From: a virus
Length of the DNA stretch: 64,000 bases
Direction: 5' to 3' (one strand)
IMG/VR virus record: IMGVR_UViG_3300022700_000069
Coordinates: 38,429 to 102,428 of that record
A program made the position numbers and the translations under genes. Below, one piece after another: positions 1 to 64,000 of the stretch (positions are counted from its first letter, which is position 1; every line of letters begins with the position of its first letter). The notes below the pieces were generated by a model. It did no database searches, was not told the origin of the DNA, and worked only from the letters and a program-made list of their open reading frames with translations.

Positions 1-2
1 GG

Positions 3-1904
3 ATAGAAGCAATTTTTCCTGATTTAATTAAAAAATTAGATGCTGATGGAATTGGTTATGGTATTAATACTGAATTAATTGAAGCAACATCTAATATATA
101 TACTGATTATAAAACTGGTTTTAAAACACCTGAAACACCTTGGGTTGTATCACAACTTATGGGTAGTGAAATTAACAGATTATTTAAATTTATATCAATA
201 TCTGATGGTGACTCAGCTAATGAAGAAATTAAAATAAGTATAACTAATATTAGACCAGATACATTAGAATTTGATGTAATTATTCGAGATTTTTATGATA
301 CTGATTCAGAACAAACAATACTTGAATCATTTTCAAGATGTTCATTAATTGAGGGTAGAACTAATTTTATTGGACAAAGAATTGGTACATCAGATGGTGA
401 ATATGATTTACAAAGTAATTATATAATGATTGAATTAGCTGATGAAATACCACAAACAGCATTTCCTGCTGGTTTTGAAGGATATCATTTAAATAAATGG
501 TCATCTAATATCACAGGTGATGAAAGTAATGAAGGTGTTACTCCTAAATTATTTTATAAAACACAATATAATCAAAATGAAAGATTAAATAGAGTATATT
601 TAGGTATTTCAGAAAATGGTTATGACGGTGATGGTCTTGTTGGAAATGGTATAAATCAAAATATTTTTAATTTTAATGGTTGGGAAAATGGCGGTGATAA
701 TGTTATTAGTGCTTATACTAAAACTAAAGGTTTCCATATGGATTCTGGTGCAACTGGTAATTATAAAGATGGTAATACTATTATTGGTGAATTTGAAACT
801 GGTGCTGGTCCATTTGGTAATATAAATGATGTTATTGATCCAACTGATACATATAATGACATACAATCAAGAAAATTTACATTAGCACCTTCAGGTGGTT
901 TTGATGGATGGGATGTTAATAGAAATACAAGATCAAATATTGATGGATTTCAACAAACAGGTATTTTTGATGGTGTTGATCCTAATATCACACCTAAAAA
1001 TGATCTTCAAGCATGGGAAACTGCTGTTAATACTTTTGCAAATCCTGAAGAAGTAACTATTAACTTATTTGCAACACCGGGACTAAATTGGAGTGATAAT
1101 AATATATTAGTTCAAAATACATTAAATATGATTGAAAATGAAAGAACTGATACATTATATATTATTGATACTCCTGATGTTGATATTCCAAGAACAATTG
1201 GTGAAACTAAAAAAGATGTTCTTGCAGCAGAAGATATTACTGATCTTATTAATGTTGCTGCACTTGATTCAAGTTATGGTGCAACATATTTTCCATATAT
1301 TCAAATTAGGGATACTGAAAATAATGTTAATGTATATCTTCCACCAACAGGTGAAGTTGTAAAAGCAATGGCATATACTGATAACGTTAAATTTCCTTGG
1401 TTTGCACCTGCTGGTTTACAACGTGGTGTTACTGATGCAAGAAAATCAAAATATAAATTATCTCTTGATGCCCGTGATATCTTATATGAAGGTAGAATTA
1501 ATCCAATGGCTGATTTTGCTGATTCTGGTACTGCAATATTTGGTCAAAAGACACTTCAAGTAAGAGAAAGTGCACTTGATAGAATTAATGTTCGTAGATT
1601 ATTACTTCAAATTAAAGTATTAATTTCTAATATTGCAACAAGACTTGTTTTTGAACAAAATGATCAGGCAACTATTGATCAGTTTTTATCAAAAGCAACA
1701 CCAGTTCTTGATACAATTAAAAGAGAACGTGGTTTACAAGAATTTAGAATTAAAATGGATGATAGTAATAATACACCTGAAACAAGGGATAGAAATGAAC
1801 TTTATGGTGAAATATTCCTTAAACCTACTCGTGCTGTAGAGTTTATCGGCATTACCTTTACCATTACACCGTCAGGTGCATCTTTTGATGAGGCTGGTGC
1901 GTAA
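3..1904 (+). CDS. Contractile tail sheath protein (gp18-like), 5' end outside window
   Basis: The frame is open from base 3 with no start, so the N-terminus lies upstream of the window; the first internal ATG at 159 is in mid-protein. The C-terminal part has the conserved sheath signature: a stretch with FGQKTLQ, then SALDRINVRRLLL, then a long helix and an end rich in EIFLKPTRAVEFI followed by TFTITPSGASF. This is the classic C-terminal domain of T4 gp18-type sheaths, which polymerises around the tail tube and contracts at infection. The tube gene follows at 4068 on the same strand, as in T4-like phages. The gene ends just before a strong hairpin terminator. Identity of the C-terminal half is secure; the middle insertion domain (about residues 150-350 of the visible part) is not individually recognised. 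Confidence 0.9.
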   Translation: MEAIFPDLIKKLDADGIGYGINTELIEATSNIYTDYKTGFKTPETPWVVSQLMGSEINRLFKFISISDGDSANEEIKISITNIRPDTLEFDVIIRDFYDTDSEQTILESFSRCSLIEGRTNFIGQRIGTSDGEYDLQSNYIMIELADEIPQTAFPAGFEGYHLNKWSSNITGDESNEGVTPKLFYKTQYNQNERLNRVYLGISENGYDGDGLVGNGINQNIFNFNGWENGGDNVISAYTKTKGFHMDSGATGNYKDGNTIIGEFETGAGPFGNINDVIDPTDTYNDIQSRKFTLAPSGGFDGWDVNRNTRSNIDGFQQTGIFDGVDPNITPKNDLQAWETAVNTFANPEEVTINLFATPGLNWSDNNILVQNTLNMIENERTDTLYIIDTPDVDIPRTIGETKKDVLAAEDITDLINVAALDSSYGATYFPYIQIRDTENNVNVYLPPTGEVVKAMAYTDNVKFPWFAPAGLQRGVTDARKSKYKLSLDARDILYEGRINPMADFADSGTAIFGQKTLQVRESALDRINVRRLLLQIKVLISNIATRLVFEQNDQATIDQFLSKATPVLDTIKRERGLQEFRIKMDDSNNTPETRDRNELYGEIFLKPTRAVEFIGITFTITPSGASFDEAGA

Positions 1905-1911
1905 AAATAAA

Positions 1912-1945
1912 TAAAAAAAGGGGTCGATATCGACCCCTTTTTTTA
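1912..1945. terminator. Bidirectional intrinsic terminator
   Basis: A perfect palindrome GGGGTCGATATCGACCCC (1920-1937) is flanked by A7 on the left and T7 on the right. It can terminate the sheath gene on the plus strand and the endonuclease gene arriving from the minus strand. Confidence 0.9.
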
Positions 1946-3583
1946 TTATGGTATTAATTCATATTTCTTCAATCCACAATCATATATTCTAGGCAGATTA
2001 TTATCTAACATTTCTTTATGTTCTGTTTTATTTGTAATACCCAATTTATTTTTTCTAAAATTAAATTTATGATATTTTGTTATATTTCTATAATCGCAAT
2101 ACCAATAACTTGGTTTAATATCACCCTTAAACTCAAACCCAATTTTTTGATATAAATTACCATTACTATATCTTCTATCTGCAAATGTTATGATTTTTAA
2201 TGGTTTATATTTTTTAATAAAAAAATTCAAAAGTTTACTAGCACCACCAATAACATTAGTATTTTTTTTATTTGAAAATCTATTTAATGTATAATTATTT
2301 TTATATTTTTTAAACCCCATAACTGAAACCAATGTATTATTATAATATAGTCCAATTTTTACACTACTATTAGTTTCACCAAGAATGTGATTTTCATTTA
2401 AAAACGACTTATATTCATTAACATTAATTTTATAAATTTTACACTTTCTACCATATATTTTATTTGGCGTTAAATTTAATTTATTCAATAATATCGATTT
2501 TACAATCTCATTTTTGTATACCCATTCATCTTCAAATATTTGAATTAATTGAATACCCTGTTTATTACAAAAATTCAATTTATTTAAATGATATTTATTA
2601 TCCTTAAAATATTCAGAATGCCAATATAAACCATTAAATTCAATAGCAATTTTATAATCTGGTAAATAAAAATCTAATTCATAGGGTTTTATTATTTTTT
2701 TATCGTTTCTCTGATATTTAATATTTTGTTCATCTAAAAATTTTGATATCTCTAATTCATAATTAGAAATATTTGGTGAATATGGTAAATATTTAACTGA
2801 TAATTCTCTATTTTCGTTTAATCTTATAATTAATAATGATCTTGGAATATCAAATATATGACCATCCGGATGTTTTATTGTTAATACATTATCATGGTTA
2901 ATACTAATTAATTCATATTTCTTTTTTTCTAATCTATTTTTTAATTTATCATTTAATGTATCATAGAATTTAATTCTATTATTATAATTCTCGTCTTTAT
3001 AAATTTCTTTTTTTGTTTGTTTTATTTTATTATAGTTATTATAATTTTCATTATTATATTTTTCTTTTTTTGTCTTTTTAACTTTATTATTAATAATTTC
3101 CCAATTATTCCAATATTTATTATTTCTATTTTCCTGTATTTTTTTTTGAAAATTTGTTAATTTAAATAGGCTATCAACACCATATTTATTCTTTAATACT
3201 TTTTTACTTTTATTAATTCGTTTTTCTTTATTTTCTGGTCTACTATTCCATTTTTTTCTACATTTTTCAGAACAAAAATTACGTTTATATTTTTTACGTT
3301 CTTCAAATTCATTACCACATTCTAAACAATATCTTTTTTCTATTGCTTTTTTATGTTTAGCATTTGCAGAACACTTATATGAACAATATTTTTTATTTTC
3401 TTTAATTTTTGAAGTAAATTCATTACCACAATTTTCACATGGTTTAGTAATATAATATTTCAAGTCTTGTTTTTTTCTTAATTCCCGTTTACAATCAGAT
3501 GAACAAGTCTTTTTTTCTTTACCCTTTCTTACTTCAAATTCATTACCACAATTTTTACATATTAATTTTATAAATGTTGCCAT
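1946..3583 (-). CDS. Homing-endonuclease-like protein with zinc-finger N-terminus
   Basis: 545 residues. The N-terminal 130 residues carry repeated Cys-pair modules (CKNC with CSSDC, CENC with CSYKC, CLEC with CSEKC), which look like short zinc fingers. A nuclease-like core near residues 285-365 contains ELDFYLPDY, IEFNGLYWHSE and IFEDEWVYK, resembling the Vsr/PD-(D/E)XK-type nucleases of phage homing enzymes. A C-terminal domain (about 380-510) has VIGGASKLLNFF and FADRRYSNGNLYQKIGF. The core and C-terminal domains recur in the protein at 21767-23647, so the two are paralogues. The gene sits alone on the opposite strand between sheath and tube genes, a typical place for a free-standing homing endonuclease. 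Nuclease fold and DNA target are inference; the zinc fingers and paralogy are visible. Confidence 0.7.
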   Translation of the reverse strand: MATFIKLICKNCGNEFEVRKGKEKKTCSSDCKRELRKKQDLKYYITKPCENCGNEFTSKIKENKKYCSYKCSANAKHKKAIEKRYCLECGNEFEERKKYKRNFCSEKCRKKWNSRPENKEKRINKSKKVLKNKYGVDSLFKLTNFQKKIQENRNNKYWNNWEIINNKVKKTKKEKYNNENYNNYNKIKQTKKEIYKDENYNNRIKFYDTLNDKLKNRLEKKKYELISINHDNVLTIKHPDGHIFDIPRSLLIIRLNENRELSVKYLPYSPNISNYELEISKFLDEQNIKYQRNDKKIIKPYELDFYLPDYKIAIEFNGLYWHSEYFKDNKYHLNKLNFCNKQGIQLIQIFEDEWVYKNEIVKSILLNKLNLTPNKIYGRKCKIYKINVNEYKSFLNENHILGETNSSVKIGLYYNNTLVSVMGFKKYKNNYTLNRFSNKKNTNVIGGASKLLNFFIKKYKPLKIITFADRRYSNGNLYQKIGFEFKGDIKPSYWYCDYRNITKYHKFNFRKNKLGITNKTEHKEMLDNNLPRIYDCGLKKYELIP

Positions 3584-3613
3584 AATACTGAAATTTAATT
3601 GAAACCAACTAAT

Positions 3614-3623
3614 AATAAATACA
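3614..3623 (-). promoter_or_regulatory. Late-promoter-like motif TGTATTTATT
   Basis: On the minus strand this matches the recurrent (A/T)GTATTTAT(A/T) motif and lies about 30 nt upstream of the endonuclease start at 3583. Confidence 0.5.
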
Positions 3624-3650
3624 AATATAATAGAAAAAATAAAAAAATCA

Positions 3651-3660
3651 AGTATTTATA
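3651..3660 (+). promoter_or_regulatory. Late-promoter-like motif AGTATTTATA
   Basis: Exact copy of the recurrent motif, 33 nt before the ATG at 3694. Confidence 0.6.
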
Positions 3661-3693
3661 AAAAAATAATAAAATTAATTAAAATTCAATATT

Positions 3694-3999
3694 ATGGCGA
3701 AAAAAAAGAAAAAAGATATTCTTGATCAAAATTATAACACTAACGAAGATAGTTTTAGAAATGAAGAAATTATTGAAAACCCAATTAATGAAGAAAATTT
3801 TTCAATAACTTCTAATAATATCAATGAAGAAAAAAAGATTGAAAATGAAGAAAAACCAAAAGAGAAAATAGTAGAAAAAGAAAAAAATTTAAAAGAGAAG
3901 ACAGTTAAAAAAAAGGAAAAACCAAAAGAAAAAACAATTAATGATTTAAGCAAAGATGAATTAAGAAAATATCAACGTACTGGTAGATTACCAAAATAA
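3694..3999 (+). CDS. Small highly charged protein, unknown function
   Basis: 101 residues, dominated by Lys, Glu and Asn, with a run of KEKP/KEKT-type repeats between about residues 45 and 85. It ends in the basic tail RTGRLPK. No enzymatic motif or membrane segment is seen, and the composition suggests a disordered protein. It sits between the endonuclease and the tail tube gene and has its own late-type motif, so expression with virion genes is likely. Function is unknown; a virion-associated or scaffold-like protein is possible but unsupported. Confidence 0.65.
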   Translation: MAKKKKKDILDQNYNTNEDSFRNEEIIENPINEENFSITSNNINEEKKIENEEKPKEKIVEKEKNLKEKTVKKKEKPKEKTINDLSKDELRKYQRTGRLPK

Positions 4000-4023
4000 T
4001 ATTTAATATATTTTAATATAACA

Positions 4024-4033
4024 AGTATTTATA
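4024..4033 (+). promoter_or_regulatory. Late-promoter-like motif AGTATTTATA
   Basis: Exact copy of the motif 34 nt before the tail tube ATG at 4068. Confidence 0.65.
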
Positions 4034-4067
4034 ATAAAATAAATGAATATAATAAATAATATATAAT

Positions 4068-4556
4068 ATGGCAGAACTAATTAGAGGAATACCTTTTGAA
4101 TATGAACCGAAACGAACTAATAGATTCTTTGCAGAATTTTCAGATGAATTAGGTATTGAAGTTTGGAAGGTACAAAAATTTAAAAGACCAACAATGAAAA
4201 TAAATTCAATTGAAATTCCATTTGTCAACCAACAAAATTATGTTGCTGGTAGATATACTTGGGATACAATGGATATTACATTTCTTGATCCAATAGGTCC
4301 TTCAACATCTCAACAATTAATGGAATGGGTTCGATTACATGCAGAATCTCTTACTGGTAGAATGGGATATGCTGCTGGATATAAGAAAAATATTCTACTT
4401 AAAGCATTAGACCCAACCGGAATTGAAGTTGAAAAATGGTTTATTGAACAAGCAATGATTACAAATATTGACTTTGGTGATAATGATTATACTACTGATG
4501 ATTTAACGAATATTACATTAACAATACAACCTTGGAGATGTATACTCAATCTCTAA
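4068..4556 (+). CDS. Tail tube protein (gp19-like)
   Basis: 162 residues, the usual length for T4 gp19-type tube proteins. Recognisable family features are an N-terminal NRFFAEF strand, KRPTMKINSIEIPFVNQQNYVAGRYTW in the first half, the MDITFLDPIGPSTSQQLMEW segment, and a C-terminal ITLTIQPWRC. The protein forms the inner tube inside the sheath encoded upstream. The late-type motif ahead of it and a terminator behind make it a single-gene late transcription unit. Confidence 0.9.
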   Translation: MAELIRGIPFEYEPKRTNRFFAEFSDELGIEVWKVQKFKRPTMKINSIEIPFVNQQNYVAGRYTWDTMDITFLDPIGPSTSQQLMEWVRLHAESLTGRMGYAAGYKKNILLKALDPTGIEVEKWFIEQAMITNIDFGDNDYTTDDLTNITLTIQPWRCILNL

Positions 4557-4581
4557 TAATTGTAATTTTAAATTAAAATAT

Positions 4582-4613
4582 AATAAGCCATTCATTTATT
4601 TGAATGGCTTATT
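4582..4613. terminator. Bidirectional hairpin terminator
   Basis: A perfect 13-bp stem (AATAAGCCATTCA with TGAATGGCTTATT) and a 6-nt loop lie between the convergent tube gene and the minus-strand operon end. T-rich tracts follow on both sides. Confidence 0.8.
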
Positions 4614-4813
4614 TATTTAAATTTACAACCATCTTGAGTTATAATAAAATCAATATTAATTTTTTTGATTGTTTTTTGGGGTATAATAGTTTTATCAATT
4701 ATTAATTTACGATCATTAATATTAATTTCAAAATCATCAATAATTTTTAGTTTTTTTAAATTTAATAATCTATTATTTAAATTAATGTAAAAATTTGCAT
4801 CATCATTTGTCAT
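4613..4813 (-). CDS. Small hypothetical protein
   Basis: 66 residues. Its ATG overlaps the stop codon of the upstream nuclease gene by one base (TAATG), which suggests translational coupling. The sequence alternates short hydrophobic and charged segments (LLNLKKLKIIDDFEI, KLIIDKTIIPQKTIKKI) and has no recognised motif. It is the last gene of a long minus-strand operon ending at the shared terminator. Function unknown. Confidence 0.55.
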   Translation of the reverse strand: MTNDDANFYINLNNRLLNLKKLKIIDDFEININDRKLIIDKTIIPQKTIKKINIDFIITQDGCKFK

Positions 4814-5592
4814 TAGTTTAAAGTATTTATTCTTTCCCTAATAATTTGTTCAACAAAAAATTTTCTATCCTGTCCTTCAATAATTTTAAAATTATCATTA
4901 TTGTGTGACACCCAAATTAAATATGATTTACCTAATTTTAATGAAGTATTTTTTTCAATTATATATTTATACATATCCATTTGAAGTGAATATAATTCTA
5001 AATCACAATCCTCTAACATATTAAGATTTCCCAATAAATTTTGATGAGGATTATTTTTATAAAATGCTTTATTTGTTTTCCAATCCCAAATTTGAAATTC
5101 GTTTTCTTTTACATTATAAAAGAGAAGATCAACCATTCCAGCAATTTTTGATTCTTTATCATATATAACAAGTTCTGTTTTAACCGGAATTAATTTATCT
5201 TTTGATATTTGTAAAAATTTATCAACGTGTTTTTTTGTTTTTAAATATTCAAAATATATAGGATCAAATCCAAATTCATTATAAATTTCTTGTTGTGGAT
5301 ATTCAAAAACTTTATTTAATAACGCATTTTCAGCATAATCATGTATTATTGATCCTTTCATTGTACCCTTTTTATTAATGAAATCCCATGCTCTTTTTAT
5401 TTTCCATTGTGGTACATTAAATTCATTTGCTTTATAATCAGACCAATAATTTTTATCAAATTCTTCTTGATATTTATGAATTAATGTTGTAACTGAAATA
5501 TATTCATTGCCATCTAAATAATATTTATGAGGTTCATCATAATATTTTATATCATTAAATTTTTGAAAAATTTCAAATGGTATGTTATTCAT
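4813..5592 (-). CDS. RecB/Cas4-like PD-(D/E)XK nuclease
   Basis: 259 residues. The catalytic order of RecB-family nucleases is visible: HDYAEN (about residue 84) as the N-terminal His motif, AGMVDLLFY (about 150) giving the acidic residue, IWDWKTNK (about 168) giving the D-x-K pair, and a following LQMDMYKYI helix with the conserved Gln. The N-terminal YYLDGNEYISVTTLI segment is common in phage proteins of this group. A single-domain DNA exo- or endonuclease, perhaps for recombination or DNA degradation, is expected; the substrate is unknown. It lies downstream of baseplate genes on the minus strand. Confidence 0.75.
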   Translation of the reverse strand: MNNIPFEIFQKFNDIKYYDEPHKYYLDGNEYISVTTLIHKYQEEFDKNYWSDYKANEFNVPQWKIKRAWDFINKKGTMKGSIIHDYAENALLNKVFEYPQQEIYNEFGFDPIYFEYLKTKKHVDKFLQISKDKLIPVKTELVIYDKESKIAGMVDLLFYNVKENEFQIWDWKTNKAFYKNNPHQNLLGNLNMLEDCDLELYSLQMDMYKYIIEKNTSLKLGKSYLIWVSHNNDNFKIIEGQDRKFFVEQIIRERINTLN

Positions 5593-5612
5593 ATAGCAAA
5601 ATTAATAAAAAA

Positions 5613-6506
5613 TTAATTAATTACAATATTATTTTGAACAATATTTTCAAGATTAATATTTTCTAAATCATTAATAATTGAATTTTTATCAGCAGAAATA
5701 CCTGAATATCCATGAATATGAGCGATAATTGCTTCTCTAAATATATTTAATGCTTCAATTAAAACATCTGCTCTTGCTAAAGGATGTCCATCATCAAAAA
5801 TTCGAGTACGATCATCTATATTTAATCTTGCTGCTTTAAATTTTGGGTTACCGGAGTGTGATATTAATGCAATTTTATCACTTAATACAACAGTATTACT
5901 ATAATATTCATCTTCGTCTTCTTTTTGATCAAATGATAAAGTAATAGCTGCTGGATTTTTAATATTTAATTTAAGAGGGTTATCATTTTCATGTTTACCA
6001 GCACGAAATTCAAGTTGATTATTTCTTAAAATTACATCAGTATTTACTCGACCAACAATACCAATTTCATCTTTTTGAGGAAATACACCTTGGGCATCAG
6101 GATATGTAGACGGTGCTGTTTCAGGTGCTGTTAAACCCATATTAGTTGTTGAAAGTGCTGTATATATTGAATCATATTCAACCTTATGTGGTTGTGAAAT
6201 AATACTACCCATCCAAAATCGACTTCTTTGTGGATATTTAATATCTTCTATAAAAATTCTAACCATTTCACCAACTTTGGGAAATACATGAAAAAATTTG
6301 GGTAATAGGGGGTAACAATATGGTAAATCATTTACATCAGTTATTTTATTATCAAAACCTAATATTTTTACTTTTATTCTACCACCATCTGTTGGGTCAT
6401 CAATTGACAACACTTCACCATAATAAATATTACGTGTATTAGTAACATCATCAGTAGTTTTTTCATATAATTTACTTGTTTGTAAATATTTTTTATTTAA
6501 TGACAT
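5613..6506 (-). CDS. Baseplate hub OB-fold protein (gp5-like)
   Basis: 297 residues. The N-terminal part (about 25-115) has the gp5/VgrG-type OB-fold pattern: YYGEVLSIDDPTDGGRIKVKI, then LPYCYPLLPKFFHVFPKVGEMVRIF, then RSRFWMGSIIS. In T4 this domain sits at the top of the cell-puncturing device. No lysozyme domain and no long beta-helix repeat are seen, so this version is short; the C-terminal part (RADVLIEALNIFREAIIAHIHGYSG) resembles the region following the OB domain in related phages. It is one of a cluster of minus-strand hub genes. Confidence 0.7.
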   Translation of the reverse strand: MSLNKKYLQTSKLYEKTTDDVTNTRNIYYGEVLSIDDPTDGGRIKVKILGFDNKITDVNDLPYCYPLLPKFFHVFPKVGEMVRIFIEDIKYPQRSRFWMGSIISQPHKVEYDSIYTALSTTNMGLTAPETAPSTYPDAQGVFPQKDEIGIVGRVNTDVILRNNQLEFRAGKHENDNPLKLNIKNPAAITLSFDQKEDEDEYYSNTVVLSDKIALISHSGNPKFKAARLNIDDRTRIFDDGHPLARADVLIEALNIFREAIIAHIHGYSGISADKNSIINDLENINLENIVQNNIVIN

Positions 6507-6508
6507 TT

Positions 6509-6718
6509 TTATTGTCTTTTATCGATTTCTTCAACTATATTGACATATTTTTTTTCAAGTTCTTCTAATTTCAAAAGATTTTTATTAATTTTATCTTTTA
6601 ATTTATCAGCTTCATGTGTATCATCAATAATAGTTTTTTTTATTTTTTCATGCTCTGATTTAATATCATTAGCAATTTTTAATAAATCAGTTGGTGTATA
6701 TTTGCTATAATATTCCAT
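6509..6718 (-). CDS. Small coiled-coil protein
   Basis: 69 residues, almost entirely a predicted amphipathic helix rich in Glu, Lys and Leu (KIKKTIIDDTHEADKLKDKI, LLKLEELEKKYVNIVEEI). It is tightly packed between the OB-fold hub gene (2 nt gap) and the next structural gene, so it probably belongs to the baseplate assembly unit. No specific family is recognised. Confidence 0.6.
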   Translation of the reverse strand: MEYYSKYTPTDLLKIANDIKSEHEKIKKTIIDDTHEADKLKDKINKNLLKLEELEKKYVNIVEEIDKRQ

Positions 6719-6722
6719 AATA

Positions 6723-7130
6723 TTATTGTATTACTCCATATCCTTTAAATGGTAATATTGATGAACCAACAACAGTAACTGGTCCACTTGGACCAATACC
6801 ACTTGCTTGAACTGTTATTCCCGGTGGTAAACCAACAGTAATAACAGCATCTTGTTGTAATGCGTTTATAATTTCTTCAATTCTAATTCTTTCCATTATT
6901 TCATCAGGATTCACACTACCAGAAGGTAATGCACCAACAGGTAAACCAGCTTCTGATTTTCTAGCAATAATTTTTGATGCAATTTTAGTTGGTGATAATC
7001 CAATTCTACGTGGTACACCCACTAAAATAAGTGGTGTTGGTATTGTTGGTGGACCACCAATACTTGATAAATTTAGTACTTTATCAAAACCTTGTATTAC
7101 TGAATCAATATTTGTATAATCTATTGCCAT
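6723..7130 (-). CDS. Probable baseplate-associated protein, unknown
   Basis: 135 residues, rich in Pro, Gly, Ile and Val (GGPPTIPTPLILVGVPRRIG, VITVGLPPGITVQASGIGPS), with few charged residues compared with its neighbours. No enzymatic motif is visible. Its place between the gp5-like gene and two other structural-looking genes on the minus strand suggests a virion role. The low-complexity hydrophobic pattern could be a beta-rich structural domain. Confidence 0.55.
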   Translation of the reverse strand: MAIDYTNIDSVIQGFDKVLNLSSIGGPPTIPTPLILVGVPRRIGLSPTKIASKIIARKSEAGLPVGALPSGSVNPDEIMERIRIEEIINALQQDAVITVGLPPGITVQASGIGPSGPVTVVGSSILPFKGYGVIQ

Positions 7131-7136
7131 TAATTA

Positions 7137-7307
7137 TTATTTTTTTAGTTTTTTTAATGAAACCCATTTCCATCCCAAAAATAAAAATATAAATATTTTT
7201 CTAAAAAAATTTGGTTTTTTTGTTGTTCCTAATTGTGTGCCATTTAGTTTTCCATCAATTAAATAAACACCCACAATATTTTTATTTACTTTTTGATCTG
7301 TTATCAT
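7137..7307 (-). CDS. Small membrane-anchored-looking protein (56 aa)
   Basis: An open frame of 56 codons plus stop starts with an ATG that overlaps the stop of the upstream 438-residue gene by four bases (ATGA), a typical coupling arrangement. The product begins MITDQKVNKNIVGVYLIDGK and has one hydrophobic stretch (IFIFLFLGWKWVSL) followed by a lysine-rich end. It fills what would otherwise be a gap in a compact operon. Function unknown. Confidence 0.55.
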   Translation of the reverse strand: MITDQKVNKNIVGVYLIDGKLNGTQLGTTKKPNFFRKIFIFLFLGWKWVSLKKLKK

Positions 7308-8620
7308 ATCTCTGAACTAATTAAACTTTTTATTATATTAATAAATTGGTTTATTTTTTCTTGTATTATATCTTTAATTATTGGTGTTATTAATTTAACC
7401 AAAAAAGCAACTATTAAATTAAAAATAAATTCATATAATAATGATAATGCTTCCTTAATTAAACATTTAATATATGTTTTAAATCTTTCTAAGTCTTTTT
7501 TGGGATTACCAATTTGTGGTATACCACCATTTTGAAATGAACTAGAAAGAGCCAATAACATTCTACTTTGTGGAGAAAATGCTAATAATTTCCCTAATTG
7601 AAGTTTAATAAAATTAATAATTCTAGCAAAAAAACCATTTTTTACACTTTCCATATTTTCAGCACCAACATTTTCATTATCAGTCTCATCAAAACTTTTG
7701 CTAATACTATCACTAATTTTATTACCAACATTATTGGGGTCTGAAGAACCCGATATATTTGAAATTAAATTATCAAAATCATCAATTGGTAATTTAGTTT
7801 GCACTAAACCACAACCCATATCATAATTTACAACACCATCTTTTAATTCTTGTGCTTTTTTTATTATATCTTGAAATTCATCTTCGGGTATAACAAATGT
7901 ATCATCACCATCAATTACTTGTTGTATTAATCTATTTAATTCCTCTTCTTCTGTTATTTCTTCAATTGATTTATCTTGGTTTGATGTTGCACTACCGAAT
8001 ACATTATCTAATGTTTTTGTTGTAAATTCTTTTTTATTTATAAATTCTGTATTATCAACAAAACCATTCATAAAATCACCAATATTTTGGTTTTCAGAAC
8101 CACTACTTGGTTTAAAATTAAATGAATCAGAATTAGAATCATAATTAATTAACACATTATTATATTGTATATCAGTACCTTCATTTGTTATAGCTTCACG
8201 AGCTTTTTGATCAAAATTTGGTTTACTATTATCATATAATAACTTACCACTTGCTGAATTTGGATTAGTTTTTAATTTTCCAGACACATCAATATCTTTA
8301 GCTGAAACAGATGTACCATTTTTAAAACTTTCTGGTAATGGATCACCAGAATTAAAATTTGTTAATTGTTTTTTTGTTGCTTCTTTTAATTTAGGTTCAG
8401 CAGATTCTGCAAAATTAGTAAAAAGTTCACCAGTTAAATTTTGAAGTGCTGTTGTACCAACTGTAACACCTAATACATCAATTAAAAAACCACCAACATC
8501 ATTTTTATTATTAACTGAATCTAATGTATTATTTGTTTCGGGCAAATTAGGTTCTTCATTCATTGAAGTATATGCACCAATTGTATTAAATACATTTTTT
8601 TTATCGTCAGCCAAACTCAT
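7304..8620 (-). CDS. Large structural-type protein, unknown
   Basis: 438 residues. The first 330 residues are Asn/Asp/Ser-rich and probably flexible. The last 100 contain a long hydrophobic/amphipathic region (ALSLLYEFIFNLIVAFLVKL, then PIIKDIIQEKINQFINIIKS) that could be a membrane-active or bundle-forming helix. It lies in the baseplate hub cluster and is translationally coupled to the small gene downstream. No family is recognised; a hub component is a reasonable guess from context only. Confidence 0.6.
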   Translation of the reverse strand: MSLADDKKNVFNTIGAYTSMNEEPNLPETNNTLDSVNNKNDVGGFLIDVLGVTVGTTALQNLTGELFTNFAESAEPKLKEATKKQLTNFNSGDPLPESFKNGTSVSAKDIDVSGKLKTNPNSASGKLLYDNSKPNFDQKAREAITNEGTDIQYNNVLINYDSNSDSFNFKPSSGSENQNIGDFMNGFVDNTEFINKKEFTTKTLDNVFGSATSNQDKSIEEITEEEELNRLIQQVIDGDDTFVIPEDEFQDIIKKAQELKDGVVNYDMGCGLVQTKLPIDDFDNLISNISGSSDPNNVGNKISDSISKSFDETDNENVGAENMESVKNGFFARIINFIKLQLGKLLAFSPQSRMLLALSSSFQNGGIPQIGNPKKDLERFKTYIKCLIKEALSLLYEFIFNLIVAFLVKLITPIIKDIIQEKINQFINIIKSLISSEI

Positions 8621-8629
8621 TATTAATCA

Positions 8630-9004
8630 TTATTTTTTTATATTTTTATCATTTTTTAATGTATGTTGATGAACCATTTCAATTAGTTGATTTCTATCTT
8701 CAGTTGAAACTTCTTTTTCATTCTCTTTAGAATTATTTGTATTTTCTTTATTAAATACAACTTCTTTTAAATATTTAAGAAGCATTATTTTTTGATCTTG
8801 ATTTTTAGCTTCAGCACTAATTAATTTAACAATTTGATCACCAATTGCTGCTATTTCACCACCTTCTTTGGCATTTTTTTCCCATTTTGTAAATAAACGA
8901 GTAATTTTTGCCTTAATATTGTGGCTTTCGTTATAAATTTCTTGAAGAAGGTCATTAACACTTTCTTCATTAAATTTTATTTTTTTTCTTTTTGGTCGTG
9001 CCAT
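8630..9004 (-). CDS. Small basic/helical protein, unknown
   Basis: 124 residues with a basic N-terminus (MARPKRKKIKF), a helical middle (VNDLLQEIYNESHNIKAKI, IGDQIVKLISAEAKNQDQKI) and a charged, Asn-rich tail. A late-type motif lies just upstream on the minus strand, so it may head a late transcript covering the hub genes downstream. No family recognised. Confidence 0.6.
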   Translation of the reverse strand: MARPKRKKIKFNEESVNDLLQEIYNESHNIKAKITRLFTKWEKNAKEGGEIAAIGDQIVKLISAEAKNQDQKIMLLKYLKEVVFNKENTNNSKENEKEVSTEDRNQLIEMVHQHTLKNDKNIKK

Positions 9005-9021
9005 AATTATATTTATTTTAT

Positions 9022-9031
9022 AATAAATACA
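9022..9031 (-). promoter_or_regulatory. Late-promoter-like motif TGTATTTATT
   Basis: Minus-strand copy of the recurrent motif about 18 nt upstream of the start at 9004. It separates the sigma-factor gene from the late hub genes. Confidence 0.6.
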
Positions 9032-9042
9032 TTTGACATTAA

Positions 9043-9924
9043 TTATTCATCCATGTATTTTATTTTTTCCAAAAAATATAATTCTTTAAATGGTTTAAGT
9101 GCGGTTCTTATTTCTTTAGTTGACAAATCTGTTTGTTCTTTTAAATATAATAATATTTTATTTTTTGCAAATTTATTTGTTACTTTTTTATCATATTTTC
9201 CACTTGGACTATCTTCTAAAAAGAGATATTCCCAATTTTTTAATATATTAATAACAGCTTCACCTACAATTATTTCATTTTTTTTCATTCCCTGTGTATC
9301 AACAATCATTTGTTGAATTTTTACTACAACATCATTTATTAATTTATCTAATAAATAATAATCTTTTTCTTCTATTTCATATTGATATTCATTTTTTTCA
9401 TTAATTTCTTCTAAATAATCATCATATGATAAATTAATTTTTTTATCCCCATAACTTTTTTTACTATGATCTATAAAATAATTACGAACAATTGTTTGAC
9501 AATAACTATATGCTTTTGAACAGAATAATCTATAATGATATTCATCATCATTTTTATTTAATGATTCTAATTTTTTATTAGCATCATCAATATTCATAAA
9601 TCTTCCTCTATCACCCAATTTATACCATTTTCTTTTTTCATTACCAGCATGAATTATTTTTCTACGTTCAATAATAAATGGTTTATATTTAATCATATGT
9701 TCAATTAAATGAGTTAAAGCATTTTGTTCAATTTCTTCTATTTCATAATTACCAATATGAATAGGATATTTTCTAAGTATTGATTGAATCATTTTTTTAA
9801 ATGGTTCTTTTAATACTTTATTATAAATTAAATTTTTTTCTTCACGTGAATTTGATTTAATATAATCAAGTACTGCTTGTTCTTCTTTTTCTGCAAAGTA
9901 ATAGTCTTTTTCTTTTTTTTTCAT
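9043..9924 (-). CDS. Late-transcription sigma factor (gp55-like)
   Basis: 293 residues. An early helical segment (EEQAVLDYIKSNSREEKNLIY) leads into a sigma-70 region-2-like core: PFKKMIQSILRKYP, EIEEIEQNALTHLIEHMIKY, then AYSYCQTIVRNYFIDHSKK, which is typical of phage gp55-type factors. T4 gp55 is a minimal sigma factor that directs host RNA polymerase to an AT-only late promoter. The matching short AGTATTTATA motif before many virion genes here fits such a factor. No clear region-4 (-35 binding) domain is recognised, as in gp55. The sequence is longer than T4 gp55 because of an insertion after the first helices. Confidence 0.7.
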   Translation of the reverse strand: MKKKEKDYYFAEKEEQAVLDYIKSNSREEKNLIYNKVLKEPFKKMIQSILRKYPIHIGNYEIEEIEQNALTHLIEHMIKYKPFIIERRKIIHAGNEKRKWYKLGDRGRFMNIDDANKKLESLNKNDDEYHYRLFCSKAYSYCQTIVRNYFIDHSKKSYGDKKINLSYDDYLEEINEKNEYQYEIEEKDYYLLDKLINDVVVKIQQMIVDTQGMKKNEIIVGEAVINILKNWEYLFLEDSPSGKYDKKVTNKFAKNKILLYLKEQTDLSTKEIRTALKPFKELYFLEKIKYMDE

Positions 9925-9964
9925 TAATAATATTCATTAATATATATTTCCTCCAATATTATTT

Positions 9965-10786
9965 TTATTCAACATTTTTTTGATTTAAATTTGATGTATC
10001 AATAATTCTATCATTTGTAAAATTAGATTCTTTATTAGCCGTTTCAAACCAAAATTTTCTCTCTTCCATTGACATTGTTTTACTATATTTGTCAAATAAA
10101 CTATCTTTTCTAGTTATAAGGTGTTTATAACCAATTTTAGGGATTGTATATATTTTACATGCATTATTAAGAGCACGAAGTAAAAATTCATAATTAAATG
10201 TTAATTTAATATTCTTTTTTAATCCACCAAGATTTTCAAATTCCTCTTTATTAATAACAGCACCGGAAATTTTAAAATCAGTATTTTGTTTAATTGCATT
10301 TAAATTTAAAAAACCCATTTCACCATTTTCACCAACAAATTGTTGTGCCCAAACAATTTCATTAGTAATTTTCATAGCTTGATCTTTTTCATTAACTTCA
10401 ATTATCATTGAAAGAAAAATATCAATATTAGGATATGATTTAATATATTTTTCAACATTATAAAAATATGTTGTACTATATTCATCATCTAATTCAAGAA
10501 TTGAAAAATAATCAGTATCAACTTTTGAAACACCTAAATTAACCTGCGATTGAAAATCTGTTTCACCATTATTAATAACACATTCTATTTCAGGTTTATA
10601 TTCATTTTCATTGGGAGATTTTAAAAATTCTTCAATTTCATTTTTTATTGATTTAGCATATACCAAATAAATTTTTGGTAACTTATTAATTTTTTCTTGT
10701 TTAGATATTGAATAAATTGCATTTTTTAAATATTTTTCAATGCTTTCATTATATTCATGTATTGGTATAATTACACTTGTATTCAT
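9965..10786 (-). CDS. Family 2-like glycosyltransferase (GT-A)
   Basis: 273 residues. It starts with a GT-A nucleotide-binding strand (MNTSVIIPIHEYNESIEKYL) and has an acidic DxD-type motif in FSILELDDEYS near residue 95, followed by a typical acceptor region (ISGAVINKEEFENLGGLKK). It probably transfers a sugar from a nucleotide donor. It is co-oriented with a GT-B enzyme immediately upstream. The acceptor (virion protein, DNA base or host glycan) is not shown by the sequence. Confidence 0.7.
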   Translation of the reverse strand: MNTSVIIPIHEYNESIEKYLKNAIYSISKQEKINKLPKIYLVYAKSIKNEIEEFLKSPNENEYKPEIECVINNGETDFQSQVNLGVSKVDTDYFSILELDDEYSTTYFYNVEKYIKSYPNIDIFLSMIIEVNEKDQAMKITNEIVWAQQFVGENGEMGFLNLNAIKQNTDFKISGAVINKEEFENLGGLKKNIKLTFNYEFLLRALNNACKIYTIPKIGYKHLITRKDSLFDKYSKTMSMEERKFWFETANKESNFTNDRIIDTSNLNQKNVE

Positions 10787-10807
10787 TATTTTATATTTTT
10801 TTATTTA

Positions 10808-11968
10808 TTATTTATTTTTTTCTGTATTATTTTTTGATGGTTCAATTGCTGAATTAAAAACTTTTTTTCTTTCATTAATTAAATTATTATACACACTAAC
10901 TATTTGTTCTTCTGATTTTTCTGGTGTATAATTTAAAGCAATGTTTTCCATATTTTTATAAAGATCATCACCAATACTATCATCAAGAAATTTAATTAAT
11001 GCTTCCCCTAAAAATGTTGGAAGGTCATAAAAATTATTACTCCAAATACCAACATTTTCTTTCATTTTACTAATTTCACCATTTTCATCTCTTTCTAAAA
11101 GATATTCAGGTGTTATATCTGGAATTAAACCAACTGGAATAACACCACTTTTCATACACTCTAATGGAAATGTACCCCATGATGCAATTCTATCAATCCA
11201 AACAGCAGCAAAATTACCTTTCAATCTTTCAGCAAAGTCTTTTCTTCTCATTGATTTTGCTGGTTTACTTTTTGTAAGCATTGGATCAAAGGTAACCCAA
11301 CTATATTGTGGATATTTTGAATAAAATAATTTTACAAATTTTGAAATTTCATTAGGGTTTCTACCAATTACTGAAATAACAGGTTTTTGTGGTTTATCAT
11401 TTTTTTCAAAATAGTTTGGAATACTTGGATTATATATAGAAACATTGAATTTGTTTTTACCATAAAATGTTTCAATAAAATCTTTTAATGTTTGAGAAGT
11501 TGTTATAATATTTTTAATACCAAATGCTGACCAATCAGTACCCGGTACTAATGCATTTAACATATAATCAACTGATTGTAATAATCCTACTCTCATACAT
11601 GGAAGATTTTTTGTTTGTTCCATTACATTTGAAAATACTTCTGGTATAATCATAATATCTTCAGGTCCAACATTTAATTTATTATTGGACATTGGTACAT
11701 GTTCATGATCTAATAATTCATTTTCAATCCATTTGGGTTTTTCATAATTTTCTTTTTCAGTTAAAATAATTACATTATAACCCATTTTTTTTGCAACAGT
11801 TGCATGAAAATATACTTCATATACCGAAGCAGATGGATTTTCTGTTTCAGGAATGGTATAAATAAATTTTAAATCTTTATTTTCTATTTTTTTTAAAGAT
11901 TCTTTTACTTTGTTAATCTTTTCTAATTCAGCATTTTGTGCTTCATTATTTAATTTTTCTTCACTCAT
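10808..11968 (-). CDS. GT-B glycosyltransferase-like protein
   Basis: 386 residues. The N-terminal half has the layout of a GT-B donor/acceptor domain (LKFIYTIPETENPSASVYEV, then KKMGYNVIILTE). The C-terminal half contains PVISVIGRNPNEISKFVKLF and a segment FAAVWIDRIASWGTFPLECMKSGVIPVGL, matching the E-x7-E-like acidic/Gly region of GT4-type enzymes. It starts 8 bases inside the upstream HAD-like gene, so the genes are co-translated. Donor and acceptor unknown. Confidence 0.65.
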   Translation of the reverse strand: MSEEKLNNEAQNAELEKINKVKESLKKIENKDLKFIYTIPETENPSASVYEVYFHATVAKKMGYNVIILTEKENYEKPKWIENELLDHEHVPMSNNKLNVGPEDIMIIPEVFSNVMEQTKNLPCMRVGLLQSVDYMLNALVPGTDWSAFGIKNIITTSQTLKDFIETFYGKNKFNVSIYNPSIPNYFEKNDKPQKPVISVIGRNPNEISKFVKLFYSKYPQYSWVTFDPMLTKSKPAKSMRRKDFAERLKGNFAAVWIDRIASWGTFPLECMKSGVIPVGLIPDITPEYLLERDENGEISKMKENVGIWSNNFYDLPTFLGEALIKFLDDSIGDDLYKNMENIALNYTPEKSEEQIVSVYNNLINERKKVFNSAIEPSKNNTEKNK

Positions 11969-12731
11969 CTTTTTCTTTTTTTAATTTATAATTAATTATT
12001 TTTTCAAATTTTTTATTACCGTTTAAATCGTTTATTTGAAGAATCTTATCATCAATTTCACCTGTTTTACCATTTTTATTATAAGGTCTTTCAAGTTTAA
12101 TTAATTTTTTTCCTTCAGGAATATCATTATTAATTATATCTGGATCAGTGGTTATTAAAATATCTATATCATCCCACATTTCCTTATTATTTAAAACAAA
12201 ATGATATTTTTTAAATCTACTAAATATTTTACTTAAGAAAAATAGTGTCGGTGGTACACTAAACCAATTTTCTTTTGATTTTAAAATAAAATCAACATGT
12301 TCTGAATATTTTAAATAAAATTTTTCAACATGTAAATCCATTTGTTTATACATAATTGGTGCTGAACCATGTATTTCAAATACATAGTCTTCATACATAA
12401 ATCTATTATATGTTTCTTTTGCAGTTAATTTTTCTTTTTCTTTTTTAAAAGCAAGATGATCAACAGGTGCTTCACCCGTTTTTTCATCAATTTGATAATC
12501 AAGTGGATTTATATCATCAGGGAGGTCTTCTTTAAGATATTTTATTTCTTCTACTTTATCTTCCCATTTATATCCCTTAAAAAAATCATAAACATATGGT
12601 TCTTTTTCAGGTACACCATCTTCACCAAATTCTTCTACATAAAATTTATCAAATTGAAGCCATCTTGCTCTTAAAATTTCATTGATGTCTATACCAATTT
12701 TAAGTTTTTTATTTTTTTTCTGTTGTTTCAT
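11961..12731 (-). CDS. HAD-like phosphatase/nucleotidase-type protein
   Basis: 256 residues. The N-terminus KLKIGIDINEILRARW resembles HAD motif I, but the usual second Asp is Asn (D-I-N), which may reduce or alter activity. A later KYHFVLNNKEMWDDIDILITTDPDII fits HAD motifs II/IV of 5'-nucleotidase-like proteins. A long insertion (about 60-150) is highly charged. It is overlapped by the genes on both sides in the minus-strand operon. Enzymatic role uncertain. Confidence 0.45.
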   Translation of the reverse strand: MKQQKKNKKLKIGIDINEILRARWLQFDKFYVEEFGEDGVPEKEPYVYDFFKGYKWEDKVEEIKYLKEDLPDDINPLDYQIDEKTGEAPVDHLAFKKEKEKLTAKETYNRFMYEDYVFEIHGSAPIMYKQMDLHVEKFYLKYSEHVDFILKSKENWFSVPPTLFFLSKIFSRFKKYHFVLNNKEMWDDIDILITTDPDIINNDIPEGKKLIKLERPYNKNGKTGEIDDKILQINDLNGNKKFEKIINYKLKKEKDE

Positions 12732-13011
12732 TATTTTCCTTTATTTGTTTTATTTGATGTTCTAATTCTATATGTAATTCGTTCATTAATTTAGTATGTT
12801 GTTTTATTAATTTATCATTTGTAATATATTTGGGGTTAATACATTCAATACGAGTATCATATGAATTAACTGGAATTGTAATAATTTCACTTTCAATTGT
12901 TAATGGTGATATTTGATTTGTAATTTTATGTACATAATCAGCAATATCTTCTGATCTAATACCAGCAACTCCGATATAAATTACTAATAATTTACTTTTC
13001 GTTTGACTCAT
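12709..13011 (-). CDS. Hypothetical protein
   Basis: 100 residues beginning MSQTKSKLLVIYIGVAGIRS, a beta-strand-plus-glycine start suggestive of a small Rossmann-like or ferredoxin-like fold. It ends in a Gln/Glu/Lys-rich helix. It overlaps the PhoH stop upstream and the HAD-like start downstream. No family recognised. Confidence 0.55.
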   Translation of the reverse strand: MSQTKSKLLVIYIGVAGIRSEDIADYVHKITNQISPLTIESEIITIPVNSYDTRIECINPKYITNDKLIKQHTKLMNELHIELEHQIKQIKENNETTEKK

Positions 13012-13771
13012 AATATTCTAAAAATTTTTCTTCAATCATTGATACTAATGGGTTTCTAACATTAGTGTCTTCCATATTCATGTTAATAACACCAATTTTA
13101 GTTTCATTTTGAAATATATTTAATAATTTTTCAAGAGAACTTTCTTCTTTATTTTTCATATCAATTTGATTAATATCACCAAGTAATATTAATTTACTAT
13201 TATTTCCAATACGTGTAAGTAATGTTCGAGCATTATCCATAGTAATATTTTGTGTTTCATCAGCTATGATAATACTATTATCTAAACTTACACCTCTCAT
13301 ATATGCAAGTGGAAATGGTTTTATAATATCAGTCTCAAGTAATTGATTTATTAAATTCTTTTTTATAATTTTTTCCATGTTAATAAAATAACTCCACATA
13401 AAAGGTTCCATCTTTTCTTTTAAATCACCCCTCAAAAATCCAAGTTCTTCACCTTTTAATGTTGTTACTGATTTAACTAAATAAATTTTACTAAATTTAT
13501 TTTTTAATTTTCTTAAAAGTGCTAATGCATATGCAACAGAAACAAAAGTTTTTCCAGTTCCAGCCGGACCAGCACATATTGTTATTTCATTATTACGAAT
13601 TGAATTTATTAATTTTATTTGTTTATCATTTTTAGCTTTTACTGTTATATTATTAGGTATTATTTTTTCTATTTCTTTTTTTATTGATTGAATATTTAAA
13701 TCATTATTATATGATAAAATATTGTTAAAATCTTTTTCTTCAGTAAATTTTTTATTTTTATTTTTTCCCAT
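12992..13771 (-). CDS. phoH: PhoH-like ATPase
   Basis: 259 residues. Walker A is GPAGTGKT near residue 80, followed by the family-typical KSVTTLKGEELGFLRGDLKEKM. The Walker B region is IIIADETQN near residue 172, then TRIGNNSKLILLGDINQID. PhoH proteins are P-loop NTPases related to RecD-type helicases and are common in phages; their role, probably RNA-related, is unsettled. This is the first gene of the minus-strand operon and is divergent from the gp26-like gene. Confidence 0.9.
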   Translation of the reverse strand: MGKNKNKKFTEEKDFNNILSYNNDLNIQSIKKEIEKIIPNNITVKAKNDKQIKLINSIRNNEITICAGPAGTGKTFVSVAYALALLRKLKNKFSKIYLVKSVTTLKGEELGFLRGDLKEKMEPFMWSYFINMEKIIKKNLINQLLETDIIKPFPLAYMRGVSLDNSIIIADETQNITMDNARTLLTRIGNNSKLILLGDINQIDMKNKEESSLEKLLNIFQNETKIGVINMNMEDTNVRNPLVSMIEEKFLEYYESNEK

Positions 13772-13841
13772 ATTAAATAATTAATTAACTATTTACTTAT
13801 ACGATTTTTAAATAAAAATCTTGAATAAAAAATAAATTTTA

Positions 13842-13851
13842 AGTATTTATT
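13842..13851 (+). promoter_or_regulatory. Late-promoter-like motif AGTATTTATT
   Basis: Recurrent motif 16 nt before the ATG at 13868, in the divergent PhoH/gp26-like intergenic region. Confidence 0.6.
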
Positions 13852-13867
13852 ATAAAAAATTATAATT

Positions 13868-14797
13868 ATGGAAAATAATGAAAATACAAATCAACCACAA
13901 AAAAAATCAATAAATGATGTGGTTAATGAATATAAACAAAATTCTAATAATAATAGTAGTAATACTGAAGATAAAAACACTGCTAAATCAACATCAATAC
14001 CAGATGCTGGATCATATAATCCAAATAATTATCAATCAGCAATGGAAAAAGAAACTGATCCGGATTTAATTACAACACATGAAATTGTCCCACTTCCATC
14101 AAAAGGTTTATTATATGAACATAAAATTGATAAAGTTGAAGTTGAATATATGACAGCTAAAGATGAAGATTTATTAACAACACCTTCATTAATTGAAAAT
14201 GGGACTGTTTTAGATATTTTATTAAAAAGAAAAATAAAAACTAAAGGTATTAAAGTTAAAGAACTTTTACCCGGTGATAAAAATGCAATATTACTTTTTT
14301 TAAGAACATCATCATATGGTCTTGAATATCCTGTTGAAGTGCCTGATCCAAGAACTGGTACACCATTTAAAACAACTGCTGATTTAAGTAAATTAAAATA
14401 TAAAGAAATAAGTGAAAGTCCTGATGAAAATGGTCATTTTAATGTTTATATTCCAATGAGGAAAAAGAATGTTAAATTTAGATTATTAAGTTCGGGAGAA
14501 GATATTGAAATATTCAATAAAGCAGAAGAAATTAAAAAAGCATATAATAGAGAATTTAGTGAATATAATACAATGAAATTAAAAGCATCAATAATTTCTA
14601 TTGATGGTAATAGTGATAGAAATTATATTGAACGATTTATTAATGCTATACCAGCTAGAGATTCATTAACAATTAGAAGAAAAATAAAAGATGTTTCACC
14701 TGATATTGATATGTCATATCCATTTATTGCTAAAGATGGTTTTAAATTTGAAGCTAATTTAACAATTGGTATAGATTTTTTTTTCCCCGAAAGTTAG
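13868..14797 (+). CDS. Baseplate hub protein (T4 gp26-like)
   Basis: 309 residues. After a disordered Asn/Ser-rich start of about 60 residues, the conserved core reads HEIVPLPSKGLLYEHKIDKV, EYMTAKDEDLLTTPSLI and LLPGDKNAILLFLRTSSYG. The C-terminus ends in an aromatic IGIDFFFPES. This pattern is that of the T4 baseplate hub family found in many T4-like phages. It is followed by a small gene and the tape measure gene, as expected for a tail assembly cluster. Confidence 0.7.
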   Translation: MENNENTNQPQKKSINDVVNEYKQNSNNNSSNTEDKNTAKSTSIPDAGSYNPNNYQSAMEKETDPDLITTHEIVPLPSKGLLYEHKIDKVEVEYMTAKDEDLLTTPSLIENGTVLDILLKRKIKTKGIKVKELLPGDKNAILLFLRTSSYGLEYPVEVPDPRTGTPFKTTADLSKLKYKEISESPDENGHFNVYIPMRKKNVKFRLLSSGEDIEIFNKAEEIKKAYNREFSEYNTMKLKASIISIDGNSDRNYIERFINAIPARDSLTIRRKIKDVSPDIDMSYPFIAKDGFKFEANLTIGIDFFFPES

Positions 14798-14814
14798 CGG
14801 GTGATTACAAAAAA

Positions 14815-15003
14815 ATGGTTGATGAAGAAATTTATTATTTAACAAGACACGGTAAATTTGAAGCAACATATATTGAAATAATTCCAATTTATAAAAGAAG
14901 ATATTATTTACATTTATTAGAGAAAGAAGCCGAAAAACTAGAAGAAGAAGCAAATAAAAACAATAGTAATACATCAACACAACCATATAATATTCCACAA
15001 TAA
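14815..15003 (+). CDS. Small tail-assembly-associated protein
   Basis: 62 residues: YYLTRHGKFEATYIEIIPIYKRRYYLHLLEKEAEKLEEE and a polar tail. Short proteins with this kind of basic-aromatic core occur between the gp26-like and tape-measure genes of T4-like phages. Position suggests a role as a hub or tape-measure assembly helper. The stop codon lies inside the terminator hairpin. Confidence 0.6.
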   Translation: MVDEEIYYLTRHGKFEATYIEIIPIYKRRYYLHLLEKEAEKLEEEANKNNSNTSTQPYNIPQ

Positions 15004-15025
15004 CCAAGATAAAATCTTGGTTATT
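14999..15025 (+). terminator. Hairpin terminator overlapping the stop codon
   Basis: A 12-bp perfect stem (AATAACCAAGAT with ATCTTGGTTATT) with an AAA loop is followed by a T-rich stretch. The next late-type motif begins right after it. Confidence 0.7.
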
Positions 15026-15035
15026 TGTATTTATA
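15026..15035 (+). promoter_or_regulatory. Late-promoter-like motif TGTATTTATA
   Basis: Recurrent motif 17 nt before the tape measure ATG at 15053. Confidence 0.6.
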
Positions 15036-15052
15036 TAAAAGATTAAAATAAA

Positions 15053-17611
15053 ATGGCTGAAGATAGAAGAAAAAAAATTAAAGATATTAATGATTTAAAC
15101 TCTGAAAGAATTGAAGAACTAAGAGAAATTAGTGCTCAATTAGAAAGAGAAATAAATAGTGGTGAAGCATTATTTGATATTAGATTAAAAACATTAAAAC
15201 AAGAAAAATATCTTCAAAAACAATATGAACTTCTTCAAGCATATCAAGAAGAAATTAATAATTTAAAACAAGAAGGTTATGAAGTAGATGAAAGTATCAC
15301 CAATGATATTGAAAAACGAAATAAAATTTATAGTGATATTAATAGAAAACAAAATATATTTAATAAATCATTAAAAACATTAGATCGTTCAGTAAAAGAG
15401 GTTGCTGGTGGATTTGAATTGATTTGGGATTATTTAATGGAATCTGATAAAGCAATTCGTAATACTATTTTAAATCTTGGTTTAAGTGGTCAAAAAGCTG
15501 AATTAATGAGAGCATCTTTTGAAGGTTCTGCTCAATATGTGGCACGTTTAGGTGGTAATTTAGGTGATGTACAAACAATAATGGAAACATATGCAAATGA
15601 AACTGGTCGTGCACGTATATTATCAGCAGAAATGGTTGAAGATGTATATAAAATTGGAAAGGGAACTGGTTTAGGTGTTGAACAAGGTGCTAAATTAGCT
15701 GCACAATTTGAATTTATGGGATTAAATGCTAAAGCAGCAATGGATTATACACAAGGAGTTGTTGAAACATCAGAATTGATGGGTGTAAATACAACAAAAG
15801 TAATGAATAACATTACTGATAATTTTAAAAGATTACAAACATATACATTTAAATCTGGTGTTAAAGGATTTGCAAAAATGGCTCAATATGCTGAAAAATT
15901 TAGAATTGATATGGGTTCAGCATTAGATGTTGCTGAAAGAGCAAGAAATCTTGAAAATGTTGTTGACATGACTGCCCAATTACAAGTTATGGGAGGTGAA
16001 TTTGCAAAAACAGACCCATTTCAAATGTTATATCAAGCACGTAATGCGCCAGAAGAATTTAGTAAAAATATTGCTAATATGACTAAAGGTCTTATTCAAT
16101 TTAGAGAAACATCTGATGGTACATTTCAAAAATTTATATCACCAGCAGATCGTGATCGTGTTGCTCAAGTTGCTAAATCATTAGGTATGTCAACAGAAGA
16201 ATTAACAGAACAAGCATATCGTATGGCTGATTTACAAAAAATGCGCCAACAAATGATTGGAATGGGATTATCTGATGCTGAAAAGGATTTAATAGAAGGA
16301 ATGGCAGAATTTAATACACAAACAGGTAAATTTACAGTTCATATAGGAAATGCAACAAAAGATATAAATAAATTAACAAAAAATGAATTAGAAATATTAA
16401 AAACAGAAAAATCATCATTAGATAAGAGAGCAAAACAAGCACAAACATTTGATGATGTATATAAAGCAACTATTCAAGAATTTAAAGCAATATTATTACC
16501 AATGTTAAGAGGTGTAAATGATGTTCTTAAAACAATCAGACCATTTATTACTAAATTAGGTGATGTTATTAAAGAATGGGATATGAGTAGTTTTTTAAAA
16601 GGTGCTGGAATATTAGCGAGTAGTGCTTTATTATGGAAAGGAGTAAGTGCTGGTTTAAATCGTGCATCACAAGGTTTAATAAATGCTGGTAAAAATATTT
16701 TTGGTAAAAAAGGTGGTGGTGTTGGATCAACTGCTACCCAAACACTAGCTAAAGGTAAAGCTGCTGGTGCACGTGCTGCAGGTAGAGGTACGGGTATGCT
16801 TAAGGGTGGTGTTGGTGTTGGTGCTGCTGGTCTTGGTATCGGTGCTGGTGTTGGGCTTGCTGCAGAAGGAATTAGTTCACTTGCTGATGCTATGAGTAAA
16901 CTAACTCCCGAACAAGGAGAAACATTAAAAAAAATTGTAAATTCATTAATGATATTTTCAGGTATTGCTGTTGCTTTAAGTGTTGGTGTAGCTGCTTTAG
17001 GTAGTACAGCAACTGCTGCAGCACCCGGTTTATTAGCATTTGGTGGTGCTGCTTTAATGGTTGGTGGTGCTGTTAATTTAGCAGCAAGAGGTATTGGAAA
17101 AATGGCAGAAGGTACTGGAAAAATGGCAGAAGGTTTTGCTACATTAATTGGTAGTGCTAAAGGTGCTGGTGATTCATTATTTAAAATTGCTGGTGGTATT
17201 TCTGCAATTGCTGGTTCTGTTGCTTTAATGGGTGCTGGTGGTGTATTTGGATTACCAATGTTTGCAGCAACACTTGGATTAATAACAAAAAAATCTGATG
17301 ATCTTGAAAGAATTGGTGCTGCTTTTGGTAATATTAATGCTGTACTTAGAGGTAGTAAAGAAGATTTTGAAAGTGTAAAAAATGCTATAACAACAATATC
17401 AAAAGCTGATTTATCAAATTTAAAACAATTTAAAAATTTAAATAAAGTATTAAGTGGACCAATTAAAGTAGAATTTGCTGATAAAGAAGTTGCATTAGTT
17501 AGTAATATTACATTAAATATGGACGGATATGAAATGACTCAAAGAATAGCAGAAAGAGTACCAATTGTACAAAAAGAAATGGCTAATGGTAAAGAATCTG
17601 GTAGATATTAA
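15053..17611 (+). CDS. Tail tape measure protein
   Basis: 852 residues. The first 120 are coiled-coil-like (ERIEELREISAQLEREI, EKYLQKQYELLQAYQEEI). The middle is a long alpha-helical region. The last third has Gly/Ala-rich hydrophobic blocks (GVGVGAAGLGIGAGVGL, LLAFGGAALMVGGAVNLA, GSVALMGAGGVFGL), typical of tape measure proteins that thread the membrane during DNA injection. It sits downstream of hub genes and upstream of large baseplate genes, with its own late-type motif. Length and composition rather than a catalytic motif support the call. Confidence 0.75.
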   Translation: MAEDRRKKIKDINDLNSERIEELREISAQLEREINSGEALFDIRLKTLKQEKYLQKQYELLQAYQEEINNLKQEGYEVDESITNDIEKRNKIYSDINRKQNIFNKSLKTLDRSVKEVAGGFELIWDYLMESDKAIRNTILNLGLSGQKAELMRASFEGSAQYVARLGGNLGDVQTIMETYANETGRARILSAEMVEDVYKIGKGTGLGVEQGAKLAAQFEFMGLNAKAAMDYTQGVVETSELMGVNTTKVMNNITDNFKRLQTYTFKSGVKGFAKMAQYAEKFRIDMGSALDVAERARNLENVVDMTAQLQVMGGEFAKTDPFQMLYQARNAPEEFSKNIANMTKGLIQFRETSDGTFQKFISPADRDRVAQVAKSLGMSTEELTEQAYRMADLQKMRQQMIGMGLSDAEKDLIEGMAEFNTQTGKFTVHIGNATKDINKLTKNELEILKTEKSSLDKRAKQAQTFDDVYKATIQEFKAILLPMLRGVNDVLKTIRPFITKLGDVIKEWDMSSFLKGAGILASSALLWKGVSAGLNRASQGLINAGKNIFGKKGGGVGSTATQTLAKGKAAGARAAGRGTGMLKGGVGVGAAGLGIGAGVGLAAEGISSLADAMSKLTPEQGETLKKIVNSLMIFSGIAVALSVGVAALGSTATAAAPGLLAFGGAALMVGGAVNLAARGIGKMAEGTGKMAEGFATLIGSAKGAGDSLFKIAGGISAIAGSVALMGAGGVFGLPMFAATLGLITKKSDDLERIGAAFGNINAVLRGSKEDFESVKNAITTISKADLSNLKQFKNLNKVLSGPIKVEFADKEVALVSNITLNMDGYEMTQRIAERVPIVQKEMANGKESGRY

Positions 17612-17640
17612 AAAAAACAATTATTTTTTTTAAAAAAATA

Positions 17641-17671
17641 TTGATATTCTAAAAAATTTTTTGTAACTTTG
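17641..17671 (+). promoter_or_regulatory. Bacteroidetes-type promoter
   Basis: TTG (17641-17643), 20 nt, then TAACTTTG (17664-17671) matches the TTG-N19-21-TAnnTTTG consensus of the Bacteroidetes housekeeping sigma factor. Confidence 0.65.
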
Positions 17672-18038
17672 CACACAGCAATTTTAGCTTTGCATAAAAC
17701 AAAGTAAATATATATAAAAAAAAGTTTTTTTAAAAAAAAAGTTTTTTCAATTGCAAAAATTCCTGTTTTTTTATCATTCTGATAAAAATCAAAGTCACAA
17801 ATAATTTGTATTTAACTTGTACCAATTTAAATAAAATCATTTGATATTAAAGGGGCATATTATATCTAATTTTTTCTCCAAAAAAATTTTATACAAAAAT
17901 AAAAATTTTTTAATGATTATTATTAATTTAAAATAATTTACCTTCAACAAGAATGATATGATATTTTTTTTTATTCCCCCGTTAAAATTAAGACAGTTTA
18001 TCCCAATGTAAAAGTACAATATTTAAAATTAATGTGCA

Positions 18039-18048
18039 AGTATTTATA
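18039..18048 (+). promoter_or_regulatory. Late-promoter-like motif AGTATTTATA
   Basis: Recurrent motif 12 nt before the ATG at 18061. Confidence 0.6.
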
Positions 18049-18060
18049 TAAAAAATATAA

Positions 18061-21000
18061 ATGGGAAGATTAAAAGATGCATTAAAACCGAGTAATATTT
18101 GGTCTGGAACTCAATTTTCAGGATTAAATGAAGATTTAAATGAAAATGATACACCACCTTCTCGTTTACTTAATAATTCAAATGAATTAAGAAATTCATT
18201 AAAATCAAGAAATTTATATACTGAATTTACTCAATATCCATTACAACCTAATGATAGAGAAAGAATTGTAAATGCTGTATCTGGAATTTTAAATGGTATT
18301 ACACCATTTAATAGTACAAATTTAAATAATACTGCAATTGGTAGATTAATATCAACACCAACAACACCGTTAACAGATATTGGTTTGCTCATGTTAGGTA
18401 AACAATTTACGCAAAATTTTAAATCAAATGCATTACAGCAACTTATTCCCAATATTAATTTAAAAAATGCATTTGATGGAAATTCAGATACAAAATTATT
18501 TCAAGAAAATATAAATTTTAGTATAACAGAAAGAGAAGATGCTGGAAATTTTCAAAATTTTCTTGAAGATTTTTTTGGTTATAATCCAAATAGAGAAAAC
18601 CCATTTAGAAAAAATGCATCAAATGCAGAATATATATTAAATACAGGTGTTGGTCAATTAGACTTTCTTTTTGGAAATAGTGCTAAAGATGATAGTGGTG
18701 GTTTAAATAAAAATATTTATAAACCATATAAAATAGAATATTTTAATGGTGCAGAACGTAGTGGAAATAATATAGGAAGTAGAGAAAGTTCATTATCTGG
18801 TAAAGAATGGTTTAATTTTACTAATTATGATTTTTATAAATATTTACCAATAAATGTTGATTTTAATTCTGAATCTCGTGCTAATTCAGAAATGAAAGAT
18901 GGATATATTACAAGTACACCTGCTGAAGTTGAAGATTTAAGAAATCAAGAATATGCACCAGATTTAGATTATATTAATTCATATTTTGGGAGAACAAAAA
19001 ATGCAAGATTATTTAATTTAGTTAATGATTTAGAAGAAAGACCTGAAACAGAATTTGATGATAATATAAAAAATAGACTTGTTTGGGGTCGTGATGGTAT
19101 ATCAGCTAAAGCAAATGAAAGAATATCAAAATTAAGAGGTGTAAATGTCCCATCATTTGATTTACAAGATACTAAATTTAATTATAATATATATACTGGT
19201 TTATTAGAATATACACGTAATTTATTAAATGTAAGTGAAGGTCAATTAGTTGATCAAACTAAAAAAATATATAAAAATGGTGATAGTATTGATAGTGCTA
19301 ATGGGTCTAAATTATGGAAAGCACCTGAATCATCATTAAATCGATTTGCAGGTAAGAAGGGTATTAGACAACATTCAATTTTAGATCAATATGATAGATT
19401 TGCAAAAGCAATTAGATTTGATGGTAATGAAGTATATGGTGGTAATGAAAATTCTGTTATACATAAATCAGTTTTACCTAAAATTCATCCAATATTAGAT
19501 AATGAAGGTAATGTTGATAACACAAATTTGATGTTTTCACTTGAGAATCTTGCTGTTGTTGCAATTGATGGTGATGGTGAGTATGGTATTATTGATGATG
19601 AATATGGTACTCAAATACCAAGTTGTGAGGTCGGTCCGTTTAATGGTCGTATGATGTGGTTTCCACCATATGCAATTTCATTAAATGAAACAGCAAGTGC
19701 TAATTTTGAATCAACTGTAATGGTAGGTCGTAATGAACCAATATATACATATATGCATTCTGAAAGATCAGCAGTATTAACATTTACCATGCTTGCTGAT
19801 TATCCAGAACAATTAAAAAATTATATAAAAAATGGTGAATATAAAGATATTGGTGAATTTTTTGCATTTGGTGGTCCTGAATTTGAACAACCAACATTTT
19901 TAAATAATTCAGAAGAAAAACAAAGAAAAAATGAAGAAGAAATAACAAAAATAGAAGGACCAAATAAGAAAAAGAAAACACCATTAAATTTAACATCATT
20001 TAATATATCATTTCCTAATGATATACCAGCAAAAAATAATATTAATTCTAGTGTTATTGATAAGTTATATCTTGATTATAGATATGAAATTATAGAAGAT
20101 TTAAATAGTACTATTGGTACTTCAAATGGTTTAAATAGTGATATTTACATATTAAAAGGTGTTGATTTAGCTTCTGTACCACTAACATTTAATCCACCTG
20201 AAGGGTTTAGTCAATCAAACGCTGAATATGATGAAACAGAGAGACCCTTAGATGATACATTAAAAGATGCATTTAGTGATCCTGAAAATGTTAATTTTTA
20301 TGAAATTGATATTGTTGGAAGTGCAACAGCATTATATACACCAAGTATAAAAGATGATGAAGATGATGCTGAAGCATATAATAAATCAATTGGTTTAAGA
20401 AGAGCAAAAGTTGCAGAATCATTTATTAAAGCAAGAATAAAGAAAATATTTCCAGATACTGCTAGTGAAATATTAGATGGTTTAAATTTTAATTTAAGAT
20501 CAGAAGGTGCACCTAATCAAGAATATAATACTGTTGAATCCAAAAATGATTTGGGTGCAAAATTACAAAGATCAGCAAAAATAGAAATTGTTGAACGTGA
20601 AACAACACCTGATCCTAAACAACAAAATACAACGTCAGATGAACAAAGAGACATAAATGAATTAAAAAAGGAAAATCAAGGGTTACAAAATGCAAAAAAT
20701 GTTCAGGGAAAAAATTCAAAATCTGATTGCATAATGAATGAAAGAGAATCAAGTGATATTTCTGATAATGATGATGGAATTATGGGGAATGGTAGATCAC
20801 TATTAAAAAATAAATTTTATCCGGCATTTCATTCACAAACACCTGAAGATTTACATAAAAGATTAACATTTTTACAACAATGTGTGAGACAAGGTTCTGC
20901 TATTAGATCAACACCGGAAGTTGATGAAAATGGTATAAGACGTGTAAAAAATTCAGCATTTGGTCGTCAACCAGTTTGTATTTTAAGAATTGCAGATTTT

Positions 21001-21390
21001 TTTAATACAAAAGTGATTATTGAATCAGTTAATATTGATTATGATGATACTGTTTGGGATACAAATCCAGAAGGTTTTGGTATGCAACCGATGATTGCAT
21101 ATGTAACATTAAATATGAAAATTTTAGGTGGTCAATCACTTAAAGGACCAATTGATGCACTTCAGAATGCTGTATCATTTAATTATTATGCAAATTCAAC
21201 ATATACAAAGAATGGTTTATATAAAACACCAACAAAAGAAGCAGAAAAACAAGAAACATATATAAATGGTGTTTTAGATAAAAAATCACAAGATGCACAA
21301 GATGAATTTAATAATAAAACAACAGAGAGCTTTCTTGAAGATAAAACAAATAGAAATATATATAATTATAATGAAGATGATAGATTTTAA
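18061..21390 (+). CDS. Large baseplate-type structural protein with OmpA-like domain
   Basis: 1109 residues. Most of the length is Asn/Asp-rich and not assignable. Residues about 560-600 (FNGRMMWFPPYAISLNETAS) and the C-terminus (VCILRIADFFNTKVIIESVN, NPEGFGMQPMIAYVTLNMKI) look like folded virion domains. Between about 755 and 850 there is an OmpA/MotB-type peptidoglycan-binding pattern: YEIDIVGSATALYT followed by YNKSIGLRRAKVAESFI. The gp53-like gene begins 2 bases after its stop, so it is likely a wedge or periphery component that may contact the cell wall. Confidence 0.65.
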   Translation: MGRLKDALKPSNIWSGTQFSGLNEDLNENDTPPSRLLNNSNELRNSLKSRNLYTEFTQYPLQPNDRERIVNAVSGILNGITPFNSTNLNNTAIGRLISTPTTPLTDIGLLMLGKQFTQNFKSNALQQLIPNINLKNAFDGNSDTKLFQENINFSITEREDAGNFQNFLEDFFGYNPNRENPFRKNASNAEYILNTGVGQLDFLFGNSAKDDSGGLNKNIYKPYKIEYFNGAERSGNNIGSRESSLSGKEWFNFTNYDFYKYLPINVDFNSESRANSEMKDGYITSTPAEVEDLRNQEYAPDLDYINSYFGRTKNARLFNLVNDLEERPETEFDDNIKNRLVWGRDGISAKANERISKLRGVNVPSFDLQDTKFNYNIYTGLLEYTRNLLNVSEGQLVDQTKKIYKNGDSIDSANGSKLWKAPESSLNRFAGKKGIRQHSILDQYDRFAKAIRFDGNEVYGGNENSVIHKSVLPKIHPILDNEGNVDNTNLMFSLENLAVVAIDGDGEYGIIDDEYGTQIPSCEVGPFNGRMMWFPPYAISLNETASANFESTVMVGRNEPIYTYMHSERSAVLTFTMLADYPEQLKNYIKNGEYKDIGEFFAFGGPEFEQPTFLNNSEEKQRKNEEEITKIEGPNKKKKTPLNLTSFNISFPNDIPAKNNINSSVIDKLYLDYRYEIIEDLNSTIGTSNGLNSDIYILKGVDLASVPLTFNPPEGFSQSNAEYDETERPLDDTLKDAFSDPENVNFYEIDIVGSATALYTPSIKDDEDDAEAYNKSIGLRRAKVAESFIKARIKKIFPDTASEILDGLNFNLRSEGAPNQEYNTVESKNDLGAKLQRSAKIEIVERETTPDPKQQNTTSDEQRDINELKKENQGLQNAKNVQGKNSKSDCIMNERESSDISDNDDGIMGNGRSLLKNKFYPAFHSQTPEDLHKRLTFLQQCVRQGSAIRSTPEVDENGIRRVKNSAFGRQPVCILRIADFFNTKVIIESVNIDYDDTVWDTNPEGFGMQPMIAYVTLNMKILGGQSLKGPIDALQNAVSFNYYANSTYTKNGLYKTPTKEAEKQETYINGVLDKKSQDAQDEFNNKTTESFLEDKTNRNIYNYNEDDRF

Positions 21391-21392
21391 TT

Positions 21393-21707
21393 ATGCCAAG
21401 AGAAGATTATAATAGATATGCAATATTAGAAAATGATGATGGTTCAGTGGATAGAATGCCATTTGTTAATATTTCTGAGCGTGCTAGTGATAAATATGAA
21501 TATTGGAATATAACTTTTAGTCGTATGGATAAATTAGCACAAAAATATTATGGAAATCCTTTTTATGATTTTATTATATTATATGCAAATCCTGAATTTA
21601 TTTCACAATTTGATATACCTGATGGTTCATTAATAAGAATACCATTCCCTCTTTCACAAGTAAAATCAGAGTACGAGGCGAAATTGGAACAAATAAAAAA
21701 TCAATAA
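21393..21707 (+). CDS. Baseplate wedge protein (gp53-like, LysM-type)
   Basis: 104 residues. The core KLAQKYYGNPFYDFIILYAN followed by IPDGSLIRIPFPLSQV is the pattern of T4 gp53-like/LysM-type baseplate proteins. It follows directly on the large baseplate gene and is probably translated from the same message. Confidence 0.75.
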   Translation: MPREDYNRYAILENDDGSVDRMPFVNISERASDKYEYWNITFSRMDKLAQKYYGNPFYDFIILYANPEFISQFDIPDGSLIRIPFPLSQVKSEYEAKLEQIKNQ

Positions 21708-21731
21708 TATTATTGTTTTTTTCAAAAATTT

Positions 21732-21741
21732 AGTATTTATT
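21732..21741 (+). promoter_or_regulatory. Late-promoter-like motif AGTATTTATT
   Basis: Recurrent motif 25 nt before the start of the second homing-endonuclease-like gene. Confidence 0.5.
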
Positions 21742-21766
21742 TGTAGTTCACAATTAATGTTTTATT

Positions 21767-23647
21767 ATGGAAAAAGCAATAAAAAAAATATTAAATAATA
21801 AGAAATATATTGAATCACATATAAAAAAAACATATCCAGAATTATATAATAAAATTATTTTATTTAACAAAAATTTGGATATATCATGGTTAAATAAATT
21901 ATATAATTATATATATAAAATTAAAAGTAAAAATTGTGAATATTGTGGTAAATCATTAAAATTTAAAGAAAATTTTTCTATTGGTTATGGAAAATACTGT
22001 TCAAAAAAATGCACTTCTAGGGCAACAAGAGATAAAGTAAAACAAACTAATTTAAATAAATATGGGGTTGAATTTCCATTACAAAATGAAAAAATATTAA
22101 ATAAAGTAAAACAAACTAATTTAAATAAATATGGGGTTGAATCAACATTATTAAATAAAAACGTAAAAAATAAAATAAAACAAACTAATATAGAAAAATA
22201 CGGTGTTGAAAATCCATTTCAATCAAAATTAATAAGAAATAAAATAAAACAAACTAATTTAAATAAGTATGGGGTTGAAAATATATTTGAAAATGAAGAA
22301 GTGAGAAAAAAAATTAATGTAAAGTATTGGAATAAAACAAATGACGAAAGAAAAAAAATTGTTCAAAAAGCAAAACAAACTAATATAAATAAATATGGTG
22401 TTTCAACAGTTTTATTATTGGAAGAAAATAGAAATAAACAAAAAAAGATTATTAAAAAAAAGTATGGAGTTGAATTTGCATTACAAAATCCTGAAATTTA
22501 TAAAAAGAGTCGAGAAAAAATAAGAAAAAAATATGAAGTAGATAATATATCACAATCTTTAATAATTAAAAAAAATAAAAAAAATAAATTTTTAATTAAT
22601 TGGGCAAAAAAATTAAATATTTCCATAAATAATATAAAATATGATAATGGGATTTTCATTATTAAACAATATTGTAAAAATCATAATAGTTTTAAAATTA
22701 ATTATGATGATTTATATAATAGGTTTAATATGGGGGTTATTAATATTTGTACTAAATGTAATCCCATTAATAAACAATCGAAAATTAAGGAAAGGGAAAT
22801 TGCTGATTTCATTGATAATGATTTAAATTTGAAATATGATAGAAATAATCGAAAAATATTAAATGGAAAAGAAATTGATTTTTATTTTCCTGAATATAAA
22901 TTAGGTATTGAATTTAATGGTTTATATTATCACTCAAATAAATTCATTACAAAAAAATATCATCTGAATAAAACAGAGTTTGCTGAAAAACAAAATATAC
23001 AATTATTACATATTTTTGAAGATGAGTGGATATTTAAAAAAGATTTAATTAAATCAATAATTAAAAGTAAATTAAATATTTTTGATAAAAAAATATATGC
23101 TCGTAAATGTGAAATTAGAGAAATTAATGATAATCAATTGGTTCGTGAATTTCTTGAAAGAAATCATTTACAGGGGTTTGTTGGTTCTAAATATAAAATT
23201 GGATTATTTCATAATGATGAATTAATTTCATTAATGATTTTTAGTAGAAAAAGAATTGCTTTGGGAAGTAAAAATAATAACAATAATGAATTTGAATTAT
23301 TACGTTTTTGTAATAAATTAAATACACAGGTAATTGGTGGAGCAAGTAAATTATTAAATTATTTTGTAAAAATTTATAAACCAAAATCAATTTTAACTTT
23401 TGCTGATAGAAGATATAGTAATGGTAAATTATATCAAAGATTAGGGTTTAAATTCATAAAAAAAACTAAACCAAATTATTGGTATTTTAAGAAAAATAAA
23501 TTGATCAGATATCATAGATTTAATTTTAGGAAAGATATTCTTGTTAAAAAGGGGTATGATTCTAACAAAACCGAAAAACAAATAATGACTGAAAATGGAT
23601 ATTATTACATATATGATTGTGGTAATAAAAAATATGTGTTAAATTAA
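21767..23647 (+). CDS. Homing-endonuclease-like protein with KYGVE repeats
   Basis: 626 residues. A Cys-pair module (CEYCGKSLKF with CSKKC) near residues 60-85 is followed by at least five copies of a roughly 25-residue unit with the core KQTNLNKYGVE (about 90-260), a repeat known from phage homing endonucleases and probably DNA-binding. The nuclease-like core at about 360-430 has EIDFYFPEYKLGIEFNGLYYHS and IFEDEWIFK. The C-terminal domain (FCNKLNTQVIGGASKLLNYF, FADRRYSNGKLYQRLGF) is shared with the protein at 1946-3583. It lies between the gp53-like gene and the sugar island. DNA target unknown. Confidence 0.7.
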   Translation: MEKAIKKILNNKKYIESHIKKTYPELYNKIILFNKNLDISWLNKLYNYIYKIKSKNCEYCGKSLKFKENFSIGYGKYCSKKCTSRATRDKVKQTNLNKYGVEFPLQNEKILNKVKQTNLNKYGVESTLLNKNVKNKIKQTNIEKYGVENPFQSKLIRNKIKQTNLNKYGVENIFENEEVRKKINVKYWNKTNDERKKIVQKAKQTNINKYGVSTVLLLEENRNKQKKIIKKKYGVEFALQNPEIYKKSREKIRKKYEVDNISQSLIIKKNKKNKFLINWAKKLNISINNIKYDNGIFIIKQYCKNHNSFKINYDDLYNRFNMGVINICTKCNPINKQSKIKEREIADFIDNDLNLKYDRNNRKILNGKEIDFYFPEYKLGIEFNGLYYHSNKFITKKYHLNKTEFAEKQNIQLLHIFEDEWIFKKDLIKSIIKSKLNIFDKKIYARKCEIREINDNQLVREFLERNHLQGFVGSKYKIGLFHNDELISLMIFSRKRIALGSKNNNNNEFELLRFCNKLNTQVIGGASKLLNYFVKIYKPKSILTFADRRYSNGKLYQRLGFKFIKKTKPNYWYFKKNKLIRYHRFNFRKDILVKKGYDSNKTEKQIMTENGYYYIYDCGNKKYVLN

Positions 23648-23705
23648 TAAAGTCTTGATATTAATTATTTTTTTATATAAGTTTGTAAAAAAATTTATAT
23701 TTTTT

Positions 23706-24407
23706 ATGAAAAAAAATAAAATTATTGTAGTGTATTCTACACATTTAAGTGAACAAGAAAATATAGAATTTAATCATCATATTGAAGATACAATAGGTGA
23801 TGTTGATTTTAGTATTTTAGTGTATCCAAATTTTAATCAATACTCTCTCCCCCAAATATATAATCAGGCATTAAAGGACTATTATGATGATAATTTAATA
23901 TTTGTGTTTTGTCATAATGATATTATTTTTAAAACTAAAGATTGGGGAAAAATATTACTTGCCAGATTTAATGCTAATAATAATTTTGATATTATTGGTG
24001 TTGCTGGATCAACATATTTACCAGAATCTGGAAGATGGTGGGAAGACCCATCAAAAATGGTGGGAATTGTTGAACATACTAATAGTCTTAGAACTTGGGT
24101 AAGTAATTATTCTGAAAAATTTTATGGAATTAGAGAAACTGTTTTAATTGACGGTCTGTTTATGGCAGTTAATCCAACAACAATTGAACATCAATTTGAT
24201 GAAGATTTTAAGGGTTTTCATTTTTATGACCTAAGTTTTTGTTTACCAAATTATTTAGATGGTAATAATATTGGTGTTTTAACAGATATTAGAATTTTAC
24301 ATAAATCAATTGGAATGACAAATCAACAATGGGAAGAAAATAGACAAAAATTTATAAATAAATATAAAGATGATTTACCAATAAAATTAGAACCACATGC
24401 CAATTAA
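23706..24407 (+). CDS. Glycosyltransferase-like protein (GT-A type)
   Basis: 233 residues from the ATG at 23706; an earlier in-frame start would be a TTG and would add a hydrophobic 17-residue extension. Features include a Rossmann-like start KNKIIVVYSTHLSEQE, an acidic-site candidate LIFVFCHNDIIFK near residue 75, and DGLFMAVNPTTIEHQFDEDF with FHFYDLSFCLPNY near 155-180. This resembles the small glycosyltransferase-like proteins of Bacteroidetes capsule clusters. It overlaps the next gene by 11 bases and heads a chain of overlapping sugar genes. Confidence 0.6.
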   Translation: MKKNKIIVVYSTHLSEQENIEFNHHIEDTIGDVDFSILVYPNFNQYSLPQIYNQALKDYYDDNLIFVFCHNDIIFKTKDWGKILLARFNANNNFDIIGVAGSTYLPESGRWWEDPSKMVGIVEHTNSLRTWVSNYSEKFYGIRETVLIDGLFMAVNPTTIEHQFDEDFKGFHFYDLSFCLPNYLDGNNIGVLTDIRILHKSIGMTNQQWEENRQKFINKYKDDLPIKLEPHAN

Positions 24408-25050
24408 AATAGATCAAATTGATGATGGATTACCAATATCGGTTATTGTACCATTAGATAAAAAAAGAAAAAATTTTTTTGAAAATTTTGTTCTACCACT
24501 TATTGAAGCAAATGAGCCAAATGAAATCATAATTAATGATAATATTGGTTCTGCACCTAAAAAAAGAAATGCTGGATTTAAAAAATCAACACAACCATAT
24601 GTATTTTTTTGTGATGATGATATTATACTTCCAGCAAATTATTTACAGACTTTATATAAAACTTTAAAGAAAAATGAATCATTAAAAAATATAAAAATTG
24701 GATATACATATACTGGATATCATGGTATTGTATTACATCCACAATCACATCCAATGAGAGGTAATTTTCAAATACCTTCAATACCTTTTAATGGTAATCA
24801 GCTTCTTAAAAGTAATTTTATTTCAACAATGACATTGATTAATAGAAAATATTTTCCAATGTTTGATGAAAATTTAAAAAGATTTCAGGATTGGGATATT
24901 TTCTTAACAATGTATCGAAATGGAATTCAAGGAGTATTTATTAATAACTTAAAGTTTTTTGCATATTATCTTGATGAGGGAATTACAGCAAATGGAAACA
25001 ATCAGCATGAAGCGTATACAATTGTTGCTAGAAAACATGGTCTATTATAA
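24397..25050 (+). CDS. Family 2 glycosyltransferase
   Basis: 217 residues. ISVIVPLDKKRKNFFENFVL is the N-terminal nucleotide-binding strand, KKRNAGFKKSTQPYVFFCDDDIILP carries the DDD metal/nucleotide site, and FQDWDIFLTMYRNG is the typical acceptor-side motif. It overlaps the previous gene by 11 bases and the next by one base. Confidence 0.8.
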   Translation: MPIKIDQIDDGLPISVIVPLDKKRKNFFENFVLPLIEANEPNEIIINDNIGSAPKKRNAGFKKSTQPYVFFCDDDIILPANYLQTLYKTLKKNESLKNIKIGYTYTGYHGIVLHPQSHPMRGNFQIPSIPFNGNQLLKSNFISTMTLINRKYFPMFDENLKRFQDWDIFLTMYRNGIQGVFINNLKFFAYYLDEGITANGNNQHEAYTIVARKHGLL

Positions 25051-26075
25051 TGAAAAGAGTAAGAAAGAATATAAAAAAAACAATTAAAAAGAAAATTGAA
25101 TTTACTAATAGGGATTTAAATAATAGACAATTAAGAAAAAATAATGGAGTAGTTTTAAATAATGTGATTGTGGGATTACCAAAACCGAAAAATGAAAAAG
25201 GAAATTTAAAAACTGTTGAACAAATAAGAAAAAGTGAATCATATACTGATGAAAGATTAAATAAAAGAATTGGTAATCAAAAAAAAACTAATAAAAAACA
25301 TTTAATAGATAATAAAAATAAAATAGAATATAATTTTTTTAATGAAAAATATAAAAAAAGAGAATATGTTGATTATGATTGTATTATAATCATTTCATCA
25401 TATCAAAGATATAATAAATTATATTCAATATTAAATCAATTATATACACAAAGAACTGAATATACGTTTAAGGTTATTGTTATAAATGATGGATCAGATG
25501 ATAGAAGATATAAATTATTAATAAATTTGTTTAATAATATTGATTATTTTGAAAATGATATAAATAATGGTAAAAGAAAATATTGGAAAACTATAAATAA
25601 TTTATTAAAAAAAGCATCTGAATATAAATCACATACTATCATACAAATTGATGATGATTTTATATTATGTGATAATTTTATTAACAAATTAATGAGTTTA
25701 TTTTTTAAAATAAAAAGAGAAAATAATAAATATGTGGCAATATATTATCATAATTCAGGAATTGCAAAAAATGTAAAAAGATGGGGTTTAAGACAATGGT
25801 TAGATGGTGGTTCATTATTTGATACATATTTTTTGGATGAAATTAATTATAATTTAGATAGAATAGCAGAAAGAAGATGGATTGGTGCAGCAAGTGCAAG
25901 TTCTGGTGTTTGGAGACAAATATCAGGTAAGATAAATGAATTTAATTGTATAATTTATAAACCTGAAGTATCTTATGTTATCCATAATGGAAATGATGAA
26001 TCAATGATGAATAGAGAATTAAGAAAAAAGATACCAATAATATCAAAAAAATTTATTGATAATGAATCAAATTAG
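25050..26075 (+). CDS. Glycosyltransferase (GT2-like) with basic N-terminus
   Basis: 341 residues. The first 100 are very rich in Lys, Arg and Asn. The GT-A domain follows: YDCIIIISSYQRYNKLYSIL, VIVINDGSDD, THTIIQIDDDFIL-type DDD motif near residue 205, and a later WIGAASASSGVWRQISG. The N-terminal extension has no recognised function and could bind nucleic acid or a protein partner. The gene overlaps its neighbours on both sides. Confidence 0.75.
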   Translation: MKRVRKNIKKTIKKKIEFTNRDLNNRQLRKNNGVVLNNVIVGLPKPKNEKGNLKTVEQIRKSESYTDERLNKRIGNQKKTNKKHLIDNKNKIEYNFFNEKYKKREYVDYDCIIIISSYQRYNKLYSILNQLYTQRTEYTFKVIVINDGSDDRRYKLLINLFNNIDYFENDINNGKRKYWKTINNLLKKASEYKSHTIIQIDDDFILCDNFINKLMSLFFKIKRENNKYVAIYYHNSGIAKNVKRWGLRQWLDGGSLFDTYFLDEINYNLDRIAERRWIGAASASSGVWRQISGKINEFNCIIYKPEVSYVIHNGNDESMMNRELRKKIPIISKKFIDNESN

Positions 26076-26802
26076 TGTAATTTTAAATGTTTTCAAAAGA
26101 CCGTATACACTTGAAAAACAGATTGAAGCAATTAAAAATCAATCTATAAATATAAAATCAGAAAATATTCATGTGTGGTATAATAAAAGTGGTGTTAATC
26201 AATATGCACCAAAAGATAATAAAATAAAAACATATTATGCCAATTGGAATACTAAATTTTTTGGGAGATTTACAATACCATTATTATTAAAAACACCATA
26301 TATTGCATTATTTGATGATGATATTTATCCACAAAAAGATTGGTTAAAAAATTGTTTGAATACAATTAATAAATCAGAGAGTAATGGTATTTTAGGTGGT
26401 AGTGGTGTAATATTAAAAGGTAATGGATATAGACCACACTCTAAAGTAGGATGGAATGGTCAACATTTAGAAAAATCAAAAAGAGTTGATTTGGTTGGTC
26501 ATGCATGGTTTTTTAGACAAGAATGGGCAAAATATTTATGGTATGAAAAACCACATTCTTGGGATAATGGTGAAGATATAATGTTTTCATATTTAGCACA
26601 AAAATATGGTAATATTAATACATACGTTCCATCACATCCTAATAATAATAAAAATTTGTGGTCAACTGATTATGATTTTGCATTTAATAATGGGAATGAT
26701 GATAACTCATCATTTAAAAAGAGTGCACATTATGGTATAAGAGATAAAATATGTGCTTATTGTATAAATAATGGATGGAAAACAGTTAATAATATTAAAT
26801 AA
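26062..26802 (+). CDS. Glycosyltransferase-like protein (GT-A)
   Basis: 246 residues using the ATG at 26062; two codons earlier is a TTG that is less likely. NQISVILNVFKRPYTLEKQI is the first strand, TPYIALFDDDIYPQKDWL carries the DDD site near residue 90, and DLVGHAWFFRQEWAKYLWYE plus SWDNGEDIMFSYLAQKYG is a typical acceptor region. The stop overlaps the ATG of the next gene. Confidence 0.8.
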   Translation: MNQISVILNVFKRPYTLEKQIEAIKNQSINIKSENIHVWYNKSGVNQYAPKDNKIKTYYANWNTKFFGRFTIPLLLKTPYIALFDDDIYPQKDWLKNCLNTINKSESNGILGGSGVILKGNGYRPHSKVGWNGQHLEKSKRVDLVGHAWFFRQEWAKYLWYEKPHSWDNGEDIMFSYLAQKYGNINTYVPSHPNNNKNLWSTDYDFAFNNGNDDNSSFKKSAHYGIRDKICAYCINNGWKTVNNIK

Positions 26803-27527
26803 TGAGAGAAAAAGATTTTTATAAAGAATTTTATTTTTTTCTTAATAAAATTAAGAAAAATGAATATTTTTCAATATCAAGATGGGGGGATGGTGAATTA
26901 GCAATATTAGAAAATCAATATATTGATTTAAGAAATTTAAAAAATGGTGAATTTAGATATGATCCTAAATTACCACAATATCAATCTATTAGAGATGTAT
27001 TAATGAAATCATATATTGCAAATGATAACCAATATTATATTGGTGTTGCTTGTCCTTGTTGTGTTGGACAAGAAAAATATCAATATATGAAAAATATATC
27101 AAAACAAGATGAAGATCATTTAACATGGGCGAATATTTTTGTAAATGCTAATTATAACAATTTTATTAATAATTTTATACCAGAAATGAAAAATCATGAT
27201 GTTATTATGGTTGTTAATAATAAAGCAGATACATCAAAATTACCATTTAAAGTTGAAAAAACTTATAAAGTTGGTACAGATGCTTGGTATGAGAATATTG
27301 ATATTGTTGATAACATAAAAAACGATTATTATAATTCAAAAAATAAGATATTTTTATTTGCTGCTGGTCCACTTGCAAATATATTAACATATGAATTATG
27401 GTTTAATATGAATAAAAATAATACATATATTGATATTGGTTCTACTTTAGATGTTCATATGGGAATGAAAGCAACCAGAGGATATCTTAGAGGTGCTGAT
27501 ACTCTTAAAAAGAAATGTATATGGTGA
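26802..27527 (+). CDS. GT-D-type glycosyltransferase (DUF1792-like)
   Basis: 241 residues. The N-terminal FSISRWGDGELAILE matches the RxGDGE signature of the GT-D glycosyltransferase fold. VACPCCVGQEKY, VIMVVNNKADTSKLPFKVE, IFLFAAGPLANILTYELW and a final IDIGSTLDVHMG follow the family's order. GT-D enzymes work in surface or protein O-glycan elongation. The ATG of the next gene lies inside its 3' end. Confidence 0.8.
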   Translation: MREKDFYKEFYFFLNKIKKNEYFSISRWGDGELAILENQYIDLRNLKNGEFRYDPKLPQYQSIRDVLMKSYIANDNQYYIGVACPCCVGQEKYQYMKNISKQDEDHLTWANIFVNANYNNFINNFIPEMKNHDVIMVVNNKADTSKLPFKVEKTYKVGTDAWYENIDIVDNIKNDYYNSKNKIFLFAAGPLANILTYELWFNMNKNNTYIDIGSTLDVHMGMKATRGYLRGADTLKKKCIW

Positions 27528-28192
27528 ATAAAATTAAAGCCGGAAAAATAAAAGAACCAATTTTAGCTGCATATCCAAGAAGTGGTACGAATTGGACAAG
27601 ATATTGTGTTGAGTATTTTAGTAAAAAACCTACTCCGGGAAAGTTAAGATTAATTAAAAAAGATAATAAATCCTCAGTAATAGCAAGAACACATGACTTA
27701 CAAAATGTGACTTATGAATCAAGGAGATTAATTAATGGTAAAGAGCAGGTTTTACAATTTTTAGCAAAACCAGATAAAGCAAATTATTCTAAATTAATTC
27801 TTTTAATTAGAAATCCATTAGATAATTATGTATCAATGAATCGAAATTTTAAAAAAATGATTTATTATTTCAGTAATATAGATGTATATGATAAATTTTT
27901 AGGTGATAAAATATTATTACATTATGAAGATATAATTTCAGATGATTTTTTATACATGAAAAAAATATTAGATTTTATTAATATAGCTAACGACCCAAAT
28001 GAATTACAAGATTTTATAAATAATTTAGATTACCATAAAAGTAATTCTAAAAAAATGTATAATAATAATTGGAATAAAAGAACAAGAGGTAATAGTGATA
28101 TTTTATCTGAAAAGGAAAAAAATAAAATTATTAATGAAATAAAAATAAAATATCCAATGATTACTAAAAAATATTTAAATAGATATTTTTAA
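27515..28192 (+). CDS. Sulfotransferase
   Basis: 225 residues. The PAPS 5'-phosphosulfate loop is AAYPRSGTNWTRYCVEYF near residue 20 and the 3'-phosphate site is LILLIRNPLDNYVSMNRNF near 100. ILLHYEDIISD and a late KMYNNNWNKRTRGN match the C-terminal PAPS-binding part. It should transfer sulfate to a sugar or protein hydroxyl. A second ATG at 27521 is an equally possible start. It overlaps the GT-D gene, which suggests action on the same glycan. Confidence 0.8.
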   Translation: MYMVNKIKAGKIKEPILAAYPRSGTNWTRYCVEYFSKKPTPGKLRLIKKDNKSSVIARTHDLQNVTYESRRLINGKEQVLQFLAKPDKANYSKLILLIRNPLDNYVSMNRNFKKMIYYFSNIDVYDKFLGDKILLHYEDIISDDFLYMKKILDFINIANDPNELQDFINNLDYHKSNSKKMYNNNWNKRTRGNSDILSEKEKNKIINEIKIKYPMITKKYLNRYF

Positions 28193-28193
28193 T

Positions 28194-28856
28194 ATGAAAT
28201 TAAAATATATTATTACAGGTACTGGTCGTAATGGGACTGGTTATTTTAGTGAATTATTAAAATTAAATGGAATTTCATGTGGACATGAACAAATTTTTGG
28301 TTTAAATGGTTTAAATATTCCATCTCAAAATTTTTATAAGAGTAATTTAAATAATAATAATAAATTTATTGCTGAATCTTCATGGTTAATAGCACCATAT
28401 TTAAATGAATCATTTATAACTAAAGATATTCAAATTATTTTTTTAATAAGAGACCCAATTAAAACGATTAAATCTTTATATGATGTAACACATATTACAA
28501 AAAAACACATGAATTCACCATATTTAAATCATATCATGAGACATTTAAATATATCAATAAATAATGATTTAGATTTTTTAATTGAATTTTATATAAAATG
28601 GTCAAATATGATTGAATCATATTTAAATAAGTTTGATAATTCATATATTTTAAGGTTTGAGGACATAAATTTGAATCAAGAAAAATTATCTAATATATTT
28701 AATAAAAAAATTGAAATTTTAGATAAAGAAGTAAATACAAAAACAATGAAAAAGAAAAGAAATATAAACATAGATGATGTTTTAAATAATGTTTTTAAAA
28801 ATTCAGAATTAAAAAAGTTTGTATATAAATATAATTATATAGATAATTATATTTAA
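28194..28856 (+). CDS. Second sulfotransferase-like protein
   Basis: 220 residues. KYIITGTGRNGTGYFSELLK is a P-loop-like PAPS site at the extreme N-terminus and IQIIFLIRDPIKTIKSLYDV is the 3'-phosphate motif near residue 85. YILRFEDINLNQEKL follows. It begins one base after the first sulfotransferase ends. The two are only distantly similar, so they may act on different positions. Confidence 0.75.
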   Translation: MKLKYIITGTGRNGTGYFSELLKLNGISCGHEQIFGLNGLNIPSQNFYKSNLNNNNKFIAESSWLIAPYLNESFITKDIQIIFLIRDPIKTIKSLYDVTHITKKHMNSPYLNHIMRHLNISINNDLDFLIEFYIKWSNMIESYLNKFDNSYILRFEDINLNQEKLSNIFNKKIEILDKEVNTKTMKKKRNINIDDVLNNVFKNSELKKFVYKYNYIDNYI

Positions 28857-28982
28857 TATAAAAATTAAAAAATTTATTAGTTTGGATTTAAATAATAGAA
28901 AATTTGGTATCACTACTTGTAATAGTAACAATTATAATGTAATAATCAATATCTATTTGAACTATGAAAAAAATTATTAAAA

Positions 28983-29948
28983 ATGAAAACAATAGATAAT
29001 TTTAGTTATTATAAAAGACATCAACCAGTAAAAATTAAATTTATTGAAGATTTTATAAAAAATAAAACAGACGTTACTAATATATTTGATGTTGGTTGTA
29101 ATAATGGTGATATATCATATTTTTTCCAAAAAAAATATGATAAAAATGTTTTGGGTATTGATTTATCTAAAAATTTAGATTTACCTGATGATTATGATTT
29201 CAAAAATGTTGATATTATTCAAGATAATTTAACTTATTTTAATGATGTAACATTTTTTTTAAGTTTATATCATCATTTATTAGGTGCATATTCACTAGAA
29301 ATAGCTGATAATGTATTTTATAAATTATTGTTTAGAACAAAATATTTAATATTTGATTGTGGTAATTTAAGTGAAAAAAATAGAAATAATACATATTGGT
29401 ATAAAAAACAAGGAGAATATTTTAATAATGAAAAAGAATTATTAAATCATTTTAATATAAAATATGATATTATAGATAATTGGAATACTGGTGGTGGTTT
29501 ACGATCCGTTGTTGTGTTTTATTCATCAGATTTAAATGATAAACTTAATGTAATTAACAAATATAAGAGATTTATTGGTAGTAAAAAACAAGAATATGGA
29601 TTAATTAATGTAAATAATATTAATTCGATTAATAGTGGGGATATTTTTCATGAAAATGTTTTTTATAAATTAGAATTTAATGGAAAATATTTTTTTTCAA
29701 AAAAGCATTTTTTAGATGAAAAAGAAAAAAATGAATTAAATAATATTATTGATGTATATAATACGATTGATAAAAATAATTTAATTAATTTTTATGGTTA
29801 TATAAAAAAATATGGGTTTATTTATGAATGGTTAAACGATATTAAATATAATAGAAAATGGAAGTTAATACTAAACAACAAAACATTAAATGATGTTGAT
29901 GTTATTACCGTAAATAATAAAGAAAAATTCATTGATTTTGAAAGATAA
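28983..29948 (+). CDS. SAM methyltransferase with kinase-like C-terminal domain
   Basis: 321 residues. The N-terminal class I methyltransferase core has IFDVGCNNGDISYFF (SAM motif I, about residue 25), VLGIDLSKNLD (motif II) and DVTFFLSLYHHLL (motif IV region). From about residue 200 a second domain has KLEFNGKYFFSKKHF, then NLINFYGYIKKYGFIYEWL, resembling the N-lobe and hinge of small kinase/phosphotransferase proteins, but no HxD catalytic loop is seen. It is separated from the sulfotransferases by 126 nt. Methylation of a glycan or protein is a guess from context. Confidence 0.6.
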   Translation: MKTIDNFSYYKRHQPVKIKFIEDFIKNKTDVTNIFDVGCNNGDISYFFQKKYDKNVLGIDLSKNLDLPDDYDFKNVDIIQDNLTYFNDVTFFLSLYHHLLGAYSLEIADNVFYKLLFRTKYLIFDCGNLSEKNRNNTYWYKKQGEYFNNEKELLNHFNIKYDIIDNWNTGGGLRSVVVFYSSDLNDKLNVINKYKRFIGSKKQEYGLINVNNINSINSGDIFHENVFYKLEFNGKYFFSKKHFLDEKEKNELNNIIDVYNTIDKNNLINFYGYIKKYGFIYEWLNDIKYNRKWKLILNNKTLNDVDVITVNNKEKFIDFER

Positions 29949-29952
29949 AAAT

Positions 29953-30954
29953 ATGATACTATTTGCATATGGAACAAGACCAGAATTTATAAAAATTAAG
30001 CCAATTTTAGATAAATTTAAAGAAAATAATATTCAGCATAAGGTGTTATTTACTGGTCAACATGAAGATTTATTGGATATTATGCCTGTTGATTATCAGC
30101 TTGCAGTAATTGACGGATATAATTGTCATAATAGATTAGATTGTATCATTGAAGCTATAATGAATAAAAAAAATATTTGGAAGGGCATAACACATGTTTT
30201 AGTTCAAGGTGATACAACATCTGTATTAGCAGTAGCATTAGCAGCATTTCATCGCAATATAAAAGTAATTCATTTAGAAGCAGGGTTAAGAACATATAAT
30301 AAATTTAACCCATATCCGGAAGAAATTAATAGAAGAATTGTATCACAATTAACTGATATTCATCTTTGTCCTACTGAATTAAATAAAGAAAATCTTAATA
30401 GAGAAGGAATTGAGGGTGATAAATATGTTATTGGTAACACGGTATTAGATAATTTAGTTGAATATAAAAAAGATTGTGATTATAAAGATAAGATTCTTGT
30501 GACAATGCATCGTAGAGAAAATCATCATTGGTTAGATCAATGGTTTAAAGAGATTGATAAACTTGCTGAATTACATTTTGATCTTGAATTTATTATACCG
30601 TTACATCCAAACCCAAATGTACAAAAACATAAGAATTTATTAAAGAATGTAAAGGTAGTTGATCCATTATCACATGAAGAATTGATTAAATTATTAATTG
30701 AAACAAAATTAGTTATTACTGATAGTGGTGGACTACAGGAAGAGTGTTCATTTTTTAATAAGAAATGTTTAACTTGTAGAAAAGTAACAGAAAGACCCGA
30801 AGCAATTGGACAAAGCACAATAATGGTAAATAATCCAAATCAATTAAGTACTGAATTTAATCGACATATTATGGAATATGATATTAATTATGAAAGTCCA
30901 TTTGGTGATGGTGATAGTAGTAGTAAAATATTTAAAATAATAAAAGATTTTTAA
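29953..30954 (+). CDS. wecB: UDP-N-acetylglucosamine 2-epimerase (non-hydrolysing)
   Basis: 333 residues from the ATG at 29953; the in-frame TTG at 29932 would overlap the previous gene and is less likely. The family hallmarks are present: FAYGTRPEFIKIKPIL, VLFTGQHEDLL, VQGDTTSVLAVALAAFH, VIHLEAGLRTYNKFNPYPEE with NRRIVSQLTDIHLCPT, VTMHRRENH, and ITDSGGLQEECSFF. It interconverts UDP-GlcNAc and UDP-ManNAc, giving a dedicated donor sugar to the glycosyltransferases upstream. Length is slightly below the bacterial 370-380. Confidence 0.9.
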   Translation: MILFAYGTRPEFIKIKPILDKFKENNIQHKVLFTGQHEDLLDIMPVDYQLAVIDGYNCHNRLDCIIEAIMNKKNIWKGITHVLVQGDTTSVLAVALAAFHRNIKVIHLEAGLRTYNKFNPYPEEINRRIVSQLTDIHLCPTELNKENLNREGIEGDKYVIGNTVLDNLVEYKKDCDYKDKILVTMHRRENHHWLDQWFKEIDKLAELHFDLEFIIPLHPNPNVQKHKNLLKNVKVVDPLSHEELIKLLIETKLVITDSGGLQEECSFFNKKCLTCRKVTERPEAIGQSTIMVNNPNQLSTEFNRHIMEYDINYESPFGDGDSSSKIFKIIKDF

Positions 30955-30970
30955 TTACATTAAACAATAA

Positions 30971-31002
30971 TTTGGAATATTTATAAAAAAGTATTAATTT
31001 TG
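30971..31002 (+). promoter_or_regulatory. Bacteroidetes-type promoter
   Basis: TTTG (30971-30974), 20 nt, then TAATTTTG (30995-31002), ahead of the gene at 31042. Confidence 0.5.
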
Positions 31003-31041
31003 AAAATAATTGGAATTTTTCACTTTTAAATTTAACATTTA

Positions 31042-31680
31042 ATGAAAATTGGTAATATTCTTTATGAAAAAGAATTAGTAAATCATGAAAAAGTAGATTA
31101 TATTAATTATTATGATTTTGCTGATAATTTTTCAATAAATATTGAAGATATTGATAGTTCGCTACCTACTCTTATTGTTGGATGGAAGTTTTTAAAAGAG
31201 TATTATCCAGATTTAGATGTTAATATTTTAACACACAGAATAAAAAAGGATAAATTATATTGGGAATTTTCATTTAATGAAAATAAATCTTCACATGTAG
31301 ATGGTATTCAAAATTTTATTGAAAATTTACCATATTATTATTATACTCCGTATTATAAATATAAAAATTTAGACCCTGTTTTTTTTAGGATTAGTAATAA
31401 TCAAGAACTTTTTGAAATTTTGCCAAAAAAAATTGATGGGATTTATATTTTTAAAAATAGAATGTTATACATTTTATCAAATGAAATGATTTATGGTCTT
31501 GATTTAGAAATGTATAAATTTTTTAAATTTAATATTCAGGGAATATTGGATAAATTAACATCCATTTATGGTGGTTCAATTATTTATGATTCTGATGGTA
31601 AACAATATCAAAAATATTGTGATATATTTCCTGATTTCTCTTACCTTAAAAGATATCTTGTAGTTATCTTATCAAAATAA
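31042..31680 (+). CDS. Hypothetical protein
   Basis: 212 residues. It contains TLIVGWKFLKEYYPDLDVNI, KKDKLYWEFSFNENKSSHVD and a C-terminal IFPDFSYLKRYLVVIL. The Trp/Tyr-rich pattern is reminiscent of uncharacterised proteins of other T4-like phages, but I do not recognise a named family. It has its own host-type promoter and a strong terminator, so it is a single-gene, probably early or middle, unit. Confidence 0.65.
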   Translation: MKIGNILYEKELVNHEKVDYINYYDFADNFSINIEDIDSSLPTLIVGWKFLKEYYPDLDVNILTHRIKKDKLYWEFSFNENKSSHVDGIQNFIENLPYYYYTPYYKYKNLDPVFFRISNNQELFEILPKKIDGIYIFKNRMLYILSNEMIYGLDLEMYKFFKFNIQGILDKLTSIYGGSIIYDSDGKQYQKYCDIFPDFSYLKRYLVVILSK

Positions 31681-31702
31681 TTATTCATTATTGAAATTAT
31701 AT

Positions 31703-31735
31703 AATCGTTTAATATTTATATTAAACGATTTTTTT
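31703..31735 (+). terminator. Intrinsic terminator
   Basis: A 12-bp stem (AATCGTTTAATA with TATTAAACGATT), a 4-nt loop and a following T run. Confidence 0.85.
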
Positions 31736-31799
31736 ATATATTAAAAAAATATATGAAAGAATTAGTATTAACGTGATGTTAAATTTTTTAAATAATAAT

Positions 31800-31809
31800 A
31801 GTATTTATA
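31800..31809 (+). promoter_or_regulatory. Late-promoter-like motif AGTATTTATA
   Basis: Recurrent motif 17 nt before the ATG at 31827. Confidence 0.65.
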
Positions 31810-31826
31810 TGTAAAAGAATTATATT

Positions 31827-32015
31827 ATGGAAAAGGAAATTAATAAAAATTTGGATAATTTTTTATCTGATGATGAAAATACAGATGAAAAAAAGAATAA
31901 AGAAAAAAAGAACCAAAAAGAATTGGTACTTAAAAGTAGAAGTGGTTTAATTGAAAGAATTGACCGTAAAATAATTACAGAAGATGGTCGTCAATTATTA
32001 AGAGAACATTATTAA
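31827..32015 (+). CDS. Small charged protein, probably virion-related
   Basis: 62 residues. An acidic/lysine-rich first half is followed by LVLKSRSGLIERIDRKIITE and a short tail. A late-type motif precedes it and three acidic late-type genes follow. Function unknown. Confidence 0.6.
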   Translation: MEKEINKNLDNFLSDDENTDEKKNKEKKNQKELVLKSRSGLIERIDRKIITEDGRQLLREHY

Positions 32016-32039
32016 AATTATTATTAATATTTAGTATCA

Positions 32040-32825
32040 ATGAATAATAAAAAAGATGATAAATCTCTCAATGAACATATTGAGAAGATTAAATATCGTG
32101 TTAAATATAATATTAGTGAAACACCTAAATATAGACCTGTAATTGAGGATGATTTGGAATTTGATGAAATTCCAGATAGTAATTATATGACTCAAGATGG
32201 TCAACCTGTACCTAATACTGGTGGTAGTGATGCGTTTCTTGAAGAGCAGGGTGATGAAGGTGATGAAAATAATGATGATAAAATTTCAGCACCTGAAGGT
32301 CCTAAAGAGCCAGCAGAACCATCAAATGCACGTGCACCTGAAAATGATGATGTTCCTGATGAAGAACCAGAAGGTGAACCAATGGATGAACCAGCAGAAT
32401 TAAAAAACACTGGTGATGAAATACCAGAGGAAGAACCAATGGAATCTGAAGAAGGTGTTGATCAAGTTCAGAATGATATTATTAAACATAATATTGAAGC
32501 AATGAAAAGTATTCAATCTAAATTAGAAAATTTAGAAAATATTGAAACTAAATTAAGTTCTCAACTTAGCATGTTAGATGATAAAGTTAAAGAAGTTGAA
32601 GAACCAACTGATGCTGAAAAGATGATGGAAAAAAAAGATGTTTCATATCCATATTATTTTAACCTTAATGATTTTTGGAAAGGTAATTGGTTTGATCAAC
32701 AAAGACAGGAATCACAGGAGAAGGGTATGAAACAATTACCTGATGGTACGTATATTGCTGATTTTGATGATTTACCAACACATAATGATATGGAAATTGA
32801 AGATAGCTTTAATTCAATTGTTTAA
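32040..32825 (+). CDS. Acidic Pro/Glu-rich protein, scaffold-like
   Basis: 261 residues. The first 140 are disordered and acidic (EPEGEPMDEPAELKNTGDEI-type). A coiled-coil segment follows (IEAMKSIQSKLENLENIETK), then a folded tail YPYYFNLNDFWKGNWFDQQR. Composition resembles capsid core or scaffold proteins; that assignment is inference from composition and from the three motif-sharing genes downstream. Confidence 0.6.
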   Translation: MNNKKDDKSLNEHIEKIKYRVKYNISETPKYRPVIEDDLEFDEIPDSNYMTQDGQPVPNTGGSDAFLEEQGDEGDENNDDKISAPEGPKEPAEPSNARAPENDDVPDEEPEGEPMDEPAELKNTGDEIPEEEPMESEEGVDQVQNDIIKHNIEAMKSIQSKLENLENIETKLSSQLSMLDDKVKEVEEPTDAEKMMEKKDVSYPYYFNLNDFWKGNWFDQQRQESQEKGMKQLPDGTYIADFDDLPTHNDMEIEDSFNSIV

Positions 32826-32831
32826 ATAATT

Positions 32832-33278
32832 ATGAAAATATTTCATGAACACGGTACAAAAGATAAGTTATTTGAAATGATGATTAAAGTCAATCGTTTA
32901 GATGAAGATTTATTATCAAAAAATAAAAAGAATGAAATAATTGAAAATTTTGTAGAGTATTGTTATGATTTTTTAGGTATGGAAGGTGAACCAGAAGGTA
33001 TTGAAATTTCATATAATCCAACTGAAGCAGCAGAAATGCGTTCATTTGGTAAACATACACCTGTAAATGGTGTAATAAGAGTTGTTGCAACTAATAGAAA
33101 TTTAGCTGATATTCTTAGAACATTGGCACATGAAATTGTACATCGTAAACAAATGCAAGATGGTAAATTGTATATGGGTGCTGGTGGTGATGGTACTGAT
33201 ATTGAAAATGAAGCAAATGCAAAAGCAGCAATAATAATGAGAAAATATGGTAAAGATAATCCAATAATTTTTGAATAA
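32832..33278 (+). CDS. Small HExxH metalloprotease-like protein with shared N-terminal motif
   Basis: 148 residues. The core LRTLAHEIVHRKQMQDGKLY holds a zinc HExxH motif (HEIVH) near residue 100, and ENEANAKAAIIMRKYG supplies a plausible third ligand Glu. The N-terminus DKLFEMMIKVNRLDED matches the starts of the next two genes, with an LDE cleavage-like site directly after it. It lies 6 nt after the acidic gene. A peptidase role is likely from the motif; the substrate is unknown. Confidence 0.65.
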   Translation: MKIFHEHGTKDKLFEMMIKVNRLDEDLLSKNKKNEIIENFVEYCYDFLGMEGEPEGIEISYNPTEAAEMRSFGKHTPVNGVIRVVATNRNLADILRTLAHEIVHRKQMQDGKLYMGAGGDGTDIENEANAKAAIIMRKYGKDNPIIFE

Positions 33279-33292
33279 AACACATATAAATA

Positions 33293-34843
33293 ATGAATAT
33301 TAAAGGTAAAAATGGTTCAAAAAATAGACTCTTTGAAATGATGCAAGGGGTAACTAAAGAAAATATACATGAAAATTCATGGCAAGAAGGTTTAAATAAT
33401 ACATTAAAAACAGCATTTGAGAAATTAAAAACAGATGCATTAACAATGAAACAAGGTGGATCATATACATCTAAAATACAATCAACAGATGATACATCAT
33501 ATATTGGGATTAATGGGTATGATTCTGAAGGTAATATGTATAATTTTAATTTTAGAATTGAGGCAACGGAAGGTGAGCAAGATGGTGTTGGTTATGTTAA
33601 TGATGTTGTTTTAGAAAGATTTTATTATCAAAATCCTCAAGGTGAAAAAGTATTTGATGTTAATGAAGATGATCTTAAAGAATTTAATCAACAATATGGT
33701 GCTGAATTATATGATGTTGTTGAAAAATATATTGATAGTAATGAACTTGATGAAACTATTAATAAAAAAGAAGATTCTCAACCATATGGTGGTTCAAAAC
33801 AAAAATATCAAGATGGTATGGGATATGGTGATGAAAAACCAGTAAATTCTAAATTAAGAACAAAAGCATCCGAATTAGAAAAATTTGTTAAAGAGGACGA
33901 ACCAAAAAAGTGGGGTGAAGATGGTAAGTTTAAAGATTTTGACGGTGTAATGAAATTTGTTAAAGAAGAAAATGATGAAAATGAAAATATTGAAGGAGAC
34001 GGTGAATATATAATTAAAAAGAATTTTAAACGGTTATTATCTGATATTGAATTCAGTAAAATGGCACAAGCCTATGAGAATTTATTAAAGATGAAGAAAA
34101 GTGAATATAGAGAAAAAGAATCGACACAAACTGCATTATCATCTTTAAGAAATTTAATATCTGAATATTTGCGTGAAGTAAGAGGATTAAATGTTACTCA
34201 AGAAGATGTACAAAATTTCTTTGAAAATTATTTACAAAAATTTACAAGTGTAGTGTCAGAAAATGAAGAAGAAAATAGTGAGAATATTCCTGATGAGGAA
34301 GTTCCAGCATTGGATGTTGATGATGTTGATGATGATGGTGATAAATTAGAAGGTGGTTTAGGTGACCATGCTAATGTTATGGATTTTGATCCTGAACAAA
34401 TTTTAAAGGGAATTGAAGTTGAAATGGAACATACTAAAGACCCTAAAATTTCATTAGAAATTACAATGGACAATTTAGCTAAAGACCCCAACTATTATAA
34501 TATTGATGGTGAATCTGAACCAACTCAGTTACCGGATATTGATAATGATGAAAATAATAATATATCAAAAAATGAATTACAAATTGATGATATAAAATCA
34601 TTTCCTGATGAAAATTTAAAAAAATATACAGATGATTTAAAAGGTGCGGATGATGAATTAAAAAATACTATGCTTGGTTATGGTACAGAAACACCGAACA
34701 CAATGGAAGAGTTTGAAATAAATGATAATGAACAATTTACAAGATTTAAAGAACTTGATTCAAAACCAATTGAATCATTAACTGATGAAGAAAAAGAAGA
34801 ATATTATAATTTATGGTTAGAATTTGGTGAAAAAAATGAGTAA
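33293..34843 (+). CDS. Acidic protein with shared N-terminal motif
   Basis: 516 residues. It begins GSKNRLFEMMQGVTKENIHE, matching its neighbours. The rest alternates helical, acidic and Asn-rich segments (DDVDDDGDKLEGGLGDHANV, EESENIPDEEVPALDVD-like stretches) without a recognised domain. It could be a packaged internal protein or capsid core component. Confidence 0.6.
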   Translation: MNIKGKNGSKNRLFEMMQGVTKENIHENSWQEGLNNTLKTAFEKLKTDALTMKQGGSYTSKIQSTDDTSYIGINGYDSEGNMYNFNFRIEATEGEQDGVGYVNDVVLERFYYQNPQGEKVFDVNEDDLKEFNQQYGAELYDVVEKYIDSNELDETINKKEDSQPYGGSKQKYQDGMGYGDEKPVNSKLRTKASELEKFVKEDEPKKWGEDGKFKDFDGVMKFVKEENDENENIEGDGEYIIKKNFKRLLSDIEFSKMAQAYENLLKMKKSEYREKESTQTALSSLRNLISEYLREVRGLNVTQEDVQNFFENYLQKFTSVVSENEEENSENIPDEEVPALDVDDVDDDGDKLEGGLGDHANVMDFDPEQILKGIEVEMEHTKDPKISLEITMDNLAKDPNYYNIDGESEPTQLPDIDNDENNNISKNELQIDDIKSFPDENLKKYTDDLKGADDELKNTMLGYGTETPNTMEEFEINDNEQFTRFKELDSKPIESLTDEEKEEYYNLWLEFGEKNE

Positions 34844-35261
34844 AAAAAGATTATTTGAAATATTTTCAAAAGTAAATAAATTACCAATTAATGAAAATGA
34901 ATCGAATAGTTCGAAAAATGAAATAATTGATGATATTAAAAGACATTTTAGTGCCGGATCAAATGAGAGAATGTTTAATGATGGTATTTCTGAAGAACTT
35001 TTAATTAACATACAATCAAAAAATATTGTTTTCAATATACTTGATGAAGGTGGGTTTGAGTTAACAAATTCAACAGCAGAACAAAATCGATATAATATTA
35101 AATATAAGGGTAATTTATCTCGGATTGATGAAAATTTGAATGATGTTATTATTACAGTACCAATTCTTTTAAATATAGAAAGACAATATTTTGGTGATAA
35201 AATTGGTTTTAATTTAGAAATTTGGATACAATCAGATAATATTCAAGTTGATTTTAAATAA
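34836..35261 (+). CDS. Small protein with shared N-terminal motif
   Basis: 141 residues from the ATG at 34836; the frame opens earlier at a TTG (34824) but the ATG, overlapping the previous stop by 8 bases, is preferred. The start MSKKRLFEIFSKVNKLPINE shares the LFE(M/I)(M/F) motif and an INE site. The C-terminal part (FELTNSTAEQNRYNIKYKGN, VIITVPILLNIERQYFGDKI) looks beta-rich. Function unknown. Confidence 0.6.
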   Translation: MSKKRLFEIFSKVNKLPINENESNSSKNEIIDDIKRHFSAGSNERMFNDGISEELLINIQSKNIVFNILDEGGFELTNSTAEQNRYNIKYKGNLSRIDENLNDVIITVPILLNIERQYFGDKIGFNLEIWIQSDNIQVDFK

Positions 35262-35289
35262 TGTTCTAATTATTATATTATTATATATT

Positions 35290-35326
35290 AACCTCTTTTT
35301 AGATATAAAAGGGGTTTTTTGTTTTT
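35290..35326 (+). terminator. Intrinsic terminator
   Basis: A 10-bp stem (AACCTCTTTT with AAAAGGGGTT, one G-T pair) followed by T-rich sequence. Confidence 0.75.
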
Positions 35327-35328
35327 TT

Positions 35329-35338
35329 AGTATTTATA
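35329..35338 (+). promoter_or_regulatory. Late-promoter-like motif AGTATTTATA
   Basis: Recurrent motif 12 nt before the ATG at 35351, directly after the terminator. Confidence 0.65.
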
Positions 35339-35350
35339 ATAAAAATATAT

Positions 35351-36766
35351 ATGAGTGTATTTAAATCATATCTTTTAAAGAATAATACCTTAATTGAGGG
35401 TGTTTTATCAAATAATTCTCAAAATCCTGTTACTGAGATTAGTTATGGTACAGTTAATCAACAAGTAAGTAGGTTTATTTTTGATATTGATTTTAATAAT
35501 TTAATAAAAAGAATTAGGGAAGGGAATATAAATCCAAATAAAATAAAAAAGCATATATTACATTTAACAAACACAATACAAAATGCTCCAGAATATATTG
35601 GAAAAAGATCATATAGTCTTGATATTGAAAGAGCATCAAGTTTTAAATTGGATTTATTTAATATATCAGAAGATTGGGACGAAGGTTCTGGATATGATTT
35701 TACATATGGAAATGATGTAAATATTAATTTAAGTCAAAATGCATCAAATTGGTACTATAGAAAAACTAATGTTTTTTGGAATATTAGTGGTGGTTCGTAT
35801 AATAGTGGACAAACTAAAGTATTTGGAACACAAAATTTTGAAAAGGGTAGTGAAGATATTTATATTGATGTAACTAATTATATTAATGGAAGATTAGTAA
35901 ATGAGGGAATAACTGGTATTACTGGGTATACTGGAACATCATATGGTTTAGGTATTAAATTTTCAGATGAATTAGAAAATCTTGAAACATTATATCGTCA
36001 AGCAGTAGGTTTTCATACAAAAAATACTCATACTTTTTATGAACCATATATTGAAACATATATTGATGATGAAATTAAAGATGATAGAAATTATTTTTAT
36101 TTAAATAAAGATAATGATCTTTATTTATATAGTAATGTTGGTAATGATATTCAAGATATTATAGTAAATAAAGTAAAAATTTATGATAATAATGATATTT
36201 TAATTGATGAAATTAGTGGGGAATCAATTAATTATGTGAAAAAGGGTATATATAAGATTACTTTGAATATTGATTCTGATTTATATCCAGATGCTGTTTT
36301 ATTTAGAGATGTATGGGAATTGAATATAAATGGTAAAATAAAAGAATATGAAAATCAATTTTATTTAATATCTGATGATAATTATTTTAATTTTGATCTA
36401 TCTAATCGTATTGACTTTGATAATTATTATTTTTATTTTTGGGGTATAAATCAAAAGGAAAATATTGTAGCTGGTGATATACGAAAAATTAGATTAACAA
36501 TTAAGGAATTATATCCAGATCAAAATAATTTTATACCATTAGATATTGAATATAGAGTGTTTACAAAAGTTGGTGAAAATTATGAAATTGATGTTATTCC
36601 ATTTACATCTGTTAATAGAACCAATAGGGGATATGAAATTGATCTTGATACTTCATGGTTAATACCTCAAGATTATTGTCTGCAATTACGATTAAAAGAT
36701 GGTAATTATTATGAGAATAAAGAATGTGTAAAATTTACAATAGTGTCGAATAGCATAAAAATGTAA
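35351..36766 (+). CDS. Virion structural protein with DNRLRE-type region
   Basis: 471 residues. The N-terminal half has SYSLDIERASSFKLDLFNIS, WDEGSGYDFTYG and YIDVTNYINGRLVNEGITGI, the pattern of DNRLRE-like beta-sandwich domains seen in large phage virion proteins. The C-terminal half (IRLTIKELYPDQNNFIPLDI, SVNRTNRGYEIDLDTSWLIP) looks like Ig-like or adhesin modules. It has its own late-type motif. A neck, fibre or baseplate-periphery role is possible. Confidence 0.6.
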   Translation: MSVFKSYLLKNNTLIEGVLSNNSQNPVTEISYGTVNQQVSRFIFDIDFNNLIKRIREGNINPNKIKKHILHLTNTIQNAPEYIGKRSYSLDIERASSFKLDLFNISEDWDEGSGYDFTYGNDVNINLSQNASNWYYRKTNVFWNISGGSYNSGQTKVFGTQNFEKGSEDIYIDVTNYINGRLVNEGITGITGYTGTSYGLGIKFSDELENLETLYRQAVGFHTKNTHTFYEPYIETYIDDEIKDDRNYFYLNKDNDLYLYSNVGNDIQDIIVNKVKIYDNNDILIDEISGESINYVKKGIYKITLNIDSDLYPDAVLFRDVWELNINGKIKEYENQFYLISDDNYFNFDLSNRIDFDNYYFYFWGINQKENIVAGDIRKIRLTIKELYPDQNNFIPLDIEYRVFTKVGENYEIDVIPFTSVNRTNRGYEIDLDTSWLIPQDYCLQLRLKDGNYYENKECVKFTIVSNSIKM

Positions 36767-36783
36767 AATTGATAAAAAAAGTC

Positions 36784-36814
36784 TTGTATTATAAAATATT
36801 CTAATGTATATTTG
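36784..36814 (+). promoter_or_regulatory. Bacteroidetes-type promoter for the replication operon
   Basis: TTG (36784-36786), 20 nt, then TATATTTG (36807-36814), ahead of gp32, UvsX and exonuclease genes. Confidence 0.7.
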
Positions 36815-36826
36815 TAAAAATAAATT

Positions 36827-36879
36827 AATGTAAATTTATAAAAAGTTTTATGTAAATTAATAAAAATAATAATGTAAAT
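36827..36879 (+). repeat. Three ATGTAAAT boxes spaced exactly 22 nt
   Basis: ATGTAAAT starts at 36828, 36850 and 36872 in the leader of the gp32-like gene. A fourth, looser copy (ATGTATAT) overlaps the promoter at 36804. They may be an operator or a translational control site. Confidence 0.5.
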
Positions 36880-36901
36880 GTTTAATTAAAAATGTGTAAA
36901 A

Positions 36902-38227
36902 ATGGCAAAAAATGATTATTTAGAAAAGTTGAAACAACAAGTAAATTCTTACCAAGAGGAAGAAAAAAAATCAACAAAAAAGAGTGGTGGTTCAAGGGAC
37001 GATATATTAGCTAAATATTTTGTACCTCGAAACGATCAAGAAGTTTTTAGAATTTTACCACCTGATGATCCCAATTCATTGAAAACAATGCATGAAGCAT
37101 TTTTTCATGAAGTAGAAACTAATTTACCAAATGGAAAAAAGAAATATGGTACAAAAATATATTGTCCTGCTCATAATGATCCAATGGTTGAAAAAAGAGA
37201 TGAAAATGGTGATATTGTTAGAGAAGCTGATGGTAAACCAGTATTAGTTCCCAAACCTTGCCCTTTATGTCAAAAATCTAAAGAGATTTTGAAAAAACAA
37301 GATAATTCACTTAAAGGTAAAAAGAGAGAAAATTTAACTGAAGATGAAAAAGTGATTTGGGATAATAATAAAGAAATTTTCAAAGAAGCAAAAAAATGGG
37401 AAGCAAAGAAGTTTTATATTGTTAAAGGCATTGATAAGGGTAAACCAAAAGATAATGTAAAATTTTGGAGATTTAAAAAGAATTTTAGAAATCAGGGGAC
37501 ATTTGATAAAATTATGCCCGTCATAACTCAATTTATGAAAGAGTATGAAAAGCCATATTTTGATCCTGAAAATGGTTGTGATTTATCAATAACAATGACT
37601 GATGCTACTTTACCAAATGGTAGACAATATAGAACAATTTCCAGTATTATACCTAGACAGCCATCAAAACTTCATGAAGACCCAACAATAGTAGAAGGAT
37701 GGTTAAATGATAAAACTACATGGAGAGATGTATTTAAACCTAAATCAGCACCAAATATTACACCACATGAATATTTAGAAATGCTTGTTGATGGTAATGA
37801 TCCATATTGGGATGATACTGATTCAAATAATAAAAAATGGGTATTTCCGGGTCGTCCAGATTTAGAAGAAAAGGCAAATACACGTAATCAAGATTTGGGT
37901 GCTAATACTCAAAATGGTCAATTTGAACAAGCATCTGATATTGCTGATGATGGTGTTACTATTAATAATATAACTGAATCAGATGTGGGTAATTTTAATA
38001 ATAATGATGTTCCAAAAGCTAATGATGTTACTAGTGGTTTGGAATCAAAAGATGGTTTAGATGATAAATCAGATGATAAATCAGAGGATACATCAAATGA
38101 AAGTAAAGAAGATGATAATGCTACTACTAATACTAATAGTGCTGAAAATGATACTTCTTTAAATGAATCTGATGATGAATCAGAATCATATGATAATATT
38201 GATGATACTGATGATTTACCATTTTAA
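36902..38227 (+). CDS. Single-stranded DNA-binding protein (gp32-like)
   Basis: 441 residues. GSRDDILAKYFVPRNDQEVF starts the core. Zinc-site candidates are YCPAHNDP (about residue 87) and CPLCQ (about 120), as in the gp32 zinc subdomain. Aromatic/basic segments such as WEAKKFYIVKGIDK and KFWRFKKNFRNQGTF would line the DNA cleft. The last 110 residues are acidic and end in DDTDDLPF, like the C-terminal tail of gp32 and especially the DDDIPF-like tip of bacterial SSB. It coats ssDNA and coordinates UvsX and the replisome. It is longer than T4 gp32 (301 residues) mainly because of this tail. Confidence 0.85.
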   Translation: MAKNDYLEKLKQQVNSYQEEEKKSTKKSGGSRDDILAKYFVPRNDQEVFRILPPDDPNSLKTMHEAFFHEVETNLPNGKKKYGTKIYCPAHNDPMVEKRDENGDIVREADGKPVLVPKPCPLCQKSKEILKKQDNSLKGKKRENLTEDEKVIWDNNKEIFKEAKKWEAKKFYIVKGIDKGKPKDNVKFWRFKKNFRNQGTFDKIMPVITQFMKEYEKPYFDPENGCDLSITMTDATLPNGRQYRTISSIIPRQPSKLHEDPTIVEGWLNDKTTWRDVFKPKSAPNITPHEYLEMLVDGNDPYWDDTDSNNKKWVFPGRPDLEEKANTRNQDLGANTQNGQFEQASDIADDGVTINNITESDVGNFNNNDVPKANDVTSGLESKDGLDDKSDDKSEDTSNESKEDDNATTNTNSAENDTSLNESDDESESYDNIDDTDDLPF

Positions 38228-38242
38228 TATTTTTATTTTAAT

Positions 38243-38278
38243 TGTAAAACAGGGGAGTAACATCCCCTGTTTTTTTAA
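38243..38278 (+). terminator. Intrinsic terminator
   Basis: AAACAGGGGA pairs with TCCCCTGTTT around a 6-nt loop, followed by T residues. It lies immediately before the UvsX start; read-through or a partial attenuator is likely because no promoter is evident after it. Confidence 0.75.
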
Positions 38279-38289
38279 AGAGGAAAATT

Positions 38290-39429
38290 ATGGCAAAAAA
38301 AGAAAATACAACTACAAATAAAGAAGAAACAATACCAACAAACAAAAAAAGTAGAAAACCAACAAAGAAAAAAGATTTTTCTTTAGATAATTATAAGAAA
38401 AAAAAGGGTAGTGAAGATATACCACAAAAACCATTAAAGTGGTTGAAATTATCATCAGCACTTCAAAAAGCAACTGGTTTACCGGGTTTTCCAATGGGAT
38501 ATGTATCATTAGCAAGAGGATTCACGAATACAGGTAAATCAACAGCAATATCAGAAGCTGTTGTTGCTACTCAAAAAGCAGGTGCATTACCAATTATTAT
38601 TAATACTGAAGGTAATACGAATGAAAATAGATTGCAATTAATGGGGTTTGATGAAGATTTACCACATATTTTTGTTGATAATGATTATCTTTTAGAAAAT
38701 TTTGGTAAAAAACAAGATGCTAAAAGAAATGAAGCAGCAATTGAAGATTTAGCTGAATGTATTAAAGATTTTATATATGATCAAGAGCGTGGTGATTTAC
38801 CATATGATCTTGTGTTTCTTATTGATTCTATTGGTACATTAGATTGTATTCGTACAATTAATGCACAAGAAAAAAATACAAGTGATAACAATATGTGGAA
38901 TGCGGGTGCATATGAAAAAACTTTTAAATATTTATTAAATAACACAATACCGGGCAGTAGAAAACAAAATAAACAATATACTAATACCTTTATAGCGGTA
39001 CAAAAGATTTGGATAGATAATTTAGGTGCTGGTGTTGTAAAACATAAAGGTGGAGAAGCAATTTTTTATGGTTCAAGATTAGTATACCATTTTGGTGGAG
39101 TAGCTGCACATTCAACATCTGTTGTTAAAGCAACAAGTAAAAAACGTGAAGTTGCATATGCAATTGATACTAAAGTTGGTGTAGCAAAAAATCATATTGA
39201 TGGTGAACTTGGTGGTATTTCACTTGAAGGTAAAATAATATCGACACCACATGGTTTTATTTTTGCTGAAGATTTAGATAACTATAAAAAAGAGAATATT
39301 CTATATTTTAGAAATATTCTTGGTGATGATAGTATTACTGCTGATGCAATTGAAGATAAATATACAAAAAATAAAGCTGCTGACACTGATGCTGGTATTA
39401 ATTATGATGAATTTATTTCAAAAAAATAA
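38290..39429 (+). CDS. uvsX: UvsX/RecA-like recombinase
   Basis: 379 residues. A basic N-terminus leads to YVSLARGFTNTGKSTAISEA with Walker A GFTNTGKST near residue 76. IIINTEGNTNENRLQLMGF and LVFLIDSIGTLDC (Walker B region, about 180) follow, then a long loop-2-like AGVVKHKGGEAIFYGSRLVY. It catalyses strand invasion on gp32-covered ssDNA. An unusually clear purine-rich AAAGAGGAAAA lies just before the ATG. The exonuclease gene starts at the next base after its stop. Confidence 0.85.
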   Translation: MAKKENTTTNKEETIPTNKKSRKPTKKKDFSLDNYKKKKGSEDIPQKPLKWLKLSSALQKATGLPGFPMGYVSLARGFTNTGKSTAISEAVVATQKAGALPIIINTEGNTNENRLQLMGFDEDLPHIFVDNDYLLENFGKKQDAKRNEAAIEDLAECIKDFIYDQERGDLPYDLVFLIDSIGTLDCIRTINAQEKNTSDNNMWNAGAYEKTFKYLLNNTIPGSRKQNKQYTNTFIAVQKIWIDNLGAGVVKHKGGEAIFYGSRLVYHFGGVAAHSTSVVKATSKKREVAYAIDTKVGVAKNHIDGELGGISLEGKIISTPHGFIFAEDLDNYKKENILYFRNILGDDSITADAIEDKYTKNKAADTDAGINYDEFISKK

Positions 39430-40488
39430 ATGAAAATCAGAACATTATTAGTGGATTCTTCTTATCTCTTAAAGAGATCATTTAATGGTGCAAATGAATT
39501 ATATACAGATTCGTTTGGACATATTGGTGGATTATATCAGTTTTTTACTATGTTACGTAAATTAATCAAGCAATATAAAATTAATAAAGTTGTTTTAATT
39601 TGGGATGGAGAAAATGGTGGTTTAGAGAGATATTATATTGATAAAGATTATAAAGGGAATAGAAAACATAAATCATGGAATGAAAAAATTGAATTATCAG
39701 AAGCTGAATTACGTAAAGAAAAAGAAAAAGAAGAATCCATTTTAAAACAAAAAAAGAGAATACAAGCATATGCAGAGGAATTATTTTTAAGACAAATTGA
39801 AGTTGATGATATTGAAGGTGATGATTTAATTGCAGCATATTGTGTTGATTATAATAAAAAAGAAGAGATAAATATTTATACTAATGATAGGGATTTTCTA
39901 CAATTACTTGATTTAAATATTAGTATAATTTTTGCTAATATTGATATGCCAGTAACAAAAAATAATTTTATTCACTATTTTAATTATCATTATCTTAATG
40001 CCTTAACAGTAAAAATTATTTGTGGTGATACTGCAGATAATATAAAGGGAATTAAATTATTAGGTGAAAAAACATTATTAAAACATTTTCCTGAATTATT
40101 ATATAAACCAGTAATGGTCAGAGATATTTGTAAACGTGCAGATGAAATTAATAAAGAAAGAGTGAAAAATAAGAAAAAACCATATAAATCTTTAGAAAAT
40201 CTATTAAATGGTATTGATAGATTAAAGAAAAATTATAAATTAATGTACCTTAAAAAACCCATTTTAAATAAAAAAGCAATTGACGAACTACAACAATTGA
40301 AATTACCATTATCACCAGATGGTAGAGGCAGCAAAAATTTATATGAAATGATGATAAAGGATGATTTTTTAAGTATATATAATAGTACTTTTGTTAATTA
40401 TATCGAACCATTTTATTCTGTTATAATGAATGAAAAACAAATGCTTAAAGAGCATTGTGAAAATGAAAAAAAGAAAAAAAATATTTAA
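39430..40488 (+). CDS. 5'-3' exonuclease / RNase H (FEN-type)
   Basis: 352 residues. Acidic metal sites of the FEN family are visible: LLVDSSYLLKRSF (about residue 8), VLIWDGENGGLERYYIDKDY, EVDDIEGDDLIAAY (about 135), IYTNDRDFLQLL (about 155) and ICGDTADNIKGIKLLGEKT (about 200, the helix-hairpin-helix region). In T4 the equivalent (rnh) removes lagging-strand primers. It is directly adjacent to the uvsX stop. Confidence 0.9.
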   Translation: MKIRTLLVDSSYLLKRSFNGANELYTDSFGHIGGLYQFFTMLRKLIKQYKINKVVLIWDGENGGLERYYIDKDYKGNRKHKSWNEKIELSEAELRKEKEKEESILKQKKRIQAYAEELFLRQIEVDDIEGDDLIAAYCVDYNKKEEINIYTNDRDFLQLLDLNISIIFANIDMPVTKNNFIHYFNYHYLNALTVKIICGDTADNIKGIKLLGEKTLLKHFPELLYKPVMVRDICKRADEINKERVKNKKKPYKSLENLLNGIDRLKKNYKLMYLKKPILNKKAIDELQQLKLPLSPDGRGSKNLYEMMIKDDFLSIYNSTFVNYIEPFYSVIMNEKQMLKEHCENEKKKKNI

Positions 40489-40494
40489 AAAATC

Positions 40495-40525
40495 TTTACA
40501 TATCAAGACTTTCTTACTATATTTG
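40495..40525 (+). promoter_or_regulatory. Possible Bacteroidetes-type promoter
   Basis: TATATTTG at 40518-40525 with a weaker TTT at 40495-40497 (20-nt spacing), before the gene at 40558. Confidence 0.4.
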
Positions 40526-40557
40526 TTTTTAATATTAACTTTTAAATTTATAATAAA

Positions 40558-41166
40558 ATGACTGAAAAAGACTATAATAATCAATTTAAATTTTCATTAT
40601 TTCAAGAAGATACATTATTAGCAGAAAAAATATTTAATGCTGATAATTTTAACCCATTTACTCGTTATTCTATTGATATTAGAGATATTTTACCGTATGC
40701 AATTACAAAATTGCAAAAAACATTATCAAAAAGAAGATATGATGTTGAATTTGATTGTGGGAATGGTATTATTTATGATTTTTATAAACATACGCAAGAT
40801 ATTATTTTTTCATACCCTAAGAAAAAACAAGCAGTTATGAAATATAATCCAAAAATAAAAAGACATGAAATTGAAGATAAAACTATAAAGGGTGTTGAAT
40901 GTAAAATTGGATTATATATTAATGATAACCCTATTGTTGAGAGAGTTTTTTATGTTGATGGATTTAATCCGGTTGCAAGATATTCAGTTGATATTTTATA
41001 TACTGTTATTGATATTGCTGATGAAATTTATGATAGTATTAAAGATGTTGATGTTACAAATATGTGGGATGATTATGATTTAATTAATAAAAGAGGTTTA
41101 TCAATTAATAAAATTAGAGAATTATCATTACACAGAAGAGAAAATCTGCTTCGTAGTTTAAATTAA
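40558..41166 (+). CDS. Hypothetical protein with internal duplication
   Basis: 202 residues made of two similar halves: KFSLFQEDTLLAEKIFNADN with FNPFTRYSIDIRDIL (about 10-50), and KIGLYINDNPIVERVFYVDG with FNPVARYSVDILYTV (about 120-160). The shared core is FNP-x-x-RYS-(I/V)-DI. It sits between exonuclease and helicase genes, so a replication accessory role is possible. No family is recognised. Confidence 0.65.
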   Translation: MTEKDYNNQFKFSLFQEDTLLAEKIFNADNFNPFTRYSIDIRDILPYAITKLQKTLSKRRYDVEFDCGNGIIYDFYKHTQDIIFSYPKKKQAVMKYNPKIKRHEIEDKTIKGVECKIGLYINDNPIVERVFYVDGFNPVARYSVDILYTVIDIADEIYDSIKDVDVTNMWDDYDLINKRGLSINKIRELSLHRRENLLRSLN

Positions 41167-41199
41167 AAAATAATATTAAAAATATTTGGGTATTGGATA

Positions 41200-42906
41200 A
41201 TGGGTAATGATACTAGAAGTAATAAAATATCAACATATTTAGGACCAAATTTTCAACAAAAATTAATATGGCAATTATTAGTTGAACCAGATTTTGCAAA
41301 AAATGTATTACCAAATATATTAGTTGAATATTTTGATGATCCACATTTAAAACGTTTTTTTCTTATCATGGACCAATATCATAAGGAACATGATAAAATA
41401 CCTAATCTACAAAATGGTAGTATTGATGATGCTATTTTTAAATATAAGAAACCAAATGATGAGGTTGAAGATAATATATTAAAAGCAGTACTTGATAAAA
41501 TAAAGTTGTGGAATGAAAGAGTAATTAATAAAAATTTATTGAATGATGGTGATATTGTTAGAACAGATACAATAAATTTTATAAAACAACAGGAATATCG
41601 TAAACTTGCTGAATATATAAATAATAAGACGAAAACAGGGGAAATTAGAACAAGTGCATTTAATCTTGAAGTTGAAGAAAAAATAAATAAAATATATCAT
41701 ATTGGTGATGATGAAGATTATGGGACTGACGTTGTTGATGATATTGATAGTGCGTTAAAAGAAGAATTTAGAAAAACAATTCCAACAGGTATTAAAGCAA
41801 TTGATGATGTTACTGGTCAAGGTCTTGGAAAGGGTGAAATTGCTTTAGTTTTAGCACCATCTGGAATTGGTAAAACAACATTTTTAACAAAAATTGCAAA
41901 TACTGGCGTAAATAATGGAAAGAAAATATTACAAATAATTTTTGAAGATACAATATCACAAATACAAAGAAAACATTATGCGATTTGGTCTAAAGTAAAA
42001 TTATCTGAAATTGATGATAATAAAGAATATGTAAAGGAAAAATCGCTTGAAAAATATAAAAAAATTAAAGAAAAGGGTGGTAAACTTGATATTGTTAGAT
42101 TTAGTCAAGAAGATACTAGTATTTTTGATATTAGAAATTGGATTGCAAGGCAGGAAAAGAAATTTGGTTATAAATATGATATGATTGTTTTAGATTATCT
42201 TGATTGTTTAGAACCAAACAAAAAGGAAAAAGAATTATTATCTGCAGAATTGTCAATCATTAAATCATTTGAAGCAATGGCTGCTGATTATGATATACCA
42301 TGTTGGTCAGCTATTCAAACAAATCGTAGTGGTTTTAGTGTTGATTTTGTTGAAGCACATAATACTGGTGGGAATATAAAAAGAGTTCAGAAATCACATT
42401 TTGTGATGTCAATTGCTAAACCATCTAAATCGGATAATTCAAATTTAGCTAATTTAAAAATATTGAAAGCAAGATTTGCTCAAGATGGGCATGAGTTTAA
42501 AGAGTGTATATTTAATAATGATTCTTTAGAAATTAGAGCAACTGATAATTTTTATAATATTCAAAATGATAAAAAATATGATGATGATGATATAGAAAAA
42601 ATCGATAATAAAGCAAATAAATTATCGGGTAATAGTATACAGCATAATATTATCAGCGAAAAAACATTTGATCATAGTGAACGTATTGGTGATACAAATC
42701 TTTTAGTTAATAATGATAAATTAAAAAAGGAATTAAATGTAAGTGATAATATAAAAAATAATAAAAATAATGATGATTTAGATAATGTTGATGATTTTTT
42801 TGAAAAATATGAAAATGAGGATTTTGAAAATGAAAATAATAATGATGATCATATAAATGATATAAAGAAAATGCGTAATGAACAGGGTGAAATAAGAAAA
42901 AAATAA
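41200..42906 (+). CDS. Replicative DNA helicase (gp41/DnaB-like)
   Basis: 568 residues. An N-terminal helical domain includes QQKLIWQLLVEPDFAKNVLP. The RecA-like ATPase domain begins near 200 with IPTGIKAIDDVTGQGLGKGE, Walker A APSGIGKTTF, then IIFEDTISQIQRKHYAIW, Walker B YDMIVLDYLDCLEP and CWSAIQTNRSGFSVDFVE. After about 460 an acidic Asn/Asp-rich tail not found in T4 gp41 extends about 110 residues. It is the hexameric 5'-3' fork helicase. Confidence 0.85.
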   Translation: MGNDTRSNKISTYLGPNFQQKLIWQLLVEPDFAKNVLPNILVEYFDDPHLKRFFLIMDQYHKEHDKIPNLQNGSIDDAIFKYKKPNDEVEDNILKAVLDKIKLWNERVINKNLLNDGDIVRTDTINFIKQQEYRKLAEYINNKTKTGEIRTSAFNLEVEEKINKIYHIGDDEDYGTDVVDDIDSALKEEFRKTIPTGIKAIDDVTGQGLGKGEIALVLAPSGIGKTTFLTKIANTGVNNGKKILQIIFEDTISQIQRKHYAIWSKVKLSEIDDNKEYVKEKSLEKYKKIKEKGGKLDIVRFSQEDTSIFDIRNWIARQEKKFGYKYDMIVLDYLDCLEPNKKEKELLSAELSIIKSFEAMAADYDIPCWSAIQTNRSGFSVDFVEAHNTGGNIKRVQKSHFVMSIAKPSKSDNSNLANLKILKARFAQDGHEFKECIFNNDSLEIRATDNFYNIQNDKKYDDDDIEKIDNKANKLSGNSIQHNIISEKTFDHSERIGDTNLLVNNDKLKKELNVSDNIKNNKNNDDLDNVDDFFEKYENEDFENENNNDDHINDIKKMRNEQGEIRKK

Positions 42907-42945
42907 AAAAAAATATAAGAAATTGTAACATTTTGATTTTTTATA

Positions 42946-42955
42946 CGTATTTATA
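42946..42955 (+). promoter_or_regulatory. Late-promoter-like motif CGTATTTATA
   Basis: Matches nine of ten positions of the late-type motif. The RNA locus may therefore be transcribed late as well as from the host-type promoter. Confidence 0.4.
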
Positions 42956-43003
42956 GTCTCAAGTAAACAAATTAAAAATTTTTATATTTTTTTATAAAAA
43001 AAC

Positions 43004-43034
43004 TTGCATAGAATAAAAAGTTATTATATCTTTG
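43004..43034 (+). promoter_or_regulatory. Bacteroidetes-type promoter of the tRNA locus
   Basis: TTG (43004-43006), 20 nt, TATCTTTG (43027-43034). Transcription would begin about 40 nt before the first tRNA. Confidence 0.75.
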
Positions 43035-43078
43035 TAAAAGTAAAATAAAATTGTTCTTTGAATATTTTTAAATTAAAT

Positions 43079-43219
43079 GGGGAGGTATGCAAATTAGCAT
43101 ATTTAAAATATGATCGCATTCCTCATCTACTGTGAGAACTGGTGATATTTACAGTAATATTAGGTAAAGCAAATTGTCCGTAAAACAATTGATTGTTGGT
43201 TCAAATCCAACCCTCCCCA
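43079..43219 (+). tRNA. tRNA-Tyr (GTA) with D-loop insertion
   Basis: The acceptor stem GGGGAGG (43079-43085) pairs perfectly with CCTCCCC (43212-43218), discriminator A. The T arm is GTTGG-TTCAAAT-CCAAC (43195-43211). The anticodon arm is ATTGT-CCGTAAA-ACAAT (43173-43189), anticodon GTA. The D-stem is TGC (43088-43090) with GCA (43169-43171). The D-loop should be about 9 nt but spans 78 nt, with GG and A21 restored only at 43163-43168, so roughly 65 nt (about 43098-43162) is inserted before the GG. Position 33 is C rather than the near-universal U. The 5-nt variable region is short for bacterial Tyr. No CCA is encoded. Confidence 0.75.
43098..43162 (+). other. Insertion in tRNA-Tyr D-loop
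   Basis: About 65 nt; exact ends uncertain by a few bases. A proximal helix (43099-43103 with 43156-43160) and a distal helix (43106-43111 with 43145-43150) are separated by an internal loop with ACAGT on the 3' side (43151-43155). The string TTTACAGTAA is shared with two other elements in this locus. GAGAAC lies in the apical part, as in the Lys insertion. Confidence 0.6.
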
Positions 43220-43253
43220 CTAAAAAAAAAATGGAAAACTGTTTGTTAATTCA

Positions 43254-43327
43254 GTACAATTAGATCAGTTGGATAGATCACAAGCCTCTTAAGTTTGAAG
43301 TCGGTGGTTCAAGTCCACCATTGTAAA
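43254..43327 (+). tRNA. tRNA-Lys (CTT)
   Basis: Ordinary cloverleaf: acceptor GTACAAT with ATTGTAA (six pairs, first pair G-A mismatched), D arm GATC-AGTTGGATA-GATC, anticodon arm CAAGC-CTCTTAA-GTTTG, 5-nt variable region, T arm GGTGG-TTCAAGT-CCACC. CCA is not encoded in register. Its normal 9-nt D-loop is a useful template for the interrupted Lys(TTT) gene. Confidence 0.85.
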
Positions 43328-43366
43328 AACCATAATTTAACAAACAAATTATTCCTTAAAATATAT

Positions 43367-43440
43367 TGCGGGATAGAGAAGTCTGGAATCTCGTCTGGCT
43401 CATAACCAGAAGGTCGAGGGTTCAAATCCCTCTCCCGCTA
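43367..43440 (+). tRNA. Initiator-type tRNA-fMet (CAT)
   Basis: The acceptor has TGCGGGA with TCCCGCT, so the 1-72 pair is a T-T mismatch, as expected for initiators that avoid a 1-72 pair. The D-stem has A11-U24 (initiator type), D-loop AGTCTGGAA. The anticodon arm is TCTGG-CTCATAA-CCAGA, variable AGGTC, T arm GAGGG-TTCAAAT-CCCTC, discriminator A. The run from anticodon arm to T loop closely resembles bacterial fMet. Only two of the three usual anticodon-stem G-C pairs are present. Confidence 0.85.
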
Positions 43441-43446
43441 CAAAAA

Positions 43447-43520
43447 GAAGAACTGTTAGTTTTTACAGTAAATTTGATGCAACTCAAAATTCTTACAAAC
43501 AAAAACTAACAAATTTCTTC
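43447..43520 (+). ncRNA. Free-standing hairpin RNA, Y-RNA-like candidate
   Basis: Long terminal stem: GAAGAA (43447-43452) with TTCTTC (43515-43520), a small internal loop (C opposite AAT), then an 11-bp perfect helix TGTTAGTTTTT (43454-43464) with AAAAACTAACA (43501-43511). Inside lies an internal loop ACAGT opposite CTTACAAAC, then a short stem (43470-43477 with 43484-43491, one A-A mismatch) and loop TGCAAC. The 5'/3'-end stem with a bulge and a large internal loop resembles Y RNAs, the usual partners of Ro60 encoded 0.7 kb downstream. It contains TTTACAGTAA like its neighbours. Confidence 0.5.
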
Positions 43521-43556
43521 TAAGTTATTAAAAAGTTCTTTAAAAAAAGATTAAAC

Positions 43557-43701
43557 GGAGGGGTAGATTAGTAATAATTTACATCAAATATTGACAAACT
43601 ACTCCTGTATTGTTGGAGAACCGACAATATTTTCAGTATAAAACGGATAAATCATTTGCATTTTAAGCAAAAGTCTGTGGGTTCGAGTCCCGCCCCCTCC
43701 G
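43557..43701 (+). tRNA. tRNA-Lys (TTT) with D-loop insertion
   Basis: Acceptor GGAGGGG (43557-43563) pairs perfectly with CCCCTCC (43694-43700), discriminator G. D-stem is GATT (43566-43569) with AATC (43650-43653). Anticodon arm TTTGC-ATTTTAA-GCAAA (43655-43671), anticodon TTT. Variable AGTCT. T arm GTGGG-TTCGAGT-CCCGC. The D-loop begins AGT and resumes CGGATA; joined, AGTCGGATA is almost identical to the D-loop of the neighbouring tRNA-Lys (AGTTGGATA), which places the insertion at about 43573-43643. Confidence 0.8.
43573..43643 (+). other. Insertion in tRNA-Lys(TTT) D-loop
   Basis: About 71 nt. An 8-bp helix AAATATTG (43586-43593) with CAATATTT (43625-43632) lies next to an internal loop carrying TCAGTA, then a short TTTA/TAAA helix (43578-43581 with 43639-43642). 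An alternative is a 9-bp hairpin 43608-43616 with 43621-43629 closing an AGAA tetraloop. The CAGT internal loop matches the other elements of the locus. Confidence 0.6.
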
Positions 43702-43702
43702 C

Positions 43703-52423: not shown

Positions 52424-55400
52424 ATGGCATTTACAACAAAACTTAGATTATTTAATAATAAGGTATTTCAATGTTCTAGTGATGAACTAATTTTATCAGG
52501 TATTACATCATTTGGTACTGCTAGATATCAATCTGATGTTAGTGGATCATTTACACCTCGTTCATTTACTGATAAAGGATATGTTACAGGGTTAACAAAT
52601 GGTTTACAATCAGATATTACATATCTTTCTGGACAAACTGATTTAAGATTATTAATATCAGATTTTGAAACATATAGTGGTAATACAGAAACTACAATTA
52701 GTGGATTAAGAACAGATGTTAATACAGTATCAGGTCAAACTGACACTAATACAAGTAATATTACAAGTAATGATAATGATATTACATATATATCTGGTGT
52801 TACTGATACTAATACAAATAATATTACAAGTAATGATAATGATATTACATATATATCTGGTGTTACTGATACTAATACAAGTAATATTACAAGTAATGGT
52901 AATGATATTACATATTTAGGTTCGTTATCTGGTATTACTGATGTATCACTAACAGCAGTAACAAATGGGTTGACTAAAGTTGGTGATCATCAAGTTAAAT
53001 TAGGTGGAGCATTAACTGAAAATACTGATATTAATGCATTAGATACATATAATTTAACATTTACTGGTGGATTGTTAGCATATTCTGCTGATTATTCTGG
53101 TAGCATTACACCGAGATCAATTCCTGATGCAGCATGGATAACAGGACAAACTGGAGCGATTAGTGCAAATAATGGTCTAACAAGAGAAGGTAGTAATATA
53201 ATATTAGGTGGAGCATTAACTGGTGATACTGAAGTAACTGGTGATGGTACAAATTCATTAACATTTGGTACATCATCATCAAAAATGTCTAATTTTGATG
53301 TTGATGCAGATTGTTTATCAATTGGTACTAAATATACTAATACCCCTGTTGAATTAAATAGCAATAGTTGTAATATTGAAATGGTTAGTTGTGATACACT
53401 AACTCCATATGAAGCAAGATTAAATGTTGATAGAACTGCTGGTATTTGTTTAACATTTGATAATAGTTCAAATACTATCTTTTATGCTGCTGATTATTCG
53501 GCTTGTTATAATTCAAGATCATTACCTGATGTTGGATATGTTACAGGAATTACAAGTACATTGGTTACAACAGCAGATTTTAATTCATATACTGGTGATA
53601 CTGATATTAGAATTGATGATATTGAAACAACTTTTGTTACTGGTGCAACAAATGGATTAAATGAATCTAATCAGGATGTTAAATTAGGTGGAGCATTAAT
53701 AGAAAATACTGATATTAATGCATTAGGTACTTATGATTTAACATTTACTGGTGGTGATATAAAATATGGAGCAGATTATAGTGGACAATTTGAAGCACGT
53801 TCAATTCCTGATGCAGCATGGGTAACAGGTCAAACTGGAGCAATTGATGCAAATAATGGTCTTACAAGGGAAGGTGATAATATAATATTAGGCGGAGCAT
53901 TAACTGGTGATACTGAAATTAGTGGTACTAATACATTAGAAATTAGTTCACCACTTATCGGATCAAGTGTTGAATATTTTGATTTTTCAACAACACCAAC
54001 TCTTCCGGGAACATTAAATGAGGGAATATTATATTATTCAGCTAATACACTTACATTAAAAAGAGAATTTAGTGGTGTTAGTACACAATTAGGACAAGAA
54101 AATGTTACTAGAGTAAGTAATGTTACAGGTTCTCTTATTGAAAATGGTAGTGTGGTATATTTTACAGGTGCTGCTGCGGGTATTCCAACTGTTGCTAAAG
54201 CAATTGCTAATGATTTTACTAGTGCGACTCAAGCATTTGGTGTTGCAACTCATGATATTGCTGATGGTGATGAAGGATATATAACAACATTAGGGGCAGT
54301 AAGACATCTTGACACTAGTTCTTTTAATGCAGGTGATGTTATTTGGTTATCTGAAACAACTGCAGGTGGATTAACAAATGTAAGACCTGATTATCCAAAT
54401 TATTCAGTTGCAATTGGTGAAGTAACTCAAATAGATGTAAGTGACGGTATTATTTATGTGAAACCATTTTATGTTCCAAATTATACTGAATATGGTGATT
54501 TTACTGGATATACTGCAAGTACAGAAATAACATTAAATAATAAACTTGATACTAGTGTATTCAATACATATACTGGTAATACAGATACTAAATTAAATAG
54601 TATTGAAGATGTTACAAATATTGCTATTACTGGTCAGACAGGTGGTCTTACAAAAGTGGGTGATCATGAACTTAGACTTGGTGGTACAATAACTCAAAAT
54701 ACAATAATTGACGGTTCACATACATTAACATTAGCACCTGCTAATAGATTAGTACTTAGAACTACTGGAAATAATGATATTAATATTGATGCACAAGGAA
54801 ATGGTACTGCAATATTTAAAGCACAACAAGGAAACCTTTCAACGCCGGATGATTTTACAAATGCTGTTGGTATTTTTGCTGATTTTGATCAAACTTCAGG
54901 TTTTGTGATTTATGATAATAGAAGTAGTTCAAAACAAGAAGGTATTCAATATGATAATGATTATTCATCTAATTTTACTGATCGTTCACTTGTTGATAAA
55001 GCATATGTTGATGCTGTGGCTACAGGTCTTCAAGCTAAGTCGGCGGTTGATGTTGCTACTACTCAAAATATAACATTAAGTGGATTAACAACTGTTGATG
55101 GTGTTAGTTTAAGTGAAGGTGATAGAATATTAGTAAAAAATCAAACAGATGCTAGTGAAAATGGTATATATAGTGCAACAACTGGAAATTGGGGACGTAC
55201 TGAAGATTATGATTTTTCACCATCAGGTGAAATTGCGAATGGTGATTTAATTCCAGTTTTATCAGGTAATTCGAATACTAGTAGTCAATTTATTTTAACA
55301 ACAGAAGACCCCATTGAATCTGGTGATTCATTAAATTTTTCATTATTTTCACAATTATTAGAAGTTAGTGCGGGTAATGGTATTGCAATTTCTACTGCTG

Positions 55401-57217
55401 GTAGTACAAAACAAATAGCAGTTGATCTTGCAACAAATTCAGGATTAGGATTTAATAGTGGTAATTTAACCGTATCACAAAATATTGCTGGTAGTGGATT
55501 AACTTGGAATACGGGTGTGTTAAATGTTTGTGCTACAGATACTGCAATTAATGGTAGTGAAATAAATGTTAAATTTGGTGCGATTAATAATCTTGTTATT
55601 GATTCAAATGATATTCAAACATTAAGTGCAAATAATGGTATAACAATCGATAGTAATGATAACATAACACTTGGTGGTACGTTAACGGGTGATACATCTA
55701 TTAATGGTAATGGTTTTTCCAATAATTTGGAATTTACAGATTTAAATTCATTTAATTTACATTTTAATAATACATCAACAATATGTGATTTAAGAGTAAC
55801 ACCAGTTGGTATTCAATATGGTGGTGATTATAGTGCTAATTACACAGCACGTTCATTAGTTGATAAAGAATTTGTAAATAATCAAATTAGTGGTGATACA
55901 TTAACATTTAATAATGGTTTAACTAAAGATGGTGATACGATTTCTTGGGGTGGTACATTAACTGGTGATACCCAAATAATTCATGGTAATGGTAGAATTT
56001 GTATGATTGATGGTGGTACAAGTTGTGTTGATCTTAAATCTGATTGTTCAACAGTGCATGTTGAAAATACATCAATGTATATCCGTTCATGTCAAAATGG
56101 ATCATGTCTTGGTAAAGTAAATATAAATAATACTGGTCAAGTTGGAATAACAACAAATAATGCTTCAACAGGTATTACAATTACTGATAATGGTTCAGGT
56201 GTTGGTGCTGTATATGCTGCTGATTATTCAGCAACATTTATTGACAATTCACTTGTTTCTAAAGCATATGTCGATAGTGAAATTGATGCAAATACTTCTG
56301 GTATTACATCTAATGCAATTACTGGTGCAACAAATGGTTTAACAAAAACAGGACAAGATGTTTGTTTAGGTGGTACATTGACAAGTAATGTTGATATTAA
56401 TGGTAATGGTTATGATTTAACAATAATATCAAATTATCTTCAAATCGGTTCAATTAGTGAAATTAATAGTTCATCAAATTCAATAAGAATGGATGATAGT
56501 GTTGCTGGTACGATTACTTTCTGTGGTGGTGTTGGTGTAATGTATCTTAATGGTGGTGGTTTAGCATATGATAGCGATTATTCTTCTAACTATACATCAA
56601 GATCAATCCCTGATGTTGCATTTGTAACTGGACTTACAAATACTATTAGTTCAAATTCACTTACTGGTGCAACAAATGGTCTTACAAAAACAGGACAGGA
56701 TGTTAAACTTGGTGGCACATTAACAGGTAACACTATGATTGATGGTGCATATAATTTTAATGTGGATGTTTCAAGTATTAATCTAACTGGTGCTACAACA
56801 ATTGATAGTACACTTACACTAAATTCAGTGGCATCTGGTTCAAATGCTGATGATGTGCTTACAATCACTTCTGGTGGTGAGGTACAGAGTATATCGGCTT
56901 CTGAACTTGGTGAAGATAATAATATTTATGATATAACTAGTGTAAGTAATAGTACTGTTACATTAGATGGTAGTGAATATGTTGTATTAATTGATACAAG
57001 TTCAGGTGCAGTAACCGTTAATCTTGAAGCAACACCAACTACTGGTACTGCTGTTAAAATTAAAGATAAGGGTAATGCTCTAACCAATAATATAACAATT
57101 GATGGTAATGGTAATACTATTGATGGTTCAACACAAGCCACAATAAATACCGATTATGGTGCATTAGAACTTGTTTTTGATGGTAGAGAATGGTTCTCAT
57201 TAGCTTTTATTAATTAA
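52424..57217 (+). CDS. Very long tail fibre protein
   Basis: 1597 residues. The start MAFTTKLRLFNNKVFQCSSD is fibre-like. Residues about 105-165 are three copies of a 21-residue unit (core DTNTSNITSNDNDITYISG). Many copies of the module NGLTKxGDxxxLGGxLTGNT plus YSADYSSNYTSRSIPD-like follow through the length. The shared central domain (about 565-690) and the shared C-terminal cap (ITIDGNGNTIDGSTQATINT, LELVFDGREWFSL) are present. It is the longest gene in the window and probably the main long fibre. Confidence 0.75.
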   Translation: MAFTTKLRLFNNKVFQCSSDELILSGITSFGTARYQSDVSGSFTPRSFTDKGYVTGLTNGLQSDITYLSGQTDLRLLISDFETYSGNTETTISGLRTDVNTVSGQTDTNTSNITSNDNDITYISGVTDTNTNNITSNDNDITYISGVTDTNTSNITSNGNDITYLGSLSGITDVSLTAVTNGLTKVGDHQVKLGGALTENTDINALDTYNLTFTGGLLAYSADYSGSITPRSIPDAAWITGQTGAISANNGLTREGSNIILGGALTGDTEVTGDGTNSLTFGTSSSKMSNFDVDADCLSIGTKYTNTPVELNSNSCNIEMVSCDTLTPYEARLNVDRTAGICLTFDNSSNTIFYAADYSACYNSRSLPDVGYVTGITSTLVTTADFNSYTGDTDIRIDDIETTFVTGATNGLNESNQDVKLGGALIENTDINALGTYDLTFTGGDIKYGADYSGQFEARSIPDAAWVTGQTGAIDANNGLTREGDNIILGGALTGDTEISGTNTLEISSPLIGSSVEYFDFSTTPTLPGTLNEGILYYSANTLTLKREFSGVSTQLGQENVTRVSNVTGSLIENGSVVYFTGAAAGIPTVAKAIANDFTSATQAFGVATHDIADGDEGYITTLGAVRHLDTSSFNAGDVIWLSETTAGGLTNVRPDYPNYSVAIGEVTQIDVSDGIIYVKPFYVPNYTEYGDFTGYTASTEITLNNKLDTSVFNTYTGNTDTKLNSIEDVTNIAITGQTGGLTKVGDHELRLGGTITQNTIIDGSHTLTLAPANRLVLRTTGNNDINIDAQGNGTAIFKAQQGNLSTPDDFTNAVGIFADFDQTSGFVIYDNRSSSKQEGIQYDNDYSSNFTDRSLVDKAYVDAVATGLQAKSAVDVATTQNITLSGLTTVDGVSLSEGDRILVKNQTDASENGIYSATTGNWGRTEDYDFSPSGEIANGDLIPVLSGNSNTSSQFILTTEDPIESGDSLNFSLFSQLLEVSAGNGIAISTAGSTKQIAVDLATNSGLGFNSGNLTVSQNIAGSGLTWNTGVLNVCATDTAINGSEINVKFGAINNLVIDSNDIQTLSANNGITIDSNDNITLGGTLTGDTSINGNGFSNNLEFTDLNSFNLHFNNTSTICDLRVTPVGIQYGGDYSANYTARSLVDKEFVNNQISGDTLTFNNGLTKDGDTISWGGTLTGDTQIIHGNGRICMIDGGTSCVDLKSDCSTVHVENTSMYIRSCQNGSCLGKVNINNTGQVGITTNNASTGITITDNGSGVGAVYAADYSATFIDNSLVSKAYVDSEIDANTSGITSNAITGATNGLTKTGQDVCLGGTLTSNVDINGNGYDLTIISNYLQIGSISEINSSSNSIRMDDSVAGTITFCGGVGVMYLNGGGLAYDSDYSSNYTSRSIPDVAFVTGLTNTISSNSLTGATNGLTKTGQDVKLGGTLTGNTMIDGAYNFNVDVSSINLTGATTIDSTLTLNSVASGSNADDVLTITSGGEVQSISASELGEDNNIYDITSVSNSTVTLDGSEYVVLIDTSSGAVTVNLEATPTTGTAVKIKDKGNALTNNITIDGNGNTIDGSTQATINTDYGALELVFDGREWFSLAFIN
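52739..52927 (+). repeat. Three tandem 63-bp repeats in the fibre gene
   Basis: Copies start at 52739, 52802 and 52865 and encode 21 residues each. Near-identity at the DNA level makes copy-number change by slippage possible. Confidence 0.75.
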
Positions 57218-57239
57218 TAATAAATAAATTTTTAATAAT

Positions 57240-57276
57240 TAAAGGGGGACTTAATAAAAGTTCCCCTCTTTTTTTC
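57240..57276 (+). terminator. Intrinsic terminator
   Basis: AAAGGGGGAC and GTTCCCCTCTTT-type stem with a TTAATAAAA loop, followed by T-rich sequence. Confidence 0.75.
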
Positions 57277-57305
57277 TTGTAATTTCATATTTTTTGAAAT
57301 ATTTT

Positions 57306-57315
57306 AGTATTTATA
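57306..57315 (+). promoter_or_regulatory. Late-promoter-like motif AGTATTTATA
   Basis: Recurrent motif 41 nt before the ATG at 57357. Confidence 0.6.
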
Positions 57316-57356
57316 AAAAAATATAAAAAATTATATTATTAAAATCTAAATAACAT

Positions 57357-58322
57357 ATGTCTGAAACTCAAAATCAAACTTATAATATAGAAAAATATAA
57401 ATCAAAAGAAGAAATAAATAATGATGAAAAATATGTAATATTTCATTCCGAAGGGGGGCATGGTAAACAAATAATGGCGACTTCGGTAATAAGAGCATTT
57501 AAAAAGAAATATCCTGATAGAAAATTAATTTGGATCACACCTTGGGATGGTCCAGCATTTTATAATGATAACATATATAGATTTTATTCATTTAATGAAT
57601 TAAAATATTTTTATGATGATTATATTAATATGAAAGATGTGAAAATATTTCGTCATGAACCATATCATGCTGAAGATCACATTTTACAACGAAAACATTT
57701 AACTAAAACTTGGTGTGATATGTATGATTTACCCTATGATGGTAAACAGCCAGAAATATATATTAACCCACGTGAGGTTGAGATTGCAAAAGATAAAATT
57801 AAACCAGAATCTGGAAAACCAATAATGCTCTTACAGACACATGGCGGTGGTCAAGGTCAATATTCAAAAAAGTCGTGGGCAAGAGATATGCCAATTGAGA
57901 TTGCTCAAAAACTTGTTAATTATTATAGTAAAAATTATCGTATTTTACATATGCGTAGGGGTGATCAACCAGCATTACAGGGAGTTGAAGTATTAAATTT
58001 ACCACTTCGAGAATTATATGCGGTATTTCAATTTTCAATAAAAAGATTATTTATCGATTCTTTTGCACAGCATGTTGCAGCAGCATTAAAATTACCATCA
58101 ACAGTTTGTTGGATTGTGAACAAACCAGAAGTTTTTGGTTATGAAATTCATGATAATATTTTACCAAATGCTAATTTACAACAAGAATTTAATAAATATT
58201 CATATTTAGATAAATATGATATTAGTGGACAAATTCAACAGTTTCCTTATGATACGGTAAATGTGTTTGATATTAATAAAATTATTGAATCAATAGATAA
58301 ACAACCAACTAAATTAATTTAG
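57357..58322 (+). CDS. Glycosyltransferase (GT9/heptosyltransferase-like)
   Basis: 321 residues. KYVIFHSEGGHGKQIMATSV is the N-terminal Rossmann loop. The C-terminal half has PIMLLQTHGGGQGQYSKKSW, YRILHMRRGDQPALQGVEVL, LRELYAVFQFSIKRLFIDSF and HVAAALKLPSTVCWIVNKPE, matching the order of GT9-type donor-binding domains. It is bracketed by fibre genes and has its own late-type motif and terminator, suggesting a virion target. Confidence 0.65.
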   Translation: MSETQNQTYNIEKYKSKEEINNDEKYVIFHSEGGHGKQIMATSVIRAFKKKYPDRKLIWITPWDGPAFYNDNIYRFYSFNELKYFYDDYINMKDVKIFRHEPYHAEDHILQRKHLTKTWCDMYDLPYDGKQPEIYINPREVEIAKDKIKPESGKPIMLLQTHGGGQGQYSKKSWARDMPIEIAQKLVNYYSKNYRILHMRRGDQPALQGVEVLNLPLRELYAVFQFSIKRLFIDSFAQHVAAALKLPSTVCWIVNKPEVFGYEIHDNILPNANLQQEFNKYSYLDKYDISGQIQQFPYDTVNVFDINKIIESIDKQPTKLI

Positions 58323-58346
58323 TTATTTTATTAATGAATTATAAAT

Positions 58347-58384
58347 AAACCTCACATTTTTTTTTTGTGGGGTTTATTTTTTTG
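58347..58384 (+). terminator. Intrinsic terminator
   Basis: AATAAACCTCACA pairs with TGTGGGGTTTATT around a T9 loop, followed by T residues. Confidence 0.8.
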
Positions 58385-58400
58385 TTTTTATTCTGGTAAA

Positions 58401-58410
58401 AGTATTTATA
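58401..58410 (+). promoter_or_regulatory. Late-promoter-like motif AGTATTTATA
   Basis: Recurrent motif 38 nt before the ATG at 58449. Confidence 0.6.
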
Positions 58411-58448
58411 TGAAAGATAATTATTTAATTTATATAAAATAGTAACAA

Positions 58449-61400
58449 ATGGCATTAGATACTAGACCGAATCTTGATAATGGAAAATTTGAACAATTCT
58501 CAGGTGATGAATTATCTCTATCAGGAACAACAAATATATATGGTAATTTAGATGTAAAATCAAGTGGTAATTTAAACTTTCCTAATGGTGGGGATGGTAA
58601 ATTATTAATATCTGATAATTTAGGAAATGTTCAATTAGAATCATTTGGCGGTGCTAATGGTTTATCAAGGGATGGTAATAATATTGTACTTGGTGGTACA
58701 CTAACTGGTAATACTACAATAAGTAATTTAAATTCATATAATTTAAATTTTAGTGGTGATTCAATACAATATTCTGCTGATTATTCTTCTAATTATACAT
58801 CAAGATCAATTCCTGATGTTGCATTTGTAACGGGACAAACAAGTGGTTTAGAACCAGCAGGTAATAATTATGAGATTCAAATTAATTCAGGTAATACATT
58901 TATTGCAAGTCCACAATTAAAATATAATACATCAGCAAATGCATTTACTGTAGGATGTAGAGGTGGATTAGTTGGTAATAATAGTATTGTTTTGGGTGGA
59001 ACAAATATTTGTTGTAATGAAGCTAGTTGTGATTTTTCAGTAGTATTTGGTTATAATTCACGTACAACAGGTTCTACCGCAATGGCATTTGGATATAATG
59101 CAATTGCGGGTGGTTGTGAATCATTTGCATTTGGTGGTAATGTGTGTGCTATTGGTGATAATTCTGTTATATTTGGTCTTAGTTCATGTGCTTATAATAA
59201 ATATTCATTTGGAAATGGTCGCCAGTTAACATTATCTGGTGTCCATTCAATTGCATTTGGTTGTAATATATGTAGTACTGGGCAATATTCAAAAGGATTA
59301 GGGGAACAAATAGAATCATCTGGATATAATTCATTAGCAATTGGAACTTTCATTCAAGCATGTAGATCATTTTCAATAGGAATTGGTAGTTATGTATGTT
59401 CTAGGGGTAATTCTAGTACAGTAATTGGTTGTGGATTAGCAGCTAATGATTTATCAGAAATAGCATTAGGTAGATATAATGTTTCTGGTACTGGTTCACA
59501 ATATCAATGGATTAACACTGATAATTTATTTACTATTGGTAATGGGAGTGATAGTGCTAATAGAAATAATGCATTTCAGATTTTAAAGAACGGTAATACT
59601 ATAATTGACGGTGATTTATTGGTGTGTGGTAATATTAGTGGTGCTACATTTAGTGGTGCAAGTGGTGGGGGTGGAGAACCAGCAGGTAATGATTATGAGA
59701 TTCAATTTAATTCAGGTAATACATTTACTGCTGATTCAAAGTTACAATACAATTTAAATAATAATGCTTTTACTGCAGGACATAGATGTGGTAGTGTAGG
59801 TGTTAATAGTGTTGTTTTAGGAGGTAATAGTGATTTAAATACATGTAATGAAGCAAGTGGTACTGGTTCAACAGCATTGGGTGTTGGAAGTGTTGTAAGT
59901 GGTGATTATTCTATTGCAGGAGGATTTGGTTCATGTGTATTTGGTTGTCAGTCAATTGCATTAGGAAATAATAATAATTCATGTGGTTTAAGATCAGTTT
60001 CATTTGGTTCAGGTAATGATGCTATTGGTGATTATTCAACAGCATTTGGTTATGTTACATGTGCGACTGGTTGTACTTCAACAGCATTTGGTGTTAGTAC
60101 TCATGCATATGGAGATAGTTCAACAGCATTTGGTAATAGTAGTGAAGCATGGGGTGTTTCTTCAGTAGCATTTGGTTCACTTTCATGTGCAATTGGTTGT
60201 AGATCAATAGCATTTGGTAATCAATCATGTGCAAGTAATGATACATCAATAGCATTTGGTACATGTGGATATGCATTTGGTTGTAGATCAACAGCATTTG
60301 GTTTTATAACACTTGCAAATGGTTGTGTTACTACTGCATTTGGTTGTGGAACGAGAGCAACAGGTGATTTTTCAACAGCTTTTGGTAGTCAATCATGTGC
60401 ATCAAATAATTATTCAACGGCTTTTGGTTTACTTTCATGTGCAACTGGTTATGGATCAACAGCTTTTGGTAGTCAATCATGTGCATCTTGTAATTATTCA
60501 ACAGCATTTGGTAAAAATACAATAGCAAGTGAATATTATTCAACAGCTTTGGGTTGTGCATCAGAAGCTAATGGTAGACATAGTTTAGCAATTGGTGATT
60601 GTTCAATTGCAAATGATTATAACGAAATAGTGTTAGGTAGATATAACGTTAGTGGTACTGGTTCACAAACAATTTGGAATTCAACAGAAAATTTATTTAC
60701 AATTGGTAATGGTACATCAACAACACCAAATAATGCTTTTCAAATCCTAAAAAATGGTAATACATATATTGATGGTAATTTAGAAGTTAATGGTGATATT
60801 ATTGGTTTTTCATCAGAAAATTATTATTTATCAAATGCGAGTTTTAATTCAACAAATGGTGATTTAACATTAAGTGTAAGTGGTGCAACAGATCAAATTG
60901 TTAATTTAGATGGTAGATATTGTACTACTGATCGATATGTTTGTGGTTCTAATTTTGATACTAGTACTGGTATTCTTTGTTTAGTGATAGCAAATGGTAC
61001 AGAAGTTACTGAAGATTTAGATGGTAGATATTGTACTACTGATAATTATGCTACAGGTGTAAGTGGTAGTGGTAATGGAACTATTACAATTTGTAGAACT
61101 AATGGTAATATAACTGGAGATTTATCACATACTCATGATAGTAGATATTATACAGAAACTGAATCGGATAATAGATATGTTAGAAAAGATGTGTATGGTA
61201 ATAATACATTTAATGGTTCTTATTTAATGTTTAATGATGGTGGAACCAGTAGTAGAGATTTTATTGGATTTAATGAAACCAATAATTCATTTGTATTTAA
61301 TGCAGATACATCATTAACAACAACTGCTGCAAATGCTATTATATGTGCAGGAACAGTTTGTTCAACCGCATTTAGAACAACAGGTTCTGGATTGAGGTAT

Positions 61401-61790
61401 TGTGGTGGTACTGGTTGTGGTTGTGCAGTTGATTGGATAGCATCATCTGATATTAGATTTAAAAAAGATGTTGTACCAATAATAAGTGCATTATCTAAAG
61501 TTGATTCACTTTGTGGTGTTTGTTATAATTTATGTGATAATGATAATCCTGATATGGGTCTTATTGCACAAGATGTTGAAAAAATTGAACCAAGACTTGT
61601 AAGTAAAAGTGAACCAACAGATGAATATAAAAACAAATATAATATAAATGATCAAGTATATGGTCTTAAATATGACAAATTTGCTGGATTATTTGTTGAA
61701 GCAATTAAAGAACTAAAAAATCAAAATATAAATCAGCAAAATCAAATTAAAGAATTAAAAGATCAAATTAAAGAATTAAAAAATAACTAA
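58449..61790 (+). CDS. Fibre/adhesin with YadA-like repeats and S74 chaperone
   Basis: 1113 residues. The N-terminus RPNLDNGKFEQFSGDELSLS matches the 47119 protein. YadA-head-like 14-residue repeats (core GxxSTAFGxxSxAxG) fill about 195-340 and 475-720, with Cys at regular places (SCATG, GCRS). The C-terminus has the intramolecular chaperone auto-processing domain (peptidase S74): SSDIRFKKDVVPIISALSKV, DMGLIAQDVEKIEPRLV, YDKFAGLFVEAIKEL. This domain trimerises fibres and then cleaves itself off. A coiled-coil tail ends the protein. Likely a receptor-binding fibre. Confidence 0.8.
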   Translation: MALDTRPNLDNGKFEQFSGDELSLSGTTNIYGNLDVKSSGNLNFPNGGDGKLLISDNLGNVQLESFGGANGLSRDGNNIVLGGTLTGNTTISNLNSYNLNFSGDSIQYSADYSSNYTSRSIPDVAFVTGQTSGLEPAGNNYEIQINSGNTFIASPQLKYNTSANAFTVGCRGGLVGNNSIVLGGTNICCNEASCDFSVVFGYNSRTTGSTAMAFGYNAIAGGCESFAFGGNVCAIGDNSVIFGLSSCAYNKYSFGNGRQLTLSGVHSIAFGCNICSTGQYSKGLGEQIESSGYNSLAIGTFIQACRSFSIGIGSYVCSRGNSSTVIGCGLAANDLSEIALGRYNVSGTGSQYQWINTDNLFTIGNGSDSANRNNAFQILKNGNTIIDGDLLVCGNISGATFSGASGGGGEPAGNDYEIQFNSGNTFTADSKLQYNLNNNAFTAGHRCGSVGVNSVVLGGNSDLNTCNEASGTGSTALGVGSVVSGDYSIAGGFGSCVFGCQSIALGNNNNSCGLRSVSFGSGNDAIGDYSTAFGYVTCATGCTSTAFGVSTHAYGDSSTAFGNSSEAWGVSSVAFGSLSCAIGCRSIAFGNQSCASNDTSIAFGTCGYAFGCRSTAFGFITLANGCVTTAFGCGTRATGDFSTAFGSQSCASNNYSTAFGLLSCATGYGSTAFGSQSCASCNYSTAFGKNTIASEYYSTALGCASEANGRHSLAIGDCSIANDYNEIVLGRYNVSGTGSQTIWNSTENLFTIGNGTSTTPNNAFQILKNGNTYIDGNLEVNGDIIGFSSENYYLSNASFNSTNGDLTLSVSGATDQIVNLDGRYCTTDRYVCGSNFDTSTGILCLVIANGTEVTEDLDGRYCTTDNYATGVSGSGNGTITICRTNGNITGDLSHTHDSRYYTETESDNRYVRKDVYGNNTFNGSYLMFNDGGTSSRDFIGFNETNNSFVFNADTSLTTTAANAIICAGTVCSTAFRTTGSGLRYCGGTGCGCAVDWIASSDIRFKKDVVPIISALSKVDSLCGVCYNLCDNDNPDMGLIAQDVEKIEPRLVSKSEPTDEYKNKYNINDQVYGLKYDKFAGLFVEAIKELKNQNINQQNQIKELKDQIKELKNN

Positions 61791-61802
61791 AAATATTTAA
61801 TT

Positions 61803-62264
61803 ATGGCATTACCAACATCAGGGTCTTTAAGTATTAAAGCAACAGCAGGTACAGATCGTTCAATTGCTTGTGAAATAGATGGTGATATTACAGGTAATAA
61901 AAGTTTATTAGCATTAGGTAATTCTGCATTTGGTAGTTCAGAGCAACCACATAGTATGAGTGAATTTTATGGGTATAGTTCAAAATCATTAACATTATCT
62001 ACAACAGGTTTAATATTTATGAGTTCTCCAAGCACACAATCATTATCATATACGATTTCACCAACAACTGCATACCCAATTGAATATTCATCACCATCTT
62101 GGGTATCATCAGTAACAATATATTCATTATGTTGTTGTATTGATATAAGTGTATTCTGTAATTCATCTACTTCTCAAAGATCGGGATGTGTTTGTTTTTG
62201 TCATTGTGGTGATTCAACAATTACTAAAGCATTATGTGTTAGTCAGCAAGGATCGCTCTTTTAA
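61803..62264 (+). CDS. Small Ser/Thr/Cys-rich fibre-associated protein
   Basis: 153 residues. The first part (LPTSGSLSIKATAGTDRSIA, KSLLALGNSAFGSSEQPHSM, SEFYGYSS) resembles the small tip or attachment proteins often encoded next to phage fibres. The C-terminal half is Cys-rich (LCCCIDISVFCNSSTS, CVCFCHCGDSTITK). It lies 12 nt after the S74 fibre, so it may be its tip partner. Confidence 0.6.
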   Translation: MALPTSGSLSIKATAGTDRSIACEIDGDITGNKSLLALGNSAFGSSEQPHSMSEFYGYSSKSLTLSTTGLIFMSSPSTQSLSYTISPTTAYPIEYSSPSWVSSVTIYSLCCCIDISVFCNSSTSQRSGCVCFCHCGDSTITKALCVSQQGSLF

Positions 62265-62269
62265 TTAAT

Positions 62270-62279
62270 AGTATTTATA
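62270..62279 (+). promoter_or_regulatory. Late-promoter-like motif AGTATTTATA
   Basis: Recurrent motif 14 nt before the ATG at 62294. Confidence 0.65.
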
Positions 62280-62293
62280 TAAAAGATTAAAAT

Positions 62294-64000: not shown

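What the first reader, a model, noticed from the sequence alone, without database searches (positions are those of the whole stretch)
43447..43520. Free-standing Y-RNA-like hairpin upstream of Ro60
A 74-nt RNA with a bulged long terminal stem and a large internal loop has the general architecture of Y RNAs and lies in the same locus as a Ro60 gene. It also carries the locus signature and the string GCAACTC found in the anticodon arm of the permuted tRNA, so it might be a collapsed derivative of that gene.
Basis: partly seen in the sequence, partly recalled or inferred. Interest (0 to 1): 0.75.

Follow-up and report, generated by a model that had tools for sequence, protein, structure and literature searches.

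The report
Phage Y RNA beside Ro60 gene
This short stretch of a large phage genome encodes a conserved hairpin RNA that has the three features by which animal Y RNAs bind the protein Ro60; it sits with several tRNA-like sister RNAs just ahead of the phage's own Ro60 gene, which points to a virus-borne Ro60 particle with interchangeable RNA parts.

Summary
The hairpin is real (z -4.3, 0/200 shuffles) and conserved: 39 orthologues in related phages, with compensatory changes. Its base is a 7-bp helix, one bulged C and three unpaired nucleotides opposite, which is the textbook vertebrate Ro60-binding site. Unguided folds give the unpaired C in 39/39 orthologues and exactly three nucleotides opposite in 36/39. 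The bulge base is C in 244/244 elements found without requiring it.

The element is one of five classes of RNA (two to six copies per locus) that share this stem. Of 70 loci found by the Ro60 protein alone, 68 carry copies within 3 kb upstream on the same strand, with none downstream or antisense. The neighbouring protein lacks a Pfam TROVE hit, but the top ten Foldseek PDB matches of its model are all Ro60.

'Collapsed derivative of the permuted tRNA' is not: GCAACTC occurs in no other orthologue.

Most likely this is a phage Y RNA. Its stem docks on Ro60 and its tip presents a small hairpin, often anticodon-arm-like (5 bp, 7-nt loop). Sister RNAs carry whole, permuted or D-loop-inserted tRNA modules with hypervariable anticodon loops. 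Binding and function are inferred, not shown.

The parts
43446..43521 (+). The finding: class S Y-type RNA, whole hairpin
43446..43452 (+). Lower helix, 5' strand (pairs with 43515-43521, 7 bp)
   Evidence: 98% of cells paired
43453..43453 (+). Bulged C, invariant
   Evidence: (244/244)
43512..43514 (+). Three-nucleotide bulge opposite the bulged C
   Evidence: exactly 3 nt in 36/39
43454..43464 (+). Upper helix, 5' strand (pairs with 43501-43511)
   Evidence: G-C to A-U exchange at one pair in 15 of 36 rows
43466..43469 (+). CAGU motif at the inner end of the upper helix, shared by all classes
43473..43488 (+). Apical hairpin; in many orthologues 5 bp with a 7-nt loop, like an anticodon arm (the window copy has a 6-nt loop)
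43004..43034 (+). Bacteroidota-type promoter-like site (TTG-N20-TATCTTTG) at the head of the array
   Evidence: read in the sequence; such a site lies upstream of the first element in 41 of 54 loci against 23 of 560 shuffles
43079..43219 (+). Class N element: tRNA-like RNA with the Y-type stem inserted in its D-loop
43231..43357 (+). Class T element: whole tRNA-like module (ARAGORN tRNA-Lys CTT, 43254-43327) inside the Y-type stem
43367..43441 (+). Ordinary tRNA-Met (CAT), ending 5 nt before the element
43557..43701 (+). Class N element: second tRNA-like RNA with the Y-type stem in its D-loop
43707..43854 (+). Class P element: circularly permuted tRNA with encoded CCA, carried on the Y-type stem
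44188..45804 (+). Ro60 (TROVE plus vWA fold)
45816..46913 (+). ARPP-1 family protein, next to Ro60 also in the distant phage LR756500

Best explanation
The element is a phage Y RNA. It is probably transcribed with the tRNA array from a promoter at 43.0 kb and freed by tRNA processing, since it starts 5 nt after tRNA-Met. Its ends close a stem with one bulged C facing three unpaired bases, and this stem docks on the outer surface of the phage Ro60 encoded 0.7 kb downstream. The tip is the exposed, exchangeable module, here a small hairpin that resembles a bare anticodon arm in many orthologues; in sister RNAs of the same array the same stem carries whole, permuted or D-loop-joined tRNA modules. 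Shown: conserved structure, the Ro60-site geometry, linkage to a protein with Ro60 fold. Inferred: expression, binding, and the purpose. My choice for purpose is an RNP that lets Ro60 gate or deliver tRNA-like decoys during the host's attack on tRNAs (confidence in that last step about 0.3).
For: Stable fold, z -4.33. 39 orthologues; covariation 36 cells vs 13.2 in shuffles, 0/500. Geometry of the vertebrate Ro60 site as reviewed in PMC4726728: 7-bp helix, single bulged C, 3-nt bulge opposite; unguided folds give C unpaired 39/39, 3 nt opposite 36/39, exactly 7 bp 29/39; bulge base C in 244/244 when not required. Of 70 loci found by protein alone, 68 have 2-6 copies within 3 kb upstream, same strand, none antisense or downstream; the two exceptions hold under 1 kb upstream. 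In nine large records the copies lie together in the array. The protein model's top ten Foldseek hits in PDB are all Ro60 (E 1.3e-5 to 2.9e-3) and VIA Z is 10.8-12.7, including Ro60 of Thermus phage phiLo. A distant phage with 27% identical Ro60 also has a tRNA inside such a stem.
Against: No transcript or binding data. No Rfam Y RNA family is matched even at loose thresholds. Pfam TROVE is not matched. The model has mean pLDDT 66.6 and pTM 0.54. In classes T and P the stem next to the C is less regular. The decoy role rests only on variable anticodon loops and on proposals in the literature.
Confidence: 0.75

Rival explanations
1. The shared stem is a small splicing or processing element of phage tRNAs (an undescribed mini-intron or self-processing RNA); the 74-nt copy is a free-standing or decayed intron.
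For: In class N the domain interrupts the D-loop and in class P a tRNA is permuted around it; class P keeps an encoded CCA in 43 of 44, as if mature tRNA ends are made.
Against: Classes S and R carry no tRNA at all and are conserved as well; the conserved core has the Ro60-site geometry; the domain is found only next to Ro60; no Rfam intron or ribozyme match.
Confidence: 0.1
2. The hairpin is a cis-acting element: a trailer hairpin for tRNA-Met 3' processing, a terminator, or a leader that regulates the Ro60 gene by protein feedback.
For: It starts 4-7 nt after tRNA-Met in 24 of 39 cases; all copies lie upstream of Ro60 on the same strand.
Against: No U-tract follows; 15 of 39 copies are not seen in that place; copies lie up to about 3 kb from Ro60; the domain also closes whole tRNA modules, which a leader would not need.
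Confidence: 0.1
3. A degenerate tRNA gene: the permuted tRNA lost its arms and only the stem and part of the anticodon arm remain.
For: Apical hairpin often 5 bp with a 7-nt loop and trailing AA, like the anticodon loops of its neighbours; shared GCAACTC in the window.
Against: GCAACTC occurs in 1 of 39 orthologues; class S has kept its size and stem across phages whose Ro60 proteins are about 60% identical; decay does not give covariation.
Confidence: 0.05

Closest known systems
Vertebrate Y RNAs (Ro60-binding lower stem)
   Same: Ends paired in a stem with a 7-bp helix, one bulged C and a 3-nt bulge opposite (PMC4726728); variable loop above; partner with Ro60 fold
   Different: No sequence similarity seen by Rfam; phage-encoded; several per locus with tRNA-like modules
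Bacterial Y RNAs, YrlA type (Salmonella and others)
   Same: Encoded beside a Ro60 homologue; stem plus tRNA-like module; the YrlA tRNA-like domain superposes on tRNA with a circular permutation (PMC11472068), as the class P sister would
   Different: The finding itself has no tRNA module; the phage set shows three ways of joining tRNA and stem; no RtcB above cut-off in nine records
Phage tRNA arrays that escape anticodon nucleases
   Same: tRNAs clustered in a phage, altered anticodon loops (PMC10264068)
   Different: Here the tRNA-like modules are mounted on Ro60-type stems and some lack U33

Membership tests
Y RNA (Ro60-bound small RNA) | 5' and 3' ends paired into a long stem below a variable loop | tested here: met
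Y RNA (Ro60-bound small RNA) | Ro60 site: 7-bp helix, single bulged C, 3-nt bulge on the other strand | tested here: met
   window fold has exactly this; 36/39 orthologues have the C with 3 nt opposite; site as described in PMC4726728
Y RNA (Ro60-bound small RNA) | Encoded with a Ro60 homologue (usual in bacteria) | tested here: met
   68 of 70 loci; protein fold
Y RNA (Ro60-bound small RNA) | Match to a known Y RNA sequence family | tested here: inconclusive
   no Rfam Y family reported; bacterial Y RNAs are described as not homologous with the vertebrate ones (PMC4726728), so this does not define membership
Y RNA (Ro60-bound small RNA) | Bound by Ro60 in the cell | not testable with these tools
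   needs co-purification
YrlA subfamily | tRNA-like domain with D, T and acceptor arms | tested here: not met
   absent in the 74-nt element (no ARAGORN or Rfam hit); present in the class P, T and N sisters
Ro60 (protein at 44188-45804) | TROVE ring plus vWA fold | tested here: met
   on a model of moderate quality
Ro60 (protein at 44188-45804) | Pfam TROVE sequence match (a detection aid, not a defining feature) | tested here: inconclusive
   no match; the sequence is too divergent for the model, the fold decides
tRNA | Cloverleaf recognised by ARAGORN or Rfam | tested here: not met

The most novel reading that the evidence does not exclude
A virus-borne, modular Ro60 system: one conserved Y-type docking stem is joined in five ways to exchangeable modules (two kinds of free hairpin, one often anticodon-arm-like; whole tRNA; permuted tRNA; D-loop insertion), and the hypervariable anticodon loops act as decoys or baits against host nucleases that attack tRNA.
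Probability: 0.25. Interest if true: 0.9.

Novelty: new variant of a known kind. Interest (0 to 1): 0.72.

Why it matters
Y RNAs and Ro60 are studied mainly in animals and a few bacteria, and the use of Ro60 by viruses is hardly explored. A phage family with a Ro60 that sequence models miss, several Y-type RNAs per genome and natural tRNA/Y RNA chimeras gives a compact system in which the role of the tRNA mimicry of Y RNAs, an open question, can be tested by exchanging modules. The match of a phage RNA to the geometry of the vertebrate Ro60 site would also bear on how old or how convergent that site is.

Tried and rejected
Rfam at loose thresholds gave only tRNA and chance hits. Pfam, PHROGs and PDB sequence searches did not recognise the Ro60 protein; the fold search did. 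A scan of 84,980 bacterial and archaeal genomes with the protein profile found no relative, so no cellular source was found. One search used a mistyped pattern and is void; one search is the correct version. The first unconstrained partner search mispaired some class N elements; replace it. In one search the partner was chosen by its pairing, so the percentages lean towards pairing; the covariation claim rests, where the alignment was made without structure. I considered a hairpin-ribozyme or group I core and saw no match by eye. RtcB was not found above cut-off in nine searched records or fewer that include this one (eight), so an rtcBA-type repair operon is unlikely. Residue-by-residue comparison with the RNA-contact residues of Ro60 was not made.

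Full report
Observation. The window lies in a 102-kb virus record. Between a DnaB-like helicase gene and the Ro60-like gene lies an array of RNA genes. ARAGORN and Rfam see two tRNAs there. The hairpin of the finding folds at -19.0 kcal/mol, z -4.33, none of 200 shuffles as stable. True limits are 43446-43521.

A shared domain. In the own record the pattern RAACYNNNNRTWWTTWCAGTAWW with one mismatch allowed gives four hits, all in this array. In nine large phage records the looser pattern gives 26 hits; in each record that has several they lie together in the array, and the reversed control gives none.

Relatives. A protein search found two close relatives, and a DNA scan with part of the signature found more, with Ro60 downstream wherever the contig reaches it and the elements are genuine. 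The unbiased test is the reverse: a profile of eleven Ro60-like proteins found 70 loci. Of these 68 carry two to six signature copies within 3 kb upstream, same strand; none lies on the other strand or downstream; the two exceptions hold less than 1 kb of upstream sequence. Several of these contigs are near-duplicates; 56 sources (the window among them) hold well-paired elements that are distinct in sequence.

Five classes. 200 distinct elements fall into classes: N, stem inside the D-loop of a tRNA-like RNA; S, the finding's type; R, a similar free hairpin nearest to Ro60; T, a whole tRNA-like module inside the stem; P, a permuted tRNA on the stem. In N the same domain is read in rotated order, with its lower stem closed by a loop. 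The window holds N, T, S, N, P and appears to have lost R: its flanks join where the closely related contig L001 has an R element.

Class S. 39 orthologues. On a MAFFT alignment of 36, 86.5% of the cells of the proposed structure pair, 37-56% when slid; 36 cells changed on both sides against 13.2 in shuffles (0/500); one upper-helix pair is G-C in 19 rows and A-U in 15. Folding each orthologue alone, the C is unpaired in 39/39, exactly three nucleotides lie opposite in 36/39, and the lower helix is exactly 7 bp in 29/39. The bulge base was C in 244/244 distinct elements of all classes when the search did not ask for it.

Why this is a Y RNA. [quoted passage not shown] removal of either bulge abolishes binding. 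The window element has just this. That the vertebrate bulged C also lies on the 5' strand is from my own knowledge. Bacterial Y RNAs are said there not to be homologous with the vertebrate ones, so the lack of an Rfam match is expected and does not decide.

The protein. No Pfam or PDB sequence match. The AlphaFold model (pLDDT 66.6, pTM 0.54) has Ro60 or TROVE entries as its ten best Foldseek matches in PDB, and VIA-align gives Z 10.8 to 12.7 for ten such entries against 8.2 for the next, a vWA-type domain alone. One of these is Ro60 of Thermus phage phiLo, so phage Ro60 is already known; earlier papers also note TROVE or Ro60-related proteins in jumbo phages (PMC7824862, PMC7765460). A distant phage, LR756500, with a 27% identical protein and the same ARPP-1 neighbour, has a tRNA-Leu inside a like stem.

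The module. In class S the apical hairpin has 5 bp and a 7-nt loop in many orthologues (CGGTAAA, CAGTAAA, CTTGAAA and others), as an anticodon arm has; the window's loop is 6 nt. In classes T and P the anticodon loops are hypervariable: 19 triplets in 26 T elements and 14 in 43 P elements, with bases other than U at position 33 in 5 and 15, while the ordinary tRNA-Met of the same arrays is CAT. The loops were picked by a simple best-stem rule, so single assignments may be wrong. Many of these modules are therefore doubtful decoders. Class P keeps a CCA in 43 of 44, which speaks for a tRNA-like end. Bacterial YrlA superposes on tRNA with a circular permutation (PMC11472068), which is the kind of arrangement seen in class P.

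How it may work. Shown: structure, site geometry, linkage, Ro60 fold. Inferred: transcription from the promoter-like site at 43004-43034 (such a site upstream of the array in 41 of 54 loci, 23 of 560 shuffles); release by tRNA processing, as 24 of 39 S copies start 4-7 nt after tRNA-Met; docking on Ro60. In the known cases Y RNAs bind Ro60's outer surface and can tether partners such as PNPase (PMC4726728, PMC8394870). The authors of PMC7790460 suggest that YrlA's tRNA-like domain may inhibit an anticodon nuclease, and phage tRNAs are thought to escape such nucleases by changes in the anticodon loop (PMC10264068). Variable anticodon-like loops on a constant Ro60 stem fit that idea, but it is not tested here.

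GCAACTC is in the window copy of S and in three P copies, in no other S copy: coincidence is the simpler reading.

Verdict. A new variant of a known kind: a phage Y RNA class, part of an unusual set of Y RNA/tRNA chimeras. I found no description of it in the papers searched; most subscription papers, among them the main reviews of bacterial Y RNAs, are not held, so novelty is provisional.

Noticed in passing
43707-43854: The permuted tRNA is conserved as class P in 44 elements, with an encoded CCA in 43, and its anticodon changes between related phages (14 triplets, 15 of 43 without U33).
   Followed up: yes
43079-43219 and 43557-43701: tRNA-like RNAs with the Y-type stem inserted in the D-loop just before the GG; whether the insert is spliced or kept is unknown.
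   Followed up: partly
43231-43357; L033, L039, L127: tRNAs inside Y-type stems bear changing anticodons, stop-reading ones (TTA, TCA) among them; window and L001, 87% identical in Ro60, differ (CTT against GCT).
   Followed up: partly
44036-44066: Likely deletion of a class R element: L001 has it at about 4028-4124, the window joins its flanks.
   Followed up: partly
L074:879-950: A tRNA-Tyr that lacks the D-loop insert present in its relatives L047 and L066; it may be a natural empty site, lost between AAACAC repeats.
   Followed up: no
L008, L014, L022, between the array and Ro60 or within the array: Open frames that look like mobile-element genes (GIY-YIG-like and others, by eye) are inserted in the arrays of some relatives.
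   Followed up: no
L014, L034, L039, L052: The DnaB-like helicase match is split in two with a gap near residues 226-230 or 371-377, which suggests an intein or intron.
   Followed up: no
45816-46913: ARPP-1 protein directly after Ro60 in nearly all loci where the contig reaches, also in the distant phage LR756500; possibly a functional partner.
   Followed up: partly
large relatives (records of L002, L051, L060, L081, L130, L134 and LR756500): RNA ligase (PF09414) genes over cut-off in 7 of 9 large records; none in the 102-kb fragment of the window.
   Followed up: partly
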